Shown here: positions 1-64,000 of the stretch, in pieces
Numbering within the stretch: position 1 is the first letter of the stretch
How the letters are laid out: the number at the start of each line of letters is the position of its first letter
Assembly: GCF_023169885.1 (NCBI RefSeq)
Contig: NZ_AP025516.1
Location: forward strand, 248,001-312,000
DNA from: Desulfofustis limnaeus
GTDB taxonomy: Bacteria; Desulfobacterota; Desulfobulbia; Desulfobulbales; Desulfocapsaceae
Direction of reading: 5' to 3'
Length of the DNA: 64,000 bases
Made by a program: the position numbers and the translations under genes
Notes under the pieces: generated by a model
What the model saw: the letters and a program-made list of their open reading frames with translations, nothing else
What the model was told of the DNA's origin: nothing
Databases searched by the model: none

Positions 1-1
1 C

Positions 2-118
2 TATGAGGTTATGGCAAACACCAGTCTGCAGGCCCAGGTTCAGTGGCTGAGCGCCGAGATTGAAGGTGAAGATGCCGATAACTTCCAGGCTGGTCTTGGT
101 CTCTTCGTAACCTTCTAA
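2..118 (+). CDS. C-terminal fragment of an outer-membrane beta-barrel protein (porin-like)
   Basis: Only the last 38 codons are in the window; the 5' part lies before position 1. The reading frame is open from base 2 to a TAA at 116-118. The peptide has alternating polar and hydrophobic residues and ends GLGLFVTF, with a terminal phenylalanine. That C-terminal aromatic residue is the known sorting signal of Gram-negative outer-membrane beta-barrels read by the BAM complex. A strong terminator follows 24 bases later. The exact family cannot be named from this fragment. Confidence 0.65.
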   Translation, partial: YEVMANTSLQAQVQWLSAEIEGEDADNFQAGLGLFVTF

Positions 119-141
119 TCTTGATTTTCTGCAGTACCTTC

Positions 142-175
142 AAAAAGCCCGCTGCTTCGGCAGCGGGCTTTTTTT
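142..175 (+). terminator. Rho-independent terminator of the porin-like gene
   Basis: A GC-rich stem (AGCCCGCTGC paired with GCAGCGGGCT) closes on a TTCG tetraloop at 156-159 and is followed by a run of T residues. An A-run precedes the stem, so it may also terminate the minus-strand lipoprotein gene that ends at 235. Confidence 0.9.
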
Positions 176-234
176 GTGGTGCGCCCGGTAAGGAGCACCT
201 TGTTTTTTAGCGGTTGTGCGTGGACTTTTATCCT

Positions 235-747
235 TCACGGCTGGCTGGCTAACGGCAACTTGTAAAACCATGCCGATCCGCCGGAAGGTTCAGGGTCACT
301 GCCAGAGACGCGCACGTCATAGCCGAACGCGATCTGGCTTGCTTCTGCCGGTATCGGCAGCGCAATCTCTACAGCAAAGGGAAAGGTTGATTGGACGTCG
401 ACCCCGGCGATCTGGACGATTCTTTCGGTGGCCAGGACCCTGGCACTGTCATCGAGCAGGAACAGATAGAGATCCATCTGTTGTACCCACTGGTACAGAT
501 CGCGGTAGTGACGGCCGAGCCGAGCGGTCCCGGTCACGGATAATGCCTCGCCGGCCTGATACCGGTAGGAAATAGTCATTTCGAAATTCTCCCAGGTCCC
601 TTCCTGGGGGCCGGGAAGTGCCAGGGCTATGGTGGTGGCGGGGTCGTAGTGCTTGCCCACGTAGAAACTGGACAAGGGCTGACACGACACCAATAGTCCC
701 GCTGACACGAAAAAAAGGACCAGACGTGCAATAAGGCGGTGTTTCAT
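235..747 (-). CDS. Small predicted lipoprotein, last gene of the CotH/VTC operon
   Basis: 170 aa. The start at 747 is chosen because GAGGAGC lies just upstream and because it gives a classical lipoprotein signal: MKHR, a hydrophobic stretch and the lipobox LVSC with Cys22 as the lipidated residue. A longer frame to 831 would place the signal internally. The mature part is about 148 aa with no motif I recognise; it is rich in beta-type alternation and has a short proline/serine/glycine-rich stretch near the end. It lies 166 bases downstream of the cotH-like gene on the same strand, so it is probably co-transcribed, acting at the outer or inner membrane surface. Function unknown. Confidence 0.7.
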   Translation of the reverse strand: MKHRLIARLVLFFVSAGLLVSCQPLSSFYVGKHYDPATTIALALPGPQEGTWENFEMTISYRYQAGEALSVTGTARLGRHYRDLYQWVQQMDLYLFLLDDSARVLATERIVQIAGVDVQSTFPFAVEIALPIPAEASQIAFGYDVRVSGSDPEPSGGSAWFYKLPLASQP

Positions 748-913
748 GATGATAGCTCCTCGCTGGTTGGTTGCGTCCGGTTTGCCAGAAAACGAGAGAA
801 TTTTCGCTCTGCTCGGGCGTCGGTGGGGCACACAGATATCCTTTATAAGATAGATACCGTGTCGCCTTCGGTCAACTCAAGGAAGCGGGCACGAGTGGTA
901 CCGTCGCCGAGAG

Positions 914-2683
914 TCACTGGGTGGTGGCCGGCGATTCTTCTGTTGAGGCCGGCATAACGAGCAGTTCTATAGCGGTGTTGCTGTCCAGCAGAAGCTGCAG
1001 CCGTGGTTGCTCCACCTGCGCTCCATTAACCCGCCACACTGCCCGCAGCGTATCGGGGAATGAATCCGGGAGGGCAACGGAAACCGGGCTGGAGGGGTAA
1101 TAGTACCCATGATAGGGCTCGCGATACTCGTACCCGTCGATGCGCACTGACAGGCCTTTAGGAAAGGAAATTGAACAGGAGGAGGGCGGCGAGATCGAGA
1201 ACAGATCGTGCAACTCGGAATAGATGAAGGAAGGGCGGTTCTCGAAGAATCTACTCAACATGTCCAGATAATCCGCGTGCGGCTGACCGGACATAGCGAG
1301 CATGTGCCGATAATAATCGAGCCGTTCGCGCAGGAAAGAAGGTGAGAGCCGATGATTCAAGGTTTCGTTCAACCGCTGCAGGAAGTGATCCTGATAGGCT
1401 GAGTCGTGGTAAAACAAGCGGTTGAAGATATATGTTCGCCAACAGATCCGACGTTTGTCCTTGTGCTCGAGAAAACCCTCCAAGGCGGGTTGTTGCCAAT
1501 GGCGGCGATCGAATCCGTAGGTGCGGGCAGAACCGTCCCAGAAGCTGTGGTCCATGTCCCAGGTGAGATAAAACAGCCGGCTGGCAGGATCGTCCCGCCT
1601 GCCGACCGCTACGCCCTGGCAATAGTCTCCCGTGCCGCAGAAGGCCCAGGCAAGGATCTGTGCGGTGAGGTTGTCAAGATCCATCCGCTGTGCCACCTGC
1701 TGCATGTTCAAGATGACCTCTTCGTCGAGCACGGTGCCGATTTTCTCACGGTAGGACACCAGGTCTCTTTCTGAGTTCTTGCTGCGGTATTTGACGAAGA
1801 AGTAGTCCTCGCCATCGAGTCGCTGTCCCCATTGGCGCCGGCTGAGGTGTTCGGTGGCAAAACCGAGGCTATATGGTTTTCCGTTCAGATAAATGGAGAC
1901 CAGACGAGTTTCCGGCGCCTCGCAGCCGACCTTCCGGGCGATGTCGTAGGCGATGGGGTTGTTGAGCGGGTAGCCGGGCGGCCAGGCGCTGGTCTGCAAT
2001 ACGACCGTGCGGAGCGGGACCGGCAGGTCAGGAAGGATGAGTCCGGTTGGTACCTGCTCAAGCCCATACTTTCTCCGGAAATAAAGGCGAAAACCCGGGG
2101 TGAATTCGCCCGTGGTCAACCGTTTCCCACCGTGCATGCGGATTCCCGCATGAGTCTCGAAGAGCACCTTGCCCTCCTCGGCGTAAGACACCTCGGCAAT
2201 TCTCTCCCATTCCCCACCTTTTTGCTCCCTGTTGACCATGATGCCGGTGTCCGGATCGTGCAGGAAGTCATCATCCACCACGATAGATATGATTGGCCAT
2301 TGGGTTGAATCAGGCTGCAGGTTGTGAATCACTGCCGATGAGCGAAAGGTTCGTTCGTCGGCTGTGGTGGCGCCATAGGCATATTCCTCCACCCGCCTTT
2401 TCTTCTGGAAGACCAGGGTTTCGAGATCCTCGTCTGAGTGCTGGACAGCAGGAAATCGCTCGTAGTCGGTGGGTTCCGGCGCCACCAGGTGGAGCCTTTT
2501 CAGAATGCTTCCCAGCGTACCATAATCGATCACCCCGGATCCGACCGAGGTGGTCTGCATCGCGTTCTTCAGTCGGGCAAACCCCTCGAACTTCTCTAGT
2601 GCCAGAGCACCAAGTCCGAGAAGGAGGCCGATGAGAATCAGGAGGACAGAGACGGGGCAGCGAAAACGCATTCGGTTCCTCAT
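914..2683 (-). CDS. CotH-family protein (secreted/membrane-anchored kinase-like)
   Basis: 589 aa. An N-terminal membrane anchor (about residues 9-29) precedes a large exported domain. Recognisable CotH features are the early beta section with IRMHGG, the segment GYPLNNPIAYDIARKVG, FFVKYRSKN (candidate nucleotide-site lysine) and LTWDMDHSFWDG, which matches the DxD-containing metal motif of the family. CotH of Bacillus spores is a protein kinase acting on coat proteins; many Gram-negative homologues have no known substrate. The gene overlaps the preceding membrane-protein gene by 4 bases, indicating translational coupling. Its company (VTC domain, DUF4956) is a recurrent gene association, so a joint role in envelope or polymer assembly is an inference. 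The kinase activity of this copy is not proven. Confidence 0.85.
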   Translation of the reverse strand: MRNRMRFRCPVSVLLILIGLLLGLGALALEKFEGFARLKNAMQTTSVGSGVIDYGTLGSILKRLHLVAPEPTDYERFPAVQHSDEDLETLVFQKKRRVEEYAYGATTADERTFRSSAVIHNLQPDSTQWPIISIVVDDDFLHDPDTGIMVNREQKGGEWERIAEVSYAEEGKVLFETHAGIRMHGGKRLTTGEFTPGFRLYFRRKYGLEQVPTGLILPDLPVPLRTVVLQTSAWPPGYPLNNPIAYDIARKVGCEAPETRLVSIYLNGKPYSLGFATEHLSRRQWGQRLDGEDYFFVKYRSKNSERDLVSYREKIGTVLDEEVILNMQQVAQRMDLDNLTAQILAWAFCGTGDYCQGVAVGRRDDPASRLFYLTWDMDHSFWDGSARTYGFDRRHWQQPALEGFLEHKDKRRICWRTYIFNRLFYHDSAYQDHFLQRLNETLNHRLSPSFLRERLDYYRHMLAMSGQPHADYLDMLSRFFENRPSFIYSELHDLFSISPPSSCSISFPKGLSVRIDGYEYREPYHGYYYPSSPVSVALPDSFPDTLRAVWRVNGAQVEQPRLQLLLDSNTAIELLVMPASTEESPATTQ

Positions 2684-3522
2684 ATGTCTCCGGCCCGATT
2701 GTATTGAAAGCGGATGGTAGCGGAGCCGTTGGCCTGTTTAAAACGATGCAACAGATCTGCCACCAGAGCCGGATCGAGGTTGGTAACCCCTACTCCATAG
2801 ATGGTTTCCTGACCGCTCACCTGGCGGGACATATGAGGGCCAACCAGGTAGTCGGTTCCGGCAAAATCAGGAAGAACCAGGTGTGCTCCGTCGGAGAGGG
2901 AAATCTGCAGCCAGCCCTGGTTCTTGGCGCCCTTCATCAGATCTTGCTGCAAAAGCAGGCAAAGAAGCAGCCCGATGCCGGCGGAAGCGAGCACTAGCCC
3001 GTTCCAGGCAAAGATATCGCGCTTTCTGATGGGGGTCGGTATTTCGATGAATGGATCGTTTCCCTGCGATTGGAGCACCAGGTGGTTGTCCTGTTGCAGC
3101 AGACGTACCTGCGACGTACTAATCGGAGCGTAGTCCCGGAGCCACTGGAGAAGATCGAGTCGATAGTTGAATCCATAGGCAACTTCGGCCTTCGAGAGGA
3201 TCGCCGTACCCGGTTTTATACCGATGTCGAGTCGTATGTAGTCGATGCCGACAGCCATGGGTAAGGTGGCCCTGAAAACCGTGAGTTCATCGCCACGCAA
3301 GGTGGTCTGGAGCGACTTTTCCCCTTGAAAAGAGTCATCGTGATGGCGCCAAAAGACTTGCAGGATATCGTCTTGGGCGGCAGTTATCTCCAGGTGAATT
3401 GCCAGGCCGGCGGTGAAATATTGACAGAAGAGGGCGAGGCCAAGAAAAGCAGCCACGAGCAGGAGAGGGGCAACGAGTTCACGGACTTCTGGCAAGAATG
3501 ATCTTCTCGTGCGTGCTGCCAT
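2680..3522 (-). CDS. Two-helix membrane protein of unknown function
   Basis: 280 aa. A transmembrane helix lies near residues 14-35, an exported domain of about 135 residues follows, a second helix lies near 172-192, and an 85-residue cytoplasmic tail ends the protein. I recognise no family. The external domain has beta-rich spacing and lacks cysteines, metal motifs or catalytic signatures. It starts one base after the DUF4956 gene ends and its stop overlaps the cotH-like start, so the three proteins are almost certainly made together. A scaffold linking the external CotH-like protein to the membrane is one possible job, but this is guesswork from position. Confidence 0.75.
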   Translation of the reverse strand: MAARTRRSFLPEVRELVAPLLLVAAFLGLALFCQYFTAGLAIHLEITAAQDDILQVFWRHHDDSFQGEKSLQTTLRGDELTVFRATLPMAVGIDYIRLDIGIKPGTAILSKAEVAYGFNYRLDLLQWLRDYAPISTSQVRLLQQDNHLVLQSQGNDPFIEIPTPIRKRDIFAWNGLVLASAGIGLLLCLLLQQDLMKGAKNQGWLQISLSDGAHLVLPDFAGTDYLVGPHMSRQVSGQETIYGVGVTNLDPALVADLLHRFKQANGSATIRFQYNRAGDI

Positions 3523-3523
3523 G

Positions 3524-4243
3524 TCACAGTGCTTGATTGTTGTTGTAAAAGATGTTCAGGGTTGCGGACGGATAGTGGTCGTTGACCAGGGCCTTGAGGT
3601 CGAGAAGGCTGCTTTGTTTCACCTTTTGGAAATTATAGGAAATGACTGCTTGTCCATCGTTTTCCGCAACGCTGTCCAGACGCCCGGAGGGAATGTGGGT
3701 ACTCAGCGTGTCGAACAACTCTCGGTTGCGTTGATGATACAGCGGTGCCGGGATTTCAAGAATGACCACGCCACTGTTATCATTGACCATCAGAAAAGGG
3801 CGCCCGAAACGCATGATCAGCAACGCGATGACTGCAACTCCGAGGATGATGCACAGAAAGAGAATGTTAAACGTGGCGGCACACAAAGAGGTGGCCACAA
3901 CCAGCATGATAAAGCCGATTTCTTCCGGTTCCTTGATTGGCGTACGAAAACGGACGATGGATAGGGCACCGAGGAGACCGAGCGAGAGGGGGAGTGAAAA
4001 CTGGATGGCAATGAAAATGGCGGTAATCGAAATCCCCAGTAGTGGAAAGGCACGATAAATGAGGCTCCCCGTCGAGCGGGGTTGGAAAAAACGGACGTAG
4101 AGCAGCGCGATGACAAGAGAGGACAACAGGGAAATGCCCATGATGCCCAAAAACGGTATAAAGCCGATTTCGTTCATGCTCTTACTGCCAAAACCGGAGA
4201 GAACCGAGTACCAATCGATGCGTTGTGGGTCCATGGTGTTCAC
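3524..4243 (-). CDS. DUF4956 membrane protein
   Basis: 239 aa. Four hydrophobic segments fall in the first 150 residues, followed by a soluble C-terminal domain of about 85 residues. The stretch GALSIVRFRTPIKEPEE between helices is the hallmark of DUF4956. The biochemical role of this family is not established; it is frequently found beside VTC-domain and CotH genes, as here. It sits 16 bases downstream of the VTC gene and one base before the next membrane protein. The charged SIVRFRTPIKEPEE segment, conserved and near the membrane, could form a ligand site, but that is inference. Confidence 0.85.
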   Translation of the reverse strand: MNTMDPQRIDWYSVLSGFGSKSMNEIGFIPFLGIMGISLLSSLVIALLYVRFFQPRSTGSLIYRAFPLLGISITAIFIAIQFSLPLSLGLLGALSIVRFRTPIKEPEEIGFIMLVVATSLCAATFNILFLCIILGVAVIALLIMRFGRPFLMVNDNSGVVILEIPAPLYHQRNRELFDTLSTHIPSGRLDSVAENDGQAVISYNFQKVKQSSLLDLKALVNDHYPSATLNIFYNNNQAL

Positions 4244-4259
4244 TTTTAGAAGGAATCTT

Positions 4260-4946
4260 TCAGGCTGTTGTCAAAAGGCAGGCGGCATATTTGGAGAATG
4301 CATCTTTCCTGCAATCGGCCAGCGCGTTGATGTGGGTGAGCCAATCGGGGAGCAGGGGTGAGTGGCCTTTACATTCGAAGACTGCTGTGGGCAGCGGTTG
4401 TCCGTTGCACCTGGAAACAAACCGGCGGTTGATTCGTGGGACATGGATGTCGCTATCGACCGCAAAACGGGTGCCTGAGCACGGGTCAATATAACGAGTC
4501 CGGTAGTAACTGATCTGCAGCACGGGAAACAGCGGTTTGCCGAAATATTCGCCGGCTTCGCCGAGGATGGTGGCGAACTTGAAAAAATCCGGGTGATGGA
4601 GCGGCTGGAGAAGCGTCTCACTACCGTCCACGAAACACTTTCTGGTCTTCTTGCGGGTGCTGCCGATTTTTCGTTTCACCTCGAGAAAAAAAGGTGGAGC
4701 GGGGGGGGCTGCCGGGGTAGAGCCATACCAGCGCAACCGCACCTTTATCTTGAGGTAATCGCTGTTGAGTTTTTCATCTAGAAGCGAGAGATCGGCCGTA
4801 TCAAAATAAATGCTGGAGATGTAGCCGGCGGCGTAGGCCCCGTCTGCGCAATACCTCTTGGCAAGGTAGTGGCGGAGGGAGCGGGCGCGCTCGTTGGCGA
4901 GTATGTATTTTATTTCGTATTCAGCCGATGATTGGGCAGTGCTCAT
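4260..4946 (-). CDS. VTC-domain (polyphosphate-polymerase-type) protein
   Basis: 228 aa. The start at 4946 is preferred over the longer frame to 5084 because homology to the VTC fold starts right after it (YEIKYIL) and a TATAAT box lies 20 bases upstream. Tunnel-fold residues are visible: EIKY near residue 12, the SIYFDT strand, the basic IKVRLRWY strand, FFLEVKRK and the C-terminal RFAVDSDI. In yeast Vtc4 this domain makes polyphosphate from ATP at a basic tunnel. Bacterial stand-alone copies have this fold but mostly untested activity. First gene of a five-gene operon with DUF4956, a membrane protein, CotH-like and lipoprotein genes. Polyphosphate or another phospho-polymer as product is an inference. 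Confidence 0.82.
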   Translation of the reverse strand: MSTAQSSAEYEIKYILANERARSLRHYLAKRYCADGAYAAGYISSIYFDTADLSLLDEKLNSDYLKIKVRLRWYGSTPAAPPAPPFFLEVKRKIGSTRKKTRKCFVDGSETLLQPLHHPDFFKFATILGEAGEYFGKPLFPVLQISYYRTRYIDPCSGTRFAVDSDIHVPRINRRFVSRCNGQPLPTAVFECKGHSPLLPDWLTHINALADCRKDAFSKYAACLLTTA

Positions 4947-4965
4947 AGCAACACGAAAGAATTGG

Positions 4966-4971
4966 ATTATA
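4966..4971 (-). promoter_or_regulatory. Candidate -10 box of the VTC-DUF4956-CotH operon
   Basis: On the minus strand this reads TATAAT, exactly the sigma-70 consensus, 20 bases ahead of the chosen VTC start. No good -35 hexamer is visible at 16-18 bases, so an activator may be needed. It implies a very short leader. Confidence 0.5.
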
Positions 4972-5796
4972 CGGTGGGTTGCGTTGCGGTGACGGACAGC
5001 TGTGACCGAGCGAGGCGGCAGGGCATTGATACCGATTCTTGCCCTCCAGACACCCGGTGAACTCGGTTTCAAAGCGGTGTACACCAGAGGTGCGAAGCCT
5101 ATCCGAACCAGACTTTATAACACAACCCCTATCCAAATGAAACAAACTTTGGTTCACCCGACTCAAGGAACGTCTCTGTAACCGGGTTCAGTGCCGGTAA
5201 CTCAAAAAAGTACGCTCAATCAGGATGAACCCAAACTCTGGCCGCAGCCCCCATGGAACAACTGGTCGGTATGCTGACTTACGGGTGTGATTCATCGCCG
5301 GTGCCGTGGCGTAGCCGTGTGTCCCTCCGGGTAGTTGTTTGGTAGCTGTCGGTCAAACCGATTGGAGATAAATGGATCGGTGCGGGTTCTGTCTTGCATT
5401 GCGCCTCGATCGGTTTCAGCCTACAATCTGTGGATTGCTGCGCCAGGTTATAGGACAAGGAGACTTCCCAGATTGGCCGGTTCTGCCGGAAGCTGCATCG
5501 ACAGGCCCGGCAGCTCTTCCGGTCACCGAGACGATTGCTGCTCGAGCGCTTGAATAATTCAAAATTTCGTTCAAGGCCAAGGTACCCTCCGGTGTGCATG
5601 AGCGCTACGCTGCAGGCATGTGGATGCCATTGCGAGGATACCATGTGGTTACCCTACGATACGACGTGGTTACCCGGCATTTTTTTCACGGTTCACCTGG
5701 GTTCGTTGTGATTCCTGGTAGTGGGGGGAGTTAGAAGGAGGATGGGGGCGTGGTCGTGGAACGGTTGGGGCAGGAAAGAGGAGCCAAGAGAACGGC
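4972..5796. other. About 825-base region without a recognisable gene
   Basis: I see no convincing coding sequence on either strand. The open frames at 5279-5644 (minus) and 5335-5557 (plus) overlap each other, have odd composition (many Cys, Arg and Ser) and match no family I know. The right end has two copies of a 10-bp direct repeat (5645-5654 and 5666-5675) before the MFS gene. It may hold decayed genes or an insertion-element remnant, but no terminal repeats or transposase motifs could be identified. Confidence 0.5.
5645..5675. repeat. Direct repeat GTGGTTACCC, two copies 21 bp apart
   Basis: GTGGTTACCC occurs at 5645-5654 and 5666-5675. The 21-bp period places both copies on the same face of the helix. 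They lie about 120 bases before the MFS exporter start, so an operator for a dimeric regulator is possible. A transposon end with iterated binding sites is the alternative. Confidence 0.5.
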
Positions 5797-7182
5797 GTGA
5801 AATGGCGGATGTTACTGCTCGTTGGGGGCGGTGTATTTCTCAGCACCATGGACAGCAGCATGATCAACGTGGCTCTGCCCTCGATCATGCGCACGTTTTC
5901 CGCACCGCTCGTTGCCGTGCAATGGGTGGTGCTCATCTATCTGCTGACCATCACCGTTACTTTGCTGTTCTGGGGGATGGCTTCCGATCGTCTCGGCAAG
6001 GATACCATCTACTTGACCGGGATCGGGGTCTTCACCGTGGCTTCGATCTGCTGTTCGGTGGCGCCCGACCTGTGGGTCCTGGTGAGTGTCCGGTTTTTTC
6101 AAGGACTCGGCGCCGCGATGATGATGGCCTCCGGGCCGGGAATCATCCGGGACGCATTCCCTCGCCGGGAACTCGGCCGCGGCCTCGGACTGGTCGGCAT
6201 AGCGACTTCGGCGGGACTGATGACCGGGCCTGTCATCAGCGGCATGCTCATTACTGCCTATTCCTGGCGGATGATTTTTCTGGTTACGGTCCCGATCAGT
6301 ATGGCCATTCTTGTTTTCGGTTATCGGCTGATCAAGGAAGTTGACCTGTCTCAGGCCGCGGTGCCCAGTCCGCGCTTTGATTTTGCCGGAGCGGCGTTAT
6401 GGGTGGTCCTGGTCGTGTCGCTCATTCTCTATGCTCATTTTCTGCCTGCGTTCAGTTGGCGGTTCGGGCTGGGCGGCGCGTTGTGGTTGCTAGTGGCGGC
6501 CGCTCTGTTTGTCTGGTCGGAGCGAGTGCGTACGCCGGCGCTGTTGCCGCTCCATCTTTTTGCCAAAAGTTATTATCACATCGGCCTATTCACCGCCGCT
6601 GTCTCGTTTGGCTCGCTTTTTGTCGTGCTGGTGTTGTTACCCTTTTATCTGGACTATGTGCGCGGGTTGTCGACCCATCTGATCGGCTTGGTGATGATGG
6701 CCGTTCCCCTGAGCCTGTTTATCGTTTCCCCGGCTTCCGGGGCGCTTTACGATCGGTTCGGTGGCCGTCTTCTGACTACCGGGGGGTTGCTGGTCTGTTT
6801 TGTCAGCCTGCTCCTGCTGGCCATGACCAAAGCGGATACACCGCTCGTGGTAATGTGCGGGAAACTGGTGCTGTTGGGGATGGGGCAATCGATGTTTCTG
6901 GCCCCAAATACCGCTTCTCTGCTGGCCCGGATTAAAGATGACGATGCCGGCGTCACAGCCGGTCTGCTGGCCACATCTCGGAACCTGGGAATGCTTTGCG
7001 GCGCGGCCTTTGCCGGCATCGTTTTTGCCGCCTGGTTCGGTTGGTTTTCAGGGGGAGACGAGTTGTATGCCTATCGGCCGGAGCAAAGCTCTGTCTTTAT
7101 GGACTCGTTTCAGGCCACGTTGCTCTGCGCGGCAACAGTTTCCTTGTCGGCGGTGCTTGTCTCCTGGCAACGGGATGACTGA
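5797..7182 (+). CDS. MFS drug/solute exporter, DHA2 (EmrB/QacA) type
   Basis: 461 aa with about 14 hydrophobic helices, the usual length for the 14-TM DHA2 family of proton-driven exporters. The start is a GTG at 5797, with purine-rich GAGGAG-like sequence upstream. Helix 1 has LSTMDSSMINVALPSI, which contains the family's acidic residue pattern. The loop between helices 2 and 3 carries the MFS motif (GMASDRLGKD), and the motif-C region reads LGLVGIATSAGLMTGPVISG. No regulator, membrane-fusion or outer-membrane partner gene is adjacent, so the export route stops at the inner membrane or uses a distant partner. Substrate cannot be predicted. Confidence 0.85.
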   Translation: MKWRMLLLVGGGVFLSTMDSSMINVALPSIMRTFSAPLVAVQWVVLIYLLTITVTLLFWGMASDRLGKDTIYLTGIGVFTVASICCSVAPDLWVLVSVRFFQGLGAAMMMASGPGIIRDAFPRRELGRGLGLVGIATSAGLMTGPVISGMLITAYSWRMIFLVTVPISMAILVFGYRLIKEVDLSQAAVPSPRFDFAGAALWVVLVVSLILYAHFLPAFSWRFGLGGALWLLVAAALFVWSERVRTPALLPLHLFAKSYYHIGLFTAAVSFGSLFVVLVLLPFYLDYVRGLSTHLIGLVMMAVPLSLFIVSPASGALYDRFGGRLLTTGGLLVCFVSLLLLAMTKADTPLVVMCGKLVLLGMGQSMFLAPNTASLLARIKDDDAGVTAGLLATSRNLGMLCGAAFAGIVFAAWFGWFSGGDELYAYRPEQSSVFMDSFQATLLCAATVSLSAVLVSWQRDD

Positions 7183-7187
7183 ATGGG

Positions 7188-9023
7188 TTAGAGGTCCTTT
7201 TTGAACCGGATCAGAGCTGTCATTCCGGTTGGCTTGCTCGGTGTCAGAGAAAAGTCGGCGCCATGCTGTTCGAGGATTTGTTCGACTAAGGTGAGACCCA
7301 GGCCGGTACCATAGGTCTTGGTGGTATAAAAGGGATCGGTGACCCGGTGTAGATTGTGCATGTCGACGCCTGTACCGGTGTCACGGATGGAAATCAGTAC
7401 CGAGTTGTTCTCTTGCCAGCAGCGGACTTCCAGTATTCCACCGTCGGGCATGGCCTCGATGCTGTTTTTGATGAGGTGAACGAATACCTGTCTGATTTTC
7501 TCACTGTCAATATGCAGGATCGGGTCCTCTCCCTGCAGGTCGATTTCATAGATGATGGAGCTCTTCTTCATTGCTCCGTAAAAGATCATCACACTTCTAC
7601 GGATCAGAGAAAAGAGGGTCTGCGGCGATTTGACCAGCTCGTTTCTGCCGACAAAACTGAACAGGTCGGTGAGGGTCGCCTCGAGTTTACTGGTTTCCTT
7701 GATCAGCACGTCGAGAAATTTCTTGTTTTCCGCCTCCGGTATTCGTTTGCTGAGGAGCCGAGCGGTACCACCGATGGAGGTAATCGGGTTGCGCAACGTG
7801 TGCACCAACTGAGCGGACATATGGCCGAGGGCCGAATAACGCTCCGCTTCGATGAGCAAGTCCTTGCTCTTTTCCAGTTCCTGGGTAACCAACTCCAACT
7901 CGTCGATCTTAGACTGCATATCGGTGTAGAGCCGCGAGTGCTCAATGGCCAGGCTTGCCTGTCCGGCGAAGATCTCCAAAGCTTCAATGTCGGCCTGGTT
8001 GATCGGTTGCCGGGTGACGAAGTTGTCCGCTATGATGACCCCGAGCGCCTTGCTCGGAGAAAAGAGCGGGACGATGACGAAACTGTCTTCTCCCAGGGTC
8101 TCGATCAATTCGTGGGGAATGGCTATATCTGCTTGGCCCTGTCTGACCAGAATCGAACTCCGGTGACGGCAGGCGTGCATCAACGGATGCTGGACGAATG
8201 AGGCGGGCACTACCAGTGAGCGGACAATCTCATTAACGATGACGTCCTTTTTGAACGAGTCGGCAAACACCGTCGAGAAAAGATCCTGCAACTTCAGATT
8301 CTTGCGTTTGATTTCATTCCATACCTCGGCCGCATCTTCCCTGCTGCCGGGCCCGATCGCCAGTTCCCCCTGCAACATGGTTGCCGCTTCATCGAACAGG
8401 GCCAGGAAGGCCCGGTTGAAACGCAGCCCTTCCTCGGAGGTGATGCCGATGAGAATGGTCTGGAGAACGCCTTTGAGCTCTCGGGCGCTGAGATAGGCGG
8501 AGTTCATCTTCAGGTTGAGCTGGTGCAGGAACTGGGTGCGCAGGTTGGTCAGCTGTAACTTTTCCTGAAAGCGGCGGTTGTCGATGGCCAACCGCCGCTT
8601 TCGCAGGGTCTTGGCAACGGTATAGTGAAACTGCTCGATATTGACCGGTTTGGTCAGATAGTCGTCGGCACCGAGACGCAGGCAATGGAGGGCCGTCTCC
8701 AGGTCGGTGCTACCGGTGACCATGATGATGCCCAGATCGGGATCGTGATGTACCAGCTCGCTGAGGATCTCGTTGCCGCCTCGATCGGGCAGGCCGATAT
8801 CGAGCAGCACCAGGGCGACCTTCTGCTCACCGATCATGCGAAACAGTTCGGCGGCCGAGAAGGCGGCTCGCGACGGCAGGTTGTGTTTGCTCAGATAGGC
8901 CCTGAGCAGCACGGCTATTTCGGGGGAATCGTCAACGATAACAATTGTTTCATTGTCATCGACAAGTCGTTCTGAGGAAATCGAGGCATCATCCTGTCCG
9001 ACGGGTGCCAACAGCTCAACCAT
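7188..9023 (-). CDS. Hybrid signalling protein: receiver - GAF - histidine kinase
   Basis: 611 aa, soluble, no membrane helices. A receiver domain occupies residues 25-140 with the acidic pocket DD31-32, phospho-acceptor Asp75 and Lys125. A GAF-type sensory domain spans about 185-365 and a short coiled coil follows (370-395). The HisKA dimerisation helix has the phospho-accepting His408 in QLVHTLRNP. A HATPase_c domain (about 510-608) shows the N box (HLIKNSIEAMPDGG), the G1 box DTGTGVD and the G2 box GTGLGL. It is therefore a cytoplasmic kinase that integrates a phosphorelay input and a GAF ligand. The cognate response regulator is not adjacent (orphan). It is transcribed divergently from the DinG gene. 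Confidence 0.92.
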   Translation of the reverse strand: MVELLAPVGQDDASISSERLVDDNETIVIVDDSPEIAVLLRAYLSKHNLPSRAAFSAAELFRMIGEQKVALVLLDIGLPDRGGNEILSELVHHDPDLGIIMVTGSTDLETALHCLRLGADDYLTKPVNIEQFHYTVAKTLRKRRLAIDNRRFQEKLQLTNLRTQFLHQLNLKMNSAYLSARELKGVLQTILIGITSEEGLRFNRAFLALFDEAATMLQGELAIGPGSREDAAEVWNEIKRKNLKLQDLFSTVFADSFKKDVIVNEIVRSLVVPASFVQHPLMHACRHRSSILVRQGQADIAIPHELIETLGEDSFVIVPLFSPSKALGVIIADNFVTRQPINQADIEALEIFAGQASLAIEHSRLYTDMQSKIDELELVTQELEKSKDLLIEAERYSALGHMSAQLVHTLRNPITSIGGTARLLSKRIPEAENKKFLDVLIKETSKLEATLTDLFSFVGRNELVKSPQTLFSLIRRSVMIFYGAMKKSSIIYEIDLQGEDPILHIDSEKIRQVFVHLIKNSIEAMPDGGILEVRCWQENNSVLISIRDTGTGVDMHNLHRVTDPFYTTKTYGTGLGLTLVEQILEQHGADFSLTPSKPTGMTALIRFKKDL

Positions 9024-9153
9024 GGAAGCGTGTACCTAAAAATAATGGCAGGTTTTCGGAAGGCGCGCTCGGATAAGCAGAAAATGGGGGATGGCCGCCG
9101 TCGCCCCCGCCGTAATTCTTGCCTATCCAGCTGCATTCAGTGTACCGGTTTGG

Positions 9154-9182
9154 TTGAAAAATAAAAATAAAAATCGTATAAA
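9154..9182 (+). promoter_or_regulatory. Sigma-70 promoter for the dinG-ispB genes
   Basis: TTGAAA (9154-9159) and TATAAA (9177-9182) are separated by exactly 17 bases of very A-rich DNA. It faces the DinG gene at 9248. This is one of the best promoters in the window. No LexA-like box was recognised beside it. Confidence 0.75.
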
Positions 9183-9247
9183 CTGGTAGCTCGGCGGGGT
9201 CGGGTCCAACCGTGACTCCGATCCCATAGCTTCTTTCGGACACAGAT

Positions 9248-11239
9248 ATGGAACAATCGGTACAGGCGTTCTTTTCAGCAGACGGACCTTTGGCGCAACG
9301 CCTTGCCGGTTATGAATCGCGCGCCGATCAGGTGCGGATGGCGGCAGCAGTGGAAGCCTTGCTCCAGGCTCAGCCCCGGGGAACCTCCGGACAAGCCGAC
9401 TATGCCCACGTCTTGGTGGTGGAGGCGGAAACCGGGGTCGGAAAGAGTCTGGCCTACCTGGTGCCGGCAGTTTTTTCCGGAAAACGAGTGGTTGTCTCCA
9501 CCGCCACGATCAACTTGCAGGATCAGCTGGTGGACAAGGAAATCCCGCTGCTGTCCCGCATCATCGGTCGTGATGTCGGCGCCCTTTGCGTGAAGGGCAG
9601 GCAGAATTATCTCTGCCTTCATCGATGGCATCAGTTTCGCAGTCATCCGCAACAGTCGCTGCTTGAGGATCAGGAGGGGGAGCGGATCGAAAAATGGCTC
9701 GAGACCACGGACACCGGTGATCGGGCCGAGCTTTCCTGGCTGACCGACCGGTCGCCGCTGTGGCCGCGAATCTCGGCACTGTCCCATCAATGCCTGGGCG
9801 GGGAATGCCCGGAATTCGGCGATTGCTTCATCAATCGCCTGCGGCGCAAGGCCGGCAATGCACGACTGCTGGTGGTCAACCACCACCTCTACTTTTCCGA
9901 TCTGGCCCTGCGGCGCCGTGGCTATGGGGAGTTGCTGCCCCGTCACGAGGCGGTCATTTTTGACGAGGCCCATCATGTGGAACAGGTGGCAACCACCTTT
10001 TTCGGCAGCGGCTTCGGACAGTATCAAGTGTATGATTTGGTTGGCGATATGATCCGTCAGGCGGAGCAGGAGCATGGGACCGTTGACGATGAGCGATTGC
10101 TGGCCATGGCCAGCGGTCTGAAACAGCGAGTTGATCTGTTTTCCTCGCTGTTCCCGGGACAGCGGGGACGCTTTCCTTTACTGGCGTTCTCCCAGACCCG
10201 CGATGACTGGCATGAACAGGTCCACCATGTTGCCGACGCGTTGCAGCGCTGCGGCGAAGCAGCAGCCGCTCGTGACGGTGAGAGCTGGAAGTTGCTGGCC
10301 GATCGCGCTGAAGAATTACGTGCCAACCTGCTGCGCATCGCTCTGCCGGATGAGCATGGTGGAACAACCGACCAGGTCTACTGGTATGAGAGGCGAGAGC
10401 GCTCGATCACCCTGTCGGCGACACCGATACATGTTGCCGAGGATCTGCGGCAGACACTCTACGCTGCCGTGCCGAGCTGTGTGATGACCTCGGCGACCTT
10501 GGCCACCGGTGACCGTTTTGACTACTTCTGCCAGCGTCTTGGTCTATCCGACCCGGTCGCGGTGATGCAACTGAAGTCTCCGTTTCCCTACCGTGACCGG
10601 GCCCTTGTCTATGTGCCGGAGAACGGTTTTCCCGAGCCGGCCGAGGCGGCCTTCGAGACGGCTGTGGCGGAGCGAATACGGGATTTATTGAGCTTATCGG
10701 AGGGGCGGGCGTTGGTCTTGTTTACCAGTTTCAAGGCAATGGATGCCGTCGCTGAATTTTTGCAGGGACGGCTCGATTATCCGATCCTGGTGCAGGGAAC
10801 TGCCGCTCGATCGACCCTGTTGACCCGGTTTCGCCGGGAGCGGGATTCGGTGCTGCTGGCGGTGGCCAGTTTCTGGGAGGGTGTCGATATTCCCGGTGAG
10901 TCGCTGAGCGCCGTGATCATCGACAAACTGCCATTCGAGGTACCGAGCGATCCGGTGATGCAGGCCCGGATGCAGGCCATCAGCAACGAGGGTGGCAATC
11001 CGTTTTTCGATTTTCAGGTGCCTCGGGCGGTGCTGACCCTGCGTCAGGGGGTCGGCAGGTTGATGCGCTCATCGCGCGATAGCGGTTTGATCGCCATCAT
11101 GGACATTCGTCTGTTCAGTAAACGCTACGGCAAGATCTTTCTTGACAGTCTGCCGCCGGCACCGATCGTCAGGGAGCGGGCCGCCGTTGCCGAGTTCTTC
11201 GCCCAAATGGCAGTCAGTCAGCCGGAGCAGGAAGTTTAG
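9248..11239 (+). CDS. DinG/YoaA-type Fe-S ATP-dependent DNA helicase
   Basis: 663 aa, XPD-like superfamily 2 helicase. Walker A is ETGVGKS with Lys66; the Walker B/DEAH box is DEAHH (Asp239). Between them are the Fe-S cysteines: Cys114, Cys123, and the cluster Cys182, Cys187 and Cys193, which bind a 4Fe-4S cluster in DinG and XPD. The C-terminal half has SATL, FTSF and the motif VI region RQGVGRLMRS. These enzymes unwind 5'-tailed DNA, R-loops and D-loops during replication-fork rescue. It is followed 3 bases later by the polyprenyl synthase gene, so both share the promoter at 9154. Confidence 0.93.
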   Translation: MEQSVQAFFSADGPLAQRLAGYESRADQVRMAAAVEALLQAQPRGTSGQADYAHVLVVEAETGVGKSLAYLVPAVFSGKRVVVSTATINLQDQLVDKEIPLLSRIIGRDVGALCVKGRQNYLCLHRWHQFRSHPQQSLLEDQEGERIEKWLETTDTGDRAELSWLTDRSPLWPRISALSHQCLGGECPEFGDCFINRLRRKAGNARLLVVNHHLYFSDLALRRRGYGELLPRHEAVIFDEAHHVEQVATTFFGSGFGQYQVYDLVGDMIRQAEQEHGTVDDERLLAMASGLKQRVDLFSSLFPGQRGRFPLLAFSQTRDDWHEQVHHVADALQRCGEAAAARDGESWKLLADRAEELRANLLRIALPDEHGGTTDQVYWYERRERSITLSATPIHVAEDLRQTLYAAVPSCVMTSATLATGDRFDYFCQRLGLSDPVAVMQLKSPFPYRDRALVYVPENGFPEPAEAAFETAVAERIRDLLSLSEGRALVLFTSFKAMDAVAEFLQGRLDYPILVQGTAARSTLLTRFRRERDSVLLAVASFWEGVDIPGESLSAVIIDKLPFEVPSDPVMQARMQAISNEGGNPFFDFQVPRAVLTLRQGVGRLMRSSRDSGLIAIMDIRLFSKRYGKIFLDSLPPAPIVRERAAVAEFFAQMAVSQPEQEV

Positions 11240-11242
11240 CCC

Positions 11243-12220
11243 ATGGATTTGAAGGAAGCAATAGCCCGAGAATCGGTGCAGATCGACCGCGAGATGGGCC
11301 AGGACCTTGCCGGGCTGGCCATCGGTGATGAGCTGTTGAAGGAGATCCTGGAGTACGGTCTGTTCAGCGGCGGTAAACGAATTCGTCCTTTTCTGGTGGT
11401 CCTTGGTGCGCGGCTGTGTGGCCGGAGTGACGAAGCGGTGTATCGCCCGGCAATTGCATTTGAATACCTGCATGCAGCTACCCTGTTCCATGATGATGTC
11501 ATCGATCATGCCGATACCCGTCGCGGCAGATTGTCGGTGATCAAGCGATACGGGATGGTCGGCGCCATCCTGGCCGGCGATTTTCTGCATGCCCATGCCA
11601 TGGCGCTGGTCGGCCGTTACGGCGGTCAGGCGGCTCTGGATACTTTTACGGCAGCAACCCGCGGCATGGTGGAAGGGGAGTTTCTCCAACTCCGTGCGGC
11701 CGGGAAGTGGGAGGTGACGGCGGACGATTATTTCGCCATTGTCCGGCGAAAAACCGGGGTGCTTATCGAAGCGGCGTGCGTTACCGGGGGGATCGTGGCC
11801 GGAGCCGGCGCCGCACAGCTTGCCGCTCTGCAGACCTATGGCGGCAACCTCGGTACCGCCTTTCAGATTATCGACGATCTGCTCGATTATCAGGGACAAT
11901 TCACCGGCAAACCCATCGGCAACGATCTGGCTGAGGGCAAGTCCACCCTGCCCTTGATTATTGCCTTGGACCGGGCCCCTGAAAGGGAAAGACAGAGCCT
12001 GCTGGCGCTGTTGCACGATGTATCCCAGCGCAGTGAGCGTCTGGACGAGATCGTCGCTTTCATCGATCGCCACGCCGGATTTGTCGAAGCGCGCCGACGA
12101 GCCGAACAACTCATCGACTCCGGCCTGACTGCCTTGCAGGTGTTTTCCGGTCCAGGTGATCCCGATTTCCGTGAATTATTTGAGGATCTCGGTCACTATG
12201 TGTTGTCTCGGCAACGGTGA
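11243..12220 (+). CDS. ispB: Trans-polyprenyl diphosphate synthase (octaprenyl-type)
   Basis: 325 aa, the usual length for IspB. Both aspartate-rich motifs are present: DDVIDHADTRRG (first DDxxD plus the RR pair) and IIDDLLDYQG (second). GGKRIRP near residue 45 binds isopentenyl diphosphate. It condenses farnesyl diphosphate with IPP units to make the side chain of menaquinone or ubiquinone. Chain length cannot be fixed by eye; small residues before the first DDxxD fit a long product. The gene begins 3 bases after dinG and is followed by a small membrane-protein gene with its own GGAGG. Confidence 0.88.
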   Translation: MDLKEAIARESVQIDREMGQDLAGLAIGDELLKEILEYGLFSGGKRIRPFLVVLGARLCGRSDEAVYRPAIAFEYLHAATLFHDDVIDHADTRRGRLSVIKRYGMVGAILAGDFLHAHAMALVGRYGGQAALDTFTAATRGMVEGEFLQLRAAGKWEVTADDYFAIVRRKTGVLIEAACVTGGIVAGAGAAQLAALQTYGGNLGTAFQIIDDLLDYQGQFTGKPIGNDLAEGKSTLPLIIALDRAPERERQSLLALLHDVSQRSERLDEIVAFIDRHAGFVEARRRAEQLIDSGLTALQVFSGPGDPDFRELFEDLGHYVLSRQR

Positions 12221-12233
12221 CCGGAGGAAACGT

Positions 12234-12590
12234 ATGGCGCCGACTTCGTTAACGAAAAGATCAAAAAAAACGAAAACATCGCGGGGCGGAGGCCGACGAT
12301 CGAAGACGTTGCGGCGGTTCACCATCGGCCGGCTGATCAGCTACGGCGCCCTTCTTCTCCTGCTGGTCGGATCGCTTTGCGTGGCCGGTTATGTAATCTT
12401 CTTCCGGGTGGCTGTTGCGTCTGCGTCTTCGTCCGGTTTGGTTGCGGCACACCTGTCCTGTCGCGGGGTGTCATCTCTGCCATCTGCTGCATCACCTGAA
12501 ACAGCTCCTGTGGCAACGGGCATCCTAACGGCGGTCGCTGGTCAGGAGCAATGGGCTCGGATCCAGCGACGGTCGGCGGAAAAGCCATGA
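12234..12590 (+). CDS. Small basic single-pass membrane protein, unknown
   Basis: 118 aa. ATG at 12234 is preceded by GGAGG at 12223-12227. The first 35 residues are strongly basic (Lys/Arg rich), one transmembrane helix follows (about residues 38-60), and the rest is a low-complexity Ser/Ala/Val/Pro tail. By the positive-inside rule the N-terminus is cytoplasmic. Its stop overlaps the start of the next gene as ATGA, which supports a real coupled gene. No family recognised. It could be a truncated remnant of a longer membrane protein. Confidence 0.6.
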   Translation: MAPTSLTKRSKKTKTSRGGGRRSKTLRRFTIGRLISYGALLLLLVGSLCVAGYVIFFRVAVASASSSGLVAAHLSCRGVSSLPSAASPETAPVATGILTAVAGQEQWARIQRRSAEKP

Positions 12591-13558
12591 GGATCGGGAT
12601 CATCGGCACCGGGCGGCACGGTAGCCGGTATGCGAAACATATTGTCAACGATTGCCATGAATTGAAGCTGTCGGCGCTGTCCCGGCGTACGGAGTACGGC
12701 GGGACACAGGCCGAGAACTGGGGCTGCCGCTGGTTTCCCGATTGGCGAGATCTGGTGCGCGACAAGGATGTGGAGGCGGTTATTGCAGCGGTGCCGCCCA
12801 TCCTCAACCGGGAAATAGCCCGCTGCTGCGCCCGGCACGGTAAACCGCTGCTGCTGGAGAAACCGTTGGCCGTTGATGTTGGTGCCGGCATCGAGCTGGT
12901 GCGATCCATGCGGGCCGCCGGTGTTCCGCTGACGATCGCCCAAACCCTGCGCTACAATCCGGTCATCAGGCGGTTGCGCGAGATAGTGCCGGAGCAGGGG
13001 CGATTGCATACCATCTACGCCAATCAGAGAATCGAACCGTCCCCTTTGTCCTGGTTGGATGAGCCCGCCGTTGCCGGAGCCGGTATCACTCTGCATATCG
13101 CCGTGCATGTGTTCGACGCGCTCAGCTTCATCACCGGCTTGCGGGTGCGGCGATTACAGGCGTGGTGCAGTCGGGAGCGTGCCGGAAAACTCGAGGATCT
13201 GGCCCAGATCCGCGTCGAGATGGAAAACGGTGTCACCGGGTTGATCGAGGTGAGCAAGCTGAGCAGCGGCCGCAGCGGCCGTTATGAATTTGTCTGCTCG
13301 GCGGCACAGGTGCATGGAGACCAGGTGCATGGCCACGTCTGTCGCCTGACCGGTACGACGGCAACCACCGTCGCCGACTTTCCCTCCACCCCGACCATCC
13401 CGTTACTTTTGCAGGACTGGCAACGGTTTCTTGCCGGCGCTGGTTCGAATCCGATAACCGGTGAGGATGGGCTCGTGGCAGTGGTGCTGGCGGATGCCTG
13501 CCTGCGTTCCTCCCAGACCGGTCGTCCGGTGGATATCGTCACGGAATTCGGTTTTTAG
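12587..13558 (+). CDS. Gfo/Idh/MocA-family NAD(P)-dependent oxidoreductase
   Basis: 323 aa. The start at 12587 is chosen because it forms an ATGA overlap with the preceding gene and puts the Rossmann motif at the N-terminus: MRIGIIGTGRHG. EKPL near residue 91 supplies the conserved catalytic-region lysine, and the C-terminal alpha/beta domain contains GITLHIAVHVFD with the usual catalytic His. The family oxidises or reduces sugars, inositols and nucleotide-sugar derivatives. Substrate not predictable here; surrounding genes give no sugar pathway. Confidence 0.82.
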   Translation: MRIGIIGTGRHGSRYAKHIVNDCHELKLSALSRRTEYGGTQAENWGCRWFPDWRDLVRDKDVEAVIAAVPPILNREIARCCARHGKPLLLEKPLAVDVGAGIELVRSMRAAGVPLTIAQTLRYNPVIRRLREIVPEQGRLHTIYANQRIEPSPLSWLDEPAVAGAGITLHIAVHVFDALSFITGLRVRRLQAWCSRERAGKLEDLAQIRVEMENGVTGLIEVSKLSSGRSGRYEFVCSAAQVHGDQVHGHVCRLTGTTATTVADFPSTPTIPLLLQDWQRFLAGAGSNPITGEDGLVAVVLADACLRSSQTGRPVDIVTEFGF

Positions 13559-13578
13559 GAAAGCTTGAAAAATTCCCT

Positions 13579-13953
13579 CTAGAAAAAGATCGGGTACAAC
13601 ACCGTTGCCCAGACGACAGCAGCGATTATCAGGCTGAGCAAAACGGCGGCGCTTCCCATGTCTTTGGCCCGTTTTGCCAGTTCGTGGAATTCCGGAGAGA
13701 CCTTGTCGACAACGGCTTCAACCGCAGAATTGAGCAACTCCACGATCAGCACCAGGGTGTTGACCAGTAGTAGCAGACACTTGCTCATTCCGTCGGTGGG
13801 CAGCAGCAGCAGGATTGGCAGCAACACAACGAAAAGCGCTACCTCCTGGCGAAAGGCTGCTTCGTGGTGCAGAGCTGCCCGAAACCCGCTCAGCGAGTAG
13901 CCACACGCATGGATCAGACGGGTCAGACCTTTCTTGCCCGGTTTCATCGCCAT
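13579..13953 (-). CDS. dgkA: Diacylglycerol kinase, small membrane type
   Basis: 124 aa with three transmembrane helices. The signature (ELLNSAVEAVVD...ELAKRAKDMGSAAV) contains the catalytic Glu and Asn residues of DgkA. It phosphorylates diacylglycerol (or undecaprenol in Gram-positives) with ATP at the inner membrane, recycling lipid from envelope synthesis. Its start overlaps the end of the B2-like protease gene by 10 bases, so it is the last gene of the AICARFT-PqqD-B2 operon. Confidence 0.92.
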   Translation of the reverse strand: MAMKPGKKGLTRLIHACGYSLSGFRAALHHEAAFRQEVALFVVLLPILLLLPTDGMSKCLLLLVNTLVLIVELLNSAVEAVVDKVSPEFHELAKRAKDMGSAAVLLSLIIAAVVWATVLYPIFF

Positions 13954-14408
13954 TGCGTCCGAATCTCCTGACGATTGACATGAGTTGTTTCGAGAAGGGG
14001 CAGTTCCCGGAACTTAGCCAAGTCGGGGAGGTTGCCGATGACAATCTTGCCGTCAAGCGTGAGCCAGGCGTGGGCTTCGAAGCCTCGCTCCCGATCCTTG
14101 TTGACGCCGATGTGTACCTTCGTTCGGTAGCCAAGGCTGCTAAATAAACCATGGCTGGCCAAGGTGTTAGACAGGCAGGTGGTTCCCGGAACGAGGCGGA
14201 CTGCCGCCTTGACGAGTCTAGTCAGTTGCGCCGCAGTCAGCTGGGACTGCGAGGATCCAGTCCGTTGAGGTCGTCGCGCTACGTTGAGCAGACGGGGCAA
14301 GGAGACGATCAGCAGCGCCAGCCGGTAGTACCCGAGCAGGATAACGGCTTGCAGGAGAAGACGTTTCTCTACCCAGGTAAGGTTGTAGAATATAACGATT
14401 TTACTCAT
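13944..14408 (-). CDS. Lasso-peptide B2-type transglutaminase-like protease
   Basis: 154 aa, the size of stand-alone B2 proteins. The Cys-His-Asp triad regions are visible: PGTTCLSNTLA (catalytic Cys at about residue 77), FEAHAWLTLDG (His at about 113) and the following Asp. In lasso-peptide pathways B2 cleaves the leader from the precursor after B1, a PqqD-like RRE protein, has bound it. Here a PqqD gene lies immediately upstream and overlaps by 8 bases, matching B1-B2. However, no precursor and no asparagine-synthetase-like cyclase are nearby, so a role in maturing another peptide is possible. Confidence 0.85.
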   Translation of the reverse strand: MSKIVIFYNLTWVEKRLLLQAVILLGYYRLALLIVSLPRLLNVARRPQRTGSSQSQLTAAQLTRLVKAAVRLVPGTTCLSNTLASHGLFSSLGYRTKVHIGVNKDRERGFEAHAWLTLDGKIVIGNLPDLAKFRELPLLETTHVNRQEIRTQWR

Positions 14409-14709
14409 CTTTCACGACGATGAGTTGATTGTTGAGCAGGTCGTTGAGGAACGAGCAGAGATCGGTTAGACATTGTTGTTCCGGGACCTCGTACTCCTCG
14501 AGAATTTTCTGCTTCAGGCTGAGAAAGGACGCCGGCTGCTCCAGGCCATTCCAAATGGTCGTTCCGACCCGATCAAGCCCGCTGTAGATTCCCGTCCCGA
14601 TGTGGAGGATGACGGTCTCGCCGTCAAGCTCGGTGGAGATGGCCTCTTTGGCACGGCGGATGAGTTGGTGCTGGCGTTCGGCCGCCGTATCGCTGAAATA
14701 GGTCTGCAT
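14401..14709 (-). CDS. PqqD-family RiPP recognition protein (B1-like)
   Basis: 102 aa. The PqqD winged-helix pattern is clear: ELDGETVILHIGTGIYSGLDRVGTTIWNGLE, then the helical section ending LLNNQLIVVKDE. PqqD domains bind leader peptides of ribosomally made, modified peptides and hand them to the processing enzyme. It lies 20 bases downstream of the AICAR transformylase and overlaps the B2-like gene, so the pair forms a recognition/protease module. The N-terminal 25 residues are extra and may be a leader helix. Confidence 0.85.
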   Translation of the reverse strand: MQTYFSDTAAERQHQLIRRAKEAISTELDGETVILHIGTGIYSGLDRVGTTIWNGLEQPASFLSLKQKILEEYEVPEQQCLTDLCSFLNDLLNNQLIVVKDE

Positions 14710-14729
14710 GGCTACGTCCGGCCGATTGG

Positions 14730-16019
14730 TCAGTGTTTAAACGATCGTTGCCCGGTGAATTTCATGGCCACCTTTGGGTCCGCTTCGTTGCAGGCTTGAA
14801 TGGTTTCGAAATCACGGAGTGATCCTCCGGCTTGGAGAATGGCGCTAACGCCCTGTCTGATCCCCACATCGGCACCGTCACGGAAGGGGAAGAACGCATC
14901 GGAAATCATCACCGAGCCGGGCAGACCGGCCCGGTCGGCGGCCACCTGCCGGTCGATCCCCTCTTTTTCCTCGGTCTTTCGTTCGCCCCGGGCGATCGCC
15001 AGTTCCAGATCGGCATAGGAGATCCGGTGGCGGTCGAAACAGAGGATATCTGCATACTTAATGTAGGCTTTGTGGACGGCGATCTCGGCCACCCCGACGC
15101 GGTCCTGCTCACCAGTGCCGATACCGACGGTGCAGCCGTTCTTGACGTAGAGGACGGAATTGGAGGTTACCCCGTGCTCTATGGCCCACCCGAAGAGCAT
15201 ATCGTCCACCTCCTGTTGAGTGGGTTCCCGCTCGCAGCGGTAGGTCGCGCCTTGCCAATCGGCAATGGCCGGTTTCAGGTCAGCCGGGGTCCGGACCGAG
15301 TTCAACGCCGATTGCTGGATGATGATGCCGCCGTCGATAAGGCTCTTGAAATCGACGAACCGATAACGTTCAAACTCGGCCAAGCGATCGATCCGCGCTA
15401 TCTTGATGACGCGCAGATTTTTTCTCTTCTTGATGATGTCCAGGCTGTTTTCGATAAAGTCCGAGGCGCAAACCACTTCCAGGTAATTGTCCGCAAGCAG
15501 TTCGGCGGTTTCCCGGTCGCAGGCTCGGTTGAGCACGACGGCGCCACCAAAGGCGGCAATCCGGTCAGCCCGGTTGGCCCGGTCGAAGGCCTCGGCCAGC
15601 GAGGATGCAACGGCTGCCCCGCACGGGTTATTATGCTTGAGGATCACCGCCGCCGGCCGCTCCATCAGGTATTTGATGATGTTGAGCCCGTTGTCGATGT
15701 CGGTCAGATTGATTTTGCCCGGATGTTTGCCCACCTGCAGCATGTCTTCTGCGCTGATGGCCGAGACCAGACCGTTACCGGGTTCGATATAACGGCAACC
15801 GCCCAACTCCAGATTGCCGTTGACCAATTCGTAAAGGGCCGCTTCCTGGTCGGGGTTTTCACCGTAACGGATGCCCCGTTCCTCGTATCGGCCGTCCTCC
15901 TGGGCGATGTTCCAGGTTCGCTTGCGATAGATCAATCGCTGATCACCGAAGGTGACGGTCATCTCCATGGGGAAATGGTCGCCGAGGATGGTGGTGTACA
16001 TCTTTTTTATATCACTCAT
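14730..16019 (-). CDS. Stand-alone AICAR transformylase (PurH C-terminal domain)
   Basis: 429 aa. It aligns with the AICAR formyltransferase half of PurH: RYGENPDQEA near residue 51 and the catalytic ILKHNNPCG with Lys128-His129. C-terminal motifs are SVMISDAFFPFRDG and IQAGGS-like (ILQAGGSLRD). The roughly 200-residue IMP cyclohydrolase (MGS-like) domain of normal PurH is missing; only about 45 other residues precede the transferase. It adds the formyl group of 10-formyl-THF to AICAR in purine synthesis. IMP closure must come from another protein. First gene of an operon with pqqD, B2 and dgkA. Confidence 0.88.
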   Translation of the reverse strand: MSDIKKMYTTILGDHFPMEMTVTFGDQRLIYRKRTWNIAQEDGRYEERGIRYGENPDQEAALYELVNGNLELGGCRYIEPGNGLVSAISAEDMLQVGKHPGKINLTDIDNGLNIIKYLMERPAAVILKHNNPCGAAVASSLAEAFDRANRADRIAAFGGAVVLNRACDRETAELLADNYLEVVCASDFIENSLDIIKKRKNLRVIKIARIDRLAEFERYRFVDFKSLIDGGIIIQQSALNSVRTPADLKPAIADWQGATYRCEREPTQQEVDDMLFGWAIEHGVTSNSVLYVKNGCTVGIGTGEQDRVGVAEIAVHKAYIKYADILCFDRHRISYADLELAIARGERKTEEKEGIDRQVAADRAGLPGSVMISDAFFPFRDGADVGIRQGVSAILQAGGSLRDFETIQACNEADPKVAMKFTGQRSFKH

Positions 16020-16093
16020 GGTCGTGACCTCGTGCGGGTGGTGGTCGAGAAATAGGCACCTCTCCGGCTATTGGCCGGGGAGTAGGTTGCATA

Positions 16094-16122
16094 ACTATAC
16101 GCTGAACAGAACTCTCTGCCAA
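16094..16122 (-). promoter_or_regulatory. Sigma-70 promoter of the AICARFT-pqqD-B2-dgkA operon
   Basis: Read on the minus strand: TTGGCA (16117-16122), a 17-base spacer, then TATAGT (16094-16099). The predicted leader is about 65 bases and contains a short hairpin (CCGGC/GCCGG around 16065-16080). I compared it by eye with the ZTP riboswitch that often precedes purine genes and did not find its conserved core. Confidence 0.65.
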
Positions 16123-16159
16123 ATGGAAACCGTTGTGGGGGAAATGGCAGTGCGGACCC

Positions 16160-17206
16160 TTACCCCGAGGCGGCTCCGGGTCCTTCCTCGCTGACGCAGG
16201 CGGTCAGGGGCTGAACTCGCGCCCCGGCTTTGATTGAGCAACCGGAAAGGACGCTGTTGGCGCCGATTTCTGCGTCGGGACCAATGTCGGCGTTGTCAAG
16301 CACCACCCCGGCACCAATACGGCATCGTGCTCCCAGGCGGCTGGCGCCAAGAATGGTAATGCGTTCGGTGAGGGTACAATCGGGGCTGATCTCCACGGTG
16401 GGGGCAACGGTAATGGAGGCCGGGTCGTACATCGTGATTCCGGCGGCCAGCAATTCTCGATTGCGGCGTTGTCTGATCTCGCCATGGGCCAGGGCCAACT
16501 CGACCCGGGAGTTGACGCCGAGCACCTGAAACGGCACCGGATGTTCGTAGCGACCAACGGTAACCCCGTCGGCTACGGCGATGCCGACGATGTCGGTGAG
16601 GTACATCTCCTTCTGGCTGTTATCACGGGTAACCCGATTCAGGGCAGTGAACAGGAATTCTTTTTCCACGCAATACAGACCGGCGTTGATCTCCTTGATA
16701 CGGCGTTGCTGCGAAGAGGCGTCTTTTTCTTCGACGATGGCCTGTACCGCCCCCTCCTGGTTGCTGATAATGCGCCCGTAACCGGTCGGCTGGTCCAGTC
16801 GGGTGGTCATGATCGTCAGAGCGGCGCCTGATTGGTGATGGGTTTCCAGCATCTCCTGCAGATGGTGACTCTGCAGGAGTGGCGAATCGCCGCACAGGAC
16901 CAGTACCGTACCGGAAAAATCGGCCAATTCCGCTTTGGCGCAAAGCACGGCGTGGCCGGTGCCGAGTTGCTCGTGCTGTTCAACGCAGGTGACCGGGAAG
17001 GTGCTGATCGCTTGTTCCACCCGGTCTCCCTGGTGGCCGACGATGACGATGGTCTTGACGGCCCGCAACGGCTGTACGGCATCGAGCACGTGGTGAAGCA
17101 TCGGTCGGAAAAAGACTTCGTGCAGTACCTTGGCACGGGACGACTTCATTCTCGTACCTTTGCCGGCGGCTAGGACAATGACGGCGAGTGCGGAGGAAGC
17201 GGGCAT
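16160..17206 (-). CDS. GlmU-like nucleotidyltransferase lacking the acetyltransferase end
   Basis: 348 aa. The N-terminal 230 residues are a GlmU-type uridylyltransferase: VIVLAAGKGTRMKS, GTGHAV, LCGDSPLL (metal Asp), YGRI, EEKDAS and NAGLYC. The C-terminal part has only a few left-handed beta-helix turns (residues about 255-335) and ends with a TAA. Normal GlmU is about 455 aa and needs the missing turns for acetyl-CoA binding. It probably makes UDP-GlcNAc from GlcNAc-1-P but cannot acetylate GlcN-1-P. A separate acetyltransferase would be required elsewhere, or the enzyme serves another sugar nucleotide. Confidence 0.85.
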   Translation of the reverse strand: MPASSALAVIVLAAGKGTRMKSSRAKVLHEVFFRPMLHHVLDAVQPLRAVKTIVIVGHQGDRVEQAISTFPVTCVEQHEQLGTGHAVLCAKAELADFSGTVLVLCGDSPLLQSHHLQEMLETHHQSGAALTIMTTRLDQPTGYGRIISNQEGAVQAIVEEKDASSQQRRIKEINAGLYCVEKEFLFTALNRVTRDNSQKEMYLTDIVGIAVADGVTVGRYEHPVPFQVLGVNSRVELALAHGEIRQRRNRELLAAGITMYDPASITVAPTVEISPDCTLTERITILGASRLGARCRIGAGVVLDNADIGPDAEIGANSVLSGCSIKAGARVQPLTACVSEEGPGAASG

Positions 17207-17223
17207 GGCTGTTGATTCGTCTC

Positions 17224-17814
17224 TTATTTCTTTTTCAGGATGGCCCGCCAGCCGGTTACCTGCTGCATGATCGGGCGGTAGACATTGCTCACCGAACCGG
17301 CTTGTTCAGTGACGTAAAATGCTTCGGGATCCAGGGACATGATGCGGCCAAGTAGGCTTTTCAGGTCTCGTCGGCGGCAGACGATATAGAGTTCGGTCAC
17401 CGGCCCCGATTTTCCTTCACCGCTGAAGGTGGTAACCCGATAGCCCTGGTTGCGCAAGGTGTCGGTCAGCTTTTTGGCGTGTCCTCTGCTGATGACCCGC
17501 AGGATCAGGTTGCCCAAGGCGATCCGCTTCTCGATTTTGATCCCCACCGTATTGCCCGTGGCAAAGCCGAATGCATAGATGACTCCGTAAAGGGGTTGGC
17601 TGGCCACGGTCTGAACAATGGTGGAGACCACGGCCAGCCAGATGGCCGATTCGAAAAAGCCGAGCCAGAAAGAGAGCGTGGTCCGTCCGTGGACGATGGC
17701 GATGGTGCGCAGGGTGCCCAGCGATACGTCTACGACCCGGGCGGCGAAGATGAACAGACCGTAGATGAGGTTTGCCGGTTGCAGGAAGAAAGTGGGGTCT
17801 AGCATCTGTTCCAT
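17224..17814 (-). CDS. DUF2179/UPF0316 membrane protein
   Basis: 196 aa. Three hydrophobic helices in the first 105 residues precede a soluble C-terminal domain (about 110-180). The motifs [15 protein letters not shown] and [14 protein letters not shown] are characteristic of UPF0316, with the DUF2179 domain containing [20 protein letters not shown]. This cytoplasmic domain resembles small-ligand-binding regulatory folds, but no substrate is established. It precedes the GlmU-like gene by 17 bases and is probably co-transcribed with it. Confidence 0.85.
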
Positions 17815-17962
17815 GGTGGAGCGCTCTACAATTCAAATGGTTCTGCAAAGGGGTCGTTGAAGATTCCGTTACCGGGTATACTGTCGTCGGTCGTGACGAT
17901 AACAGCTTCCGGTTCCCCAGGCAAGGGGGGGCGGAACAATTGCTCATCCATGTGGAGAATCG

Positions 17963-20008
17963 ATGCCAACCGTTAAAAAAACCATTTGTCCTCTCGATTG
18001 TCCCGATAGCTGCGGGTTGTTGGCGACCGTCGAGGGTGGGCGGGTCTTGTCCCTGGCCGGTGATCCCGAGCACCCCTATACGCGCGGGGTGATTTGCCGC
18101 AAGATGCGGCGTTATCCCGAGCGTCTGAACCCGGAGCAGCGGCTGCTCCATCCTCAGCTGCGAATCGGTAGTAAGGGGGAGGGTCGCTTCGCCAGGATCA
18201 GCTGGGATGAGGCCTGGGAGCGTCTCGTGGAAGCTTTGCAGCAGCGGGTCGCGGCCCATGGCGGCGAGACGGTGATGCCCTTTTGTTATGCCGGCAATAT
18301 GGGATTGGTCAATCGATTTGCCGGTTTTCCATTACTGCACCGGCTTGGAGCAACCCGGATCGAGCAGACCATCTGCTCGACGGCGGCCAGCAGCGCCTGG
18401 AAGCTGGGGTGCGGCCCGGTTGGCGGTACTCCGCCGGAAGCCGCGGCGGAGGCGACGCTGATCGTCGCTTGGGGGGTCAACATCCGTGCCACCGCTATGC
18501 ATTTCTGGAACTATGTCGCCCAGGCCCGGAAAAACGGGGCGAAGCTCCTGGTTATCGACCCCTATCGCAATGATACCGCCCGACACGCCGATCGTTACAT
18601 CCCGGTGGCGCCTGGTGGTGACAGTGCTTTGGCCTTGGGCGTGTTGCGGCTGCTGCTGGAGCGGCAGCGGCTCGACAACGAGTTCATTGCCGCGCAGACA
18701 AGCGGCTTCGAGCAACTGGCTGGGTATCTGCGCAGCGTCCCCTTTGAGCGATTTACCGAGCAGAGCGGGGTTGACCGACAGACCATGGAGCAGTTGGCCT
18801 CTTTATTAGCGGAGCACCAGCGCAGTTTTTTTCGTATTGGGGTCGGTCTCAGTCGCAACAGCCGCGGCGGTATGGCGGTGCGAGCCATCACCGCGTTGGC
18901 CGCCGCACTTGGGCTCTATGACGGCCGGCCGGGGCGTGGCGCCTTGCTGTTCTCAGGTGCGTTCGGCGGTGATACCGACCGGCTGAGCTGTCCGGAGTTG
19001 CTCGGCAGTTCCCCGCGCACCGTCAACATGATTCATCTCGGCCGGATGCTGACCAATGGTGGCAGCCCGCCGGTTAAGGCGCTGATCGTCTACAATGCCA
19101 ACCCGCTCACTGTCGCTCCCGATGGGGCCACGGTGCGGCGTGGCCTGGCCCGGGAGGATCTGTTTACCGTTGTCCACGAACAGGTGATGACGCCGACGGC
19201 CCGCTATGCCGATCTGCTGCTGCCGGCCACCACCTTTTTGGAAAACCGGGACATCTACCGCTCCTACGGCCATTTTTTTCTCGGGGTTGTCGATCCGGTG
19301 GTGTCGCCTGCCGGGGAGGCCATCAGCAATTTCGAGCTGTTTCAAACACTGGCGAAAAAGATGGGGTTTTCCGACCCGCCGTTTTTTCAGAGCGTGGATG
19401 ACCGGATCCTGGCCTATTTGGAAACCGTTGCTGAATTGCCGGTCGCCGTCAGCCCGGCTGACATTGCCGGCGGCGGCTATATTGAGTCGGTGCGGGCCCG
19501 TCGTGGCGAGGCGCCCTTTCTTCGAGCCGGTGGTCGCTTTCGTTTCGTCAACGCTGACGACCCGACCCTGCCACCCCATGCCTGTCTGATTGAGGGGCTC
19601 GAGTTCGATCATCCCGACCTGTTGAGCCGCTTTCCGCTGAAACTGATAACGCCGCCAATGGCACGAATGCTCAACTCCACCTTCGGGGAACGCTACCCCG
19701 GCGAGACCGGCGAGTTGCTTATCCATCCCAGTGATGCCCGGGAGCGGTCTATCTTTGATGGTGACCCGGTGCAGGTGCGGAATTTTCGCGGCAGCGTGGT
19801 TCGGCGGGCAACGGTCAGCAACGATACCCAGCCGGGGCTGGTGGTCGCCGAGGGCTTGTACTGGCCGGCAACCCCCGATGACGCTGGCATCAATGACCTG
19901 GTCTCCCAGCATTGTTCGGACATGGGCGGAGGCACGCTGTTTCACGAGGCCCGGGTGGAGGTCGAGTCGATGCGGCGGGTTGATGCTCAGGGAGGGGGAG
20001 ACGAGTAA
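17963..20008 (+). CDS. Molybdopterin-dependent oxidoreductase (DMSO-reductase family)
   Basis: 681 aa, cytoplasmic; no Tat motif. The N-terminal 4Fe-4S motif is CPLDCPDSC, with the fourth Cys in GVICRKM near residue 46. The catalytic-site region CSTAASSAWKLG near residue 137 follows the usual position of the Mo ligand. The C-terminal domain has the pterin-binding pattern (DLLLPATTFLE, the MARMLNSTFGE stretch and FDGDPVQVRNFRG). No electron-transfer or membrane-anchor subunit gene is adjacent, so this is a stand-alone oxidoreductase. Substrate unknown. Its end overlaps the convergent downstream gene by 22 bases. Confidence 0.87.
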   Translation: MPTVKKTICPLDCPDSCGLLATVEGGRVLSLAGDPEHPYTRGVICRKMRRYPERLNPEQRLLHPQLRIGSKGEGRFARISWDEAWERLVEALQQRVAAHGGETVMPFCYAGNMGLVNRFAGFPLLHRLGATRIEQTICSTAASSAWKLGCGPVGGTPPEAAAEATLIVAWGVNIRATAMHFWNYVAQARKNGAKLLVIDPYRNDTARHADRYIPVAPGGDSALALGVLRLLLERQRLDNEFIAAQTSGFEQLAGYLRSVPFERFTEQSGVDRQTMEQLASLLAEHQRSFFRIGVGLSRNSRGGMAVRAITALAAALGLYDGRPGRGALLFSGAFGGDTDRLSCPELLGSSPRTVNMIHLGRMLTNGGSPPVKALIVYNANPLTVAPDGATVRRGLAREDLFTVVHEQVMTPTARYADLLLPATTFLENRDIYRSYGHFFLGVVDPVVSPAGEAISNFELFQTLAKKMGFSDPPFFQSVDDRILAYLETVAELPVAVSPADIAGGGYIESVRARRGEAPFLRAGGRFRFVNADDPTLPPHACLIEGLEFDHPDLLSRFPLKLITPPMARMLNSTFGERYPGETGELLIHPSDARERSIFDGDPVQVRNFRGSVVRRATVSNDTQPGLVVAEGLYWPATPDDAGINDLVSQHCSDMGGGTLFHEARVEVESMRRVDAQGGGDE

Positions 20009-20595
20009 TTCGGCGCCGGCGGAGCGTCATCGAAGCGGATATATTGGACGTCGATGGTGACGATACCGTCGCCGGCCAAGTCGACTGCAATGATCTGGCC
20101 GGCAACCCAAATTTTTTTGCCCGGGTCCAGCGTCAGTAGTTCCGGATACTGTTCCAGGTTCACCAGGCAGCGAAGGATGGTTCCAAAGCCACTTTCATCC
20201 ACATCCAGAAGGGCGACGCTACGGCCCGATGAATCGTGCTGCAACGAGAAAAAAAAGCCGGGCCAGATGACCTGCAAAGGGCGTTCGCCGTGAACTTCCG
20301 GATCTTCTTCGAGCAGTGAGGATTCCCGGAGGGCGGTGAGCAGTTCGGTGGCGGACGGGGTGATGAAGAAGGTTGTCGAGCCGAGCGTGACCGGCGGTTC
20401 TTCGGGCTCCTCTGCGTTGTCGGTAGAGGCAGAAGGGAGTTGTCCTTCGACAATAACCATCTGCTCGTCATTGTGGGCCAGCCTGCGGTCGCGGTTGCGA
20501 AAGTAAATCCCGGTTGCCGAGACCGCCACGATCAGAACGAGCATGGTGATCACCAGTGTCAACCACTCCTTTCGTGACAGCGGGGCTTTGCGCAT
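19987..20595 (-). CDS. Membrane-anchored protein of unknown function
   Basis: 202 aa. An N-terminal transmembrane anchor (about residues 12-30) is followed by an acidic Glu/Pro-rich linker (about 60-70) and a beta-rich domain (70-190), so the bulk is probably periplasmic. No family recognised. It lies tail-to-tail with the molybdopterin oxidoreductase, overlapping its end, and divergent from the nitroreductase gene. Confidence 0.65.
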   Translation of the reverse strand: MRKAPLSRKEWLTLVITMLVLIVAVSATGIYFRNRDRRLAHNDEQMVIVEGQLPSASTDNAEEPEEPPVTLGSTTFFITPSATELLTALRESSLLEEDPEVHGERPLQVIWPGFFFSLQHDSSGRSVALLDVDESGFGTILRCLVNLEQYPELLTLDPGKKIWVAGQIIAVDLAGDGIVTIDVQYIRFDDAPPAPNYSSPPP

Positions 20596-20681
20596 GATTA
20601 AGCAATGGTTATGGTTGTCTGGGCATCTGGTTGATTATGCACCATTATACTTGGTTTTCCTCAATCGTACAGGAGAAAGGC

Positions 20682-21200
20682 ATGGATACGTTCGAAGCGC
20701 TGGCCACCCGTCGCAGTATCAGAAGCTACGGGCTCGGTGATATCTCCGACGAGCAGATCCGCAGATTGCTGCAGATGGCGATGCTTGCCCCGTCTGCCGG
20801 GAATCAGCAGCCCTGGCAATTCATCGTGGTTCGAGATCGGAAGAAACTCGATTCGGTACCCTCGTTTCATCCCTATTGCAAGATGATCACCCAGGTGCCG
20901 GTGGCCATTGTGGTCTGCGGCGACCCGGAGGGTAAAAAATGGCCGGATTTCTGGGTTCAGGATTGCAGTGCTGCCGTTCAGAACCTGCTGCTGGCCGCTC
21001 GCGCCGAAGGACTGGGTACGGTCTGGACCGGGGTCTATCCACGGCAGGAGCGTATGGAGAAATGCCGTGAAGCCTTCAACATCCCTGAGCAGATCATCCC
21101 CTTCGCCATCGTGCCGGTGGGTTGGCCTGCCGAGCCAGGTTTCAAGACGGTCGATCGCTTCTGCCCGGAGCTGATTCATGCCGAACGGTTCGGCGGTTGA
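20682..21200 (+). CDS. Nitroreductase-family flavoprotein
   Basis: 172 aa. The start at 20682 is chosen from AGGAG at 20671-20675; a longer frame from 20631 lacks a ribosome site. Typical FMN-site motifs are ATRRSIRSYG, MLAPSAGNQQPWQF and the C-terminal VGWPAE. These enzymes reduce nitro groups, quinones or other substrates with NAD(P)H. It overlaps the tatD-like gene by 23 bases, implying one transcript. Confidence 0.9.
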   Translation: MDTFEALATRRSIRSYGLGDISDEQIRRLLQMAMLAPSAGNQQPWQFIVVRDRKKLDSVPSFHPYCKMITQVPVAIVVCGDPEGKKWPDFWVQDCSAAVQNLLLAARAEGLGTVWTGVYPRQERMEKCREAFNIPEQIIPFAIVPVGWPAEPGFKTVDRFCPELIHAERFGG

Positions 21201-22023
21201 CCGCGTCGATGCGTTGACCGCCGCGGCCCGGCCCGGATTGGTCGATACACATTGCCATATCGACGTATCCGAGTTCGCCGCCGATTACGGCCAGGTCCTG
21301 CAGCGAGCCCGGGCCGCGGGGGTGAACCGCTTTGTCGTGCCCGGTGTCGACCGGGGCGGATGGCCGCGATTATTGGCGTTGTGTCGAAAAGAGGCAGGAT
21401 GTCACCCGGCGCTTGGCCTGCATCCGCTCTATCTTCCTCTCCATCGGCCGGCGCATCTTGAAGAACTGGGCAAAATGGCGGCGCGTCCGGAGGTCGTAGC
21501 CATCGGCGAGGTCGGTCTTGATTTCTGGGACAATCCCGAGGCGCTGGTGCGCCAGCGTCAGGAAGCGTTGTTCGAGCAACAGGTGCGGATAGCCAAAGGG
21601 CTCGGCCTGCCGTTGCTGCTCCACGCCCGCAAGGCTCATGATCAGGTGCAGGCGATTGTCCGCCGGCTGCATTTTCCCTACGGCGGGATCGTTCATGCCT
21701 TCAGCGGCAGCAGACAGCAGGCCCTGATCTGGCTTGAGCTGGGATTCCTGATCGGGATCGGCGGTACCATCACCTACGGCAGAGCGAACCGGGTCCGTGC
21801 GCTCGCCGCCGAGCTGCCACTGCCAGGGCTGGTGCTGGAGACCGATGCCCCCGATATTCCACCGGCGGCTCATCGGCAGGAGCGCAACAGCCCGGAATAT
21901 CTCCCCGAGATTGTGCACTGCCTGGCTCAGCTTCGCTCCGATTCGCCGGATCGAATCGCTGTCGAGACCACCCGTAATGCCGTCAGGCTGCTGAACCGTC
22001 GCGTGCCTGGTTTGGCGCATTGA
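21178..22023 (+). CDS. TatD-family metal-dependent hydrolase (DNase)
   Basis: 281 aa. Metal ligands of the amidohydrolase-like fold are all visible: DTHCHID, the Glu in GEVGLDF, LLHARKA, VHAFSGS and ETDAPDIPP. TatD homologues are magnesium-dependent 3'-5' exonucleases acting on damaged DNA or RNA ends. The start overlaps the nitroreductase gene by 23 bases; the 3' end overlaps the convergent GAPDH-like gene by 41 bases. Confidence 0.9.
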   Translation: MPNGSAVDRVDALTAAARPGLVDTHCHIDVSEFAADYGQVLQRARAAGVNRFVVPGVDRGGWPRLLALCRKEAGCHPALGLHPLYLPLHRPAHLEELGKMAARPEVVAIGEVGLDFWDNPEALVRQRQEALFEQQVRIAKGLGLPLLLHARKAHDQVQAIVRRLHFPYGGIVHAFSGSRQQALIWLELGFLIGIGGTITYGRANRVRALAAELPLPGLVLETDAPDIPPAAHRQERNSPEYLPEIVHCLAQLRSDSPDRIAVETTRNAVRLLNRRVPGLAH

Positions 22024-23026
22024 CGGCGAGCAAGGCTTCGGTGGTGTCGAGCATCCGGTTGGCGTACCCCCACTCGTTATCGAACCAAGCCATCACCGTC
22101 ACCAGACGCTCCCCGCTGATGCAGGTATGGCTGCCATCCACCACAGCCGAACGAGGATCGTGAGTGAAATCACAGGAAACGAGTGGTAGCTCGGTATAAC
22201 CGAGGATGCCGGACAGCCCGGCCGCCGCTTCTTTCTGGAAGAGGTGGTTGATTTCAGCCACCGAGGGGGTTCGCCTGACCATCGCAGAGAGCTGCATGGT
22301 CGATACGTTGAGTACCGGTACACGGAAAGCGACCGCCTTGAAACGGCCGGTCAGTTCGGGAAACACCCGGTCGATTCCCTTGGCCAGCCCGGTGGTGACG
22401 GGGATGATCGAGTTGCTCGAACTCCTGCTTTTGCGTAGATCGGGGTTATGAAAGGCGTCGATGACCGGTTGATCGTTCATCATCGAATGGATGGTGGTGA
22501 TAAAGCCGCTGTCTATTCCATAGCGGTCGTTGAGAATCCGGATCAGATGGCTGATGCAGTTGGTGGTACAGGAAGCGTTGGAGATGATCCGGTGCTGCGG
22601 GTTCAGCAGATGGTGGTTGAGTCCGTAAACGATGGTGGCGTCGACATCGGCCTTGGCCGGGCAGGAAAAGATTACCCGCTTGGCGCCGGCTTCCAGGTGC
22701 AGGGAGGCAATCTCCCGGTCGATAAAGCTGCCGCTGCATTCCAACACCACGTCCACCTCCAGCTCTTTCCAGGGCAGACGAGTGAGGTCGCGCTCGTTGA
22801 ATACCCGGACCGGGTCCCCATTGACGATGAGGCAGTCCCGGGAAATGGACACTTCGCCGCCGAACGTGCCATGGGTGGAATCGAAACGGGTCAGGTGGGC
22901 GATCGAGCCGATATCGAACAATTCATTGATACCGACAATCTTCATGCGGGTTGCCCTTCCCGATTCGTAGAGGGCGCGCAGGATGCAGCGGCCGATTCTG
23001 CCGTAGCCGTTGATGGCGATCTTCAT
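21983..23026 (-). CDS. GAPDH-family dehydrogenase, Epd-like (erythrose-4-phosphate type)
   Basis: 347 aa. Rossmann start AINGYGRIGR; catalytic Cys153 in NASCTTN; catalytic His in TTIHSMMNDQ. Several segments match Epd rather than ordinary GAPDH as I recall E. coli Epd: ALYESGR, INEL (Glu where GAPDH has Asp), LPWKELEVDVVLE, YTELPLVS, and DNEWGYANRMLDT. Epd oxidises erythrose-4-phosphate in pyridoxal-5'-phosphate synthesis. A glycolytic role cannot be excluded. It has its own promoter at 23098. Confidence 0.85.
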   Translation of the reverse strand: MKIAINGYGRIGRCILRALYESGRATRMKIVGINELFDIGSIAHLTRFDSTHGTFGGEVSISRDCLIVNGDPVRVFNERDLTRLPWKELEVDVVLECSGSFIDREIASLHLEAGAKRVIFSCPAKADVDATIVYGLNHHLLNPQHRIISNASCTTNCISHLIRILNDRYGIDSGFITTIHSMMNDQPVIDAFHNPDLRKSRSSSNSIIPVTTGLAKGIDRVFPELTGRFKAVAFRVPVLNVSTMQLSAMVRRTPSVAEINHLFQKEAAAGLSGILGYTELPLVSCDFTHDPRSAVVDGSHTCISGERLVTVMAWFDNEWGYANRMLDTTEALLAVNAPNQARDGSAA

Positions 23027-23097
23027 GAGGTACCCTTCTGCTTATGGAAACGGCCGTTCCCTGCTTACCAGAAGAAGAGGGACGCCAGGACCCCTCT

Positions 23098-23127
23098 GAT
23101 ATACCTGTTTCGGCCCCGACATTTCAA
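23098..23127 (-). promoter_or_regulatory. Sigma-70 promoter of the Epd-like gene
   Basis: On the minus strand: TTGAAA (23122-23127), an 18-base spacer, TATATC (23098-23103). The leader to the start codon is about 65 bases. Confidence 0.55.
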
Positions 23128-23196
23128 CAGCTGATTGTGCCGGGGGGTGATCCGGACTCGCCGCTGGGCGGCGATGTATGCGATGCATAACGGGTT

Positions 23197-23225
23197 ATGA
23201 CAGGGTGGTGAAAAGCAACGATAAA
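23197..23225 (+). promoter_or_regulatory. Possible livK promoter
   Basis: ATGACA (23197-23202), 17 bases, GATAAA (23220-23225). Both hexamers differ from consensus at two positions or more, so this is tentative. It leaves a leader of about 250 bases before livK that contains an inverted repeat at 23307-23322. The rest of the 23128-23482 gap holds no gene I can support. Confidence 0.35.
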
Positions 23226-23306
23226 AACGTTGCGCAAGAGCAGGCAATCAGCTAGCATAAACACCATCGGCAGAGGGAGTATCTTCCCGGTCTCACGCAT
23301 GCCTGG

Positions 23307-23322
23307 CGACAGGGGCCTGTCG
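23307..23322. repeat. Inverted repeat in the livK leader
   Basis: CGACAGG and CCTGTCG flank a GG spacer, a near-perfect dyad. It could be an operator half-site pair for a dimeric regulator of the Liv operon or the stem of a leader hairpin. No known motif was recognised. Confidence 0.5.
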
Positions 23323-23482
23323 GTGTTCCCGTGTAGTGCATTTCGAAGAAACAAGGAAACGACCTGCAGAATTGGGTCGAAAGGGCTGCTGTTCATCGAT
23401 CGACGGTGTACAAGTCCGTAAGGGAGAGGTGGTTCGGCAGACCGAAGAGGAAAGTTGTATCCAGCAAAGGAGGAAAAAGCGT

Positions 23483-24679
23483 ATGTCGAAGCACAGATGG
23501 TCTTTTTTTTCAATGTTGTTTGCTGCAGGTATGACGCTTGCTTTGAGCACTGCTTCAGGCGCCGCCGACAAGACGATTAAAATCGCCACCCAATCTCCCT
23601 TGTCCGGTGATCAATCGGTGGTCGGCGTTGATATCAAGCGCGGCGCCGAACTGGCTCTCGAGCAGTTGGGCGGGCCGCTGGCCGACATGGGTTTCAAGAT
23701 TGAGTTGGCCCCCTATGACGACCAGGCCAACCCGGACACCGGCGTCGCCAATGCCAAACGAATTGTCGCCGATCCGGCTATCCTGGCCATTGTTGGGCAC
23801 TACAACTCCGGTGTCCAGATCCCCTCTTCGGAAGTCTACCACGCCTCCGGGCTGGCCAACGTTTCTCCGGCCAATACCAACCCCAAGGTGACTACCCGCG
23901 GCTATCTGGAAGTCAGTCGTATCGTCGGACGGGATGACGTTCAGGGCGTCGTCGGCGCTGATTTCGCCGCATCCCAGGGAGTCAAAACGGTCTTCGTCGT
24001 CCATGACAAGACCGCTTACGGCCAGGGTATTGCCGAGTTTTTCAAACAGCGGGCCGAGGAAATCGGACTGAAGGTTCTCGGTTTCGAAGGCACTGAAGAG
24101 AAGGCCAATTTCGATGCGCTGCTGTCGCCGGTCGTTGCCGGCAATCCTGATGTGGTCTATTTCGGCGGGATGGCCTTCCAGGCCGCCGTTCTTTTCAAGC
24201 AGGCCCGTGAACGCGGGTACGAAGGCATGTTCCTCAGCGATGACGGTTTTGATTCATCCGATGCCGCCAAGATCGCCGGCGCTGCCCTTACTTCCGGGGC
24301 CGGTACCTACTATTCGACGGTCTCCGGACCGGCTTCGGTGTATGAAGGAACGGCCAAGTTCATCGAAGACTTCAAGGCCAAATTCAACGCCGATCCACAA
24401 CCCTTTGCCGCGCAAGGTTACGATTCCATGGCCATCTGCCTGAAGGCCATCGAAAATGCCGCCAAGGAGGCCAACAACGACGTTCCCACCCGCGAGGCAG
24501 TGGCCAAGGCTGTCCGCGCCTTGAAGGATTTCCAGGGAATCACCGGTACCTTCACCTTCAACGAGATTGGTGATCCTGAGAAAGCCCTTTATTTCGTGAT
24601 CCAGGTGAAATCACCCGATCCCGCCAAATGGAGCGAGAACGTGGTGGTTAAGACCCTGGAGATCGCGCCGCCCAAATAA
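23483..24679 (+). CDS. livK: Branched-chain amino acid ABC transporter, substrate-binding protein
   Basis: 398 aa. The start at 23483 is set by AAAGGAGG at 23466-23473; the longer frame from 23336 is upstream leader. A Sec signal peptide ends near ASGAADK (about residue 26). The mature protein is a type I periplasmic binding protein: IKIATQSPLSGDQS, the VGHYNSGVQIPSSEVY substrate-site region and NVSPANTNP. It captures a small amino-acid-like ligand in the periplasm for LivHMGF. Leu/Ile/Val is the family default, but aromatic or amide ligands are common. A terminator separates it from livH. Confidence 0.9.
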   Translation: MSKHRWSFFSMLFAAGMTLALSTASGAADKTIKIATQSPLSGDQSVVGVDIKRGAELALEQLGGPLADMGFKIELAPYDDQANPDTGVANAKRIVADPAILAIVGHYNSGVQIPSSEVYHASGLANVSPANTNPKVTTRGYLEVSRIVGRDDVQGVVGADFAASQGVKTVFVVHDKTAYGQGIAEFFKQRAEEIGLKVLGFEGTEEKANFDALLSPVVAGNPDVVYFGGMAFQAAVLFKQARERGYEGMFLSDDGFDSSDAAKIAGAALTSGAGTYYSTVSGPASVYEGTAKFIEDFKAKFNADPQPFAAQGYDSMAICLKAIENAAKEANNDVPTREAVAKAVRALKDFQGITGTFTFNEIGDPEKALYFVIQVKSPDPAKWSENVVVKTLEIAPPK

Positions 24680-24696
24680 CCGTACGCTGTCCGTAT

Positions 24697-24733
24697 CCGG
24701 CCCTCTGCTTTGGCACAGGGCCGGTTCTTTTTC
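24697..24733 (+). terminator. Intercistronic terminator between livK and livH
   Basis: Stem CCGGCCCT (24697-24704) pairs with AGGGCCGG (24717-24724), with an inner TGC/GCA pair and TTTG loop, then TTCTTTTT. Partial read-through here would give more binding protein than permease, a known arrangement in ABC operons. Confidence 0.75.
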
Positions 24734-24751
24734 ACCGCTGGGGCAGAGCAC

Positions 24752-25927
24752 ATGAAAGGAATCCAGAGGTATGTGAATGTCACCGAGATCGTGCGGCCGA
24801 TCGGGCATCTGCTGGCTTTCTCGGTGGGCAGCGCGGCGTTGATGTCGGCCATTGTCATCGTGCTGGCGTTGATTCTCGACCGAACCGTGGTCGGTGCGGA
24901 CCTGATGGACCGCTATAATGTGTCGCTATATACCTATACCATGATCAATCTGCCGCAGGTAGTCATCGACGGACTGACCATCGGTTTCGTCTACGCGGCG
25001 ATCGCCCTCGGGTATACGATGGTGTACGGCGTTTTGGAATTCATTAACTTCGCCCACAGCGAGATCTTCGCGGTCGGTGCTTTCGTCGGTGTGGAGTTGC
25101 TCATCGCGCTTGATGCCACCGGGGTTTTGGCGGGCGCGACGCTGGGTATGGCCTATGCCTATCTGATCATGGCCCTTCTGGCCGGGATGCTTGCCGCCGG
25201 TGGTTTGGCCATGGCCGTCGAACGCGTTGCCTATCGGCCGTTGCGCGGAGCATCGCGGTTGGTGCCGCTGATCTCGGCGATCGGTGTGTCCTTCCTGTTG
25301 CAGGATCTGATTCGTCTGGTGGAAAGCCTGACCACTGGACAGTTCAACCGGATCATGCCCACCTTTGGCAATTTCGACCAGCGTATCATCCTTGGTAAAC
25401 TGAATATGGGGGCGTCGAATATCACCCTTGGGATCTCGATCAAGTCGATTATCGTCATCGCCGCTGCGGTGCTGATGCTGGTGGCTCTCAATTACCTGGT
25501 CAATGCCACCCGCATCGGCAAGGCCATGCGTGCTGTCGCTCAGGATCGCGGCACGGCGAGCCTGATGGGCATCAACGTCAATCGTATCATTTCCATAACG
25601 TTTCTGGTGGGTGGACTGCTGGGTGGGGCCGCCGGTGTCCTGTTTGCCCTGAAGTTCACCCGGATCGACCCGTTTGTCGGATTTTTCCCCGGCCTGAAAG
25701 CATTCACCGCAGCCGTCCTCGGCGGTATCGGCAACCTGACCGGTGCCTTGCTCGGAGGATTGGTGCTTGGCATGCTGGAGACCTTTGCCGGTTCTTTTAT
25801 GGGGGTGTTCACCATGGGCGCCGCCGGTTCCGAGTACAAGGACATCTTTGCGTTCAGTATCCTGATTCTGGTCCTCATTTTCCGGCCGCAGGGGCTGATG
25901 GGAAAACACGTTGGACAGAAAGCTTAG
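24752..25927 (+). CDS. livH: Branched-chain amino acid ABC transporter permease LivH
   Basis: 391 aa, start at the ATG at 24752 rather than the frame opening at 24710 inside the terminator. Longer than typical LivH (about 300 aa): an extra N-terminal region of about 80 residues with one helix precedes the conserved core. The core starts at DGLTIGFVYAAIALGYTMVYGVLEFINFAHSE, the LivH signature. The cytoplasmic coupling loop is near GKAMRAVAQDRGTASLMGINVNR. It pairs with LivM to form the inner-membrane channel. Confidence 0.9.
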   Translation: MKGIQRYVNVTEIVRPIGHLLAFSVGSAALMSAIVIVLALILDRTVVGADLMDRYNVSLYTYTMINLPQVVIDGLTIGFVYAAIALGYTMVYGVLEFINFAHSEIFAVGAFVGVELLIALDATGVLAGATLGMAYAYLIMALLAGMLAAGGLAMAVERVAYRPLRGASRLVPLISAIGVSFLLQDLIRLVESLTTGQFNRIMPTFGNFDQRIILGKLNMGASNITLGISIKSIIVIAAAVLMLVALNYLVNATRIGKAMRAVAQDRGTASLMGINVNRIISITFLVGGLLGGAAGVLFALKFTRIDPFVGFFPGLKAFTAAVLGGIGNLTGALLGGLVLGMLETFAGSFMGVFTMGAAGSEYKDIFAFSILILVLIFRPQGLMGKHVGQKA

Positions 25928-25936
25928 GAGGGTCCC

Positions 25937-27277
25937 ATGGTCGCCGATCTGTTCCGGAATCTCTTTTCGTTTCTGAACCGGGGATGGCTCCCCTACCTGA
26001 TCGTTCTTGGCCACATGGGGGCCGGGACCCTGCTGGTGTACAACCTGCCTCGTTCCAACCTGGCCTTTCTGACGCTGATGACCTCGTTTCTTTCCCTCTA
26101 CTTTTTTCGCACCAACCTCAGATTCAAATTGATCAGCGGGATAGTGCTGACCCTCGTTGCCATCCCGGTCCTCGGGGTGCGCAACATTTTTTACCTGGAA
26201 GTAATTTTCCAGGTCTCTGTCTTTGCCGCACTCGCCCTTGGTCTCAATATCGTCGTCGGTTTTGCCGGTCTGCTCGATCTTGGCTATGTGGCATTTTATG
26301 CGGTTGGGGCCTACCTGTGGGCGTTTTTCGGCTCGCAGCAGTTTTACGTCCTGCACTACGCCCCGGGTACGCAGCCATCCGATTTGCCGTTTCTGCTGCC
26401 CGGTGACACCTTCTATCTGTTTTTGTTGCTCGGGGTCATCGTCGCCGCCATAACCGGGCTGATTCTCGGCTTGCCGGTTCTGCGTGTCCGCGGCGATTAT
26501 TTGGCCATCGTCACCCTCGGTTTCGGAGAGGTGATCCGGGTGTTGGCCAACAACCTCGACAAACCGCTCAATTTTACCAATGGCCCACAGGGGATCACTC
26601 CCATCCAGCGCCCGACCATGCCCGACTTTGCGGTGGAATGGTTCAATGGGCTGTTTGGACCGTTGATCGGACATCCGGTCAGTAGTGCCAACATGTACAA
26701 CCTGATGTTTTACCTGATGGCGCTCTTCGTGATCGTGGTGATCATTTTCGTCACCAAGCGACTGGACGATTCGGCGCTGGGGCGTGCCTGGACGGCGGTT
26801 CGTGAGGACGAGACGGCGGCGCTGGCCCAAGGTATACCGCTGGTCAAGGTCAAGCTGCTGGCCTTTGCGGTCGGCGCTTCTTTTGCCGGTATCATGGGGG
26901 TTCTGCTGGCCGCCAGCCGGACCTTCATCAGCCCGGAATCGTTTTCCTTTATGCAATCGATCGGCGTCTTGGCAATGGTGATTCTCGGCGGCTCGGGTTC
27001 AATTCCCGGGGTGATCCTCGGGGCGGCCACTATCACCATCCTCAACCTTCAGGTGTTGCAAGGATTTTCTCTGTATCTCAACGAATTGCGGCAGAGTGAT
27101 GCGGTTATCCCGATCATCAACTTCGCCTGGAAGGATCTGTCCACGCAACTGGATCCGGCCAAGTACCAGCGCATGCTGTTCGGCCTGATCCTGATCCTCA
27201 TGATGATCTTCCGACCGGCCGGGCTGATTCCCGCCAAGCGGCGGGAACGGGATCTCAGCAAATACCAATCGCCGTGA
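25937..27277 (+). CDS. livM: Branched-chain amino acid ABC transporter permease LivM
   Basis: 446 aa, preceded by AGGAGGG at 25927-25933. It has about 12 hydrophobic segments; the N-terminal 100 residues are an extension over the minimal LivM. The signature GLNIVVGFAGLLDLGYVAFYAVGAYL and the coupling loop DDSALGRAWTAVREDETAALAQGI are present. Forms the permease heterodimer with LivH. Confidence 0.92.
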   Translation: MVADLFRNLFSFLNRGWLPYLIVLGHMGAGTLLVYNLPRSNLAFLTLMTSFLSLYFFRTNLRFKLISGIVLTLVAIPVLGVRNIFYLEVIFQVSVFAALALGLNIVVGFAGLLDLGYVAFYAVGAYLWAFFGSQQFYVLHYAPGTQPSDLPFLLPGDTFYLFLLLGVIVAAITGLILGLPVLRVRGDYLAIVTLGFGEVIRVLANNLDKPLNFTNGPQGITPIQRPTMPDFAVEWFNGLFGPLIGHPVSSANMYNLMFYLMALFVIVVIIFVTKRLDDSALGRAWTAVREDETAALAQGIPLVKVKLLAFAVGASFAGIMGVLLAASRTFISPESFSFMQSIGVLAMVILGGSGSIPGVILGAATITILNLQVLQGFSLYLNELRQSDAVIPIINFAWKDLSTQLDPAKYQRMLFGLILILMMIFRPAGLIPAKRRERDLSKYQSP

Positions 27278-27290
27278 GCGGGTGAAGGTT

Positions 27291-28085
27291 ATGGCTCTTC
27301 TTGAAATTAGCAACCTCACCAAGACGTTTGGCGGACTCAAAGCGATCAGCGGGGTAACTTTTTCGCTGGCACAGGGCCAGATCATGTCGATCATCGGTCC
27401 CAATGGTGCCGGTAAGACCACGCTGTTCAACACCCTGACCGGGATCTATCGACCAAACAAGGGTGCCATTGTCTTCAACGGTAAATCACTGGTCGGGCGC
27501 CGTCCCGATCAGATTGCCGCCTCCGGTATCGCCCGGACCTTTCAGAATATCCGGCTATTTCCCGACATGAGTGTGGTGGAGAACATTCTGGTCGGTATGC
27601 ATGTCCATTTCCGGCAAAATCCCATCCAGACCCTGCTCCGTTTACCGACCTTTATGCGGGAAGAAGCCGAGGCGGAACGTAAGGCGGTGGAACTGATGCA
27701 TTATGTGGGATTGAACGGGGTCGGCAACGAGACGGCAAAAAACCTCCCCTACGGCATGCAGCGTCGCCTGGAGATCGCCCGGGCCCTTGCCGCCGACCCG
27801 AAACTGCTGTTGCTCGATGAACCGGCAGCCGGCATGAACCCGCAGGAGAGTGAAGAAATAACCAAACTTTTCCGCAATATCAGAGATCAGAAGGGAATCA
27901 CCATCCTGCTGATCGAGCACGATATGCGGGTGGTCATGAAGATCTCCGAGCATATTTGCGTCATGGATTACGGGGAAAAAATCGCTGAAGGCTCGCCGGC
28001 GGAAATCCGCTCCAATACCCGGGTCATCGAAGCCTATCTCGGACGGGGCGCGGCGGAAGAATTGCATCTGGAGACTTCGGCATGA
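27291..28085 (+). CDS. livG: Branched-chain amino acid ABC transporter ATPase LivG
   Basis: 264 aa from ATG 27291; an in-frame GTG at 27282 would add three residues. Walker A is GPNGAGKTT, the Q-loop is in ARTFQNI, the signature is the LivG-type NLPYGMQRRLE, and Walker B is LLLLDEPAAGMNP with the H-loop His in LLIEHDM. Powers LivHM transport together with LivF. It overlaps livF by an ATGA junction. Confidence 0.93.
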   Translation: MALLEISNLTKTFGGLKAISGVTFSLAQGQIMSIIGPNGAGKTTLFNTLTGIYRPNKGAIVFNGKSLVGRRPDQIAASGIARTFQNIRLFPDMSVVENILVGMHVHFRQNPIQTLLRLPTFMREEAEAERKAVELMHYVGLNGVGNETAKNLPYGMQRRLEIARALAADPKLLLLDEPAAGMNPQESEEITKLFRNIRDQKGITILLIEHDMRVVMKISEHICVMDYGEKIAEGSPAEIRSNTRVIEAYLGRGAAEELHLETSA

Positions 28086-28795
28086 GCTTGCTGACCCTGG
28101 AAAACGTTCACAGCTATTATGGTCATATCCATGCCCTGAAAGGGGTGTCTTTCGAGGTCAACGCCGGGGAAATCGTCACCCTTATCGGATCAAACGGGGC
28201 CGGCAAGAGCACGATCCTGCGCACCATATCCGGGATGATGCATCCGCGGATCGGACGGATCTCGTATGACGGACAGGATATCTCCAAGCTCGAGGCTCAC
28301 GAGATCGTCTCGTTGGGCATGATCCATGTACCGGAAGGACGGGGTATTTTCCCCACCTTGACGGTCAGGGAGAACCTGGAGATGGGCGCTTTCACCATTC
28401 GTAATCGCAACCTCATCGAAGAGCGAATGGACTACGGTTTTTCCCTGTTCCCCCGGCTCAAGGAGCGCATCGGTCAGTATGGCGGGACCCTCTCCGGTGG
28501 CGAACAACAGATGCTGGCCATTGCCCGGGGACTGATGATGGAGCCGCGGCTGCTGATGCTCGACGAGCCGTCCATGGGGCTGGCGCCGATCCTGGTCGAG
28601 TTGATTTTTGATATCATCCAGCAACTCAACGCCAAGGGAACGACCATTCTGCTCGTTGAACAGAACGCGTTAATGGCCCTTTCCATCGCCCATCGTGGTT
28701 ATATCCTGCAGACCGGCGAGATTACCACCAGCGATACGGCGGCCAATCTGAAAAACAACAAAGAAGTCCAGAAGGCCTACCTGGGGGTGGCCTGA
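28082..28795 (+). CDS. livF: Branched-chain amino acid ABC transporter ATPase LivF
   Basis: 237 aa. Walker A GSNGAGKST, signature LSGGEQQM, Walker B LLMLDEPSMGL, and the H-loop region LLVEQNA (LivF-type Gln replaces His, normal for the family). Last gene of the livKHMGF operon. Confidence 0.93.
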   Translation: MSLLTLENVHSYYGHIHALKGVSFEVNAGEIVTLIGSNGAGKSTILRTISGMMHPRIGRISYDGQDISKLEAHEIVSLGMIHVPEGRGIFPTLTVRENLEMGAFTIRNRNLIEERMDYGFSLFPRLKERIGQYGGTLSGGEQQMLAIARGLMMEPRLLMLDEPSMGLAPILVELIFDIIQQLNAKGTTILLVEQNALMALSIAHRGYILQTGEITTSDTAANLKNNKEVQKAYLGVA

Positions 28796-28818
28796 ACGCC
28801 GGATCGTCACCGTACGCC

Positions 28819-29583
28819 ATGAGAAGACATCTGACCCGCACCGGATTGCTGATAGTCGGCGACGAACTCTTGCTCGGCCGGCGGTCCGACAAGCATTTTC
28901 CCCGGGCGTTGGACTTTTTCTCCGCCAGGGCGGTCGACCTGGCGTGGGTCTTCTATGTGGGTGATGATCATGACCTTCTGGTCCGCCAGTTCAAAGCCAT
29001 TCGCGACCAGGGCGATGTCTGTTTCTGTTTCGGCGGCATCGGTGCGACCCCGGACGATCGAACCCGGCAGGCCATGGCCGACGCACATGACCGGCCGCTG
29101 AGCCGCCATCCTGAAGCGGTGCGTTTGATCGAGCGGCAGTTCGGCCGGGAGGCCTACCCCAAGCGTATCCTGATGGCGGAGCTGCCTCAGGGAGCATCCA
29201 TCATTCCCAACGAGTACAACAACATCCCCGGATTCTTCCTGGGCGACATCTATTGTCTGCCGGGATTTCCCGAGATGGCCTGGCCCATGGTGGAATGGGT
29301 GGTCTCCACCCAGTTTTCCACCGACCCTTCAGCCCGCCACGGGTTTGCCGCGGTCGCCGTTCCCGACGTCAGGGAAAGCGAACTGATCGATCTGCTGGCA
29401 GAGGTGCAACGGTGCTTCCCTCAGGTTCGGGTGTCAAGCCTGCCTCGTTTTCCCGCCGAGGGACGCTGGCTGGTTGAGCTCGGCGTGCGCGGACCGCACG
29501 GGCAGGTGTCTGCGGCTATGGAATGGATGTGCCGGCAACTGCAGCAGCGCGGTCTGAGATTTGATCACCTCTCAGGCTCTTAA
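28819..29583 (+). CDS. MoaB/CinA N-terminal-type molybdopterin-binding protein
   Basis: 254 aa. The motif GGIGATPDDRTRQAMA near residue 74 is the molybdopterin-binding loop shared by MoaB, MogA and the N-terminus of CinA; LIVGDELLLGRRSDKH starts the domain. The CinA nicotinamide-deamidase domain is absent. The C-terminal 100 residues have ECLPGFPEMA-like (YCLPGFPEMAWPM) features of the CinA-N linker region. Possible pyrophosphatase or molybdopterin role. It is 23 bases after livF and may be co-transcribed. Confidence 0.8.
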   Translation: MRRHLTRTGLLIVGDELLLGRRSDKHFPRALDFFSARAVDLAWVFYVGDDHDLLVRQFKAIRDQGDVCFCFGGIGATPDDRTRQAMADAHDRPLSRHPEAVRLIERQFGREAYPKRILMAELPQGASIIPNEYNNIPGFFLGDIYCLPGFPEMAWPMVEWVVSTQFSTDPSARHGFAAVAVPDVRESELIDLLAEVQRCFPQVRVSSLPRFPAEGRWLVELGVRGPHGQVSAAMEWMCRQLQQRGLRFDHLSGS

Positions 29584-29654
29584 CCACCCTTGTTTTTCTC
29601 ACCAATCGCTGGTAGATAGCAGAGTTCCCATGGTGGTACCGGCGCGGTAGGGCC

Positions 29655-30188
29655 ATGAGGGATATGTGCTGGCAAGAAAAACCGGAGTTTGATGACGTGT
29701 TTACCATTGACGATATACGGGAGATCGCCGTCCAGATCGAACGTAACGGAGAAGAGGCGTATCGACGGGCCGCCGCTGAAATAAAGCATGCTGATGTTGG
29801 CGAACTGTTCACCCACATGGCCGATGAAGAACGGAAGCACCGGGAGTGGTTCAACACCATTCAGTCGAATCGTGAGCTGACCGGTGAGGAGTTGGTGCTG
29901 GAACAGATGGGGCGAAACCTGCTGCAGGAAATGGTTGCCGATCAAACCTTTTCCCTCGATGGTTCGGAACTGACGGAAATTCACAATTTTGCTGAGATGC
30001 TTGAGCAATCACAGGCATTTGAGCAGGATACGATCCTTTTCTACGAGTTCCTCCAGGGCATCATCGATGACCAGGAAGTACGGCAGCAACTGGATCTGAT
30101 CATCGCTGAAGAACGTCGTCACGTCAAACAGCTTGCCGAGTTGCATGCCGTCCTGCAACGGGGGGAGGATGACGGCGCCGAGGTCTGA
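29655..30188 (+). CDS. Ferritin-like (rubrerythrin-type) di-iron protein
   Basis: 177 aa, all helical, no rubredoxin domain. The Glu and ExxH pairs of a di-iron four-helix bundle are visible: ERNGEEAYR, ADEERKH, FYEFL and AEERRHVKQL. Such proteins remove peroxide or oxygen or store iron in anaerobes. The start is uncertain by three codons (29655 or 29664). A 16-base gap separates it from the EamA gene. Confidence 0.82.
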   Translation: MRDMCWQEKPEFDDVFTIDDIREIAVQIERNGEEAYRRAAAEIKHADVGELFTHMADEERKHREWFNTIQSNRELTGEELVLEQMGRNLLQEMVADQTFSLDGSELTEIHNFAEMLEQSQAFEQDTILFYEFLQGIIDDQEVRQQLDLIIAEERRHVKQLAELHAVLQRGEDDGAEV

Positions 30189-30203
30189 GCCGCCCCGCAA
30201 GTC

Positions 30204-31142
30204 ATGCGCAACGCCTCTTTTTATTTGGCCACGGTACTGATCTGGGGCTCCACGTGGATCGGTATTAAACTGCAGCTCGGTGTCGTGGAGCCGCTGGTGT
30301 CGGTTGGTTACCGTTTCACACTGGCGGCGGCCATCCTGGTGCTGTGGTGTTTGGCCAGACGGCTGCCCATGCGTTTCTCTCTGCAGGAACACGGCTTTAT
30401 CTTTCTTCAGGGCGTCCTGCTCTTCGCCTGCAACTACCTGCTCTTTTATATCGCCGAACTCTACATCGCCAGTGGTTTGGCGGCGGTAATCTTTTCCACC
30501 ATCGTGGTGATGAACATCTGCAACGGGGCCTTGTTCCTCAAGGCGCCGATCGATTCTCGGGTGGTGATTGGCGGGGCGTTTGGCCTGATTGGTATCGGGC
30601 TGGTTTTTCACCGTGAGCTTGCTGCCTTCTCCCTGGCCGACGAAGAGGTGCGTGGTGCGCTGATCTGTGTGGCTGCCACCTTTTTCGCCTCGCTTGGCAA
30701 TATCGTTTCAGCGCGCAACCAGAAAAACGGTTTGCCGGTGATCCAGAGCAACGCCTACGGCATGGCTTACGGCGCCCTGGTCATGCTGCTGTCCGGTCTG
30801 CTTGCCGGCACCCCGTTTGGTTTTGATCCTTCAGTCGCCTACGTGGGGTCGCTGGTCTATCTGGCCCTGTTCGGTTCGGTCATCGCTTTCGGCTGTTATT
30901 TGAGCTTGATCGGAGCCATTGGCGCCGACCGGGCCGCCTATTCCACCTTACTCTTTCCGCTGGTCGCCCTGACCATTTCCACTATCTGGGAGGGGTATCG
31001 CTGGACGTTGCCGGCAACGGCCGGGATCGGTCTCATCCTGTTCGGCAATCTCTTCATCATCCGGCGTCGTCCAACGGCGCTACCGCAGCGGTTGGCCGGA
31101 GTCAACGCGGGCGCCACCAGGGATCATTCGCCACACCGGTGA
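30204..31142 (+). CDS. EamA-family (DMT) transporter
   Basis: 312 aa with ten hydrophobic helices in two EamA repeats (about 5-140 and 155-290). N-terminal LIWGSTWIGIKLQLG is the first-repeat signature. Members export amino acids, metabolites or drugs. The last 25 residues are polar and cytoplasmic. Substrate unknown. Confidence 0.85.
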   Translation: MRNASFYLATVLIWGSTWIGIKLQLGVVEPLVSVGYRFTLAAAILVLWCLARRLPMRFSLQEHGFIFLQGVLLFACNYLLFYIAELYIASGLAAVIFSTIVVMNICNGALFLKAPIDSRVVIGGAFGLIGIGLVFHRELAAFSLADEEVRGALICVAATFFASLGNIVSARNQKNGLPVIQSNAYGMAYGALVMLLSGLLAGTPFGFDPSVAYVGSLVYLALFGSVIAFGCYLSLIGAIGADRAAYSTLLFPLVALTISTIWEGYRWTLPATAGIGLILFGNLFIIRRRPTALPQRLAGVNAGATRDHSPHR

Positions 31143-31162
31143 GCGGCTGCCGGCCGTCAGTG

Positions 31163-32086
31163 TCATGCAGTTTTCTCCTGCAAAGAGGGGGTGCGCTTGG
31201 CCAGGTAGAGATCGACCACTTTGCCGAGGCGCCGGGCAATAGTTTTGAGCGCCTGTGCCGATGCGGCCTGCGGGGCGTACTCACAGACCGGGAGATAGGA
31301 GCGTTGCGCCTGGGTGATGGCCGGATCTTCGGGGACCTCTCCCAGGTCCGGCAAAAAGACGCCCAGATAACGGGAGACGAGCGTCCGCAGCTTCATCTGG
31401 TTGAGGCGGGCGTTGGGGCCGACCCGGTTGGTGATCAGTAGGGGGTTGAAAAACTCCATGGCCTGCTGGGCCGCCTGTTTGGCGCCCGGCTGCAATGCTT
31501 CGGCGAGGGCGAAGACCTCGGCCAGGGTCTGGAACGAACGGTCGCGCAGAACGTTACTTACCTCGCTGCCGGAGAGGAAGCCGGATAAGGCCTTGCGGAT
31601 GGTGGCCAGCTGCAGGAAACGATAAAAATCCATGATCGCCGTTGTCTCCGGGCAAGCGATACAGATCTGGATATCGGCGGCCATGAAGAAATCGAGCACA
31701 TGGTAATTGGCCCCGGCGCCGGTATCGATGAGCAGAATGTCGCAGTCGAGCCCTGTCAAGGCGCGCAACAGGCGTTGTTTCTGCTGAAAATTCATGTTTG
31801 CCGATTGCAGGGTGTCACCGGTTCCCACCAGCAACTGCAGGCCGTGTATGGCGTCCAAGGTGACCACTACTTCGGAGAGGTCGTCGACCGAACGATTGAC
31901 AAAATCGGTGAGCGTGCGCGGCGGTTCGAAAAGACCGAACTGGATATGAATATCGGCGCCGCCCAGGTCCAGGTCTGCCAGACAGACGCGTCGGCCGGAA
32001 CGGGCGAGCAGGCAGGCCAGGTTGGAAGCAACCGTTGATTTACCGGTGCCGCCTTTGCCCGAACCGATGGAAATGATGATCGACAT
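31163..32086 (-). CDS. MinD/FlhG-like P-loop ATPase
   Basis: 307 aa. The deviant Walker A is GSGKGGTGKST; switch regions are DLDLGGADIH and LLIDTGAG. The amphipathic C-terminal membrane helix of MinD is not obvious; the tail is LYLAKRTPSLQEKTA. Closest by eye to FlhG/YlxH proteins, which control flagellar number, but no flagellar gene is nearby, so it is an orphan. It may position another cell structure. The small zinc-ribbon gene upstream is on the same strand. Confidence 0.8.
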   Translation of the reverse strand: MSIIISIGSGKGGTGKSTVASNLACLLARSGRRVCLADLDLGGADIHIQFGLFEPPRTLTDFVNRSVDDLSEVVVTLDAIHGLQLLVGTGDTLQSANMNFQQKQRLLRALTGLDCDILLIDTGAGANYHVLDFFMAADIQICIACPETTAIMDFYRFLQLATIRKALSGFLSGSEVSNVLRDRSFQTLAEVFALAEALQPGAKQAAQQAMEFFNPLLITNRVGPNARLNQMKLRTLVSRYLGVFLPDLGEVPEDPAITQAQRSYLPVCEYAPQAASAQALKTIARRLGKVVDLYLAKRTPSLQEKTA

Positions 32087-32131
32087 TATCCGGTTGTCCG
32101 TATGCTCGGTGACAGTTGTCGTTTTTGTTGG

Positions 32132-32440
32132 TCAGCGACGGTTTTGCCTGCTCTTTTTCCGGCGGATGCTCACTATCTTGTGTGCCCCGCTCAGGATTGA
32201 GCCCAGGTCATGAACCTGGGCCGGCTCTCCACTCCATAGCACCCATCCTTCCGGAGCGCGCAGTTCAATGCGGTTGCCCGATACGGTGAGAGTGCTGTCG
32301 AGCAGCTCATCCATCGGCAGCAGTCCGGCGGCAGGTGTCTGCTTGGCCGCTTGTTCTTTCTGACGACAGGCGGTGCATCGATCTCCGTCAAGAAACTCCT
32401 GAAAATCGAGCGGGTTATCACAATCGATGCAAAATTTCAT
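32132..32440 (-). CDS. Small zinc-ribbon protein
   Basis: 102 aa. A CxxC pair at Cys4/Cys7 (MKFCIDCD) and a second at Cys22/Cys25 (CTACR) form a zinc ribbon. A 65-residue domain of mixed beta character follows, and a basic tail (RRKKSRQNRR) suggests nucleic-acid or ribosome contact. It lies 45 bases upstream of the MinD-like gene on the same strand. Function unknown. Confidence 0.7.
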   Translation of the reverse strand: MKFCIDCDNPLDFQEFLDGDRCTACRQKEQAAKQTPAAGLLPMDELLDSTLTVSGNRIELRAPEGWVLWSGEPAQVHDLGSILSGAHKIVSIRRKKSRQNRR

Positions 32441-32589
32441 GAATCAGAGAATGCCCCCTTGCCCCTGCCCCCCGGGAAATACGATTCGGAACCCGTCTCT
32501 CCGTCGCTGCTCTTGCTGTATCGGGTCAAACTGGCCATTGCTTTAGCGATGTTCCGTGGCAGCTCGGATTCTGGCTGGGTGCAAGCAGG

Positions 32590-33366
32590 TCAGGTTTCGT
32601 CGAGGTAGATCATCTTGCGGGTCATGCCGCCGTCCACCACAAAACCCTGACCGGTGATAAACCCGGCATCCTCGGAGAGCAGAAAGGTGGTCAGGGCGCC
32701 GATGTCGTGGGGAACCCCGATCCGTCCCACCGGATGCTGGTGGTGATCGGCCGGCGAGCTGACCGGTTGGCGCCGTCGGGCCCTTTTCCGATAGGGCCCG
32801 ACGGCGATCCAGCCGGGCAGGATGGCGTTGACCCGGATATCGCTGCCGAGGCTGACGGCCATGGCATGGGTGAGCGACAAGAGGCCTCCTTTGGACGCTG
32901 AATAGGCCTCAGTGTGCGGCTCCGACTGCAGGGCCCGCGTCGACGAGATATTGACGATGGCCCCGTGTCGCTTGCGGAGATGGGGAGCACCATGCTTCAC
33001 CATCAAGAAACAGCCGGTCAGATTGGTGTTTAGGATCCGTTCCCAGACCTCCCGTTCCAGCGCTTCCAGCGGCGTATCGCCCGGATCGGCGATACCGGCG
33101 TTGTTGACCAGGCCGTCGATGGCGCCGAACCGGTTGACGGCGGCCGCTATGCAGGTGACCACCTCGTCCTCGTTGCCCACGTCGGTGGGCACGGCGAGGA
33201 GTCGTTGCGGCTCGGCGAGCAGTTCGAGCAGTTCTTCGGTTGCCTCGTGGTCACAGTCGGCAATGACCACGGCGGCTCCGGCGTCGAGGAGCGCCTCGGT
33301 GATGCCGCGGCCGATTCCCTGGGCGCCGCCGGTAACCACGATCGTCTTTCCCGCGAGCATCACCAT
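32590..33366 (-). CDS. Short-chain dehydrogenase/reductase
   Basis: 258 aa (ATG at 33360 is an equally good start). Classical SDR motifs: TGGAQGIGRG cofactor loop, NNAGIADP, catalytic Ser in NISSTRA, and YSASKGG with the Tyr-Lys pair. C-terminal FLLSEDAGFITGQGFVVDGGMT fits the glucose-dehydrogenase-like or 3-oxoacyl-ACP-reductase-like branch. Substrate not predictable. Confidence 0.88.
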   Translation of the reverse strand: MVMLAGKTIVVTGGAQGIGRGITEALLDAGAAVVIADCDHEATEELLELLAEPQRLLAVPTDVGNEDEVVTCIAAAVNRFGAIDGLVNNAGIADPGDTPLEALEREVWERILNTNLTGCFLMVKHGAPHLRKRHGAIVNISSTRALQSEPHTEAYSASKGGLLSLTHAMAVSLGSDIRVNAILPGWIAVGPYRKRARRRQPVSSPADHHQHPVGRIGVPHDIGALTTFLLSEDAGFITGQGFVVDGGMTRKMIYLDET

Positions 33367-33505
33367 GATATTCTCCGATTTGAGTGAAACTCCATAGATG
33401 CGGCAGGTTCCCGAGCCCCTCCCCAGAAGGTGGTTATGCCTGCGGCTTAGTCTCGATCGGCATAATGCAATTGTCTTGCGGACCGATCGGTGTAATAGTG
33501 TGACA

Positions 33506-33523
33506 GAGGCCGATGACGGCCTC
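33506..33523 (+). promoter_or_regulatory. Hairpin in the selD leader
   Basis: GAGGCC and GGCCTC flank a 6-base loop, 40 bases ahead of the selD start. A possible promoter lies just upstream (TTGTCT about 33474-33479, 16 bases, TAATAG). No T-run follows, so it is not a terminator. Role unknown. Confidence 0.4.
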
Positions 33524-33563
33524 GCCGGTTGTTACGCGTTAAAAATTATCGGCGGAAATAATC

Positions 33564-34628
33564 ATGATGTCAATTCGCAATCTCTTTTCCCGGCCGACCC
33601 TGCAGAGTCTGTCGAAGACCTGCGGCTGAGCGGCGAAGATCGACCCGGTCGGGCTCGAAACCGTTTTGTCCGGTCTGGTGCAGACCGAGGACGCCAACCT
33701 GCTGGTCGGCTATCGGGACAACGATGACGCCGGTGTCTACCAACTCTCCGATGACCTGGCCCTGGTGACCACGGCCGATTTCATCACGCCGCCGGTCAAT
33801 GATCCGTATCTGTTTGGTCAGATCGCCGCCGCCAACGCCTTGAGCGATATCTACGCCATGGGCGGCGAACCCAAGGTCTGCCTCAATTTGGTCTGTTTCC
33901 CGTCCAGGAAGTTGCCGCCGAAACAGCTGCAGCAGATTATTGCCGGGGCGTTGAGTAAGATCACCGAGGCCGGTGCGGTGCTTGCCGGCGGCCACTCGGT
34001 GGAGGATGACGAACCGAAATTCGGGCTCTCGGTCATCGGCCTGGTGCATCCGCGGCGTATCTGGCGCAACGGCGGCGCCCAGCCGGGAGACGCCTTGATC
34101 CTGACCAAGCCGGTGGGCAGCGGGGTCTTGTTCAACGCCAATCTGAAGAAATGGGTGTCGGCCGCCGCCATGCAGACCTGCATCGCTACGCTGATCCACT
34201 TGAACCGAACGGCGGCCGAAATCATGAAGCGGTATGCCATCCATGCGGCCACCGACGTTACCGGATTCGGGCTGGGGGGACATGCATTGGAGATGGCCAA
34301 GGCCTCGCAGGCAACACTGTGTCTGACGCTGGCCGATGTGCCGGTGCTGGACGAAGCCGGTGCCATGTATCGCAAGGGGATGAGCACCGGGGTCAACCGG
34401 GCCAACGAAAAGCTGCTGGCAGACCACCTTCGTTTTGCTCGTGATTACCCTGACTGGCAACGTCAGCTCTTGTTTGATCCCCAGACCAGCGGCGGTCTTC
34501 TGGCCGCCCTGCCGGCGGACCAGGCGACTGATCTGTTGGCGGCATTGCATCAGGCGGGGGTATCAGCGGCGGCGCAAATTGGCGAAGTGGTTGTGGACGC
34601 AGATTCGCCCGGAATCATCGTCGCCTGA
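33564..34628 (+). CDS. selD: Selenide water dikinase, itself a selenoprotein (UGA-encoded Sec)
   Basis: 354 aa if the in-frame TGA at 33627-33629 is read as selenocysteine. The frame upstream of the TGA continues the family sequence: SKTCG-U-AAKIDPVGLE, with Sec22 where E. coli SelD has Cys17 and Lys25 where it has Lys20. Downstream VQTEDANLLVGYRDNDDAGVYQL starts the ATP-binding domain, with GGHSVEDDEPKFG and DVTGFGLGGH later. SelD makes selenophosphate from selenide and ATP for Sec-tRNA. A hairpin 11 bases after the TGA could be the bacterial SECIS. A conventional annotator would start at 33666 and lose the catalytic N-terminus. The organism must also carry selA, selB and selC. Confidence 0.9.
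33640..33658 (+). promoter_or_regulatory. Candidate bacterial SECIS hairpin in selD
   Basis: TCGACCC (33640-33646) pairs with GGG-C-TCGA (33651-33658) with one bulged C, closing on a GGTC loop. It starts 11 bases after the UGA, within the distance used by bacterial SECIS elements, and the loop begins with GG. Sequence is compatible with SelB binding but not proof. Confidence 0.6.
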
Positions 34629-34953
34629 GAAACCGATTCGACAGTGACCACATCGAGGTCCAGTCAGTTGCACCTGCGATGGTGGTTTTACGCCGGCGGG
34701 TCGTTTCGTTACGTCTGCTGGAGATCATACGCCCACAGGAGTTCGGCAGAGGTCTTTCGGTATGATGATCGGCCAAGGGGCATCTTGCGGCACAAGCACC
34801 GAAAGTGATTATAATGGGGATGCTGTGTTTCGGTTTCCAGCATTTTTGACCGAAGTCAAGGCGGTCGCCTATCTCATGGCGTATCATGAACCATCAGACG
34901 GTTGATCCGACTGTTCCAAAGAGCTTAAGACGACACAGCAACAGGAGGGAATT
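34629..34953. other. 325-base intergenic region before the cupin gene
   Basis: No gene that I can support. A 47-codon frame at 34762-34905 has no ribosome site and no family match. A TATAAT (34810-34815) with TTGCGG 19 bases upstream could be the cupin promoter. Confidence 0.45.
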
Positions 34954-35274
34954 ATGAAAGTTATTCATTTGCGAGACACGGACGAATTCACCCCGGAGGC
35001 CATGAAACGGTTCTTTCTGGTGGAAGATTCACCGTATTTTAAGATCATCAATTTCAATCTCGATGCCGGGGTGACGTTTCCCGTCCATTCCCACGACCTG
35101 GATGGTGAACTTTCCATCCAGGTGCTGGAGGGTTCGGGATTCTTCTTAGGCGAAAACGATACCGAACTGCCGGCTCACAAAGGGGATATCCTGCTTTCCA
35201 AGATCCGCGAACCGCATGGTGTTCGTGCCGCTGAGCGGATGCGGATCCTGGTAACCATCGCGCCGCCGATCTGA
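34954..35274 (+). CDS. Small cupin-domain protein
   Basis: 106 aa, single cupin barrel, with AGGAGGG immediately upstream. Metal-site motifs are FPVHSHDLDGELSIQVLEGSG (two His and one Glu of motif 1) and the motif-2 His in EPHGVRA. Such one-domain cupins bind a metal and act as small dioxygenases, isomerases or sensors. The ferredoxin follows 78 bases later. Function not assignable. Confidence 0.82.
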   Translation: MKVIHLRDTDEFTPEAMKRFFLVEDSPYFKIINFNLDAGVTFPVHSHDLDGELSIQVLEGSGFFLGENDTELPAHKGDILLSKIREPHGVRAAERMRILVTIAPPI

Positions 35275-35352
35275 CCAGGGTTGGCGCTGCACTGCATACG
35301 GCGGACATGAAGTCTGCCGCACGCCAATTATCTCACATGAGGAGGAATCATC

Positions 35353-35544
35353 ATGGCAAAGACAGTACGAATCGACGAGGACGAGTGTATCGGTTGCGAG
35401 GCTTGCGTGGAGGGTTGCCCGAGCGTCTTCGCTTTCAATGACGATGAGGGGAAGGCCTACGTGATCGAAGGCGCCGAAGCGGGTGACGATTGCGTTGACG
35501 AGGCGATTGCCAACTGCCCCGCCGCTTGTATCACCTGGGAGTAA
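35353..35544 (+). CDS. Single-cluster [4Fe-4S] ferredoxin
   Basis: 63 aa, very acidic. The Cys motif CIGCEACVEGCPSVF with the fourth ligand in ANCPAACI binds one 4Fe-4S cluster, as in Desulfovibrio-type ferredoxin I. An extra Cys (GDDCVDE) may be the disulfide partner or vestigial. It serves as a low-potential electron carrier, and has a GAGGA ribosome site. A strong hairpin follows. Confidence 0.9.
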   Translation: MAKTVRIDEDECIGCEACVEGCPSVFAFNDDEGKAYVIEGAEAGDDCVDEAIANCPAACITWE

Positions 35545-35555
35545 GTATAACGTCA

Positions 35556-35589
35556 ACGACCGGCAGAGGCGTCCGCCTCTGCCGGTCGT
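35556..35589. terminator. Perfect 15-bp hairpin between ferredoxin and tag
   Basis: ACGACCGGCAGAGGC pairs completely with GCCTCTGCCGGTCGT around a GTCC loop. It lies between converging genes, so it can stop transcription from both sides, although no long T-run follows on either strand. The minus-strand stop of tag is at the right stem edge. Confidence 0.6.
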
Positions 35590-36173
35590 CACGTCGACAA
35601 CTCTTGCACCTGGCGATGACGGAAGCAATCGACCAGATGGTCATTGACCATGCCGGCCGATTGCATGAAGGCATAGCAGATGGTCGAACCGACAAAACTG
35701 AAGCCCTGTGCCTTCAGCGATGCAGCCATTCGATCCGATTCCGGCGAGCAGGCGGGGATCTCAGCAAGGGTTCGGAAATGGTGCTGGATCGGTCGATGAT
35801 CCACAAACTGCCAGAGATAATCTGCGAAGCTGTCGTAGTGTTCCTTGATTCTCAACACCGCGGTGGCGTTGTTCACCGCTGCCTCTATTTTCTTCCGGTT
35901 GCGCACGATCCCGGAGTCCTGAAGCAACCGTTCCACTTCGGGTGTCCCGAATCGACAGACGTGTTCGGCCTCGAAACCTGAGAAGGCCCGCCGATAGTTG
36001 TCCCGCTTCCTCAGAATAGTCAGCCAGCTCAGACCGGCCTGGGCACCTTCCAGGACCAAGAGTTCGAACAGAGCCCGGTCGTCACGGAGGGGAACACCCC
36101 ATTCCCGGTCATGATAGGCCGTGTAGAGCGGATCACTGCCGCACCAGCCGCATCTTGTCAGCCTATCGCTCAT
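35589..36173 (-). CDS. tag: 3-methyladenine DNA glycosylase I
   Basis: 194 aa, start at 36173 (ATGA overlap with the preceding gene). Zinc-snap cysteines are in RCGWCG near the N-terminus; the family motifs YHDREWG and LEGAQAGLSWLTIL are present. C-terminal zinc ligands appear in the CYAFMQSAGMVNDH region (Cys and His). Removes 3-methyladenine from alkylated DNA in base-excision repair. Confidence 0.93.
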   Translation of the reverse strand: MSDRLTRCGWCGSDPLYTAYHDREWGVPLRDDRALFELLVLEGAQAGLSWLTILRKRDNYRRAFSGFEAEHVCRFGTPEVERLLQDSGIVRNRKKIEAAVNNATAVLRIKEHYDSFADYLWQFVDHRPIQHHFRTLAEIPACSPESDRMAASLKAQGFSFVGSTICYAFMQSAGMVNDHLVDCFRHRQVQELST

Positions 36174-37126
36174 GGCGTCGCTGTCGCCGGAGGAGCTGTG
36201 GAGGTCTCCGGCGGTTCTTCGCAATCGCTGAGGATGGAACACCCGTTTTCCACCGGGGGAAGCAGCGGAGTCGACAGGCTTGATTGACCGGATGGGGATT
36301 GGGTTGGAAGCGGCGCCGCATCGCCCAAGCCGCATTGTTTCCGAAGATGGTTCCGGATGGCGGTTGCTCCTCTGATGATGGTGATGGTTTCATCGGTTCG
36401 CTCGAGCAGCACCGGGACCTCGAGTACTTCCAGCTTCTTGAGAAAGGAGCGGTTCACCTGGGGACGGTAGCCTTCGGTGAAGGTGGCTCCGGGAAAAGCG
36501 AAGGAGGTGATGGTGTCGATCGGATTGAAGGAGACGGCGCAGTGATTGCTGCCTGATAGTTCTTCGATGATGGTCTCGCAGTGGTTGCAGGTCGAGGAGA
36601 AAAACAGATAGAAATGGTGGGTTGCACCGCTCGGTTGGAAGTGGGCCAACGTACCTTCTTGCAATGAATTGTCGTTGTCGGCCGAGGCGCTGAAATCGAG
36701 GCTGGCGAATGCGAGCAGCACGGACCCGAAGACGAGCAGCGCCTTAGCCATCTGTTTCAGGCCGAGAAAGAGGTTGATGATCAGGAGCAGGGCGAGGATG
36801 ATCAGACAATAAGAGCAGTATACCTGCGCCACGACGGTCTGAAACGAGAGCAGCACCCCTTCTGCCGCCAGAGCGGCGATCAACAATAGGCTCACCAGGC
36901 GGCGCCAGTTGTCGGATCCCCGCCGGGCACGGCTGAGGCCAAAACTGATGACGAGGAAAAACGCCAACCCAGCCAGATTGAAATAGAGTGGATCGACGGT
37001 GGTCATGGCGTCGACGATCCGGCAACCTTCATCCTGGCAGAGACTGGTGTCCTGCAGATGGATGAGCAGGGCCTGAATGGCCGTCAATATAACGCCAACG
37101 ATGGCGGTGAGCAGACTGACAATCAT
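36170..37126 (-). CDS. VKOR-thioredoxin fusion (oxidative disulfide protein)
   Basis: 318 aa from ATG 37126; the extra frame to 37258 adds a Cys-rich leader without a ribosome site. The N-terminal VKOR domain has four or five helices and the cysteines Cys30/Cys35 and CSYC at 104-107. A thioredoxin-like domain follows with STCNHC (Cys180/Cys183). This layout, VKOR plus Trx in one chain, is a known route for DsbA/DsbB-like disulfide formation in the periplasm. The last 50 residues are Pro/Ser/Thr-rich. It overlaps tag by 4 bases. Confidence 0.87.
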   Translation of the reverse strand: MIVSLLTAIVGVILTAIQALLIHLQDTSLCQDEGCRIVDAMTTVDPLYFNLAGLAFFLVISFGLSRARRGSDNWRRLVSLLLIAALAAEGVLLSFQTVVAQVYCSYCLIILALLLIINLFLGLKQMAKALLVFGSVLLAFASLDFSASADNDNSLQEGTLAHFQPSGATHHFYLFFSSTCNHCETIIEELSGSNHCAVSFNPIDTITSFAFPGATFTEGYRPQVNRSFLKKLEVLEVPVLLERTDETITIIRGATAIRNHLRKQCGLGDAAPLPTQSPSGQSSLSTPLLPPVENGCSILSDCEEPPETSTAPPATATP

Positions 37127-37267
37127 ATCTTGTTGAAATGGTGTGCAATGATTAAGTTGACCACGACATATTAGAAGCTTGAGCAATAAAGTCAATAAAC
37201 AAACGGCTCGATCGGAAACGATGCGGATGTCCCGACCGGGGACGCAGCCGATACGCACGAGGAAAGA

Positions 37268-37978
37268 ATGATCGTCAGGATTTTGCTGGCCGCTTTTACG
37301 TCGCTGGTGGCAGGAGTCTGTTTCGGGGCTGGTTTGCTGCGGCTGATGAGCGCTTTGCTCGTCGGTTTCGGCGCTTGTGCGGCCGTTTTTTTCGGTGTCC
37401 TGTTTTTACTGCCGCCCAATGACCCAACATTCACCTTCTTCGTCGCCGGACCGGGAGACTCATGGCCGTTTTTCCTGATCGGCGCTGGGTTGTGCGTGGT
37501 CATCGGCTGGCTGCTGTTGAAAAAAACGGTCCCCGCTGCCGAGGAAGAACTTGCTCCCAGGCATTGGCGGCTGCTCGGCTTCGGGTTGCTGCTCTATCTG
37601 TGCAGCCTGGTCCTGCCGGTGCTGTTCTGGTTCCCTTCCGACGAGATGCGCCACACCCTGTCTGTGGATACCATGCATCTGCTGGTGCTGGCCGGCGTCA
37701 TCTTCTATCTGGCCGGAACGGCCTGGGCGCTGTTGTTGTTCTACCGCGCCAGCCGGGGGACCACCCCGGAGAAGCCGGATGTGATGCGGCGGCTGGTCCT
37801 GATCATCTTTTCGGTCGCGCACCTGGATAAACTGCCGGTGCTGGTGGCCTATCTGTTGGTCTTTTCCGAGGAGCCGGACCTGGTCTTTCCCGGGGCGGCG
37901 GCCCTGGCGCTGGCCGGCTATTTCCTCATTGCCTGGTTCCTTGCTCGGGTCTCGTTTGACGCGCGTCTGCTCCCCTGA
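37268..37978 (+). CDS. Polytopic membrane protein, unknown
   Basis: 236 aa with six or seven hydrophobic helices and short loops. A His/Asp pair sits in AHLDKLPVLVAYLL near residue 184. No family recognised. It starts after a 141-base spacer from the divergent VKOR fusion and meets the MFS gene tail-to-tail 9 bases later. Weak indications of a cytochrome- or quinone-site-like pattern are not sufficient to call. Confidence 0.7.
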   Translation: MIVRILLAAFTSLVAGVCFGAGLLRLMSALLVGFGACAAVFFGVLFLLPPNDPTFTFFVAGPGDSWPFFLIGAGLCVVIGWLLLKKTVPAAEEELAPRHWRLLGFGLLLYLCSLVLPVLFWFPSDEMRHTLSVDTMHLLVLAGVIFYLAGTAWALLLFYRASRGTTPEKPDVMRRLVLIIFSVAHLDKLPVLVAYLLVFSEEPDLVFPGAAALALAGYFLIAWFLARVSFDARLLP

Positions 37979-37986
37979 CCGCCTGA

Positions 37987-39282
37987 TTATTCTTGGTCGA
38001 CCAACGTGAGGATCCAGGCGCCGATGACGAACAAGGCGAGGATGCTCAACACCCCCCAACGGCTGTCGCCGCTGAGCCGGGTGATCAGCCCCATCAGCAG
38101 GGGCCCGGCAATGGCGGCGAACTTGCCAAAAACGTTGTAAAAGCCAAAAAACTCCGAACTCTTTTCCGGCGGGATGATTCGGCCGAAATAACTGCGGCTG
38201 AGGGCCTGGACGCCGCCCATGGATGAGGCGACCAGCAGGGCGATCAGCCAGAAGAGCCCGACCTGCAGCGTCTGGTCGGCGATAAAGGGCAGGAGGAAGG
38301 CCAGCAGGGTGATCAGGCAATAGACGATAATGCCTGCCAGCAGGGTCTTTTTCGTGCCCCACCGCTCGGCCAGCCGGCCGAACAGCAGAGCGAACGGAAA
38401 GGCAACAACCTGGATGAAGAGCAGCACGCCGATCAGCAAGGTGACCCCGAAGCCGAGATCGCGACCGTAGGCCGTGGACATGCTGATGATGGTGCCGACC
38501 CCGTCGATATAGAAAAAATAAGCGGCCAGGAAGATAACAACCGGCCGGTACTGCCTGATGGCGCGGAGGGTGGCCAGTAGCCGCTGCAGGCTGCTCCCGA
38601 TGGCCTGCGGTTCGTCGGCCAGTTGGTGCTGCTGACGCAGGTGGCGGACGGCCGGCAAGGAAAAGAGCAGCCACCACAGCGCCACCACCAGAAAACCGAT
38701 ACGGGTCTGGTATACCGGCAGGCTGTCGCCACTGGTTCCAGCCGAGAGGATCAGGCCGATGACCACGAGAAAGGGAACAACGCTGCCGATATAACCGTAT
38801 GCGTAGCCTCGGGCAGAGATGACGTCCATTCGCTGGGGCGTGGTGACGTCCACCAGGAAGGCGTCATAAAAGATGTTGGCGCCAGCCCAGCCGACCCGGG
38901 CCAGGATGAACAGGCCCAGGCAAAGCAGCCATTGGCCGGGACCGATCAGGGCCAGGGAAGCGTTGAACAGCAGGCCGCCGGCGAGAAAGATGAGAAAAAA
39001 ATTCTTTTTCTGCCGCCGGTGATCGGCCAGGGCGCCGAGCAGCGGCGACAGCAGGGCCAGAATCAGGGATGCGGCGGCGTTGGCAAAGCCCCAGTGGGCG
39101 GTGGAGATGGCGTCGGGCATGCCCTGGGCGGCCACGTCCTTGAAATAGATGGGCATGATCGCCGTCACCATGACCAGGACAAAGGCGGAGTTGGCCACGT
39201 CGTAGAGCACCCAGCTCTGTTCTTCCCTGCTCATGGTCGGTCTTGAATCTCTCGGGTTGGCTCCTTGCGCAGGTTTGCTCAT
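37987..39282 (-). CDS. MFS transporter, UMF1 (Atg22-like) family
   Basis: 431 aa, about 12 helices. The N-terminal SWVLYDVANSAFVLVMVTAIMPIYFKD is the UMF1 hallmark and the first MFS loop reads GALADHRRQKK. These proteins probably export amino acids or other small molecules; the bacterial substrates are undefined. An internal ATG at 39234 could be the start, since the first 16 residues are polar. Confidence 0.88.
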   Translation of the reverse strand: MSKPAQGANPRDSRPTMSREEQSWVLYDVANSAFVLVMVTAIMPIYFKDVAAQGMPDAISTAHWGFANAAASLILALLSPLLGALADHRRQKKNFFLIFLAGGLLFNASLALIGPGQWLLCLGLFILARVGWAGANIFYDAFLVDVTTPQRMDVISARGYAYGYIGSVVPFLVVIGLILSAGTSGDSLPVYQTRIGFLVVALWWLLFSLPAVRHLRQQHQLADEPQAIGSSLQRLLATLRAIRQYRPVVIFLAAYFFYIDGVGTIISMSTAYGRDLGFGVTLLIGVLLFIQVVAFPFALLFGRLAERWGTKKTLLAGIIVYCLITLLAFLLPFIADQTLQVGLFWLIALLVASSMGGVQALSRSYFGRIIPPEKSSEFFGFYNVFGKFAAIAGPLLMGLITRLSGDSRWGVLSILALFVIGAWILTLVDQE

Positions 39283-39327
39283 GGTCGTGGTCTGTCGGTG
39301 ACTTTCCGGTAAGGCACCGTCGTGGGA

Positions 39328-41058
39328 TCAGCCGCGCAGCGGGAAGGAGATGATCCGCTTCAGGTCGGCCGAGAGCTTGAACTGCCGCCTCATCACGCTC
39401 TGGGGCAGGACGAGGGAGCGGTTTCCCAGCAGCAGAACGGTGCCGGCATAAGCAGTTCCGTGGATATCGATACGGATCAGGTCGATATCGATGCCTTGAT
39501 GATAGAGGGGGCTGACCTCCTCAACTTCTTCACGGCTGTTCCCCTTGCAGCCCCGGGAATAGAGTTCGGTACCCGGTATCAGGTTGAGGGTGAGCAGGCG
39601 CAGCTTGATCTCGTCGATGGCTGCCTCCATCTTGCGAACCTTGCGGGAACGGGAACTGCCGTGCAGCTGCAGCCATTGAATCAGTTCTTCCTGGCGGGCG
39701 CTCAATTCGGTACGGGTCTGCTCGTAGAGTTCCAGCCGTTCCGGGTCCACCCCGGCGCCAAGCGTCGCCGTGTCGCTTTTGGAGGTTCCGACGACACCCA
39801 CGCTCAGCTGCCCGGCGGCGATGATCGACCCACCCATGACCTTGCTGAGCGGGTGACAACGGATGTCGGAGCGGGACGTGACGGTGCTGAAATAGGCCTG
39901 GCTGCGGATAACGATGCGACCGCCGGCCTCGATCCGTCCCTGTTCGATGAATTTGATATCGAGATCGCCGCCGCTGCTGATTCGCGAGTTTTTCCCCGTG
40001 ATGCCGCCGTTGATCACCGCGTTGGCTTCGGTTTTGACGGTGGCGGACATGACGCTGCCGCCGATCTTCAGGTCACCCAGGCAGGAGATGACGAAACCGG
40101 GTTGGATCGAGCCGTTGATGGTCAGAGACCCGAGGGATTCGATATTGCCGGTGGTGTAGTTACAGTCGCCGGGAACCACCTGATGCGCCAGGACCTTGAT
40201 GGTGTTGTTGTTGATCACCGACAGCACGCCGTCTTTCAACGCCCGAACCTCCATGGTTTCCGGAGAGTAGACGGCGTCACCCTGAACGAAGATGGTAATG
40301 TCGCGGCCGCTCTTTGGCTCGATGGTCTCCCCGAGGACGTTCATCCCGGGTGAGCCGGGAATCGCCGGCTGTTTGACGGCGATCAGCTGGTCACGTTGGA
40401 CGCCGACCATGATCCGCCGCTCCCGAAAATCGATGCTGCCGTCTTCCTTGATCTGGCCGGCAATCGGACCGATTTCCAGGCAGAAAGAGAGATGGGCGTC
40501 GGTGCCGGGACCCGGCAGTTCGCCTTCGGCGATGACCAGTTCATGGGGTTCTGCTGGTGCAGCAGCGATGATCCTTCGTACTTCGGCTAAAGCGGCTGCG
40601 TCCACACCGTAATGAATACCCGCTTCGTGCAGCGTCTGTTCCAAATCGACGCTCTGCAGGCCGATCTTGCCGGGGATGGTCGGCAGAACGAAGATCATGG
40701 CGCGCAGCCGATCGAAGGAGACCTTGATCAGGGGCTGTACGGAGACGATGAGCAGCGGCCGTCCGTCCTCCTGGACCAGTTCCTCCACCTTGGGGTAGCC
40801 GAAAACGGTGGCCTGCAGACGTTGCCCGTCCGGGGAGAACTCGGTGTAATGACCAGCCTTGAGCGGTTGCTTCTCAAAACCGCGGGCCGCGAACCGTTCG
40901 TAATCGGGGTAGTCGGCAAGCAGTTGGCCGGGCCGGACCAGCTCGGAGACAAGCAGCGGCTCGAGAGCGCCGTCGTTTTCACCGAATCGTTTCCTGGCAA
41001 AGTGAAAGGTCGGCTCCAGGAGTTTAACGGTCTTGGTGGGAGGCTCCTTCGCTGTCAT
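39328..41058 (-). CDS. FapA-type (DUF342) protein
   Basis: 576 aa from ATG 41058 with AAAGGA upstream; the longer frame to 41256 has no ribosome site. The central and C-terminal region is the DUF342 beta-helix: repeated hydrophobic glycine-rich turns (TTGNIESLGSLTINGSIQPGFVISCLGDLKIGGS). A Gln/Arg/Glu-rich coiled-coil segment sits near residues 480-540. FapA proteins of Vibrio are membrane- or polar-associated, and related proteins bind DNA. Function here unknown. Confidence 0.82.
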   Translation of the reverse strand: MTAKEPPTKTVKLLEPTFHFARKRFGENDGALEPLLVSELVRPGQLLADYPDYERFAARGFEKQPLKAGHYTEFSPDGQRLQATVFGYPKVEELVQEDGRPLLIVSVQPLIKVSFDRLRAMIFVLPTIPGKIGLQSVDLEQTLHEAGIHYGVDAAALAEVRRIIAAAPAEPHELVIAEGELPGPGTDAHLSFCLEIGPIAGQIKEDGSIDFRERRIMVGVQRDQLIAVKQPAIPGSPGMNVLGETIEPKSGRDITIFVQGDAVYSPETMEVRALKDGVLSVINNNTIKVLAHQVVPGDCNYTTGNIESLGSLTINGSIQPGFVISCLGDLKIGGSVMSATVKTEANAVINGGITGKNSRISSGGDLDIKFIEQGRIEAGGRIVIRSQAYFSTVTSRSDIRCHPLSKVMGGSIIAAGQLSVGVVGTSKSDTATLGAGVDPERLELYEQTRTELSARQEELIQWLQLHGSSRSRKVRKMEAAIDEIKLRLLTLNLIPGTELYSRGCKGNSREEVEEVSPLYHQGIDIDLIRIDIHGTAYAGTVLLLGNRSLVLPQSVMRRQFKLSADLKRIISFPLRG

Positions 41059-41324
41059 GAGATCCTTTCCGGAAGCGGGTCCCGGGGTAGAGGGGAAGTG
41101 CCTGCATGGGCCAGTGTCTGGCCGCAAGCCGTCGAACTGTAAACCATGACCAATCGGCCGGCAACAGGAAAGAATAGTGCTTTCGGCATACTGTCGGTCA
41201 ACGGCTATTGACCGGCGGCACGGCAAAGGTCGGCAGGCAACGCGAAAGCCTTGCACAATTAAGCTGATGTGTTAAAGGGAGGTGAATAACTCCAAAGACT
41301 TAGATCGTTCGTACAGGGGTGGTC

Positions 41325-42422
41325 ATGAGCTTCGTTCCGGTAATCGGCAAGTCGATCAAAAAACAGCTGGAAGAGCGGGAGGACCTGGTCCTTTCCCCTT
41401 ATGCGGCTCGTAACGCCGGTTCCCGGGGCCGACGGAGAACGGAAGAGGAAGAGTTGTGCGACATCCGGTTACCCTTTCAGCGGGACCGGGACCGGATCAT
41501 CCACTCCAAGACCTTCCGCCGCCTCAAGCACAAGACCCAGGTCTTTCTGGCCCCGATGGGTGACCATTACCGCACCCGGCTGACCCATGTGCTCGAGGTC
41601 TCCCAAATTGCCCGCACCATCTCCGCTGCGCTCTGCCTCAACGAGCCGCTCACAGAGGCCATCGCGCTGGGACACGACTTGGGCCACACCCCGTTCGGCC
41701 ACGCCGGCGAAGCAACGCTCAACGAGCTGCACCCGAGCGGTTTCCGCCATTACGTGCACAGCCTGCGGGTGGTCGACTTCCTGGAGAACAAGGGCCGCGG
41801 CTTGAACCTGACCTACGAGGTGCGCAACGGCATCGTCCGCCATTCCAAAGGGAGCCACAAGGAGATCATTCCGTCACGTCGCGCCGAGCGGGCCATCACG
41901 CTGGAAGGTCAGGTGGTCCGGGTGGCCGATATCATCGCCTACGTCAACCATGATCTCGACGACGCTCTGCGGGCCGGTATCCTGCATGAGGACAGCGTTC
42001 CGCAGTCGATCGTGCGGGTGGTCGGGGCCAAACATTCCCAGCGCATCGGCCGCATGGTTCGCGATGTGATCGTCGAAACGCTGACCGCCGACGACGGGGA
42101 TCTGCACATCAGCGAACCGATGCTCGAGGCGATCACCGAACTGCGCGCGTTCCTCTACGAGAACGTCTATCGCCACTTCTGGGTACACCAGGAATTCGTC
42201 AAGGCGCAGCGGATCATCCGCGAATTGTACCGCTATTTTATGGAGAACGGATTGGTTACCAGGGTTGGCGACCAGTGGTTGGTGGACGAGCAGAACAAAA
42301 GCTGGCCGAACGAGAAGACGGCTCATCGCCGCGTTTGTGATTACATCGCCGGCATGACCGACCGCTATGCTCTCGGCATCTATGAGTTTCTGTTTCTGCC
42401 CAAGCCGTGGAGCGTCCGTTGA
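41325..42422 (+). CDS. dgt: Deoxyguanosinetriphosphate triphosphohydrolase-like protein
   Basis: 365 aa from ATG 41325 (AGGGG 5 bases upstream; a GTG at 41319 would add two residues). HD-domain metal motifs are TRLTHVLEV (first His), GHDLGHTPFGHAGE (HD and second His) and the later VADIIAYVNHDLDD (Asp). It hydrolyses dNTPs to nucleosides and triphosphate. In bacteria it controls dNTP pools and limits phages. Shorter than E. coli Dgt (505 aa), typical of the stand-alone type. Confidence 0.9.
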   Translation: MSFVPVIGKSIKKQLEEREDLVLSPYAARNAGSRGRRRTEEEELCDIRLPFQRDRDRIIHSKTFRRLKHKTQVFLAPMGDHYRTRLTHVLEVSQIARTISAALCLNEPLTEAIALGHDLGHTPFGHAGEATLNELHPSGFRHYVHSLRVVDFLENKGRGLNLTYEVRNGIVRHSKGSHKEIIPSRRAERAITLEGQVVRVADIIAYVNHDLDDALRAGILHEDSVPQSIVRVVGAKHSQRIGRMVRDVIVETLTADDGDLHISEPMLEAITELRAFLYENVYRHFWVHQEFVKAQRIIRELYRYFMENGLVTRVGDQWLVDEQNKSWPNEKTAHRRVCDYIAGMTDRYALGIYEFLFLPKPWSVR

Positions 42423-42597
42423 CCATACCCGGGGCCGGCGCTCTGCTCTGCAACTATTCTGAGGCTGCCGTGGCGGACCGAAAAACGGTTGCCGAAAGAG
42501 CGATCCGCAGGTAAGCTGCCACTCCGCCCGGTTGGCCGTGGTTTCCGGCATCACCCGGAGCAGAAATCACCCAAACACCTTCACCAGACCGTAACGC

Positions 42598-45267
42598 ATG
42601 GACACCAGCAAGGAACTGAACAAGAGCTACGATTTCTCCGATGTCGAACAGAAATGGCTGAACACCTGGGAGCAACAACACTGCTTTGATGCCCGGATGG
42701 AGCCCGGCCGCCCCGCCTTTTCCATCGTCATCCCACCACCCAACGTGACCGGTGTGCTCCACGTGGGCCATGCCTTGAACAACACCATGCAGGATATCCT
42801 GACCCGCTATCACCGGATGCGCGGCGACAACACCCTGTGGGTGCCGGGCACCGATCATGCCGGGATTGCCACCCAGAACGTGGTGGAGCGGCAGCTTGCG
42901 GCTGAAGGGAAAAATCGCCATGATCTCGGCCGCGACGCGTTCATCGAGCGGGTCTGGGAGTGGCGGAAGGAGAAGGGCGGCACCATTATCAACCAGCTCA
43001 AGCGGCTTGGCTGCTCCTGCGACTGGAGCCGGGAGCGGTTCACCATGGACGAGGGGCTGTCCCAGGCCGTCCGCGAGGTCTTCGTGCGGCTCTACAAGGA
43101 AGGCCTGATCTACAAGGGCGACTATATCGTCAACTGGTGCCCCCGCTGCCTGACGGCGCTGGCCGATGATGAGGTGGACCACGAGCCGAGCCAGGGCACG
43201 TTGTATCACTTGCGCTATCCGTTGACCGATGGCAGCGGCGCCCTGGTGGTGGCCACCACCCGCCCGGAGACCATGCTCGGCGACACCGGCGTTGCCGTCA
43301 ACCCGAACGATCCGCGCTATGCCCACCTGGCCGGGGCCACGGTGGAGCTGCCGCTGGTCGGCCGGATCATCCCGGTGGTGTTCGACGAGCACGTGCAGAT
43401 GGATTTCGGCACCGGCGCCTTGAAGGTGACCCCGTCCCACGACCGGGACGACTACGAGATCGGCCGCCGTCACAACCTGGAGATGTGCAAGGTGATGGAC
43501 GACCACGGGGTGATGAACGAGCGGGCCGGTGTCTACGCCGGACTGGACCGCTTCGCCTGCCGTAAACGCATCGTTGCCGATCTCAAGGAGCACGGTTATC
43601 TGGTCAAGGAAGAGGAGTACCCACACGCCGTTGGCCAGTGCTACCGGTGCAAGACGGTGGTGGAACCGACCACCTCGCTGCAATGGTTCGTCTCCGTGCG
43701 GCCGCTGGCCGATAAGGCGGTGGCGGCGGTGCGTGAAGAACGCATCAGGATTTACCCGAAGACCTGGTACAACACCTTCTACAGCTGGATGGACAATATC
43801 CGCGACTGGTGCATTTCCCGGCAGATCTGGTGGGGACACCGGATTCCGGCCTGGACCTGCAACGAGTGCGGCGAGATGATCGTCGAAACGACCGATCCCG
43901 AGCGGTGCCCCGCCTGCAACTCGACCGAGTTGAAGCAGGAGACCGACGTCCTCGATACCTGGTTCTCCTCGGCATTGTGGCCGTTCTCAACCATGGGCTG
44001 GCCGGAGCAGACCAGGGAGCTGAACACCTTCTATCCCACTTCGATCCTGGTCACCAGCTTCGATATCCTCTTCTTCTGGGTGGCCCGGATGATGATGATG
44101 GGGCTTCATTTCATGGACGCGGTCCCGTTCCACGACGTCTACCTGCACGCCCTGGTCCGGGACAAACACGGCAAGAAAATGTCCAAGTCCACCGGTAACG
44201 TCATCGACCCGCTGGAGGTCATGGGGACCTACGGCACCGACGCGGTGCGTTTCACGCTCGCCGCCTTTGCCGCTCAGGGACGAGAGATCCGGCTCGACGA
44301 GGAGCGTATCGAAGGATACCGCTTCTTCATCAACAAATTGTGGAACGCCGCCCGCTTTGCGTTGATGCACGTGGGTGATCGTTCTCCCGCCTGCGGCCGG
44401 GTGACTGAGCGGCCCGAGCAGCTTGGTCTGGCGCATCGCTGGATCCTCAGCCGCACGGCCCGAACGGTCGACCAGATTCGACGCGGATTGGACGAGTATC
44501 ACTTCAACGAAGTAGCATCCGCCAACTACCAGTTCATCTGGCACGAGTTCTGCGACTGGTACCTGGAATGGATCAAACCGGATCTGTTCAGCAGTGACGA
44601 AACCCGGCGCGACCAGGCCCGCGGCGTCCTGCTAACGGTATTGGAAACCATCCTGAAGCTGATGCATCCGCTGACCCCGTTTGTCACCGAAGAGATTTGG
44701 AGCGTACTGCCCGGTGAGCGGCCGGTGTTGATGCTCCAACCCTACCCCGAGCGTCGCCCGGAATGGATCGATGAGCAGGCTGAACAGGAGATGGAACTGT
44801 TGATGGGGGTCATCGGCGGTATCCGCAACATTCGGGCCGAAGCCAATGTCCATCCATCGCAGCGGTTGGACGCATTCATCACCAATGTCAGCGGGCCGGC
44901 CGCGGGCTTGCTCGAGGCCTTCACCCCGACCATTGCCGAACTGGCCCGGCTCAACTCGTTGTCCATTGCCCCGGTGGGCAGCAAACCGGCCGATGCAGCC
45001 ACCTACATCTACAACGATATCGAGATCTACGTGCCGCTCAAGGGGCTGGTGGATATCGACGGTGAGCGGGACAAACTGGCTCGGGAACGGGCCAAGACCG
45101 AAACCGAACTGAAAAAGGTCACCGGTAAGCTGGGCAACGACAAGTTCCTGGCCAATGCTCCGCCGGACATCGTGGCCAAGGAGCGCGGCAAACAGGCCGA
45201 ACTGGAAGCGCGCCTGGCGCGAATTACCGAAGCCGAGCAGCGGTTGGCCGCCATGGCCGCCAATTGA
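42598..45267 (+). CDS. valS: Valyl-tRNA synthetase
   Basis: 889 aa, class I synthetase. HIGH motif is HVGHA near residue 56, KMSKS is present as GKKMSKSTGN near residue 525, and the CP1 editing domain contains TTRPETMLGDT and GTDHAGIAT. The C-terminal coiled coil (about 825-885) with Lys/Glu-rich helices closes the protein, as usual for bacterial ValRS. No T-box leader, as expected for a Gram-negative. NadC starts 9 bases after the stop. Confidence 0.96.
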   Translation: MDTSKELNKSYDFSDVEQKWLNTWEQQHCFDARMEPGRPAFSIVIPPPNVTGVLHVGHALNNTMQDILTRYHRMRGDNTLWVPGTDHAGIATQNVVERQLAAEGKNRHDLGRDAFIERVWEWRKEKGGTIINQLKRLGCSCDWSRERFTMDEGLSQAVREVFVRLYKEGLIYKGDYIVNWCPRCLTALADDEVDHEPSQGTLYHLRYPLTDGSGALVVATTRPETMLGDTGVAVNPNDPRYAHLAGATVELPLVGRIIPVVFDEHVQMDFGTGALKVTPSHDRDDYEIGRRHNLEMCKVMDDHGVMNERAGVYAGLDRFACRKRIVADLKEHGYLVKEEEYPHAVGQCYRCKTVVEPTTSLQWFVSVRPLADKAVAAVREERIRIYPKTWYNTFYSWMDNIRDWCISRQIWWGHRIPAWTCNECGEMIVETTDPERCPACNSTELKQETDVLDTWFSSALWPFSTMGWPEQTRELNTFYPTSILVTSFDILFFWVARMMMMGLHFMDAVPFHDVYLHALVRDKHGKKMSKSTGNVIDPLEVMGTYGTDAVRFTLAAFAAQGREIRLDEERIEGYRFFINKLWNAARFALMHVGDRSPACGRVTERPEQLGLAHRWILSRTARTVDQIRRGLDEYHFNEVASANYQFIWHEFCDWYLEWIKPDLFSSDETRRDQARGVLLTVLETILKLMHPLTPFVTEEIWSVLPGERPVLMLQPYPERRPEWIDEQAEQEMELLMGVIGGIRNIRAEANVHPSQRLDAFITNVSGPAAGLLEAFTPTIAELARLNSLSIAPVGSKPADAATYIYNDIEIYVPLKGLVDIDGERDKLARERAKTETELKKVTGKLGNDKFLANAPPDIVAKERGKQAELEARLARITEAEQRLAAMAAN

Positions 45268-45276
45268 GAAAACGGT

Positions 45277-46107
45277 ATGGATACGAACCTGCTCGACCGG
45301 ATGATCCGGTCCTTTTTGCTCGAGGATATCGGTCGCGGCGATCTGACCAGCGAGGCCATCTTTCCGCCGGATCAGATCGGCAGTGCCCGGCTGGTGTCAC
45401 GGCAGAGTTTTCTGGCCGCCGGGGCGGGTACGGTGGCGGCCCGGGTCTTCACCGTCCAGAATCCGGCCATCGAAACTGCCGATGCGGTCGCCGACGGTAG
45501 CCGCATCTCTCCCGGCGACGTGTTGCTCATGGTACGCGGCCCGGTGGTCGATCTGCTCAAGGCCGAGCGGGTCGCCCTCAACCTGCTACAGCGCCTCTGC
45601 GGTATCGCCACCATGACCGCCGCCTTTGTCGACAGGGTCAAAGCTCTTCCGGTGCGTATCACAGATACGCGCAAGACCACCCCCGGGTTGCGGATGCTGG
45701 AAAAATATGCGGTAGTCGCCGGGGGCGGCCATAACCACCGGTTCAATCTGGCCGACGGCGTCCTCATCAAAGACAACCATATCGCCGCCTGCGGCTCCAT
45801 CACCGAGGCGGTGGCCAGGGTCCGGAGCCGAACCCCTCATACCATCAGGATCGAGGTGGAAACCGATACCCTGGATCAGGTCCGGGAGTGTCTTGCCTGT
45901 GGCGTCGACATCATCCTGCTCGACAACATGTCGCCGGCCACCATGGCCGAGGCGGTGCGGATTATCGACGGCCGGGCCATCGTCGAGGCCTCCGGCGGCA
46001 TTACGTTGGAGACGGTAGCGGCCGTTGCCGCTTCCGGTGTCGATATCATCTCGGTCGGCGGCCTGACACATTCCGCCCGTGCTTGCGACATCGGCATGGA
46101 TTGGTAG
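45277..46107 (+). CDS. nadC: Nicotinate-nucleotide pyrophosphorylase (carboxylating)
   Basis: 276 aa. Family motifs: RITDTRKTTPGLRMLEKYAVVAGGGHNHRFNL, VLIKDNHIAA, and the C-terminal LLDNMSPATM and EASGGITLETV. Converts quinolinate and PRPP to nicotinate mononucleotide in de novo NAD synthesis. Probably co-transcribed with valS. Confidence 0.95.
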   Translation: MDTNLLDRMIRSFLLEDIGRGDLTSEAIFPPDQIGSARLVSRQSFLAAGAGTVAARVFTVQNPAIETADAVADGSRISPGDVLLMVRGPVVDLLKAERVALNLLQRLCGIATMTAAFVDRVKALPVRITDTRKTTPGLRMLEKYAVVAGGGHNHRFNLADGVLIKDNHIAACGSITEAVARVRSRTPHTIRIEVETDTLDQVRECLACGVDIILLDNMSPATMAEAVRIIDGRAIVEASGGITLETVAAVAASGVDIISVGGLTHSARACDIGMDW

Positions 46108-46144
46108 CTGCCCGGCCGATAAACGGCAAGGATGTGATTATTTC

Positions 46145-46174
46145 TTGATTTATCCCGAAAAAATGTGAGATACT
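46145..46174 (+). promoter_or_regulatory. Promoter of the zinc-ribbon gene
   Basis: TTGATT (46145-46150), an 18-base spacer, GATACT (46169-46174). The hexamers match four of six consensus positions each. The gene starts 79 bases downstream. Confidence 0.55.
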
Positions 46175-46252
46175 GCGCTCATATTTGAGGAGTGGCATGG
46201 ATCGAGCGGTCTCCATGCCCTTTCTTGTGGACCCGAAAAGAGGAATTCACCG

Positions 46253-47038
46253 ATGCGCTGTCCGAAATGCGGCTTTATTTCGTTCGACAATCTTGAGGTG
46301 TGCGCGAGCTGTAACAAGGATATTTCCGAGATCGCCAAAGCGTTTCAAGGAAGTACCAGGAAAGTAGCTCCGCCGGTCTTTCTCAAGATCGCCAGCCTTG
46401 AAGAAGGTGAGGATTTCTCTTTGGAGGATGATCAGGAGGCGGAAATCGAATTCGCCGATCCGGATCTGGAGATTCTGGTCGACCCTGGAGAGGCACCAGG
46501 AGAGGAGGGTGGCCTGGAATTCGCCTTCGGCGATCAGGAAGAAAACGAAGATGCGGTCATCCGCGCCCTCGATGAGGAGTTCAGCGCCGCAACCCGGGAA
46601 GAAGGCGCTACAGCACCGGAAGGCCCCCTGGATCTGGGCATGTTCGAAGATACCTCGGACGAAGAGACCTTTGCCTTCACCGACAGCGGGCCTGAGAAAG
46701 AGCCGCCGAGGATGGAAATCCCTGAAGAGCTGGCCGACATCTCCGATCTGTCTCCCCCGGAACCAGGAAAACAACGTGCTGCGACCGAGCCGCCAACGCT
46801 GACCTTTGACGAACCGGAAACCGAGGAAGCGCCGCCTGCCACCCTGCAGGCCTCCGAGCCCGAAGACGACCTCGATTTCAGCAATCTCGACATGGATCTC
46901 GGCCTTGGCGAAGACGAACCAGCCGCTCCTGCCGCCAAAGCCGAGGAAAAGCCGGCACCGCGTCCCGGTCCCCGGATGGATGATGATCTGAATTTCGAAC
47001 TCGATCTCGGCGGCTTGTCGATCCACGACGATAAATAG
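46253..47038 (+). CDS. Acidic zinc-ribbon protein of unknown function
   Basis: 261 aa. An N-terminal zinc ribbon (Cys3/Cys6 and Cys17/Cys20) is followed by a short basic patch and then about 200 residues of Asp/Glu/Pro-rich, low-complexity sequence, probably disordered. No transmembrane helix is visible. A related zinc-ribbon-plus-acidic-tail layout occurs in proteins near translation or polarity genes, but I cannot assign this one. The tRNA-Phe gene follows. Confidence 0.7.
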   Translation: MRCPKCGFISFDNLEVCASCNKDISEIAKAFQGSTRKVAPPVFLKIASLEEGEDFSLEDDQEAEIEFADPDLEILVDPGEAPGEEGGLEFAFGDQEENEDAVIRALDEEFSAATREEGATAPEGPLDLGMFEDTSDEETFAFTDSGPEKEPPRMEIPEELADISDLSPPEPGKQRAATEPPTLTFDEPETEEAPPATLQASEPEDDLDFSNLDMDLGLGEDEPAAPAAKAEEKPAPRPGPRMDDDLNFELDLGGLSIHDDK

Positions 47039-47085
47039 CAGCTGCGTATCCACCCAACGGAGGAAACCGCCACGGAGGAAAACAG

Positions 47086-47114
47086 TTGACACCTCTGGGT
47101 ATGTTTTGTAAATA
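47086..47114 (+). promoter_or_regulatory. Promoter of tRNA-Phe
   Basis: TTGACA is exact at 47086-47091, with a 17-base spacer to TAAATA (47109-47114), then 15 bases to the tRNA 5' end. Confidence 0.7.
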
Positions 47115-47129
47115 CAGCCGGCATCCGGT

Positions 47130-47205
<76 letters not shown>

Positions 47206-47214
47206 TCTAAGGTT

Positions 47215-47255
47215 AAAAGCGGTTACAGGTTAACTCCTGTAGCCGCTTTTTTTCG
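47215..47255 (+). terminator. Terminator after tRNA-Phe
   Basis: AAAGCGG-T-TACAGG pairs with CCTGTA-GCCGCTTT around TTAACT, followed by seven T residues. Confidence 0.85.
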
Positions 47256-47313
47256 TTGGATGGCTGGGCGGAGAAGAGTTGTCGTCAGGACCATGCTGGC
47301 AACACAATGGTGA

Positions 47314-47664
47314 ATGATCACAATGAAAACGCCTCTACCAGAGAGTTATTGGGTGGTGCCAGGACGATTATTGGCTGGTGAATACCCGAGAAACAAGGAT
47401 GAGCAGTCGTCTCAGGCAAAAATCGGGCGGTTACGTACTGCCGGGGTCACAGTCTTTATCGATCTGACTGAGAAGCATGACAAGATGGTTCCTTATACCT
47501 CATTGTTAGCCGACGCACATCGTGAGCATTTTCCGATTCGCGACCTTTCAGTGCCGGCCAGCCAGCAGTATACCTGTAGCGCGTCGAGAGGTTTGATACC
47601 AAATACCGCAAGGTTTGATACCAAAAGCCTAACCCGATTCAGCTCCTATTTCGACCCGTTTTAA
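47314..47664 (+). pseudogene. Tyrosine/dual-specificity phosphatase-like gene, interrupted by prophage
   Basis: The open frame gives 116 aa, of which the first 87 are host sequence. VVPGRLLAGEYPRNKD and TVFIDLTEKHD followed by FPIRDLSVP match the N-terminal half of the tyrosine phosphatase (PTP/DSP) fold. In intact homologues the catalytic HCxxGxxR loop follows about 20-30 residues later. Here the sequence switches at codon 88 (47575) to the phage end, which contributes 29 nonsense residues. The gene is inactive; the remaining half should lie beyond the other end of the prophage. Confidence 0.75.
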
Positions 47665-47692
47665 CCCTCGTTTTCCACCCCGTTTAAAGACC
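47575..47692. repeat. Phage right end with iterated transposase-site-like repeats
   Basis: The phage starts with TGTAGCG at 47575. AGGTTTGATACCAAA occurs at 47589-47603 and again at 47611-47625, a 22-bp period (two helical turns). Further on, a second related pair (CCCGTTTTAA at 47656, CCCGTTTAAA at 47679) adds weaker repeats. Mu-family ends carry such multiple transposase-binding sites. Confidence 0.7.
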
Positions 47693-48463
47693 CGTTGTTG
47701 AGCTGTTTGAGATGAGCAATTCGGTGCGAGTTTTGCTCCTTCCAAGGGCTGATCTGGTAACTGAATATTTTAGCTCCACTTCCTCAACCTGGAATCCTCC
47801 GAACAGCTCCCGGATCTGGGGAGTGTCATTGATAGACATCAGGAATCTTCCCTGGATGCCGCCAAGTAACTCGGCCAGATCCTGGAAGTCCTGCTCTTGA
47901 AAATCATGGCGATAGCCGGGGATCTCCCAATAAGGCGGGTCCAGGTAAAACAAGGTGTGCGGCCGGTCATAGCGTTTGATCAAATCCCGGAAATCCAGAC
48001 ACTCGATATTGACGTTGGCCAGCCGCTGCCAGGCTTGCTCCAGGGTGCTTTGCAGGTTCAACAGGTTCAAGCGCGGCCGGCCGGTGGTCGAGGTGCCGAA
48101 GGTCTGATTGGTCACATGACCGCCGAAGGCCATCTTCTGCAAATACAGGTAGCGGGCGGCCCGCTGGATGTCGGTCAGGGTCTCCGGGTTCACCTGGTTC
48201 TCGCGGTTAAACTCGGACCGCGCCACGAGCGAGAATTTGAATTGCCGATACAGCTCCTCCGGATGATGCTTCACCGCCCGGTAAAGGGTGATCAGCTCCT
48301 TGTCCAGGTCGTTGATCACCTCAGCCGCTGACGGTTCTTTGCTAAAGAAGACCGACGCCCCGCCGGCGAACACCTCAACGTAGCAGGTGTGCTTGGGGAA
48401 TCGGTCGATGATCTGTTTTGCCAGTCGTGTCTTGCCTCCGAAATACGGTATTAACGCTCCCAT
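47684..48463 (-). CDS. Phage D12-class adenine-N6 DNA methyltransferase (Dam-like)
   Basis: 259 aa; the start at 48463 is chosen because conserved sequence begins there (PYFGGKTRLA) and AAAGG lies upstream. Class D12 motifs: FxGG AdoMet loop (VFAGGASVFF), and the catalytic DPPYW at residues 175-178 plus Trp. It methylates adenine in a short site, protecting phage DNA from host restriction. It is the last gene before the phage end, the position where Mu carries its mom modification gene. Its stop is 20 bases from the end-repeat region. Confidence 0.9.
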   Translation of the reverse strand: MGALIPYFGGKTRLAKQIIDRFPKHTCYVEVFAGGASVFFSKEPSAAEVINDLDKELITLYRAVKHHPEELYRQFKFSLVARSEFNRENQVNPETLTDIQRAARYLYLQKMAFGGHVTNQTFGTSTTGRPRLNLLNLQSTLEQAWQRLANVNIECLDFRDLIKRYDRPHTLFYLDPPYWEIPGYRHDFQEQDFQDLAELLGGIQGRFLMSINDTPQIRELFGGFQVEEVELKYSVTRSALGRSKTRTELLISNSSTTGL

Positions 48464-48621
48464 AATAGCCTTTTCATTTGCAGGGAGACCTGCTAGAACT
48501 TTTTCCGTGCTGCTACCCCACAGCATCAGGACTATGGCAGGTGAACCCTGTGGACCGCCGTTCGTGTTGGCGCACGCTCGGCCGGTTCGGGGATGTTGAC
48601 GCATCCCCCTGTCCTGTCCTC

Positions 48622-48981
48622 CTACCGCTTATCGCGGTATTTGCCTGCTCTCGTATCGACGTGAACGAACGCCTCGTATTCGATCAACCCTAGCCGATCA
48701 GGAAAATTGGTATTGATCAGGTGATAGATCTCAGCCGGCCGGTAACCATCGACCACGATATCAGCCGCCCGCCCGACCAGATGTTTCGAACGCTTCGCCC
48801 CGTTGACACGGGTGTTGTATCTCTCGCACCGGCAGCCGGAACTGATCCGCACCGGCTTGCCGGTCTCCCAGCGCAGCCACTGCAACACGGTGAGCAATTC
48901 GGCGTCAACGGTATCAAAACCGCAACCGCACCGGCAGCGAAATTCCTGCCGGGAAAAATGAGTGCTCAACCTGGCCATCAA
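48622..48981 (-). CDS. Endolysin-like M15 (peptidase M15A) protein
   Basis: 119 aa. The peptidase M15 pattern SGCRCERYNTRVNGAKRSKHLVGRAADI carries zinc ligands His67 and Asp74, and FVHVDTR carries His107. Such proteins cut the peptide stems of murein (D-Ala peptidases) and act as phage lysins. No cell-wall-binding domain and no signal peptide; it is released by the holin-like protein next door. Confidence 0.87.
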   Translation of the reverse strand: MMARLSTHFSRQEFRCRCGCGFDTVDAELLTVLQWLRWETGKPVRISSGCRCERYNTRVNGAKRSKHLVGRAADIVVDGYRPAEIYHLINTNFPDRLGLIEYEAFVHVDTRAGKYRDKR

Positions 48982-49012
48982 ACCACCTCTCTATATAAAA
49001 TAGTGGACCGCA

Positions 49013-49489
49013 TCATGCGGCCTGCAGCACCGGCGTTACCCCGACCCGAGCCAGCTTTTCCAGGACCAGCGGATGGTCAAGCGGATCATCCCACGCGTCG
49101 CCCTGCCGTTTCTCCTCCCAGAAGTAGGTTGCTCCCAGGGTGTCCACCGCGTTGAAGTAGGTCACCGCCCGGTAAGCCCGCAGCTGCTTGAGCGGGAACC
49201 GTGACCGGGCCTGAATGATGGCCAGGCTGTTATGCAGAAACATCGAATTGCTCTGATGAAACGCCGCCCAACTCGCCTCGGCCACCAGCCAGCTGATGTC
49301 GTGGATGAAGCAGGACGCCGACAGCCGCAGCCCGTAGCACGTTTCCGGCACGATCGCGTCCCCGAGCCCGCCGCCGGCGCCGCAAAACGAAGGGAACTCC
49401 TCCAGCGGCAGCTGATGCGGCCACCACTGGACCAGGAAAGCCGGTACGACCAGCTCTATCCCTTCAATGCTGAGCGCCTCGGTTTCCAT
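49013..49489 (-). CDS. Phage protein with a phospholipase-A2-like HD motif
   Basis: 158 aa. A Cys- and His-Asp-containing core reads FCGAGGGLGD, then CYGLRLSASCFIHDISW with Cys36, Cys51, Cys60, His63 and Asp64. Secreted PLA2 enzymes use a glycine-rich calcium loop followed by a C-x-x-HD dyad, so a PLA2-like fold is possible. Placement between endolysin and holin genes suggests a lysis or membrane role. No known family confirmed. Confidence 0.6.
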   Translation of the reverse strand: METEALSIEGIELVVPAFLVQWWPHQLPLEEFPSFCGAGGGLGDAIVPETCYGLRLSASCFIHDISWLVAEASWAAFHQSNSMFLHNSLAIIQARSRFPLKQLRAYRAVTYFNAVDTLGATYFWEEKRQGDAWDDPLDHPLVLEKLARVGVTPVLQAA

Positions 49490-49493
49490 CAGC

Positions 49494-49769
49494 TCACTGG
49501 CGCAGTGCCGTCCGGATCTGCTCGATCTGGATAGCCATCTCCGCTTTCATCTTCTGGATCTTCAGGATCGTCCGCTTGATGCCAAACGCCACTGCCAACA
49601 CCAGCGGCCCGACGGCCGTCAGGTAATCCTGCATCTTGACGACCAGTACCTCGCCATGGGCTCTGACATCGGCGGCCGAGATCCCTTTATGTTCGAGATA
49701 CATCATGCCCAGCGCAATAACGGCAAACAGCCAGAACTCGCCGGACAGAAAGGATGTCTTCAACTGCAT
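49494..49769 (-). CDS. Holin-like small membrane protein
   Basis: 91 aa from ATG 49769 with a strong AGGAGGGGG site; a longer frame to 49961 is upstream shadow. One helix (about residues 10-27) and a second hydrophobic segment (about 53-68), then a charged C-terminal tail (KIQKMKAEMAIQIEQIR). Layout and lysis neighbours fit a holin. Confidence 0.65.
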   Translation of the reverse strand: MQLKTSFLSGEFWLFAVIALGMMYLEHKGISAADVRAHGEVLVVKMQDYLTAVGPLVLAVAFGIKRTILKIQKMKAEMAIQIEQIRTALRQ

Positions 49770-49782
49770 CTCCCCCTCCTTT

Positions 49783-50457
49783 TCAGAATAGACTCGAATC
49801 GCTCTTCGACGGCGAATCGACCCGGCTCTCGGTCCTCGACCAGTTGTAATCGCTGGTCCATGGCCGCGAGGAATCCAAGCTCCCCGAGGTCCCTTCGCCG
49901 GAAACGTCAAGTTTGTTCTCCTGGTAGTCGCCGAGCCAAAACTGACCTCTCGATTGATCACCGGTGCCCAGCTGTGAATCGAAAATCACTACGCTTTCCT
50001 TGGCTTCGATCGTCGGCGAGTTTTTGTTCGCTCTGGTCCTGCCATCCACTCGGTCGTAGACCTCGAGCCCGAGCCTGATGTAATCGGGTAAGCCGCGATA
50101 CATCACATCGGTCATGGTCATCGGAGCCGGTGCATTGCTCATGTCTCTGATGATCAACGCTGTGATGACCGCTCCCTGGGTCCGCTCGGTATCAGTCTTG
50201 TACGGAGTGGTATTGTGGAGATTGATCAGCGCATTGGTCCGCTGGTTGAGCGAGTCGTAGTGGTTTGCTAGGTTCTCCGACTCGGCAAAGGTGCCCTGTT
50301 CGGTCACCGAGGTCACCCGATTGGGATCTTGTTTGTCATCGTAGTGATAGGTAACGGTCTTTCCTGCAAACAAGCAGCCGCTCAGAAAAAACGGGAAAAT
50401 CAGTACCAGCAGGACCAAGGCAAAAAATCTCATCCCTCCGATAAACCAGTTCATCAT
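49783..50457 (-). CDS. Phage-encoded lipoprotein
   Basis: 224 aa. A signal with lipobox LSGC (Cys28), then a polar domain rich in Asp, Ser and Asn, ending in a Ser-rich tail. GGAGGAG ribosome site. Located in the lysis region: a spanin-type or superinfection-exclusion lipoprotein is possible, but its length is more than an outer spanin needs. ATGA overlap with the preceding gene. Confidence 0.65.
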   Translation of the reverse strand: MMNWFIGGMRFFALVLLVLIFPFFLSGCLFAGKTVTYHYDDKQDPNRVTSVTEQGTFAESENLANHYDSLNQRTNALINLHNTTPYKTDTERTQGAVITALIIRDMSNAPAPMTMTDVMYRGLPDYIRLGLEVYDRVDGRTRANKNSPTIEAKESVVIFDSQLGTGDQSRGQFWLGDYQENKLDVSGEGTSGSLDSSRPWTSDYNWSRTESRVDSPSKSDSSLF

Positions 50458-50882
50458 TCTCCTCCCGGCGCGTCAACGCGCCTCATGATCAGATCAAATA
50501 CCGCCGAGCCGCTGATCCGCACTTCATTACCCGCCGGCAACGGGAATTGCGGGCAGAGCGGATAGGCGCGGCTGTACGGCCCGTTGTGGCCGGTACCGAA
50601 CAGTGCCGCCATGAAATACGTGTCGCAGCGCAATGCGTCTGGTTCCGGCAGCTCAACCACAAACGAGCGCTGCGCCGGGCTGATATCCTCGACTACCGTC
50701 TCCCTCTCATCGCCGCGTAGCCGATACAGCGCGAACCCGACAGGCGGCGCCTCCGGATCGGCCGTATAGGCAAAGCTCACTTCATAGCTCGCCGCCCGTG
50801 CATTAACGGCCACCAGCAGCACACCAGCCAGGACAAGCAGCACAGCGACAGCTGCGATAGCCAGCCGCAACGTCTTTTTCAT
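50454..50882 (-). CDS. Phage exported or membrane-anchored protein, unknown
   Basis: 142 aa from ATG 50882 with GAGGTG upstream. A hydrophobic N-terminal segment (about residues 8-28) and a mature domain of immunoglobulin-like beta character (SYEVSFAYTADPEAPPVGFALYRLRGDE), resembling a fibronectin type III fold. Two Cys near 105 and 128 may pair. Function unknown. Confidence 0.6.
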   Translation of the reverse strand: MKKTLRLAIAAVAVLLVLAGVLLVAVNARAASYEVSFAYTADPEAPPVGFALYRLRGDERETVVEDISPAQRSFVVELPEPDALRCDTYFMAALFGTGHNGPYSRAYPLCPQFPLPAGNEVRISGSAVFDLIMRRVDAPGGE

Positions 50883-50883
50883 C

Positions 50884-51117
50884 TCACACCTCAATCTCAT
50901 AGTGAGTCAGGTTCGGGGCCGCCTCGATGATGGTATTGTCCCGCACGTACGCCTTGCTGCCCGCCGCCACGCCGGTCCCGAACACCCGCATGGCGCCGCC
51001 GCCCGCCGTGGTCACCATGCTCGTGCCGGTGGCGGAATCGACCGACTCGACGGTGACGATGATCAACGGGCTGTCCGGCAGCAGCCGCTTGAATTTCGCC
51101 CACAGGTTAGTTGCCAC
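50884..51117 (-). CDS. Small phage protein, unknown
   Basis: 77 aa, beta-rich with SATGTSMVTTAGGGAMRVFGTGV, no cysteine. It overlaps the baseplate-like gene by 11 bases, which supports expression. Possibly a tail-tip accessory. Confidence 0.6.
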   Translation of the reverse strand: MATNLWAKFKRLLPDSPLIIVTVESVDSATGTSMVTTAGGGAMRVFGTGVAAGSKAYVRDNTIIEAAPNLTHYEIEV

Positions 51118-52918
51118 GATAGCGCTCCACGTCGATGGACTGGCGGACCTTCAGCCCGTCTTTGCCCCGGTTGGCAGTTACCGAGACCGCCGTCACCAAG
51201 CCCTTCCAGGAACTCACCCCGTCACCCACCTGGATCAGCGCGCCGGGCAACAACACGCCGGGCAAGAGCGGCGGAGCGAACACCGGCAGCTCGAGGCGGT
51301 ATTTCTGCCAGCGGCCGGAGGCGGCCAGCACGGCAATGCCGCGCTGCCGGGCCGCCTCAACCGCCGTGATCAACGGATCGGTGACCATCGGGGCGATCAG
51401 GTCGCCGGCGCTGCCCTGGCGAATCACCCGCGCCGAGATCCCGCCGGAGAGGAACACCGCATTGAAGAACGGCCGCTCATCCCATTCACTGTCGAGCTTG
51501 TCGATCATGTCGGCGGGAATGGCGATCGCTGCTGTCGCCGTCGGCCAGTCCCAGGGCGGCGTCTGATAACGCGGCTGGATCAGCAGCACCTGGTCGCTCA
51601 TGGCGCTCTGCACCATGGCCCCGGCCGTATCGGCAATGCTCTTGATCACCGCCAACGGCGTCTGATCGCGGTAGCTGAGCGCCCCGGCCGGCACCAGCCA
51701 ATCGGTGGCGTCCATGTCGATGCTCCATCCGGTGTTGAGCAACTCCTGCTCCATCAGCTGCACGGCGGTGCGCTGCTGGTTCTCGGTATAGGTCCTGATC
51801 TCGGCCGCCGGCGCGCCGAGCTGGGCCGACACCGAGCGCCCCTCGATCGCCCGGCTTTTCCCGGAAAAGGCCCGGCTCGATGTGGTGCGGTCCACTTGCA
51901 GCCGCCAGGTATGACCGTTGACCTCAGCATCCACCGCAATCGGGCCGGCCACAGTCGGCTCCAAGAGCGCGAGATGCGCATCGCTGCCGATGGCGGCGCG
52001 CAGGCTCCAGCACACTGAATCCCAATCGGTGGAGAGCGTCAGGCTGGTGGCGTCGATGGCGGCCCCGTCGGCAACCCTGGTCAAATAAGCGGTATGGATC
52101 ATGACATAAACCTTCGCCACCAGCGCCCAGGGCGCGGTCTTGGGCGGCCGGTAGAAGTAGGCGTCACGCCAGCCGGATGGCTCACGCCAGGAGCAGCGTA
52201 GATCAAAGGTGAGTTGGTCAAAAAAGAAGTCGATATGATCCTTGTCACCAACCCTGGTGATCGGTAGATCCAGGTTGAACTGCAAGTCGCCGACCACCGG
52301 CTCGTAGTGACGCCAGCATACCTGGTAATAATATTTCGGACCCCAGGTGGTGCGGTGATCGATGTCTTTGATAGGCAGCTTGCCGATCCACGGAGCGCCC
52401 TTGACGATGTCATTGATCTCGTCGGCTTCCCAGTCCAACCGATAACGCTTGTCTTTCGGCGGCGGGTAGGCATAGAAAATCGGCTTGACCAGGTCCGGAT
52501 GGTTCTTCGTGTCAGCCCATAATTGCCTGGTGCCGTGGTCCTTGCGGGTGACGCGAAGCCAGCCGTAACGCCCTTCATGGTTGATCTTGCGCTGGGTCTT
52601 GCGCCAGCTTGACCTGTTTCTCCGGTCTTTGCCTCCGACGCGTTCCCATGCACTGCCCAACTCTCGTTCCTTGGCCGGCATGAGCGCATGGCTTGGGCTA
52701 AATGATCGGACGACAACCCGACGTCGCTGCCAGCCAGCCCCCAGCAGCCGGTTAAGCCGCTCCAATTCGCCCCAGGCAATGGTCGTGTCAGGGGATATGA
52801 TGCGCGGCTCCGGGGCAACTGACTCTCCGCCGAAAATAATCTGGTCGCCAACTGGCGGATTCCATTCGCCGCTAAAACCAAAAAGGATGCTCTCACCGGT
52901 AAACGGTTCATAGGTCAT
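51107..52918 (-). CDS. Phage tail-tip/baseplate protein
   Basis: 603 aa. The C-terminal half (about 300-600) has the look of a baseplate hub or tail-associated protein: a repeating series of beta elements and SVTANRGKDGLKVRQSIDVERY at the end, common to phage hub proteins. Basic N-terminal half with Trp/Tyr-rich segments. It follows the two tail-module proteins in the tail operon. No enzymatic motif. Confidence 0.6.
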   Translation of the reverse strand: MTYEPFTGESILFGFSGEWNPPVGDQIIFGGESVAPEPRIISPDTTIAWGELERLNRLLGAGWQRRRVVVRSFSPSHALMPAKERELGSAWERVGGKDRRNRSSWRKTQRKINHEGRYGWLRVTRKDHGTRQLWADTKNHPDLVKPIFYAYPPPKDKRYRLDWEADEINDIVKGAPWIGKLPIKDIDHRTTWGPKYYYQVCWRHYEPVVGDLQFNLDLPITRVGDKDHIDFFFDQLTFDLRCSWREPSGWRDAYFYRPPKTAPWALVAKVYVMIHTAYLTRVADGAAIDATSLTLSTDWDSVCWSLRAAIGSDAHLALLEPTVAGPIAVDAEVNGHTWRLQVDRTTSSRAFSGKSRAIEGRSVSAQLGAPAAEIRTYTENQQRTAVQLMEQELLNTGWSIDMDATDWLVPAGALSYRDQTPLAVIKSIADTAGAMVQSAMSDQVLLIQPRYQTPPWDWPTATAAIAIPADMIDKLDSEWDERPFFNAVFLSGGISARVIRQGSAGDLIAPMVTDPLITAVEAARQRGIAVLAASGRWQKYRLELPVFAPPLLPGVLLPGALIQVGDGVSSWKGLVTAVSVTANRGKDGLKVRQSIDVERYRGN

Positions 52919-53217
52919 GGCTCGACGGTTGCCACCTGGGTGATATAGTCAGCAACTTCAGCGTTGTAATGACCGGTGGTGTCAAGGGCCAGCACCAGCA
53001 GGGAGCGTTCGGGATACTCTGAAACGCCGTAGATTTCCCAAGCTCCTGTCGTTGGATCGGAGGTGGTGCCGGCAACATAGGTCAAAGTGCGCCTGTCAAT
53101 CACCATGATGTTACGCCGTGCCGGTTGACCGTCGACGGTGACCGTACCGGCTAGTTTGTGCCGACCCTGACGAGCTGTAAAAGTGCCGAGGCATATTGCC
53201 GAATAATCAGCGATCAT
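52915..53217 (-). CDS. Small phage tail-region protein
   Basis: 100 aa from ATG 53217 (ATGA overlaps at both ends; a GTG at 53223 is possible). The sequence TFTARQGRHKLAGTVTVDGQPARRNIMVIDRRTLTYVAGTTSDPTTGAWEIYGV has the character of a carboxypeptidase-regulatory/big-like beta domain that decorates phage tails. Unknown role. Confidence 0.65.
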   Translation of the reverse strand: MIADYSAICLGTFTARQGRHKLAGTVTVDGQPARRNIMVIDRRTLTYVAGTTSDPTTGAWEIYGVSEYPERSLLVLALDTTGHYNAEVADYITQVATVEP

Positions 53218-54200
53218 GACCACTCAGCCCCAATTTCCAGCAAAAAGACGTTAAATCCCATATAGGATGATGATTGGTAACCGCATGCCGGAAAAACCAT
53301 AAATGATCGCCCGCCTTCATTTATAGTTTGAAAGGCCGTTGCAAAGCTGCTCCAGCTGTGCAACGGGTAATGAAGTCCTGGTAAAACCCCTCTCAAATTA
53401 TGGGTGCCAGAATCGACAAAGGGGATTTTCGATACGTAAAGCTTCGTAGTATATGCAGGACCATCTAGCCTGAAATAGTTTGATGTGAGAGGTGTATGTC
53501 TGCCGATTGCAGAGGGAGACAATATCGTTGCAGCGGTTGGCGTGTCGGGAGTCCCACTGATTGGGCGAGGCATTGATGTATTGTAGACCGACCCATCACT
53601 GCCGGAGTAGGTGGGTGGCCTTACTAAGCCGTAGGCGGAACCAGCATAAGTGCCGACGTTAAGATTATTTCTGCCTACTCCGAAGACGCAGTTGAAGCCT
53701 TCATCGTTTTCCTTCAGGAAGTCGCCGAAAAAGGTAATCGACAAGGCAGCTTTGTTTGCCGAGGACATACTTGCAACGATGTCATCGGCGGTAGTGCTGT
53801 GATAATAAACAAACAGATAATAAAAAGAATCGGTTGCCGCGAGCACCCACTTTCGGGCGGTTGTGTTCGCTGCCCCTGATTTATGAAAAGCAATACCTGC
53901 ACTGGGGAAAAGGCCGGTGCCCGTATCAAGGTCAGTCGCAACCTCAAGACCGTTGCATGAAGCATAATCACCGATTGTGTCATCAACGCGCAGGAAGAAC
54001 CCGGTCCCTGTCAGCGGGTTGCCGCGAAAGACGGCTTTCGTCTCTTCAACGTTGACAAACTCTCTGGTCCATCCGCCAACCGGAAGCTGATCACCATATC
54101 CGTCAATGAGGCACTTGGTCAGCAGATTGATCAATGATCCGGCAACCCCGTTAAGCACCGGAGCGTTACCATCATCCCAGCGAAAGATTCGCGGTATCAT
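53214..54200 (-). CDS. Putative receptor-binding/tail-fibre protein
   Basis: 328 aa, beta-rich, many Gly, Ser, Thr and aromatic residues. Its base composition is clearly lower in GC than the flanking phage genes (many A-T runs around 53400-53900). Tail-tip proteins that contact the host commonly show such composition shifts after exchange. The position after baseplate genes fits a receptor-binding protein. No family identified. Confidence 0.6.
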   Translation of the reverse strand: MIPRIFRWDDGNAPVLNGVAGSLINLLTKCLIDGYGDQLPVGGWTREFVNVEETKAVFRGNPLTGTGFFLRVDDTIGDYASCNGLEVATDLDTGTGLFPSAGIAFHKSGAANTTARKWVLAATDSFYYLFVYYHSTTADDIVASMSSANKAALSITFFGDFLKENDEGFNCVFGVGRNNLNVGTYAGSAYGLVRPPTYSGSDGSVYNTSMPRPISGTPDTPTAATILSPSAIGRHTPLTSNYFRLDGPAYTTKLYVSKIPFVDSGTHNLRGVLPGLHYPLHSWSSFATAFQTINEGGRSFMVFPACGYQSSSYMGFNVFLLEIGAEWS

Positions 54201-55912
54201 TATTCAGCGTCTCCTCTGATCTGTAGGGTGAACTGGTCGCTCGGCTCTTCAGCCGGGCCTTGCAGGGTGGTCCGGGCGATCCACAGGTCATGGTTTGCGC
54301 CATCGGTGTTGAAACGCAGCACGTTGCCCGTCGCCCAGCCGGCGCCCCAGCCGCGATAGTCGATGAAGAAAAACGGTTGGTTAGTGGCCGGGTTGACCGG
54401 CTGGCAATCGTTGTAGATGTAGCCGTCAGCGACAACGCCGTATTTCTCGCCGATGATCTGGAAGTGCTCGGCAGAGTCAAATACCAGCGCCCAGCGCTCT
54501 TTCACCGCGCCGCTATTGGTTACCAGCACCGGATAGTTGATCTCGTTATAGTTGGCGCTGGTGGCGTCCCCGATCAGGTCGTCGGACCAGACGCCGCTCC
54601 AGGTCTTCTGGTCGAAGAGATTAAAGGCCCGCGCCTGGAGATCGCCAAACAACAGCGCCGAGCTGACATAGGTGCCGGCCACCGGGTAGCTGTTCTGCAG
54701 GCCGGACGCGACGGTCAGCTGGCCGTTGATCTGTACCCCGGAGACGAGCGCCATATCCTCGACCCGGTGCGAGCAGATGATGGGATAGGTGAAGCCGGAC
54801 AGATCAAGCGGGTCGGCCATGGTCAGCAGCTGCGCGTCCTTGTCGAAGGTGTACTTGGTGGATGGCACCCGCAGCGGCGGGCTGCTCGAATCGTACAGCT
54901 CGACGCTGGCGACCCCGATCCGGCTGAGCGTGATCTCCTGACCGGCCGACAGCGGGTTGGGCAACTCGTCGTTCTGCGTGTTATGCACGACGATCACATC
55001 GCCGGTCTTGACGATCGGCACCCGGCCGTCGGATGGCAGCCGCACCGGATCAAGACCGATCAGATCGGCGTTGAGCGGGATATAGGAATAGACGACGCAG
55101 GTGTATGTGATTGAATCGGCGAATACCTCAAGCGGCTTGAAGATATAGCCTTCGCCGTCAACGTCTTCCGGGTAATACCAGTCTTCCTCGATATAGCTTC
55201 CGTCATCAAAGACATCCTCGCCAAAATCGAGCACCACGATACCGGTCTCATAGTCGACCGCACCGCGCACCTTGTTGCCGCTGATGTAGCCGTCGAAGCC
55301 GACGCTGCCGGTGACCGTCTGCCCGTCGAGCGTGGTGGCGATGATGGACAGTGAGCCGGGCCGGATCGGCGCGCCCGGTGTGCGGTAAGTGACGGTGGCG
55401 ACCAGCTGGTTGCCGATCCGCCCGGTCAGCGATTTGACCTCAATGGTGTTGCTGCCGCCGTCCAGCACATCCAGCGTCACCAGGCCGGTGGAATAGTCGA
55501 TCTGCCCGGCCAGCGCGCCCAGCCCGGTGACCGGGTCGGGGTTGCGGTACAGCTTGCCGAGCCGGTCGATATAGCGGTTGCCGGCCCACTCAAAGAGCAC
55601 CGAACCGGGCTGGATGGTATAGCCGACATGGTTCTGCAGCAGCTTGAGCTGGTAGGGCTGGGCGTCGATCAGCTCGTTGGCGGTCTCCTGGGCGGCGGTA
55701 TCAAGGGCGTAGGAGGCGGCCATATCCTGAACGTGACCGATATGCTCCAGCGTCTGCGAGCCGGACCGGTACGAGGTCACCGTCTCCATGGCCCGGTAGG
55801 TGCCTTCCGTCGCCTGCTGCGTGGCGGCCAGCATCTCCCGATAGGCTTTGACCTTGTTGAACGCCGCGTGCCATTTGTCGTTACTCGCAAGCCCGGTTAC
55901 TCGTACTGGCAT
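54200..55912 (-). CDS. Phage tail protein with beta-module repeats (shorter)
   Basis: 570 aa. An N-terminal helical segment (residues 1-95) is followed by two copies of a module: (P-G-S ... G-x-[IV]-[DN]-Y-x-T-G-x-[VL]-x-[LF]) at about 99-150 and 182-230. The C-terminal 300 residues are a beta-rich region that does not repeat. Shares the module with the 669-aa protein next upstream. Probably part of the tail tip. Confidence 0.65.
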   Translation of the reverse strand: MPVRVTGLASNDKWHAAFNKVKAYREMLAATQQATEGTYRAMETVTSYRSGSQTLEHIGHVQDMAASYALDTAAQETANELIDAQPYQLKLLQNHVGYTIQPGSVLFEWAGNRYIDRLGKLYRNPDPVTGLGALAGQIDYSTGLVTLDVLDGGSNTIEVKSLTGRIGNQLVATVTYRTPGAPIRPGSLSIIATTLDGQTVTGSVGFDGYISGNKVRGAVDYETGIVVLDFGEDVFDDGSYIEEDWYYPEDVDGEGYIFKPLEVFADSITYTCVVYSYIPLNADLIGLDPVRLPSDGRVPIVKTGDVIVVHNTQNDELPNPLSAGQEITLSRIGVASVELYDSSSPPLRVPSTKYTFDKDAQLLTMADPLDLSGFTYPIICSHRVEDMALVSGVQINGQLTVASGLQNSYPVAGTYVSSALLFGDLQARAFNLFDQKTWSGVWSDDLIGDATSANYNEINYPVLVTNSGAVKERWALVFDSAEHFQIIGEKYGVVADGYIYNDCQPVNPATNQPFFFIDYRGWGAGWATGNVLRFNTDGANHDLWIARTTLQGPAEEPSDQFTLQIRGDAE

Positions 55913-55928
55913 AACAAACCCCTTGTGG

Positions 55929-57938
55929 TTAAGCCGTTGGGATACTGCGCGAGGCGTATTGCACGGTGGTGAACGCCTGCCGCCAGGTCTCCGCCACTTC
56001 TAGTGTCACGTTGAGGCTACCGGCCCCGGTGATGTAATCGATGGTCCCGGTGACGGCCTCCACTTCGGAGCTGCCCGGCCAACTCGGATGGCTAGCCGGT
56101 TTGTCGACCGTAAACGCAGGGGCGCTCAGATTACCGGCCCCGTCATCGACCACCGTCACCAGCTTGGCCAGCCCGGCGATGGTCATGGTGAAGGTGAGGT
56201 TCAGCGTGCCGGGCTTGATCGGTGAGCTGGGCAGCGAGAAATTGATGGTGCCGGAGCCGCCGGGCAGGGCGGCGTCGACGTACGGGTATTTCTCATAGTC
56301 GATCTCATACTGGCCGCCGGCCACGATCAGCGAGGCCGGACGGAACACCAGCTTGCCGGTGGCGTAGTTGATCGAGCCGGCGGCGTCGCCGGTGATGACC
56401 CCGCTGCCGTTGTCGACGGCGGTACCGGTCGAGGCCACCCCGACCGGCCAGGTGATGGCGACGCTGCCCGGTTTGACCGGAGCGCTGGCCAGCTGGTGGA
56501 CGATCTCGGGAATATCGACGGTGACCGTGCCGCTCAGATCGACGGTCTCGATCGGGTTGGCCCAATTGAAGAGGATGACCGTTTCCGGATCGGGCAGCGC
56601 CCCGCAGGTCACGATGATCGAGCCGGTCAGGTAGTTGATCGTGCCGCTGCCGGTATTCGCGATATCCGGCACCAGGTAGCCCTTGCCGTCGTCGCGCAGC
56701 CGGTACCATTTACCCTGGGCCATGAAATCGACCCAGACCGAGCCGGGGATCGGCAACGGATTGAGGATAGCCACATAGTTGTAGCCGGGCTGCGGCCCCA
56801 CCAGTCCCTCGGTGGTCGACGGCACGCGCAGCACCTCGACCCCGACGACGGCCGTCATGGTCACGGTCGCCGAAAACGAGCTGGCGATCTGCCGGAAGGT
56901 GACCGCGCCCGTCGAGTAATCGACCAGGCCGCGCTGGTCCTCGCCTTCGTAGAGCACGCCGTTGCCGTCGTCGGTGAAGTTCCGGCCGTTGCTCGTCTGG
57001 ACGGTCAACGAACCGGGCTTGATGCCGGTGCCGAAATAGAGCTGGGCCTCGTTCTGGACGGTGAACGAGGAGGCGGTGACCGTCTGCTGCTGGCCGCTGC
57101 CGATCACCGGGCCGGCCTCGCCGACCGACAGGTCGACCATCGGCGCTTCGCCCTGGGCGGATGGCACCAGGTGGGTATAGATGGAGTCGACCAGCAGCGA
57201 GATGTCGCCCTGGTTGATCTCCTGGGTGGGCAGCATCACCCCGTAATACTTGGCGGCGTCGGAGACGAGCGTGGTGTAGACCGAGGTCGGCAGGGCGTCG
57301 TTGCGGCTCACCTCGATACCCTTGAAGGTGTAGCGCAGCGGGTCGCCGATCTCGAGCTTGAGCACCTCGCGGTTGAAGGAGAGCGCCTGGGTGTATTCGC
57401 TGGTGGCGAACTCGGCCGTGGTCAGCTCCACCTTGGTGATCCGGACGTATTGGTATTCCTCGTTGGCCAGCCCTTTGTTGTTAAACAGCACCAGCACGTC
57501 ACCGACACCGGGCGAGCCTGAACCCTTGATCTGAAAGAGCATGACGGAGCGCGCCCCGGCCGGCTGATCGCCCCACAGCCAGCCGGGGTAACGCGGCCCG
57601 AGCGTCACGTAGGATTCCAGCCGGTTCCGCGCCGCCGTCCGCTCGTCGTGGGGATCGCCGGTGGTGAACATGCAGACGTTGACCTTGGGGTCCGCCGCCG
57701 GCTTGGAGAGGATGACATGAGCGCCCGAATAGGTCTCTTGGTCCGGCGTGTTCACATGGACAAAGGCCTTGCGCAGACTCACCCGGCCATAGACCCGGTC
57801 GAGCCGGGAGATATCGGGAAAGAGGTTGTTGACGTTGCCGTCGACGATTTCGATACCGGTCATCCGGCCGCCGCCGTCGTCGTTGTCGGTGAGGCGCTGG
57901 GACGCCATCAGTTTTACGTCTTCGGTATAGATCGGCAT
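55929..57938 (-). CDS. Phage tail protein with four beta-module repeats (longer)
   Basis: 669 aa. The first 290 residues are unique. Four modules follow at about 305-350, 395-445, 487-535 and 574-645. Each has K/P-PGSV or PGTL, then D[DN]G-x-G, then [ILV][DN]Y-x-TG-x-[LVI]. The module pattern is shared with the 570-aa neighbour. It reads like a tail-tip shaft built of short repeats. Confidence 0.7.
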   Translation of the reverse strand: MPIYTEDVKLMASQRLTDNDDGGGRMTGIEIVDGNVNNLFPDISRLDRVYGRVSLRKAFVHVNTPDQETYSGAHVILSKPAADPKVNVCMFTTGDPHDERTAARNRLESYVTLGPRYPGWLWGDQPAGARSVMLFQIKGSGSPGVGDVLVLFNNKGLANEEYQYVRITKVELTTAEFATSEYTQALSFNREVLKLEIGDPLRYTFKGIEVSRNDALPTSVYTTLVSDAAKYYGVMLPTQEINQGDISLLVDSIYTHLVPSAQGEAPMVDLSVGEAGPVIGSGQQQTVTASSFTVQNEAQLYFGTGIKPGSLTVQTSNGRNFTDDGNGVLYEGEDQRGLVDYSTGAVTFRQIASSFSATVTMTAVVGVEVLRVPSTTEGLVGPQPGYNYVAILNPLPIPGSVWVDFMAQGKWYRLRDDGKGYLVPDIANTGSGTINYLTGSIIVTCGALPDPETVILFNWANPIETVDLSGTVTVDIPEIVHQLASAPVKPGSVAITWPVGVASTGTAVDNGSGVITGDAAGSINYATGKLVFRPASLIVAGGQYEIDYEKYPYVDAALPGGSGTINFSLPSSPIKPGTLNLTFTMTIAGLAKLVTVVDDGAGNLSAPAFTVDKPASHPSWPGSSEVEAVTGTIDYITGAGSLNVTLEVAETWRQAFTTVQYASRSIPTA

Positions 57939-57942
57939 ACCA

Positions 57943-58344
57943 TCATCCTTGCGTCGTCTCTTCTTTCATCAGCAGCCGCAGCGCGTGCAGCAGGTAGATA
58001 TCGGTGTCCGCCGGCGGGGTCATCTTGGTCAGCGACTCGGCCTCGATCGGCCGACCGTCGGCGTGGCGAAACAGCACCGTGAATGTCCGGTCGTGCAGGC
58101 TCAAGCTCATCTCCAGCCCCGGCTGCGCCGCCTTGGCCTGCAGGGCCAGCACAACGGCCCGCGTCGTCCAAGCCCAACCCTCGTCGCCCACCAGGGTGAT
58201 CGGCCGGCCGGCCTGCTTGGTGGAGACGTCGAGCAGCAGCGCTCCGGTGATGGAGAACCCCTCCTCCTGCTGCACCGGCGTCCAGTCCGTTTCGTCCTGC
58301 CACCACAGGTCATCGGGCAGGGTGATGTCGTCGAGCGTGATCAT
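57943..58344 (-). CDS. Phage tail-region protein
   Basis: 133 aa. It overlaps the tape measure gene by an ATGA junction. The sequence LDDITLPDDLWWQDETDWTPVQQEEGFSITGALLLD is a small beta domain that resembles baseplate-linking proteins downstream of tape measure genes. Function not assigned. Confidence 0.6.
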   Translation of the reverse strand: MITLDDITLPDDLWWQDETDWTPVQQEEGFSITGALLLDVSTKQAGRPITLVGDEGWAWTTRAVVLALQAKAAQPGLEMSLSLHDRTFTVLFRHADGRPIEAESLTKMTPPADTDIYLLHALRLLMKEETTQG

Positions 58345-61300
58345 GCCGTGCGCATCCCTTCTTTTTCCAGCACCCTGAGCAGCGCATCGATATCCTGCTC
58401 GCCGCCGCGCAGGCTGCCGCCGGCAAAGCGCAACTCATGCACCCTGGCCGACCCGCCGGCCCCGGCCGTCCCGTCTCCCGTTCCACCGCCGCCGCCGGCG
58501 ATCGCCGCCAGCCGGCCGCGCACCGTCGCCCCCAGATCGCCCAACCCGGCGTCGGCCGGCAGCGCCTGCAGGGCGTTTTTGGCGGCGGCCTGCTGCAGCG
58601 CCTTGGAAATAGCCAACCCCAGCTCGCCGGCGGACTTCACCCCGGCGTAAGCGGCCCGGTCGCCCTGTGCGGCGCCGATCTTTCCGGCCCCGCCCTTGAG
58701 CGATCCGTAGGCTTCCCGCGCCTGGTCGGCCAGCGCCTGGGCTTCTTCCAGGTTGCCCGCTTTCATCGCCTCCTCGGCGGCCTGCTGATATTCCTTTGCC
58801 GCCTTGGCCTTGGCGCGCCAGCCATGCTCCTCGGTGCGATGGCGGCCGCCCAACTGGTTCAGCTCGTCGGCCAGGCTCTTCTCCCGGCCGGCAATATCGT
58901 CCTGGATCTGCTTGACGTTGTCGGCATAGGTCTGCCAGCCGGTCTTGGCCTGATCCAGGGCGTCGGTCTCAGCCTCCGCCCGCGCTTCGGCGGTGCTGTC
59001 GGCCAGCATGGTCTGCTGGCTGTCCCGAAAAACCTGTTCGGACTCTTCGGCGGCTTCCTCCACCGCCTGGCTGGTCTCTTCGACGGCTTTCCCGATCGGC
59101 TCGAACTGCGATTTTTCAACAGGTTCTTGCGTAACAGCCGCTTTCGGGGCATACCCGTGACCGGCCTTCTTTTTTCGGGCCGCCCGCGCCTGGGCCTTGG
59201 CTTCATCTTCGAGCGCTTCTTTCTCGCGGCGTTCTTCCTCTTCCCGCTTCTTCTCTTCAGCGAGCCGGTATTTTTCTTCCTCGGCGGCCTTCATGCGCCG
59301 TTCCAGCTCGGCCTCGTCGGTGGCGGCCTGTTCCCTGGCAGCGGCCTTCTTCCGGTCCGCTTCCTGCTTTTTGCGGGCTGCCTCACGCTCCTTTTCCGCC
59401 GCTTCCTCGGCTTTCTTCCGGGCTTCTTCGGATTCAGCCTTGGCCTTGGCCTCCGGGTCGGCGGCGGCCTTCTCTTCCTCCTGGGAGGGCAACCCCCGGT
59501 TCTTGCGCCAAGCGTCCTCGGCCTCCGCCTGTTTCTGCTTCAGCTCTTCGTCGGTCAGGTAGGGAGAGAACTCGTCTTTCTTCTTTTCCGCCGCCTCGGT
59601 GTCGAGCACCGGAGCTTCCGGTGCGGGTTCGGCCGCGGGCTTCGCCTCGGCTTCTTTTTTTGCGCGATCGGCCGTCGTCTCTTCTTTCTCTTTGGACTTG
59701 GCTTCCTTGCGCTCCTGGTCCTTGCGGTCGATCTCTTCATACGATTTGTCAAGCGCGTCCTTGGCGATCTCGATCTTGCGGTTAACGGCCTCCACGTCGC
59801 CGCCGGTGAGGATCGCCCACATCTTCTGGGCAGCCAGACCAATTCGATCGAGAGAATAAGCCATACCCACCCCGGCCTTCTGCACGATGGCGAACTCTTT
59901 ATTGGCCCATGAGCCGACCGCCCAGCCGGCAGTTGCCGCGCCCAGCACGCCGAACGCCTTGGAGAGCAGCCCGACGCTGCCGACCGATCCGGTCAGCACG
60001 GTCTTGAGTTTGCCGAGCTGGCCCATGGCCGCCGAAGCCCAGCCGGACAGGTTGGTCTTGGACAAGACGCCCGCCTGGGTCGCCAGGGCGCCCATGTCCA
60101 CGCCGAGCAGTTTCAGCACCAGAGACAAGGCCAGCAACGGCCCCTTGACCCCGCCGACGGCAAGCATCGCCAGCCGGGCCGCCAGCGCGATACCCTTGAG
60201 CGAGACCAGCGCCGCGACCAGCAGGGTGACCGCCTTGGTGATCCCCGGATAGGCGGTGGCCAGGTCCGTGATCATGTTGAACATCCCGGTCAGCCCGTCG
60301 AGCACCCCGGCGAGCACCGGCAGCAGATGGGTGCCCAGGGTGATCGCCAGCCCGGAGATTGCCGACTGAAAATTACGCCAGGAACCGACCAGGTTGTCGT
60401 TGATCAGATCCGCCATCTCTTGGGCGCGGCCGGCGGCGTCTTCGTTCGCCTTGGTGAGCCGCTCGACGTTGTCGATCTGCTGACTCATGACGATCGCCGC
60501 CGTGCCCGCCTCGGTGCCGAAGATCTTGTTCGCTTCGGCCAGACCCATATTGGCGTCGCGCAGCCGCTGCATGGTCTCCACGAAATCGACGCTGCCGTCG
60601 TTGTTGCGGGACACCTGCACGCCCATCCGCTGCAGCGTCTCCTCAGCTTCCGTAGTCTGGCTGGCGAGCTTGGCGAGCATGGTCCGCATCGAGGTGCCGG
60701 CCATGGTGCCCTTGATGCCGTTGTCGTGCAGCACACCCATGGCCGCCGCCGCTTCCTCCAGCGGGACGCCCAGCGCCGCTGCGGCCGGGGCGGCGTACTT
60801 CATTGCTTCGGCCAACTCGGTGACGGTGGAGTTGGACCGGGTGCTGGTGTTGGCCAGCACGTCGGTGATCCGGGACAGGTCGCCGATCGTCAGACCCAAA
60901 CCGCCCATGATATTGGTGATGTAATCGGCCGATGCGCCCAGCTCGATCCCGCCGACCAGCGCCAGGTTGAGCGCCGGGCCGATGGCGGCGATCGATTGTT
61001 CGGCGTTCAGCCCGGCCATGGACAGCATCTTCATGCCCTCGGCGGCCTGGGCGGCCGAGAACTCGGTCTGCCGGCCCAGCTCCTGTGCCCGCGCCGACAT
61101 CTTGTCCAGCGTCTCGGCGGCGGCCCCGGTGATCGCGCCGATCTCGGCCATCTTGCGCTCGAACCCGGCCGCTTCCAGGACCGGTTTGCCGACGGCCGCC
61201 AGGCCGGCTAGGAACTTGGCCAGCTTTTCCGTCACCGTCTCGGCGGTCCGGCCCAGCACGGTGGTGTCGACCTCGGCCTTGCGGGCTTTCTCGCCCAGGG

Positions 61301-61508
61301 TCGCCACCTTCTTGCCGCCGGTGGCAGCGGAGTCGCCCAGCCGCTTGACGCTTTTCTCCGCCCCGTCCGCACCGCTGCTCATGCCGCCGAGAGCCGTGCC
61401 GGCCTTGCCGGACATGGCGCTGACGGCCGCCCCGGTGTCACCGAGCGCCCGCTTGAAGGCCTCGGTGTTCAGGGTGAGAAAAAGTTCCAGATGATCGTTG
61501 GTGCTCAT
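58341..61508 (-). CDS. Phage tail tape measure protein (TP901 type)
   Basis: 1055 aa. The N-terminal 330 residues contain the TP901 domain with FERKMAEIGAITGAAAETLDKMSARAQELGRQTEFSAAQAAEG, followed by hydrophobic helices (about 395-480). A long Lys/Glu-rich helical segment (about 600-800; EEARKKAEEAAEKEREAARKKQEADRKK) follows. Length predicts tail length; at about 1.5 angstrom per residue it would give a tail near 160 nm, an inference. It follows the chaperone genes and begins the tail-tip block. Confidence 0.88.
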   Translation of the reverse strand: MSTNDHLELFLTLNTEAFKRALGDTGAAVSAMSGKAGTALGGMSSGADGAEKSVKRLGDSAATGGKKVATLGEKARKAEVDTTVLGRTAETVTEKLAKFLAGLAAVGKPVLEAAGFERKMAEIGAITGAAAETLDKMSARAQELGRQTEFSAAQAAEGMKMLSMAGLNAEQSIAAIGPALNLALVGGIELGASADYITNIMGGLGLTIGDLSRITDVLANTSTRSNSTVTELAEAMKYAAPAAAALGVPLEEAAAAMGVLHDNGIKGTMAGTSMRTMLAKLASQTTEAEETLQRMGVQVSRNNDGSVDFVETMQRLRDANMGLAEANKIFGTEAGTAAIVMSQQIDNVERLTKANEDAAGRAQEMADLINDNLVGSWRNFQSAISGLAITLGTHLLPVLAGVLDGLTGMFNMITDLATAYPGITKAVTLLVAALVSLKGIALAARLAMLAVGGVKGPLLALSLVLKLLGVDMGALATQAGVLSKTNLSGWASAAMGQLGKLKTVLTGSVGSVGLLSKAFGVLGAATAGWAVGSWANKEFAIVQKAGVGMAYSLDRIGLAAQKMWAILTGGDVEAVNRKIEIAKDALDKSYEEIDRKDQERKEAKSKEKEETTADRAKKEAEAKPAAEPAPEAPVLDTEAAEKKKDEFSPYLTDEELKQKQAEAEDAWRKNRGLPSQEEEKAAADPEAKAKAESEEARKKAEEAAEKEREAARKKQEADRKKAAAREQAATDEAELERRMKAAEEEKYRLAEEKKREEEERREKEALEDEAKAQARAARKKKAGHGYAPKAAVTQEPVEKSQFEPIGKAVEETSQAVEEAAEESEQVFRDSQQTMLADSTAEARAEAETDALDQAKTGWQTYADNVKQIQDDIAGREKSLADELNQLGGRHRTEEHGWRAKAKAAKEYQQAAEEAMKAGNLEEAQALADQAREAYGSLKGGAGKIGAAQGDRAAYAGVKSAGELGLAISKALQQAAAKNALQALPADAGLGDLGATVRGRLAAIAGGGGGTGDGTAGAGGSARVHELRFAGGSLRGGEQDIDALLRVLEKEGMRTA

Positions 61509-61511
61509 CGG

Positions 61512-61915
61512 CTAACGTTTGCTCAAAGCGGTGATGGCGGTTACGAAGCAGCTCCAGCCGTAGTGCCAGGCATCGACTCCATGACCTGCCTGTACGACTC
61601 GGCAAACAGCTTCGGCAAGTTCTGTGTGACAATCGCCGACAGGCCGACGAGCATTCCTCTGAGGCCGAGCTTGTCGGCGATCCCTAAAAAAGCGCTGTTC
61701 ACCTCGACAAAGGCGTCCACGATCTGCTCGATCTCCGACGGCCACAAGTCCTGCAGCTGTTTTCCGTCGGGCAGACTGACACAGTCGCTGATCAAAGAGA
61801 TCATTTCGCCGGCCTTGTCGGTCGCGTTCAACGCCCGGTACAAGGCGAACGGGCTGACCTCCTTGACGGTCACCTCGCCGACTTCCTTGACGGTGATGAT
61901 AAGTGACTTACGCAT
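61512..61915 (-). CDS. Tail assembly chaperone, -1 frameshift-extended form (inferred)
   Basis: The zero frame gene (61541-61915, 124 aa, listed separately) stops at 61541, but the -1 frame is open to 61512 and codes for WHYGWSCFVTAITALSKR at its end, four bases before the tape measure. A short -1 extension next to the tape measure is the lambda gpG/GT-type arrangement. A standard slippery heptamer was not found by eye, so the slip point is unknown and the extended form is a hypothesis. Confidence 0.4.
61541..61915 (-). CDS. Tail assembly chaperone (gpG-like)
   Basis: 124 aa, mostly helical, with acidic and hydrophobic alternation (MRKSLIITVKEVGEVTVKEVSPFALYRALN). Its position directly between the tail-tube and tape measure genes is diagnostic for tail chaperones of siphoviruses. 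No enzyme motif. Confidence 0.75.
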   Translation of the reverse strand: MRKSLIITVKEVGEVTVKEVSPFALYRALNATDKAGEMISLISDCVSLPDGKQLQDLWPSEIEQIVDAFVEVNSAFLGIADKLGLRGMLVGLSAIVTQNLPKLFAESYRQVMESMPGTTAGAAS

Positions 61916-61954
61916 GGCGTTTTACTCCTTGGTTAACGGCGGGTTAACCGGCTA

Positions 61955-62713
61955 TCAGCTGAGCCAGATATGCTGCATCGGATGATCCTTGCCGGTCGGC
62001 GTTTCCAACGCCCCCTCGAAGGTGACCGAAACGAACTCCTCGCCGATCAGGCTGAAGTTGGAGGTCGGGGCCAGCCGCATCTGGTAGATCTCGGAGATGA
62101 AGTTGCGGCCGTCGGCGAAGTTCTGCCCGTCCAGCTTGACCCGAATGCGCACATTGGCTTTGGTCATTCCCTTCATGATCGTACCGTTGACCGCCGCCTT
62201 GGTCAGGGTGACGCGCACCGTCGCCCCTTCGGCAATGGCCCCGCCCGACTTGGCCATGATCATCCCCAGGCGCGGGTTGATCTCGTAATCGGTGCCGGCC
62301 GCATAGGTGGCGGGGTCGGTGTCGGTGTCCTCGGTCACCACCACGTTGCTGATCATGTAATGGCCGAGCTCCACCCACTTGTCGGGGATCGTCACCACCG
62401 CGATCGGCGTGCTGACGTCGCCGGCCTCCTGGGTCAGCGCCGTATTGGTGCCGAAGAAGGCGGCGGCGAACAGGGCCTGGTCGAGTTGGCCGAAGGTGAT
62501 GGTCGCCGTCATCGGCTTGGGCAGCGTCACGCTGGCGAGCACCTGGCCGTAGTTGCTGCGGCCGTGCGCCGTCTGTTCCTTGCGCTCGGAATCCGGCTTG
62601 GGCGTGAACTCCGAGCAGTCGCCCTTCAACTCCAGGCCGGTCGGCTCGCCGGTATCACTGAGGATGTCGAGATAGGCATCGGCCGCGCCGATAAATGAAA
62701 ACGGGGTACTCAT
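61955..62713 (-). CDS. Major tail tube protein
   Basis: 252 aa. The sequence SFIGAADAYLDILSDTGEPTGLELKGDCSEFTPKP starts a tube-fold; the middle has YMISNVVVTEDTDTDPATYAAGTDYEINPRLGMIM, typical of phage tube subunits. No sheath gene lies beside it, so the tail is non-contractile. Strong AGGAGG site upstream. Confidence 0.82.
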   Translation of the reverse strand: MSTPFSFIGAADAYLDILSDTGEPTGLELKGDCSEFTPKPDSERKEQTAHGRSNYGQVLASVTLPKPMTATITFGQLDQALFAAAFFGTNTALTQEAGDVSTPIAVVTIPDKWVELGHYMISNVVVTEDTDTDPATYAAGTDYEINPRLGMIMAKSGGAIAEGATVRVTLTKAAVNGTIMKGMTKANVRIRVKLDGQNFADGRNFISEIYQMRLAPTSNFSLIGEEFVSVTFEGALETPTGKDHPMQHIWLS

Positions 62714-62724
62714 AGCTTCCTCCT

Positions 62725-63150
62725 TTACAGGGTCGTCAGGGTCGCGAACCGGACCTCGTAGACGACCCGCGTTTTATCGAATTTCTCCACAAACCGGGTG
62801 CCGGCCGCCGTCAGGTATTTCACGCCCCGGCACGGCTGCCAGCCGACCCCAGCCGCGTTCACCTGTTCCACCAGATCCAGACCCTCGGCCGGCGTTCGGG
62901 TTAGCTCGAGGATGACGATCACCGACCAGTAGCGGTTGAGCAGCTGGCCGGTGTGCTGCTGCAGGCTCGACGCCGGTTTCTGCGGGTAATCGCCGGAGAA
63001 CAAAACCACCGCCGCCGGCAGCCGGGTGGCGGCGGCCATGGCCTCGTCGAGATCCTCCATGCCGACCACCGACTTCAGCGCCGGCACCTGCTCCCTGATC
63101 CGCTCGATCAAAGCCGCCAGCTGCTCGGCCACACTCAGCACCGCCGCCAT
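62725..63150 (-). CDS. Tail terminator / gp37-like protein
   Basis: 141 aa. N-terminal helix (LSVAEQLAALIERIREQVPALKSV) then a beta core with AVVLFSGDYPQ and GRYWSVIVILEL-like (RYWSVIVILE) segments; this shape matches tail-terminator/DUF1834-like proteins that lie before tail tube genes. It starts one base before the DUF1320 gene's end. Confidence 0.65.
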   Translation of the reverse strand: MAAVLSVAEQLAALIERIREQVPALKSVVGMEDLDEAMAAATRLPAAVVLFSGDYPQKPASSLQQHTGQLLNRYWSVIVILELTRTPAEGLDLVEQVNAAGVGWQPCRGVKYLTAAGTRFVEKFDKTRVVYEVRFATLTTL

Positions 63151-63579
63151 CTAAAAGCCCTCCAACAGTCCGCCCGAGCCGCCGAACACCTTGCCGCTCG
63201 AGGCGGCGAGCGTCTGACCGGGCGGTTCCTCTTTCTTGCCTGCCGCGCCGAAGCCGATCTGGCCGGTGCTGATCTTCACCAGCACCGCCAGATCCGCCTG
63301 GTACTGCTTGTCCCACACCTCCGGCACCTGGTTGCGCCGCCGGTAGAGAAAATAGACGGCCAGGTTGGCGGAGATGGTCCGAATCAAACCCGGCACCGGG
63401 TCGAGCGGCACCGTGCGCTGCATGCCCACATAACCGTCGATCACCCGGTCCGCCTGGTCGATCGCCGCCGCGATGGTGGCACCATCAACCGCCGAGGCGT
63501 CGTCCTGATCGTTCGACAGGCGGATCAGGGTCTCTTCCGGCAGCAGGGTTACCAAGTCGGCAAGCTGTGCGTAGGCCAT
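63151..63579 (-). CDS. DUF1320 (Mu gp36-like) protein
   Basis: 142 aa. The N-terminal AQLADLVTLLPEETLIRLSNDQDD and central ADRVIDGYVGMQRTVPLDPVPGLIRTISANLAVYFLYRRR are the DUF1320 signature. In Mu it lies between capsid and tail genes and is probably a head-tail connector. This supports the Mu-type identity of the prophage. Confidence 0.87.
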   Translation of the reverse strand: MAYAQLADLVTLLPEETLIRLSNDQDDASAVDGATIAAAIDQADRVIDGYVGMQRTVPLDPVPGLIRTISANLAVYFLYRRRNQVPEVWDKQYQADLAVLVKISTGQIGFGAAGKKEEPPGQTLAASSGKVFGGSGGLLEGF

Positions 63580-63593
63580 CGTCAGTCCCCGGA

Positions 63594-64000
63594 TCAGGCG
63601 GCGGTCGCCACGCCTTTACAGATCGCCTTGACCACCGGCACCGGCACCGGCTTGCTCATGCCGATGATCTCGTAGCCGGACGGGTTGTCCTTCTTCACCG
63701 GCTTGGAGTAGAACGGCATCGGCAGCAGGTTGGCGTCCAGGTCGTCGAGGGCGCAGTAGAACAGCCGCCACGGCGCGTCGGCGGCCACCGCCAGCACATG
63801 GTGATCGGTCACCGCCGGCACCCAGGTGTTGTTGGTCAGGTTGGTGTAGCCGCCCTGGGCGAGCTTGATCTCAAAGCCGCCGAGGTTGATCCCCTGCTCG
63901 GTGACCTTGGCGGCGACCTTGCTGTCGCCCGGCAGGGCCAGCACCTTGTTGGCCACGGCCACATAGGTCTTCTGCCCGGCCAGGTAGTGGATGGTCGCCC
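63594..64000 (-). CDS. Phage capsid-region protein, truncated by window edge
   Basis: Only the C-terminal 135 residues are present; the frame remains open through 63998 with coding-like sequence (ATIHYLAGQKTYVAVANKV), so a GTG start at 63962 is not real. The sequence includes TNLTNNTWVPAV and FYSKPVKKDNPSGYEIIGMSKPVPVPVVKAI. Position directly before DUF1320 corresponds to the capsid gene region in Mu-type genomes. A major-capsid identity is likely but not certain. Confidence 0.55.
   Translation of the reverse strand, partial: ATIHYLAGQKTYVAVANKVLALPGDSKVAAKVTEQGINLGGFEIKLAQGGYTNLTNNTWVPAVTDHHVLAVAADAPWRLFYCALDDLDANLLPMPFYSKPVKKDNPSGYEIIGMSKPVPVPVVKAICKGVATAA

Follow-up and report, generated by a model that had tools for sequence, protein, structure and literature searches.

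A selenophosphate synthetase gene of Desulfofustis limnaeus with an in-frame UGA almost certainly read as selenocysteine

The selD gene and its in-frame UGA

The window (the whole 64,000-nucleotide stretch of Desulfofustis limnaeus DNA that was analyzed) sits in a single-contig genome of 4,232,141 bases, which is 97.83% complete. Its forward strand carries a selD gene encoding selenophosphate synthetase (33567..34628), which is full-length when an in-frame UGA at 33627..33629 is translated as selenocysteine (Sec). Translated in this way, the frame reads MMSIRNLFSRPTLQSLSKTCG-U-AAKIDPVGLE and stays open up to a second TGA at 34626..34628. The latter is taken as the true stop codon, as the relatives in class A1 (the SelD class of the window gene, described below) have a TAA, TAG or TGA stop at a similar distance, 332-334 codons past the Sec codon. 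The original prediction had placed the first TGA within the SelD frame SKTCG-U-AAKIDPVGLE, and the open translation up to 34626 bears this out.

The protein matches TIGR00476 with 375.6 bits (cut-off 125), contains the domains PF00586 (AIRS, 92.1 bits) and PF02769 (AIRS_C, 67.7 bits), and is homologous over most of its length to the E. coli SelD 3u0o and to the SelD 2yye/2zod (204 and 202 bits). In the alignment to 3u0o, U22 (numbered from the ATG at 33564), K25 and D55 face Cys17, Lys20 and Asp51, which presumably have catalytic roles in the E. coli enzyme, and U22-A-A-K25 stands opposite C17-G-C-K20, in agreement with a C/U-x-x-K motif. The UGA had been proposed to occupy the catalytic position, and it does so in that Sec22 is aligned with Cys17; the E. 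coli gene encodes a cysteine where the window gene has UGA. The Lys25 codon is located at 33636..33638. The Cys20 codon (33621..33623) opens the Cys-Gly-Sec (CGU) motif of this SelD class, which the class-A rows show as TCG-U-(A/S)(A/S)K.

Two in-frame ATG codons, at 33564 and 33567, are candidates for the start of selD. In the 7-row clade of the window gene, the column of the second ATG holds MS in five relatives and MN in one (L105); because these six nearest relatives begin at that column, the gene probably starts at 33567. Among the matches listed, the named organisms with the most similar SelDs are a Desulfobulbaceae MAG, at 72% identity, and three MAGs of Desulfofustis, at 68-70%. Promoter and terminator scans returned nothing beyond chance.

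The ORF list also holds a truncated frame with a TTG start (33666..34628, forward strand), the start that was originally expected to cut the protein short, and its product lacks Sec22 and Lys25. An annotation that ignores Sec would, in this way, delete the catalytic end of SelD. The frame is mechanically callable, and the functional protein could in principle begin at this TTG or later, with the upstream stretch never being reached by read-through. However, such a product would be devoid of the residues that align with E. coli Cys17 and Lys20, and relatives conserve the protein sequence on either side of the TGA; a downstream start is, consequently, exceedingly improbable.

SelD classes and conservation of the TGA

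The relatives were arranged in a tree of 140 rows, a quick LG+G4 build that gave long-branch warnings. In the tree, L132 and L133 were dropped as duplicates and L083 was anchored to its own TGA; L210 and L222 (identical over the first 200 bases) were dropped from the codon analysis, and L219 (a split gene of G035) was not used. The window gene is one of 48 rows that form a clade with an SH-aLRT of 100, and TGA occupies the Sec codon in all 48. This clade, class A, is divided into A1 (the window gene and 28 others) and A2 (19 rows). The full class-A set was drawn from the best matches and contains at least 73 distinct genes; among these best matches, the codon is TGA in 31/31 distinct A1 genes and 42/42 distinct A2 genes (73/73). 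Cys-Gly directly precedes Sec in all class-A rows read, although L210-L239 were assigned to class A by motif and similarity rather than by the tree, so that their CGU motif is partly a matter of definition, from which the 48 tree rows are exempt. As judged from these alignments, the window selD sits in a well-supported SelD class with a fixed Cys-Gly-Sec motif. A separate clade, class B, which holds the second selD of this genome, consists of 32 rows with TGA and 3 with Cys (35 in total).

No Cys version of class A was found among the 73 distinct genes taken from the best matches, and all class-A copies examined seem to depend on selenium themselves. A scan of 395 genomes for the pattern TCG-(TGN)-AAK hit 24 sites, spread over 21 genomes; 22 of them had TGA and two had TGY. 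The reversed control pattern hit four. Nineteen of the 24 were SelD among the matches listed, all with TGA; the other five were two TGY and two TGA matches that were not SelD, and one TGA match in a broken-frame piece of SelD. This pattern, which misses variants such as TCG-U-SAK, yielded no Cys version of a CGU-class SelD in the 395 genomes.

These observations bear on the reading in which the window copy is a pseudogene or contains a sequencing error, the TGA being a nonsense change in a Cys-SelD gene. Loss of the window copy would be tolerable in a genome with a second selD, and no match to selA, which is discussed below, was seen over the cut-off. Against this, the same codon is TGA in 73/73 distinct class genes from many genomes, so that the TGA is not a lone sequencing error; about 333 codons remain open past the TGA in both the window gene and its A1 relatives, the N-terminus ahead of the TGA is conserved, and the codons past it are constrained. 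Barring the possibility that the whole class consists of pseudogenes, the conserved TGA refutes this reading, to which hardly any probability can be assigned. The sequence comparison makes it almost certain that the UGA at 33627 specifies selenocysteine.

SelD proteins that contain Sec have long been known as a family, and the window selD is ordinary in kind. In the table of PMC1794560, Sec-SelD is represented by 38 sequences, second to FdhA; that paper lists it for ten Deltaproteobacteria, and the SelD family accounts for 20% of the counted Sec-to-Cys changes. The window protein shares with the known Sec-SelDs (UxxK, TIGR00476) the family, the catalytic position, the UxxK motif and a hairpin behind the UGA. 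By contrast, its class has an extra Cys two residues ahead of the Sec, fixed in the rows read, and is without a Cys version in the 73 distinct genes among the best matches. Neither the CGU class nor paired Sec-SelDs were described in the literature searched, as far as the available text of those papers goes and with subscription papers and supplements lying outside the search. The nature of this class (the CGU motif, the lack of a Cys version and the pairing of two Sec-SelDs) therefore poses a modest question beyond the ordinary kind; if strict Sec dependence of the class is confirmed, it could be used to test why some enzymes never revert to cysteine.

The hairpin downstream of the UGA

A bSECIS-like hairpin occupies 33640..33658 on the forward strand; its stem has 7 bp and a single bulged C, and its loop is GGUC. 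It is composed of a 5′ arm (33640-33646), the GGTC loop (33647-33650) and a 3′ arm (33651-33653 and 33655-33658) with the bulge at 33654. According to PMC13188914, a bSECIS has a minimum free energy (MFE) of −7.5 kcal/mol or lower, a loop of 3-9 nt, a stem of 4-16 bp, a G in the first two loop positions and a spacing of 16-37 nt from the UGA; bSECIS elements have also been reported in prokaryotic Sec-SelD (PMC4561486). The window hairpin has an MFE of −8.4 kcal/mol, a 4-nt loop (GGUC), a stem of 7 bp with one bulge and a spacing of 17 nt, and all of these values lie within the published ranges. The proposal that a hairpin starting at the 11th base past the TGA fits a bSECIS was thus sound by four published criteria. 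GGTC is found 17 nt past the UGA in 29 of the 31 A1 genes.

In this genome, two FdhA-like genes (L256 and L257) have GGTC 18 nt past their TGA (counted by eye); they carry GGCAGGTCTTGCC behind the TGA, which resembles the classic formate dehydrogenase bSECIS. Compared with the E. coli formate dehydrogenase element, the window hairpin has the same GGUC loop, at a distance nearly equal to that in the two FdhA-like genes, and differs by the single C that bulges from the 3′ arm of its stem.

Codon constraint was ranked over invariant columns for which at least four codons are used. Among the 101 such columns of A1, ranks 1, 2 and 3 go to the loop codons GTC, GGG and CCG, respectively. The A2 hairpin contains or adjoins the three highest-ranked of 114 columns, and the same holds for ranks 2 and 3 of 73 at the hairpin of class-B Sec genes. 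In the remaining Sec genes, which are rich in Firmicutes, the first 14 columns reach no better than rank 14 of 70, and in the Cys genes no better than rank 39 of 94. When near columns as a whole were compared with far columns, the p-values were 0.068 for A1, 0.029 for A2 and 0.32 for the class-B Sec genes. In addition, the window hairpin is better than 95.5% of controls in which the codons were changed and the protein preserved (4.5% were as good). Ninety-five percent of such controls were beaten by the hairpins of 20/31 A1, 42/42 A2 and 27/43 class-B Sec genes, leaving 11/31 A1 genes that fail to do so, in tests that are not blind because the place of the hairpin was picked from the same data. 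For comparison, the same level was reached by 0/3 class-B Cys genes, by 1/38 (A1 place) and 3/38 (B place) of the other Cys genes, and by 3/18 of the other Sec genes (B place). Codon constraint and the codon-preserving controls together support the view that the hairpin structure has been kept by selection and is not a product of chance.

Covariation lends this view thin support. In the 31 A1 sequences, 93.5% of the cells are paired (0/500 shuffles as high), with six double-change cells (6/500 shuffles as high) that fall in 2/7 pairs (91/500). In A2, 29 of the 42 sequences were aligned for the pair counts, and 98.0% of the cells are paired (135/500 shuffles as high); a single double change was seen (42/500).

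Stability by itself was also considered as proof of a bSECIS and was rejected. Dinucleotide shuffles gave no support, the stability being not unusual in any of three stretches (z = +0.60, −0.19 and +0.61). A scan with loose bSECIS rules passed 19/31 A1, 42/42 A2, 37/43 class-B Sec and 17/18 other Sec genes, but also 1/3 class-B Cys and 23/38 other Cys genes, and is therefore non-discriminating; its greedy bulge rule misses the window's own hairpin. When the best hairpin was searched for blindly, many A1 genes, that of the window among them, had it elsewhere, and Rfam gave no match at the hairpin.

Selenocysteine machinery and the two SelDs

The genome contains two of the components that were to be looked for if the UGA is read as Sec. 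SelB matches TIGR00475 with 364.7 bits, over the cut-off, and the tRNA-Sec encoded by selC matches RF01852 with 72.5 bits and has the anticodon UCA, as read from the alignment. With the SelD frame on both sides of the codon, TGA in 73/73 class genes, and selB and selC present, the central claim of the original prediction, that selD is itself a selenoprotein gene, has held up.

No selA match over the cut-off was found in this genome, in which the sequence reads N beside the expected neighbor gene of selA. The gene adjoining selA in G001, a genome of the same genus, has a counterpart here (48% identity) beside the N stretch. A weak PF03841 match (19.4 bits, cut-off 22.8) lies in an ORF that we take to be a trans-sulfuration PLP enzyme. 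In the relatives set, which includes this genome, selA exceeds the cut-off in 49 of 58 genomes; a 16S gene start is close to selA in 2/6 selA loci scanned in relatives, and an N stretch abuts selA in one single-contig relative. A Sec pathway without selA was considered and is unsupported, given the N stretches and the location of selA close to 16S in some relatives. In several relatives, the distance between selA and a 16S rRNA gene start is no more than about 0.7 kb, or a contig ends no more than about 0.3 kb away from selA (L059 3561-3689 and L069 3405-3504; also L060, L064 and L065), and such positions may cause it to be easily lost from assemblies.

Further genes of this genome have UGA codons at likely Sec sites. 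Four molybdopterin enzymes (L256, L257, L260 and L262) contain an in-frame TGA at an AR(L/I)-U-H(S/A) site. Unlike these four, a molybdopterin enzyme inside the window (about 18140-19360; G000:C1:266140-267360) has no in-frame TGA in the matched stretch. A rhodanese-like protein (L264) has a TGA at 1711 (near G000:C1:1776052) in the context FYCGGYT-U-GMTTENASLAKEL, in a frame that is open for about 210 codons before and about 250 codons after it, and it is probably another selenoprotein.

It is highly probable that the window gene encodes a Sec-containing SelD, in which SelB and the hairpin decode the UGA at 33627, Sec22 serves as the nucleophile, and the supply of selenophosphate depends on the enzyme itself. 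In this model, SelB would deliver Sec-tRNA-Sec to the UGA, aided by the hairpin just downstream; Sec22 would act as the catalytic nucleophile and accept selenide or a delivered selenium atom; and SelD would make selenophosphate from selenide and ATP. The selenophosphate would in turn supply Sec-tRNA synthesis, including that for the Sec of SelD itself, which makes the system self-dependent. Sec insertion, SelB binding and enzyme activity of the window SelD are all predicted here from the gene and its genome.

A different possibility is that the UGA is read as another amino acid without Sec, or that the second SelD does all of the selenium work. Sec-free readthrough is described for hymenopteran SPS1-UGA (PMC4561486), and the existence of two SelDs in this genome would leave room for another role of the window copy. 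However, selB and selC are present together with further UGA genes having FdhA-type Sec sites, and class A is the sole SelD found in 18 of 53 genomes, which makes these alternatives very improbable in comparison with Sec insertion and selenophosphate synthesis by the window SelD.

The second selD (G000:C1:929270-930196; L002, and L023 at about 8270-9299) contains one TGA and scores 365.5 bits. It belongs to class B, has the motif GAG-U-ASKLAPGDL, and is followed by a TusA-DsrE ORF, which is presumably YedF-like. No Cys-SelD over the cut-off was found in this genome, which instead has two diverged Sec-SelDs. Since both SelDs found need Sec, what the selenium pathway produces is also required to run it. 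Photobacterium profundum also has two selD genes, one Sec and one Cys (PMC1273633), whereas here both are of the Sec type and belong to diverged classes. In a census of 58 genomes, 53 were classified (four had no SelD over the cut-off and one had a split gene): 48 had UGA-type SelD only, five had a Cys copy, and 15 had more than one SelD. Seventeen of the 18 genomes in which class A is the sole SelD found have selA over the cut-off, so class A is probably self-sufficient, making selenophosphate and serving the Sec trait alone, although these genomes are mostly draft assemblies in which a copy may have been missed. The same-genus genome G001 has a class-B SelD only. The two SelDs of the present genome may divide the labor between them.

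The surroundings of selD were compared in 29 A1, 38 A2 and 40 B loci of sufficient length. Seven A1 loci, including the window, have a common downstream gene on the opposite strand, which in the window is located at 36173-37258 (reverse strand) and has a weak VKOR match (22.5 bits, cut-off 27.5). Upstream of other A1 selD genes, MauE-like (7 loci), rhodanese-like (7 loci) and C_GCAxxG_C_C-like (6 loci) genes are found, the family identities having been checked in two loci (L136 and L139). A YedF-like gene is located nearby in fifteen class-B loci, and a TauE/SafE-like gene lies downstream of selD in eleven A2 loci (family checked in one, L114). The window selD has none of the MauE/rhodanese/C_GCAxxG_C_C, TauE/SafE or YedF-like neighbors. 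The lack of a Cys version in 73 genes and the class-specific neighbor genes hint at a functionally distinct, Sec-obligate SelD class, whose Cys-Gly-Sec pair would serve in selenium relay or redox gating and whose selenium partner would differ from that of the YedF-linked SelD, but such a class is considered unlikely.

Rhodaneses can pass selenium to SelD, and the MauE-rhodanese-C_GCAxxG_C_C set is possibly a selenium or sulfur delivery unit. Genes resembling this set lie just upstream of the A1 selD in L134, L136, L137, L139 and L142. In two A2 loci (L114 and L128), the start of the TauE/SafE-like gene coincides with or adjoins the selD stop codon.
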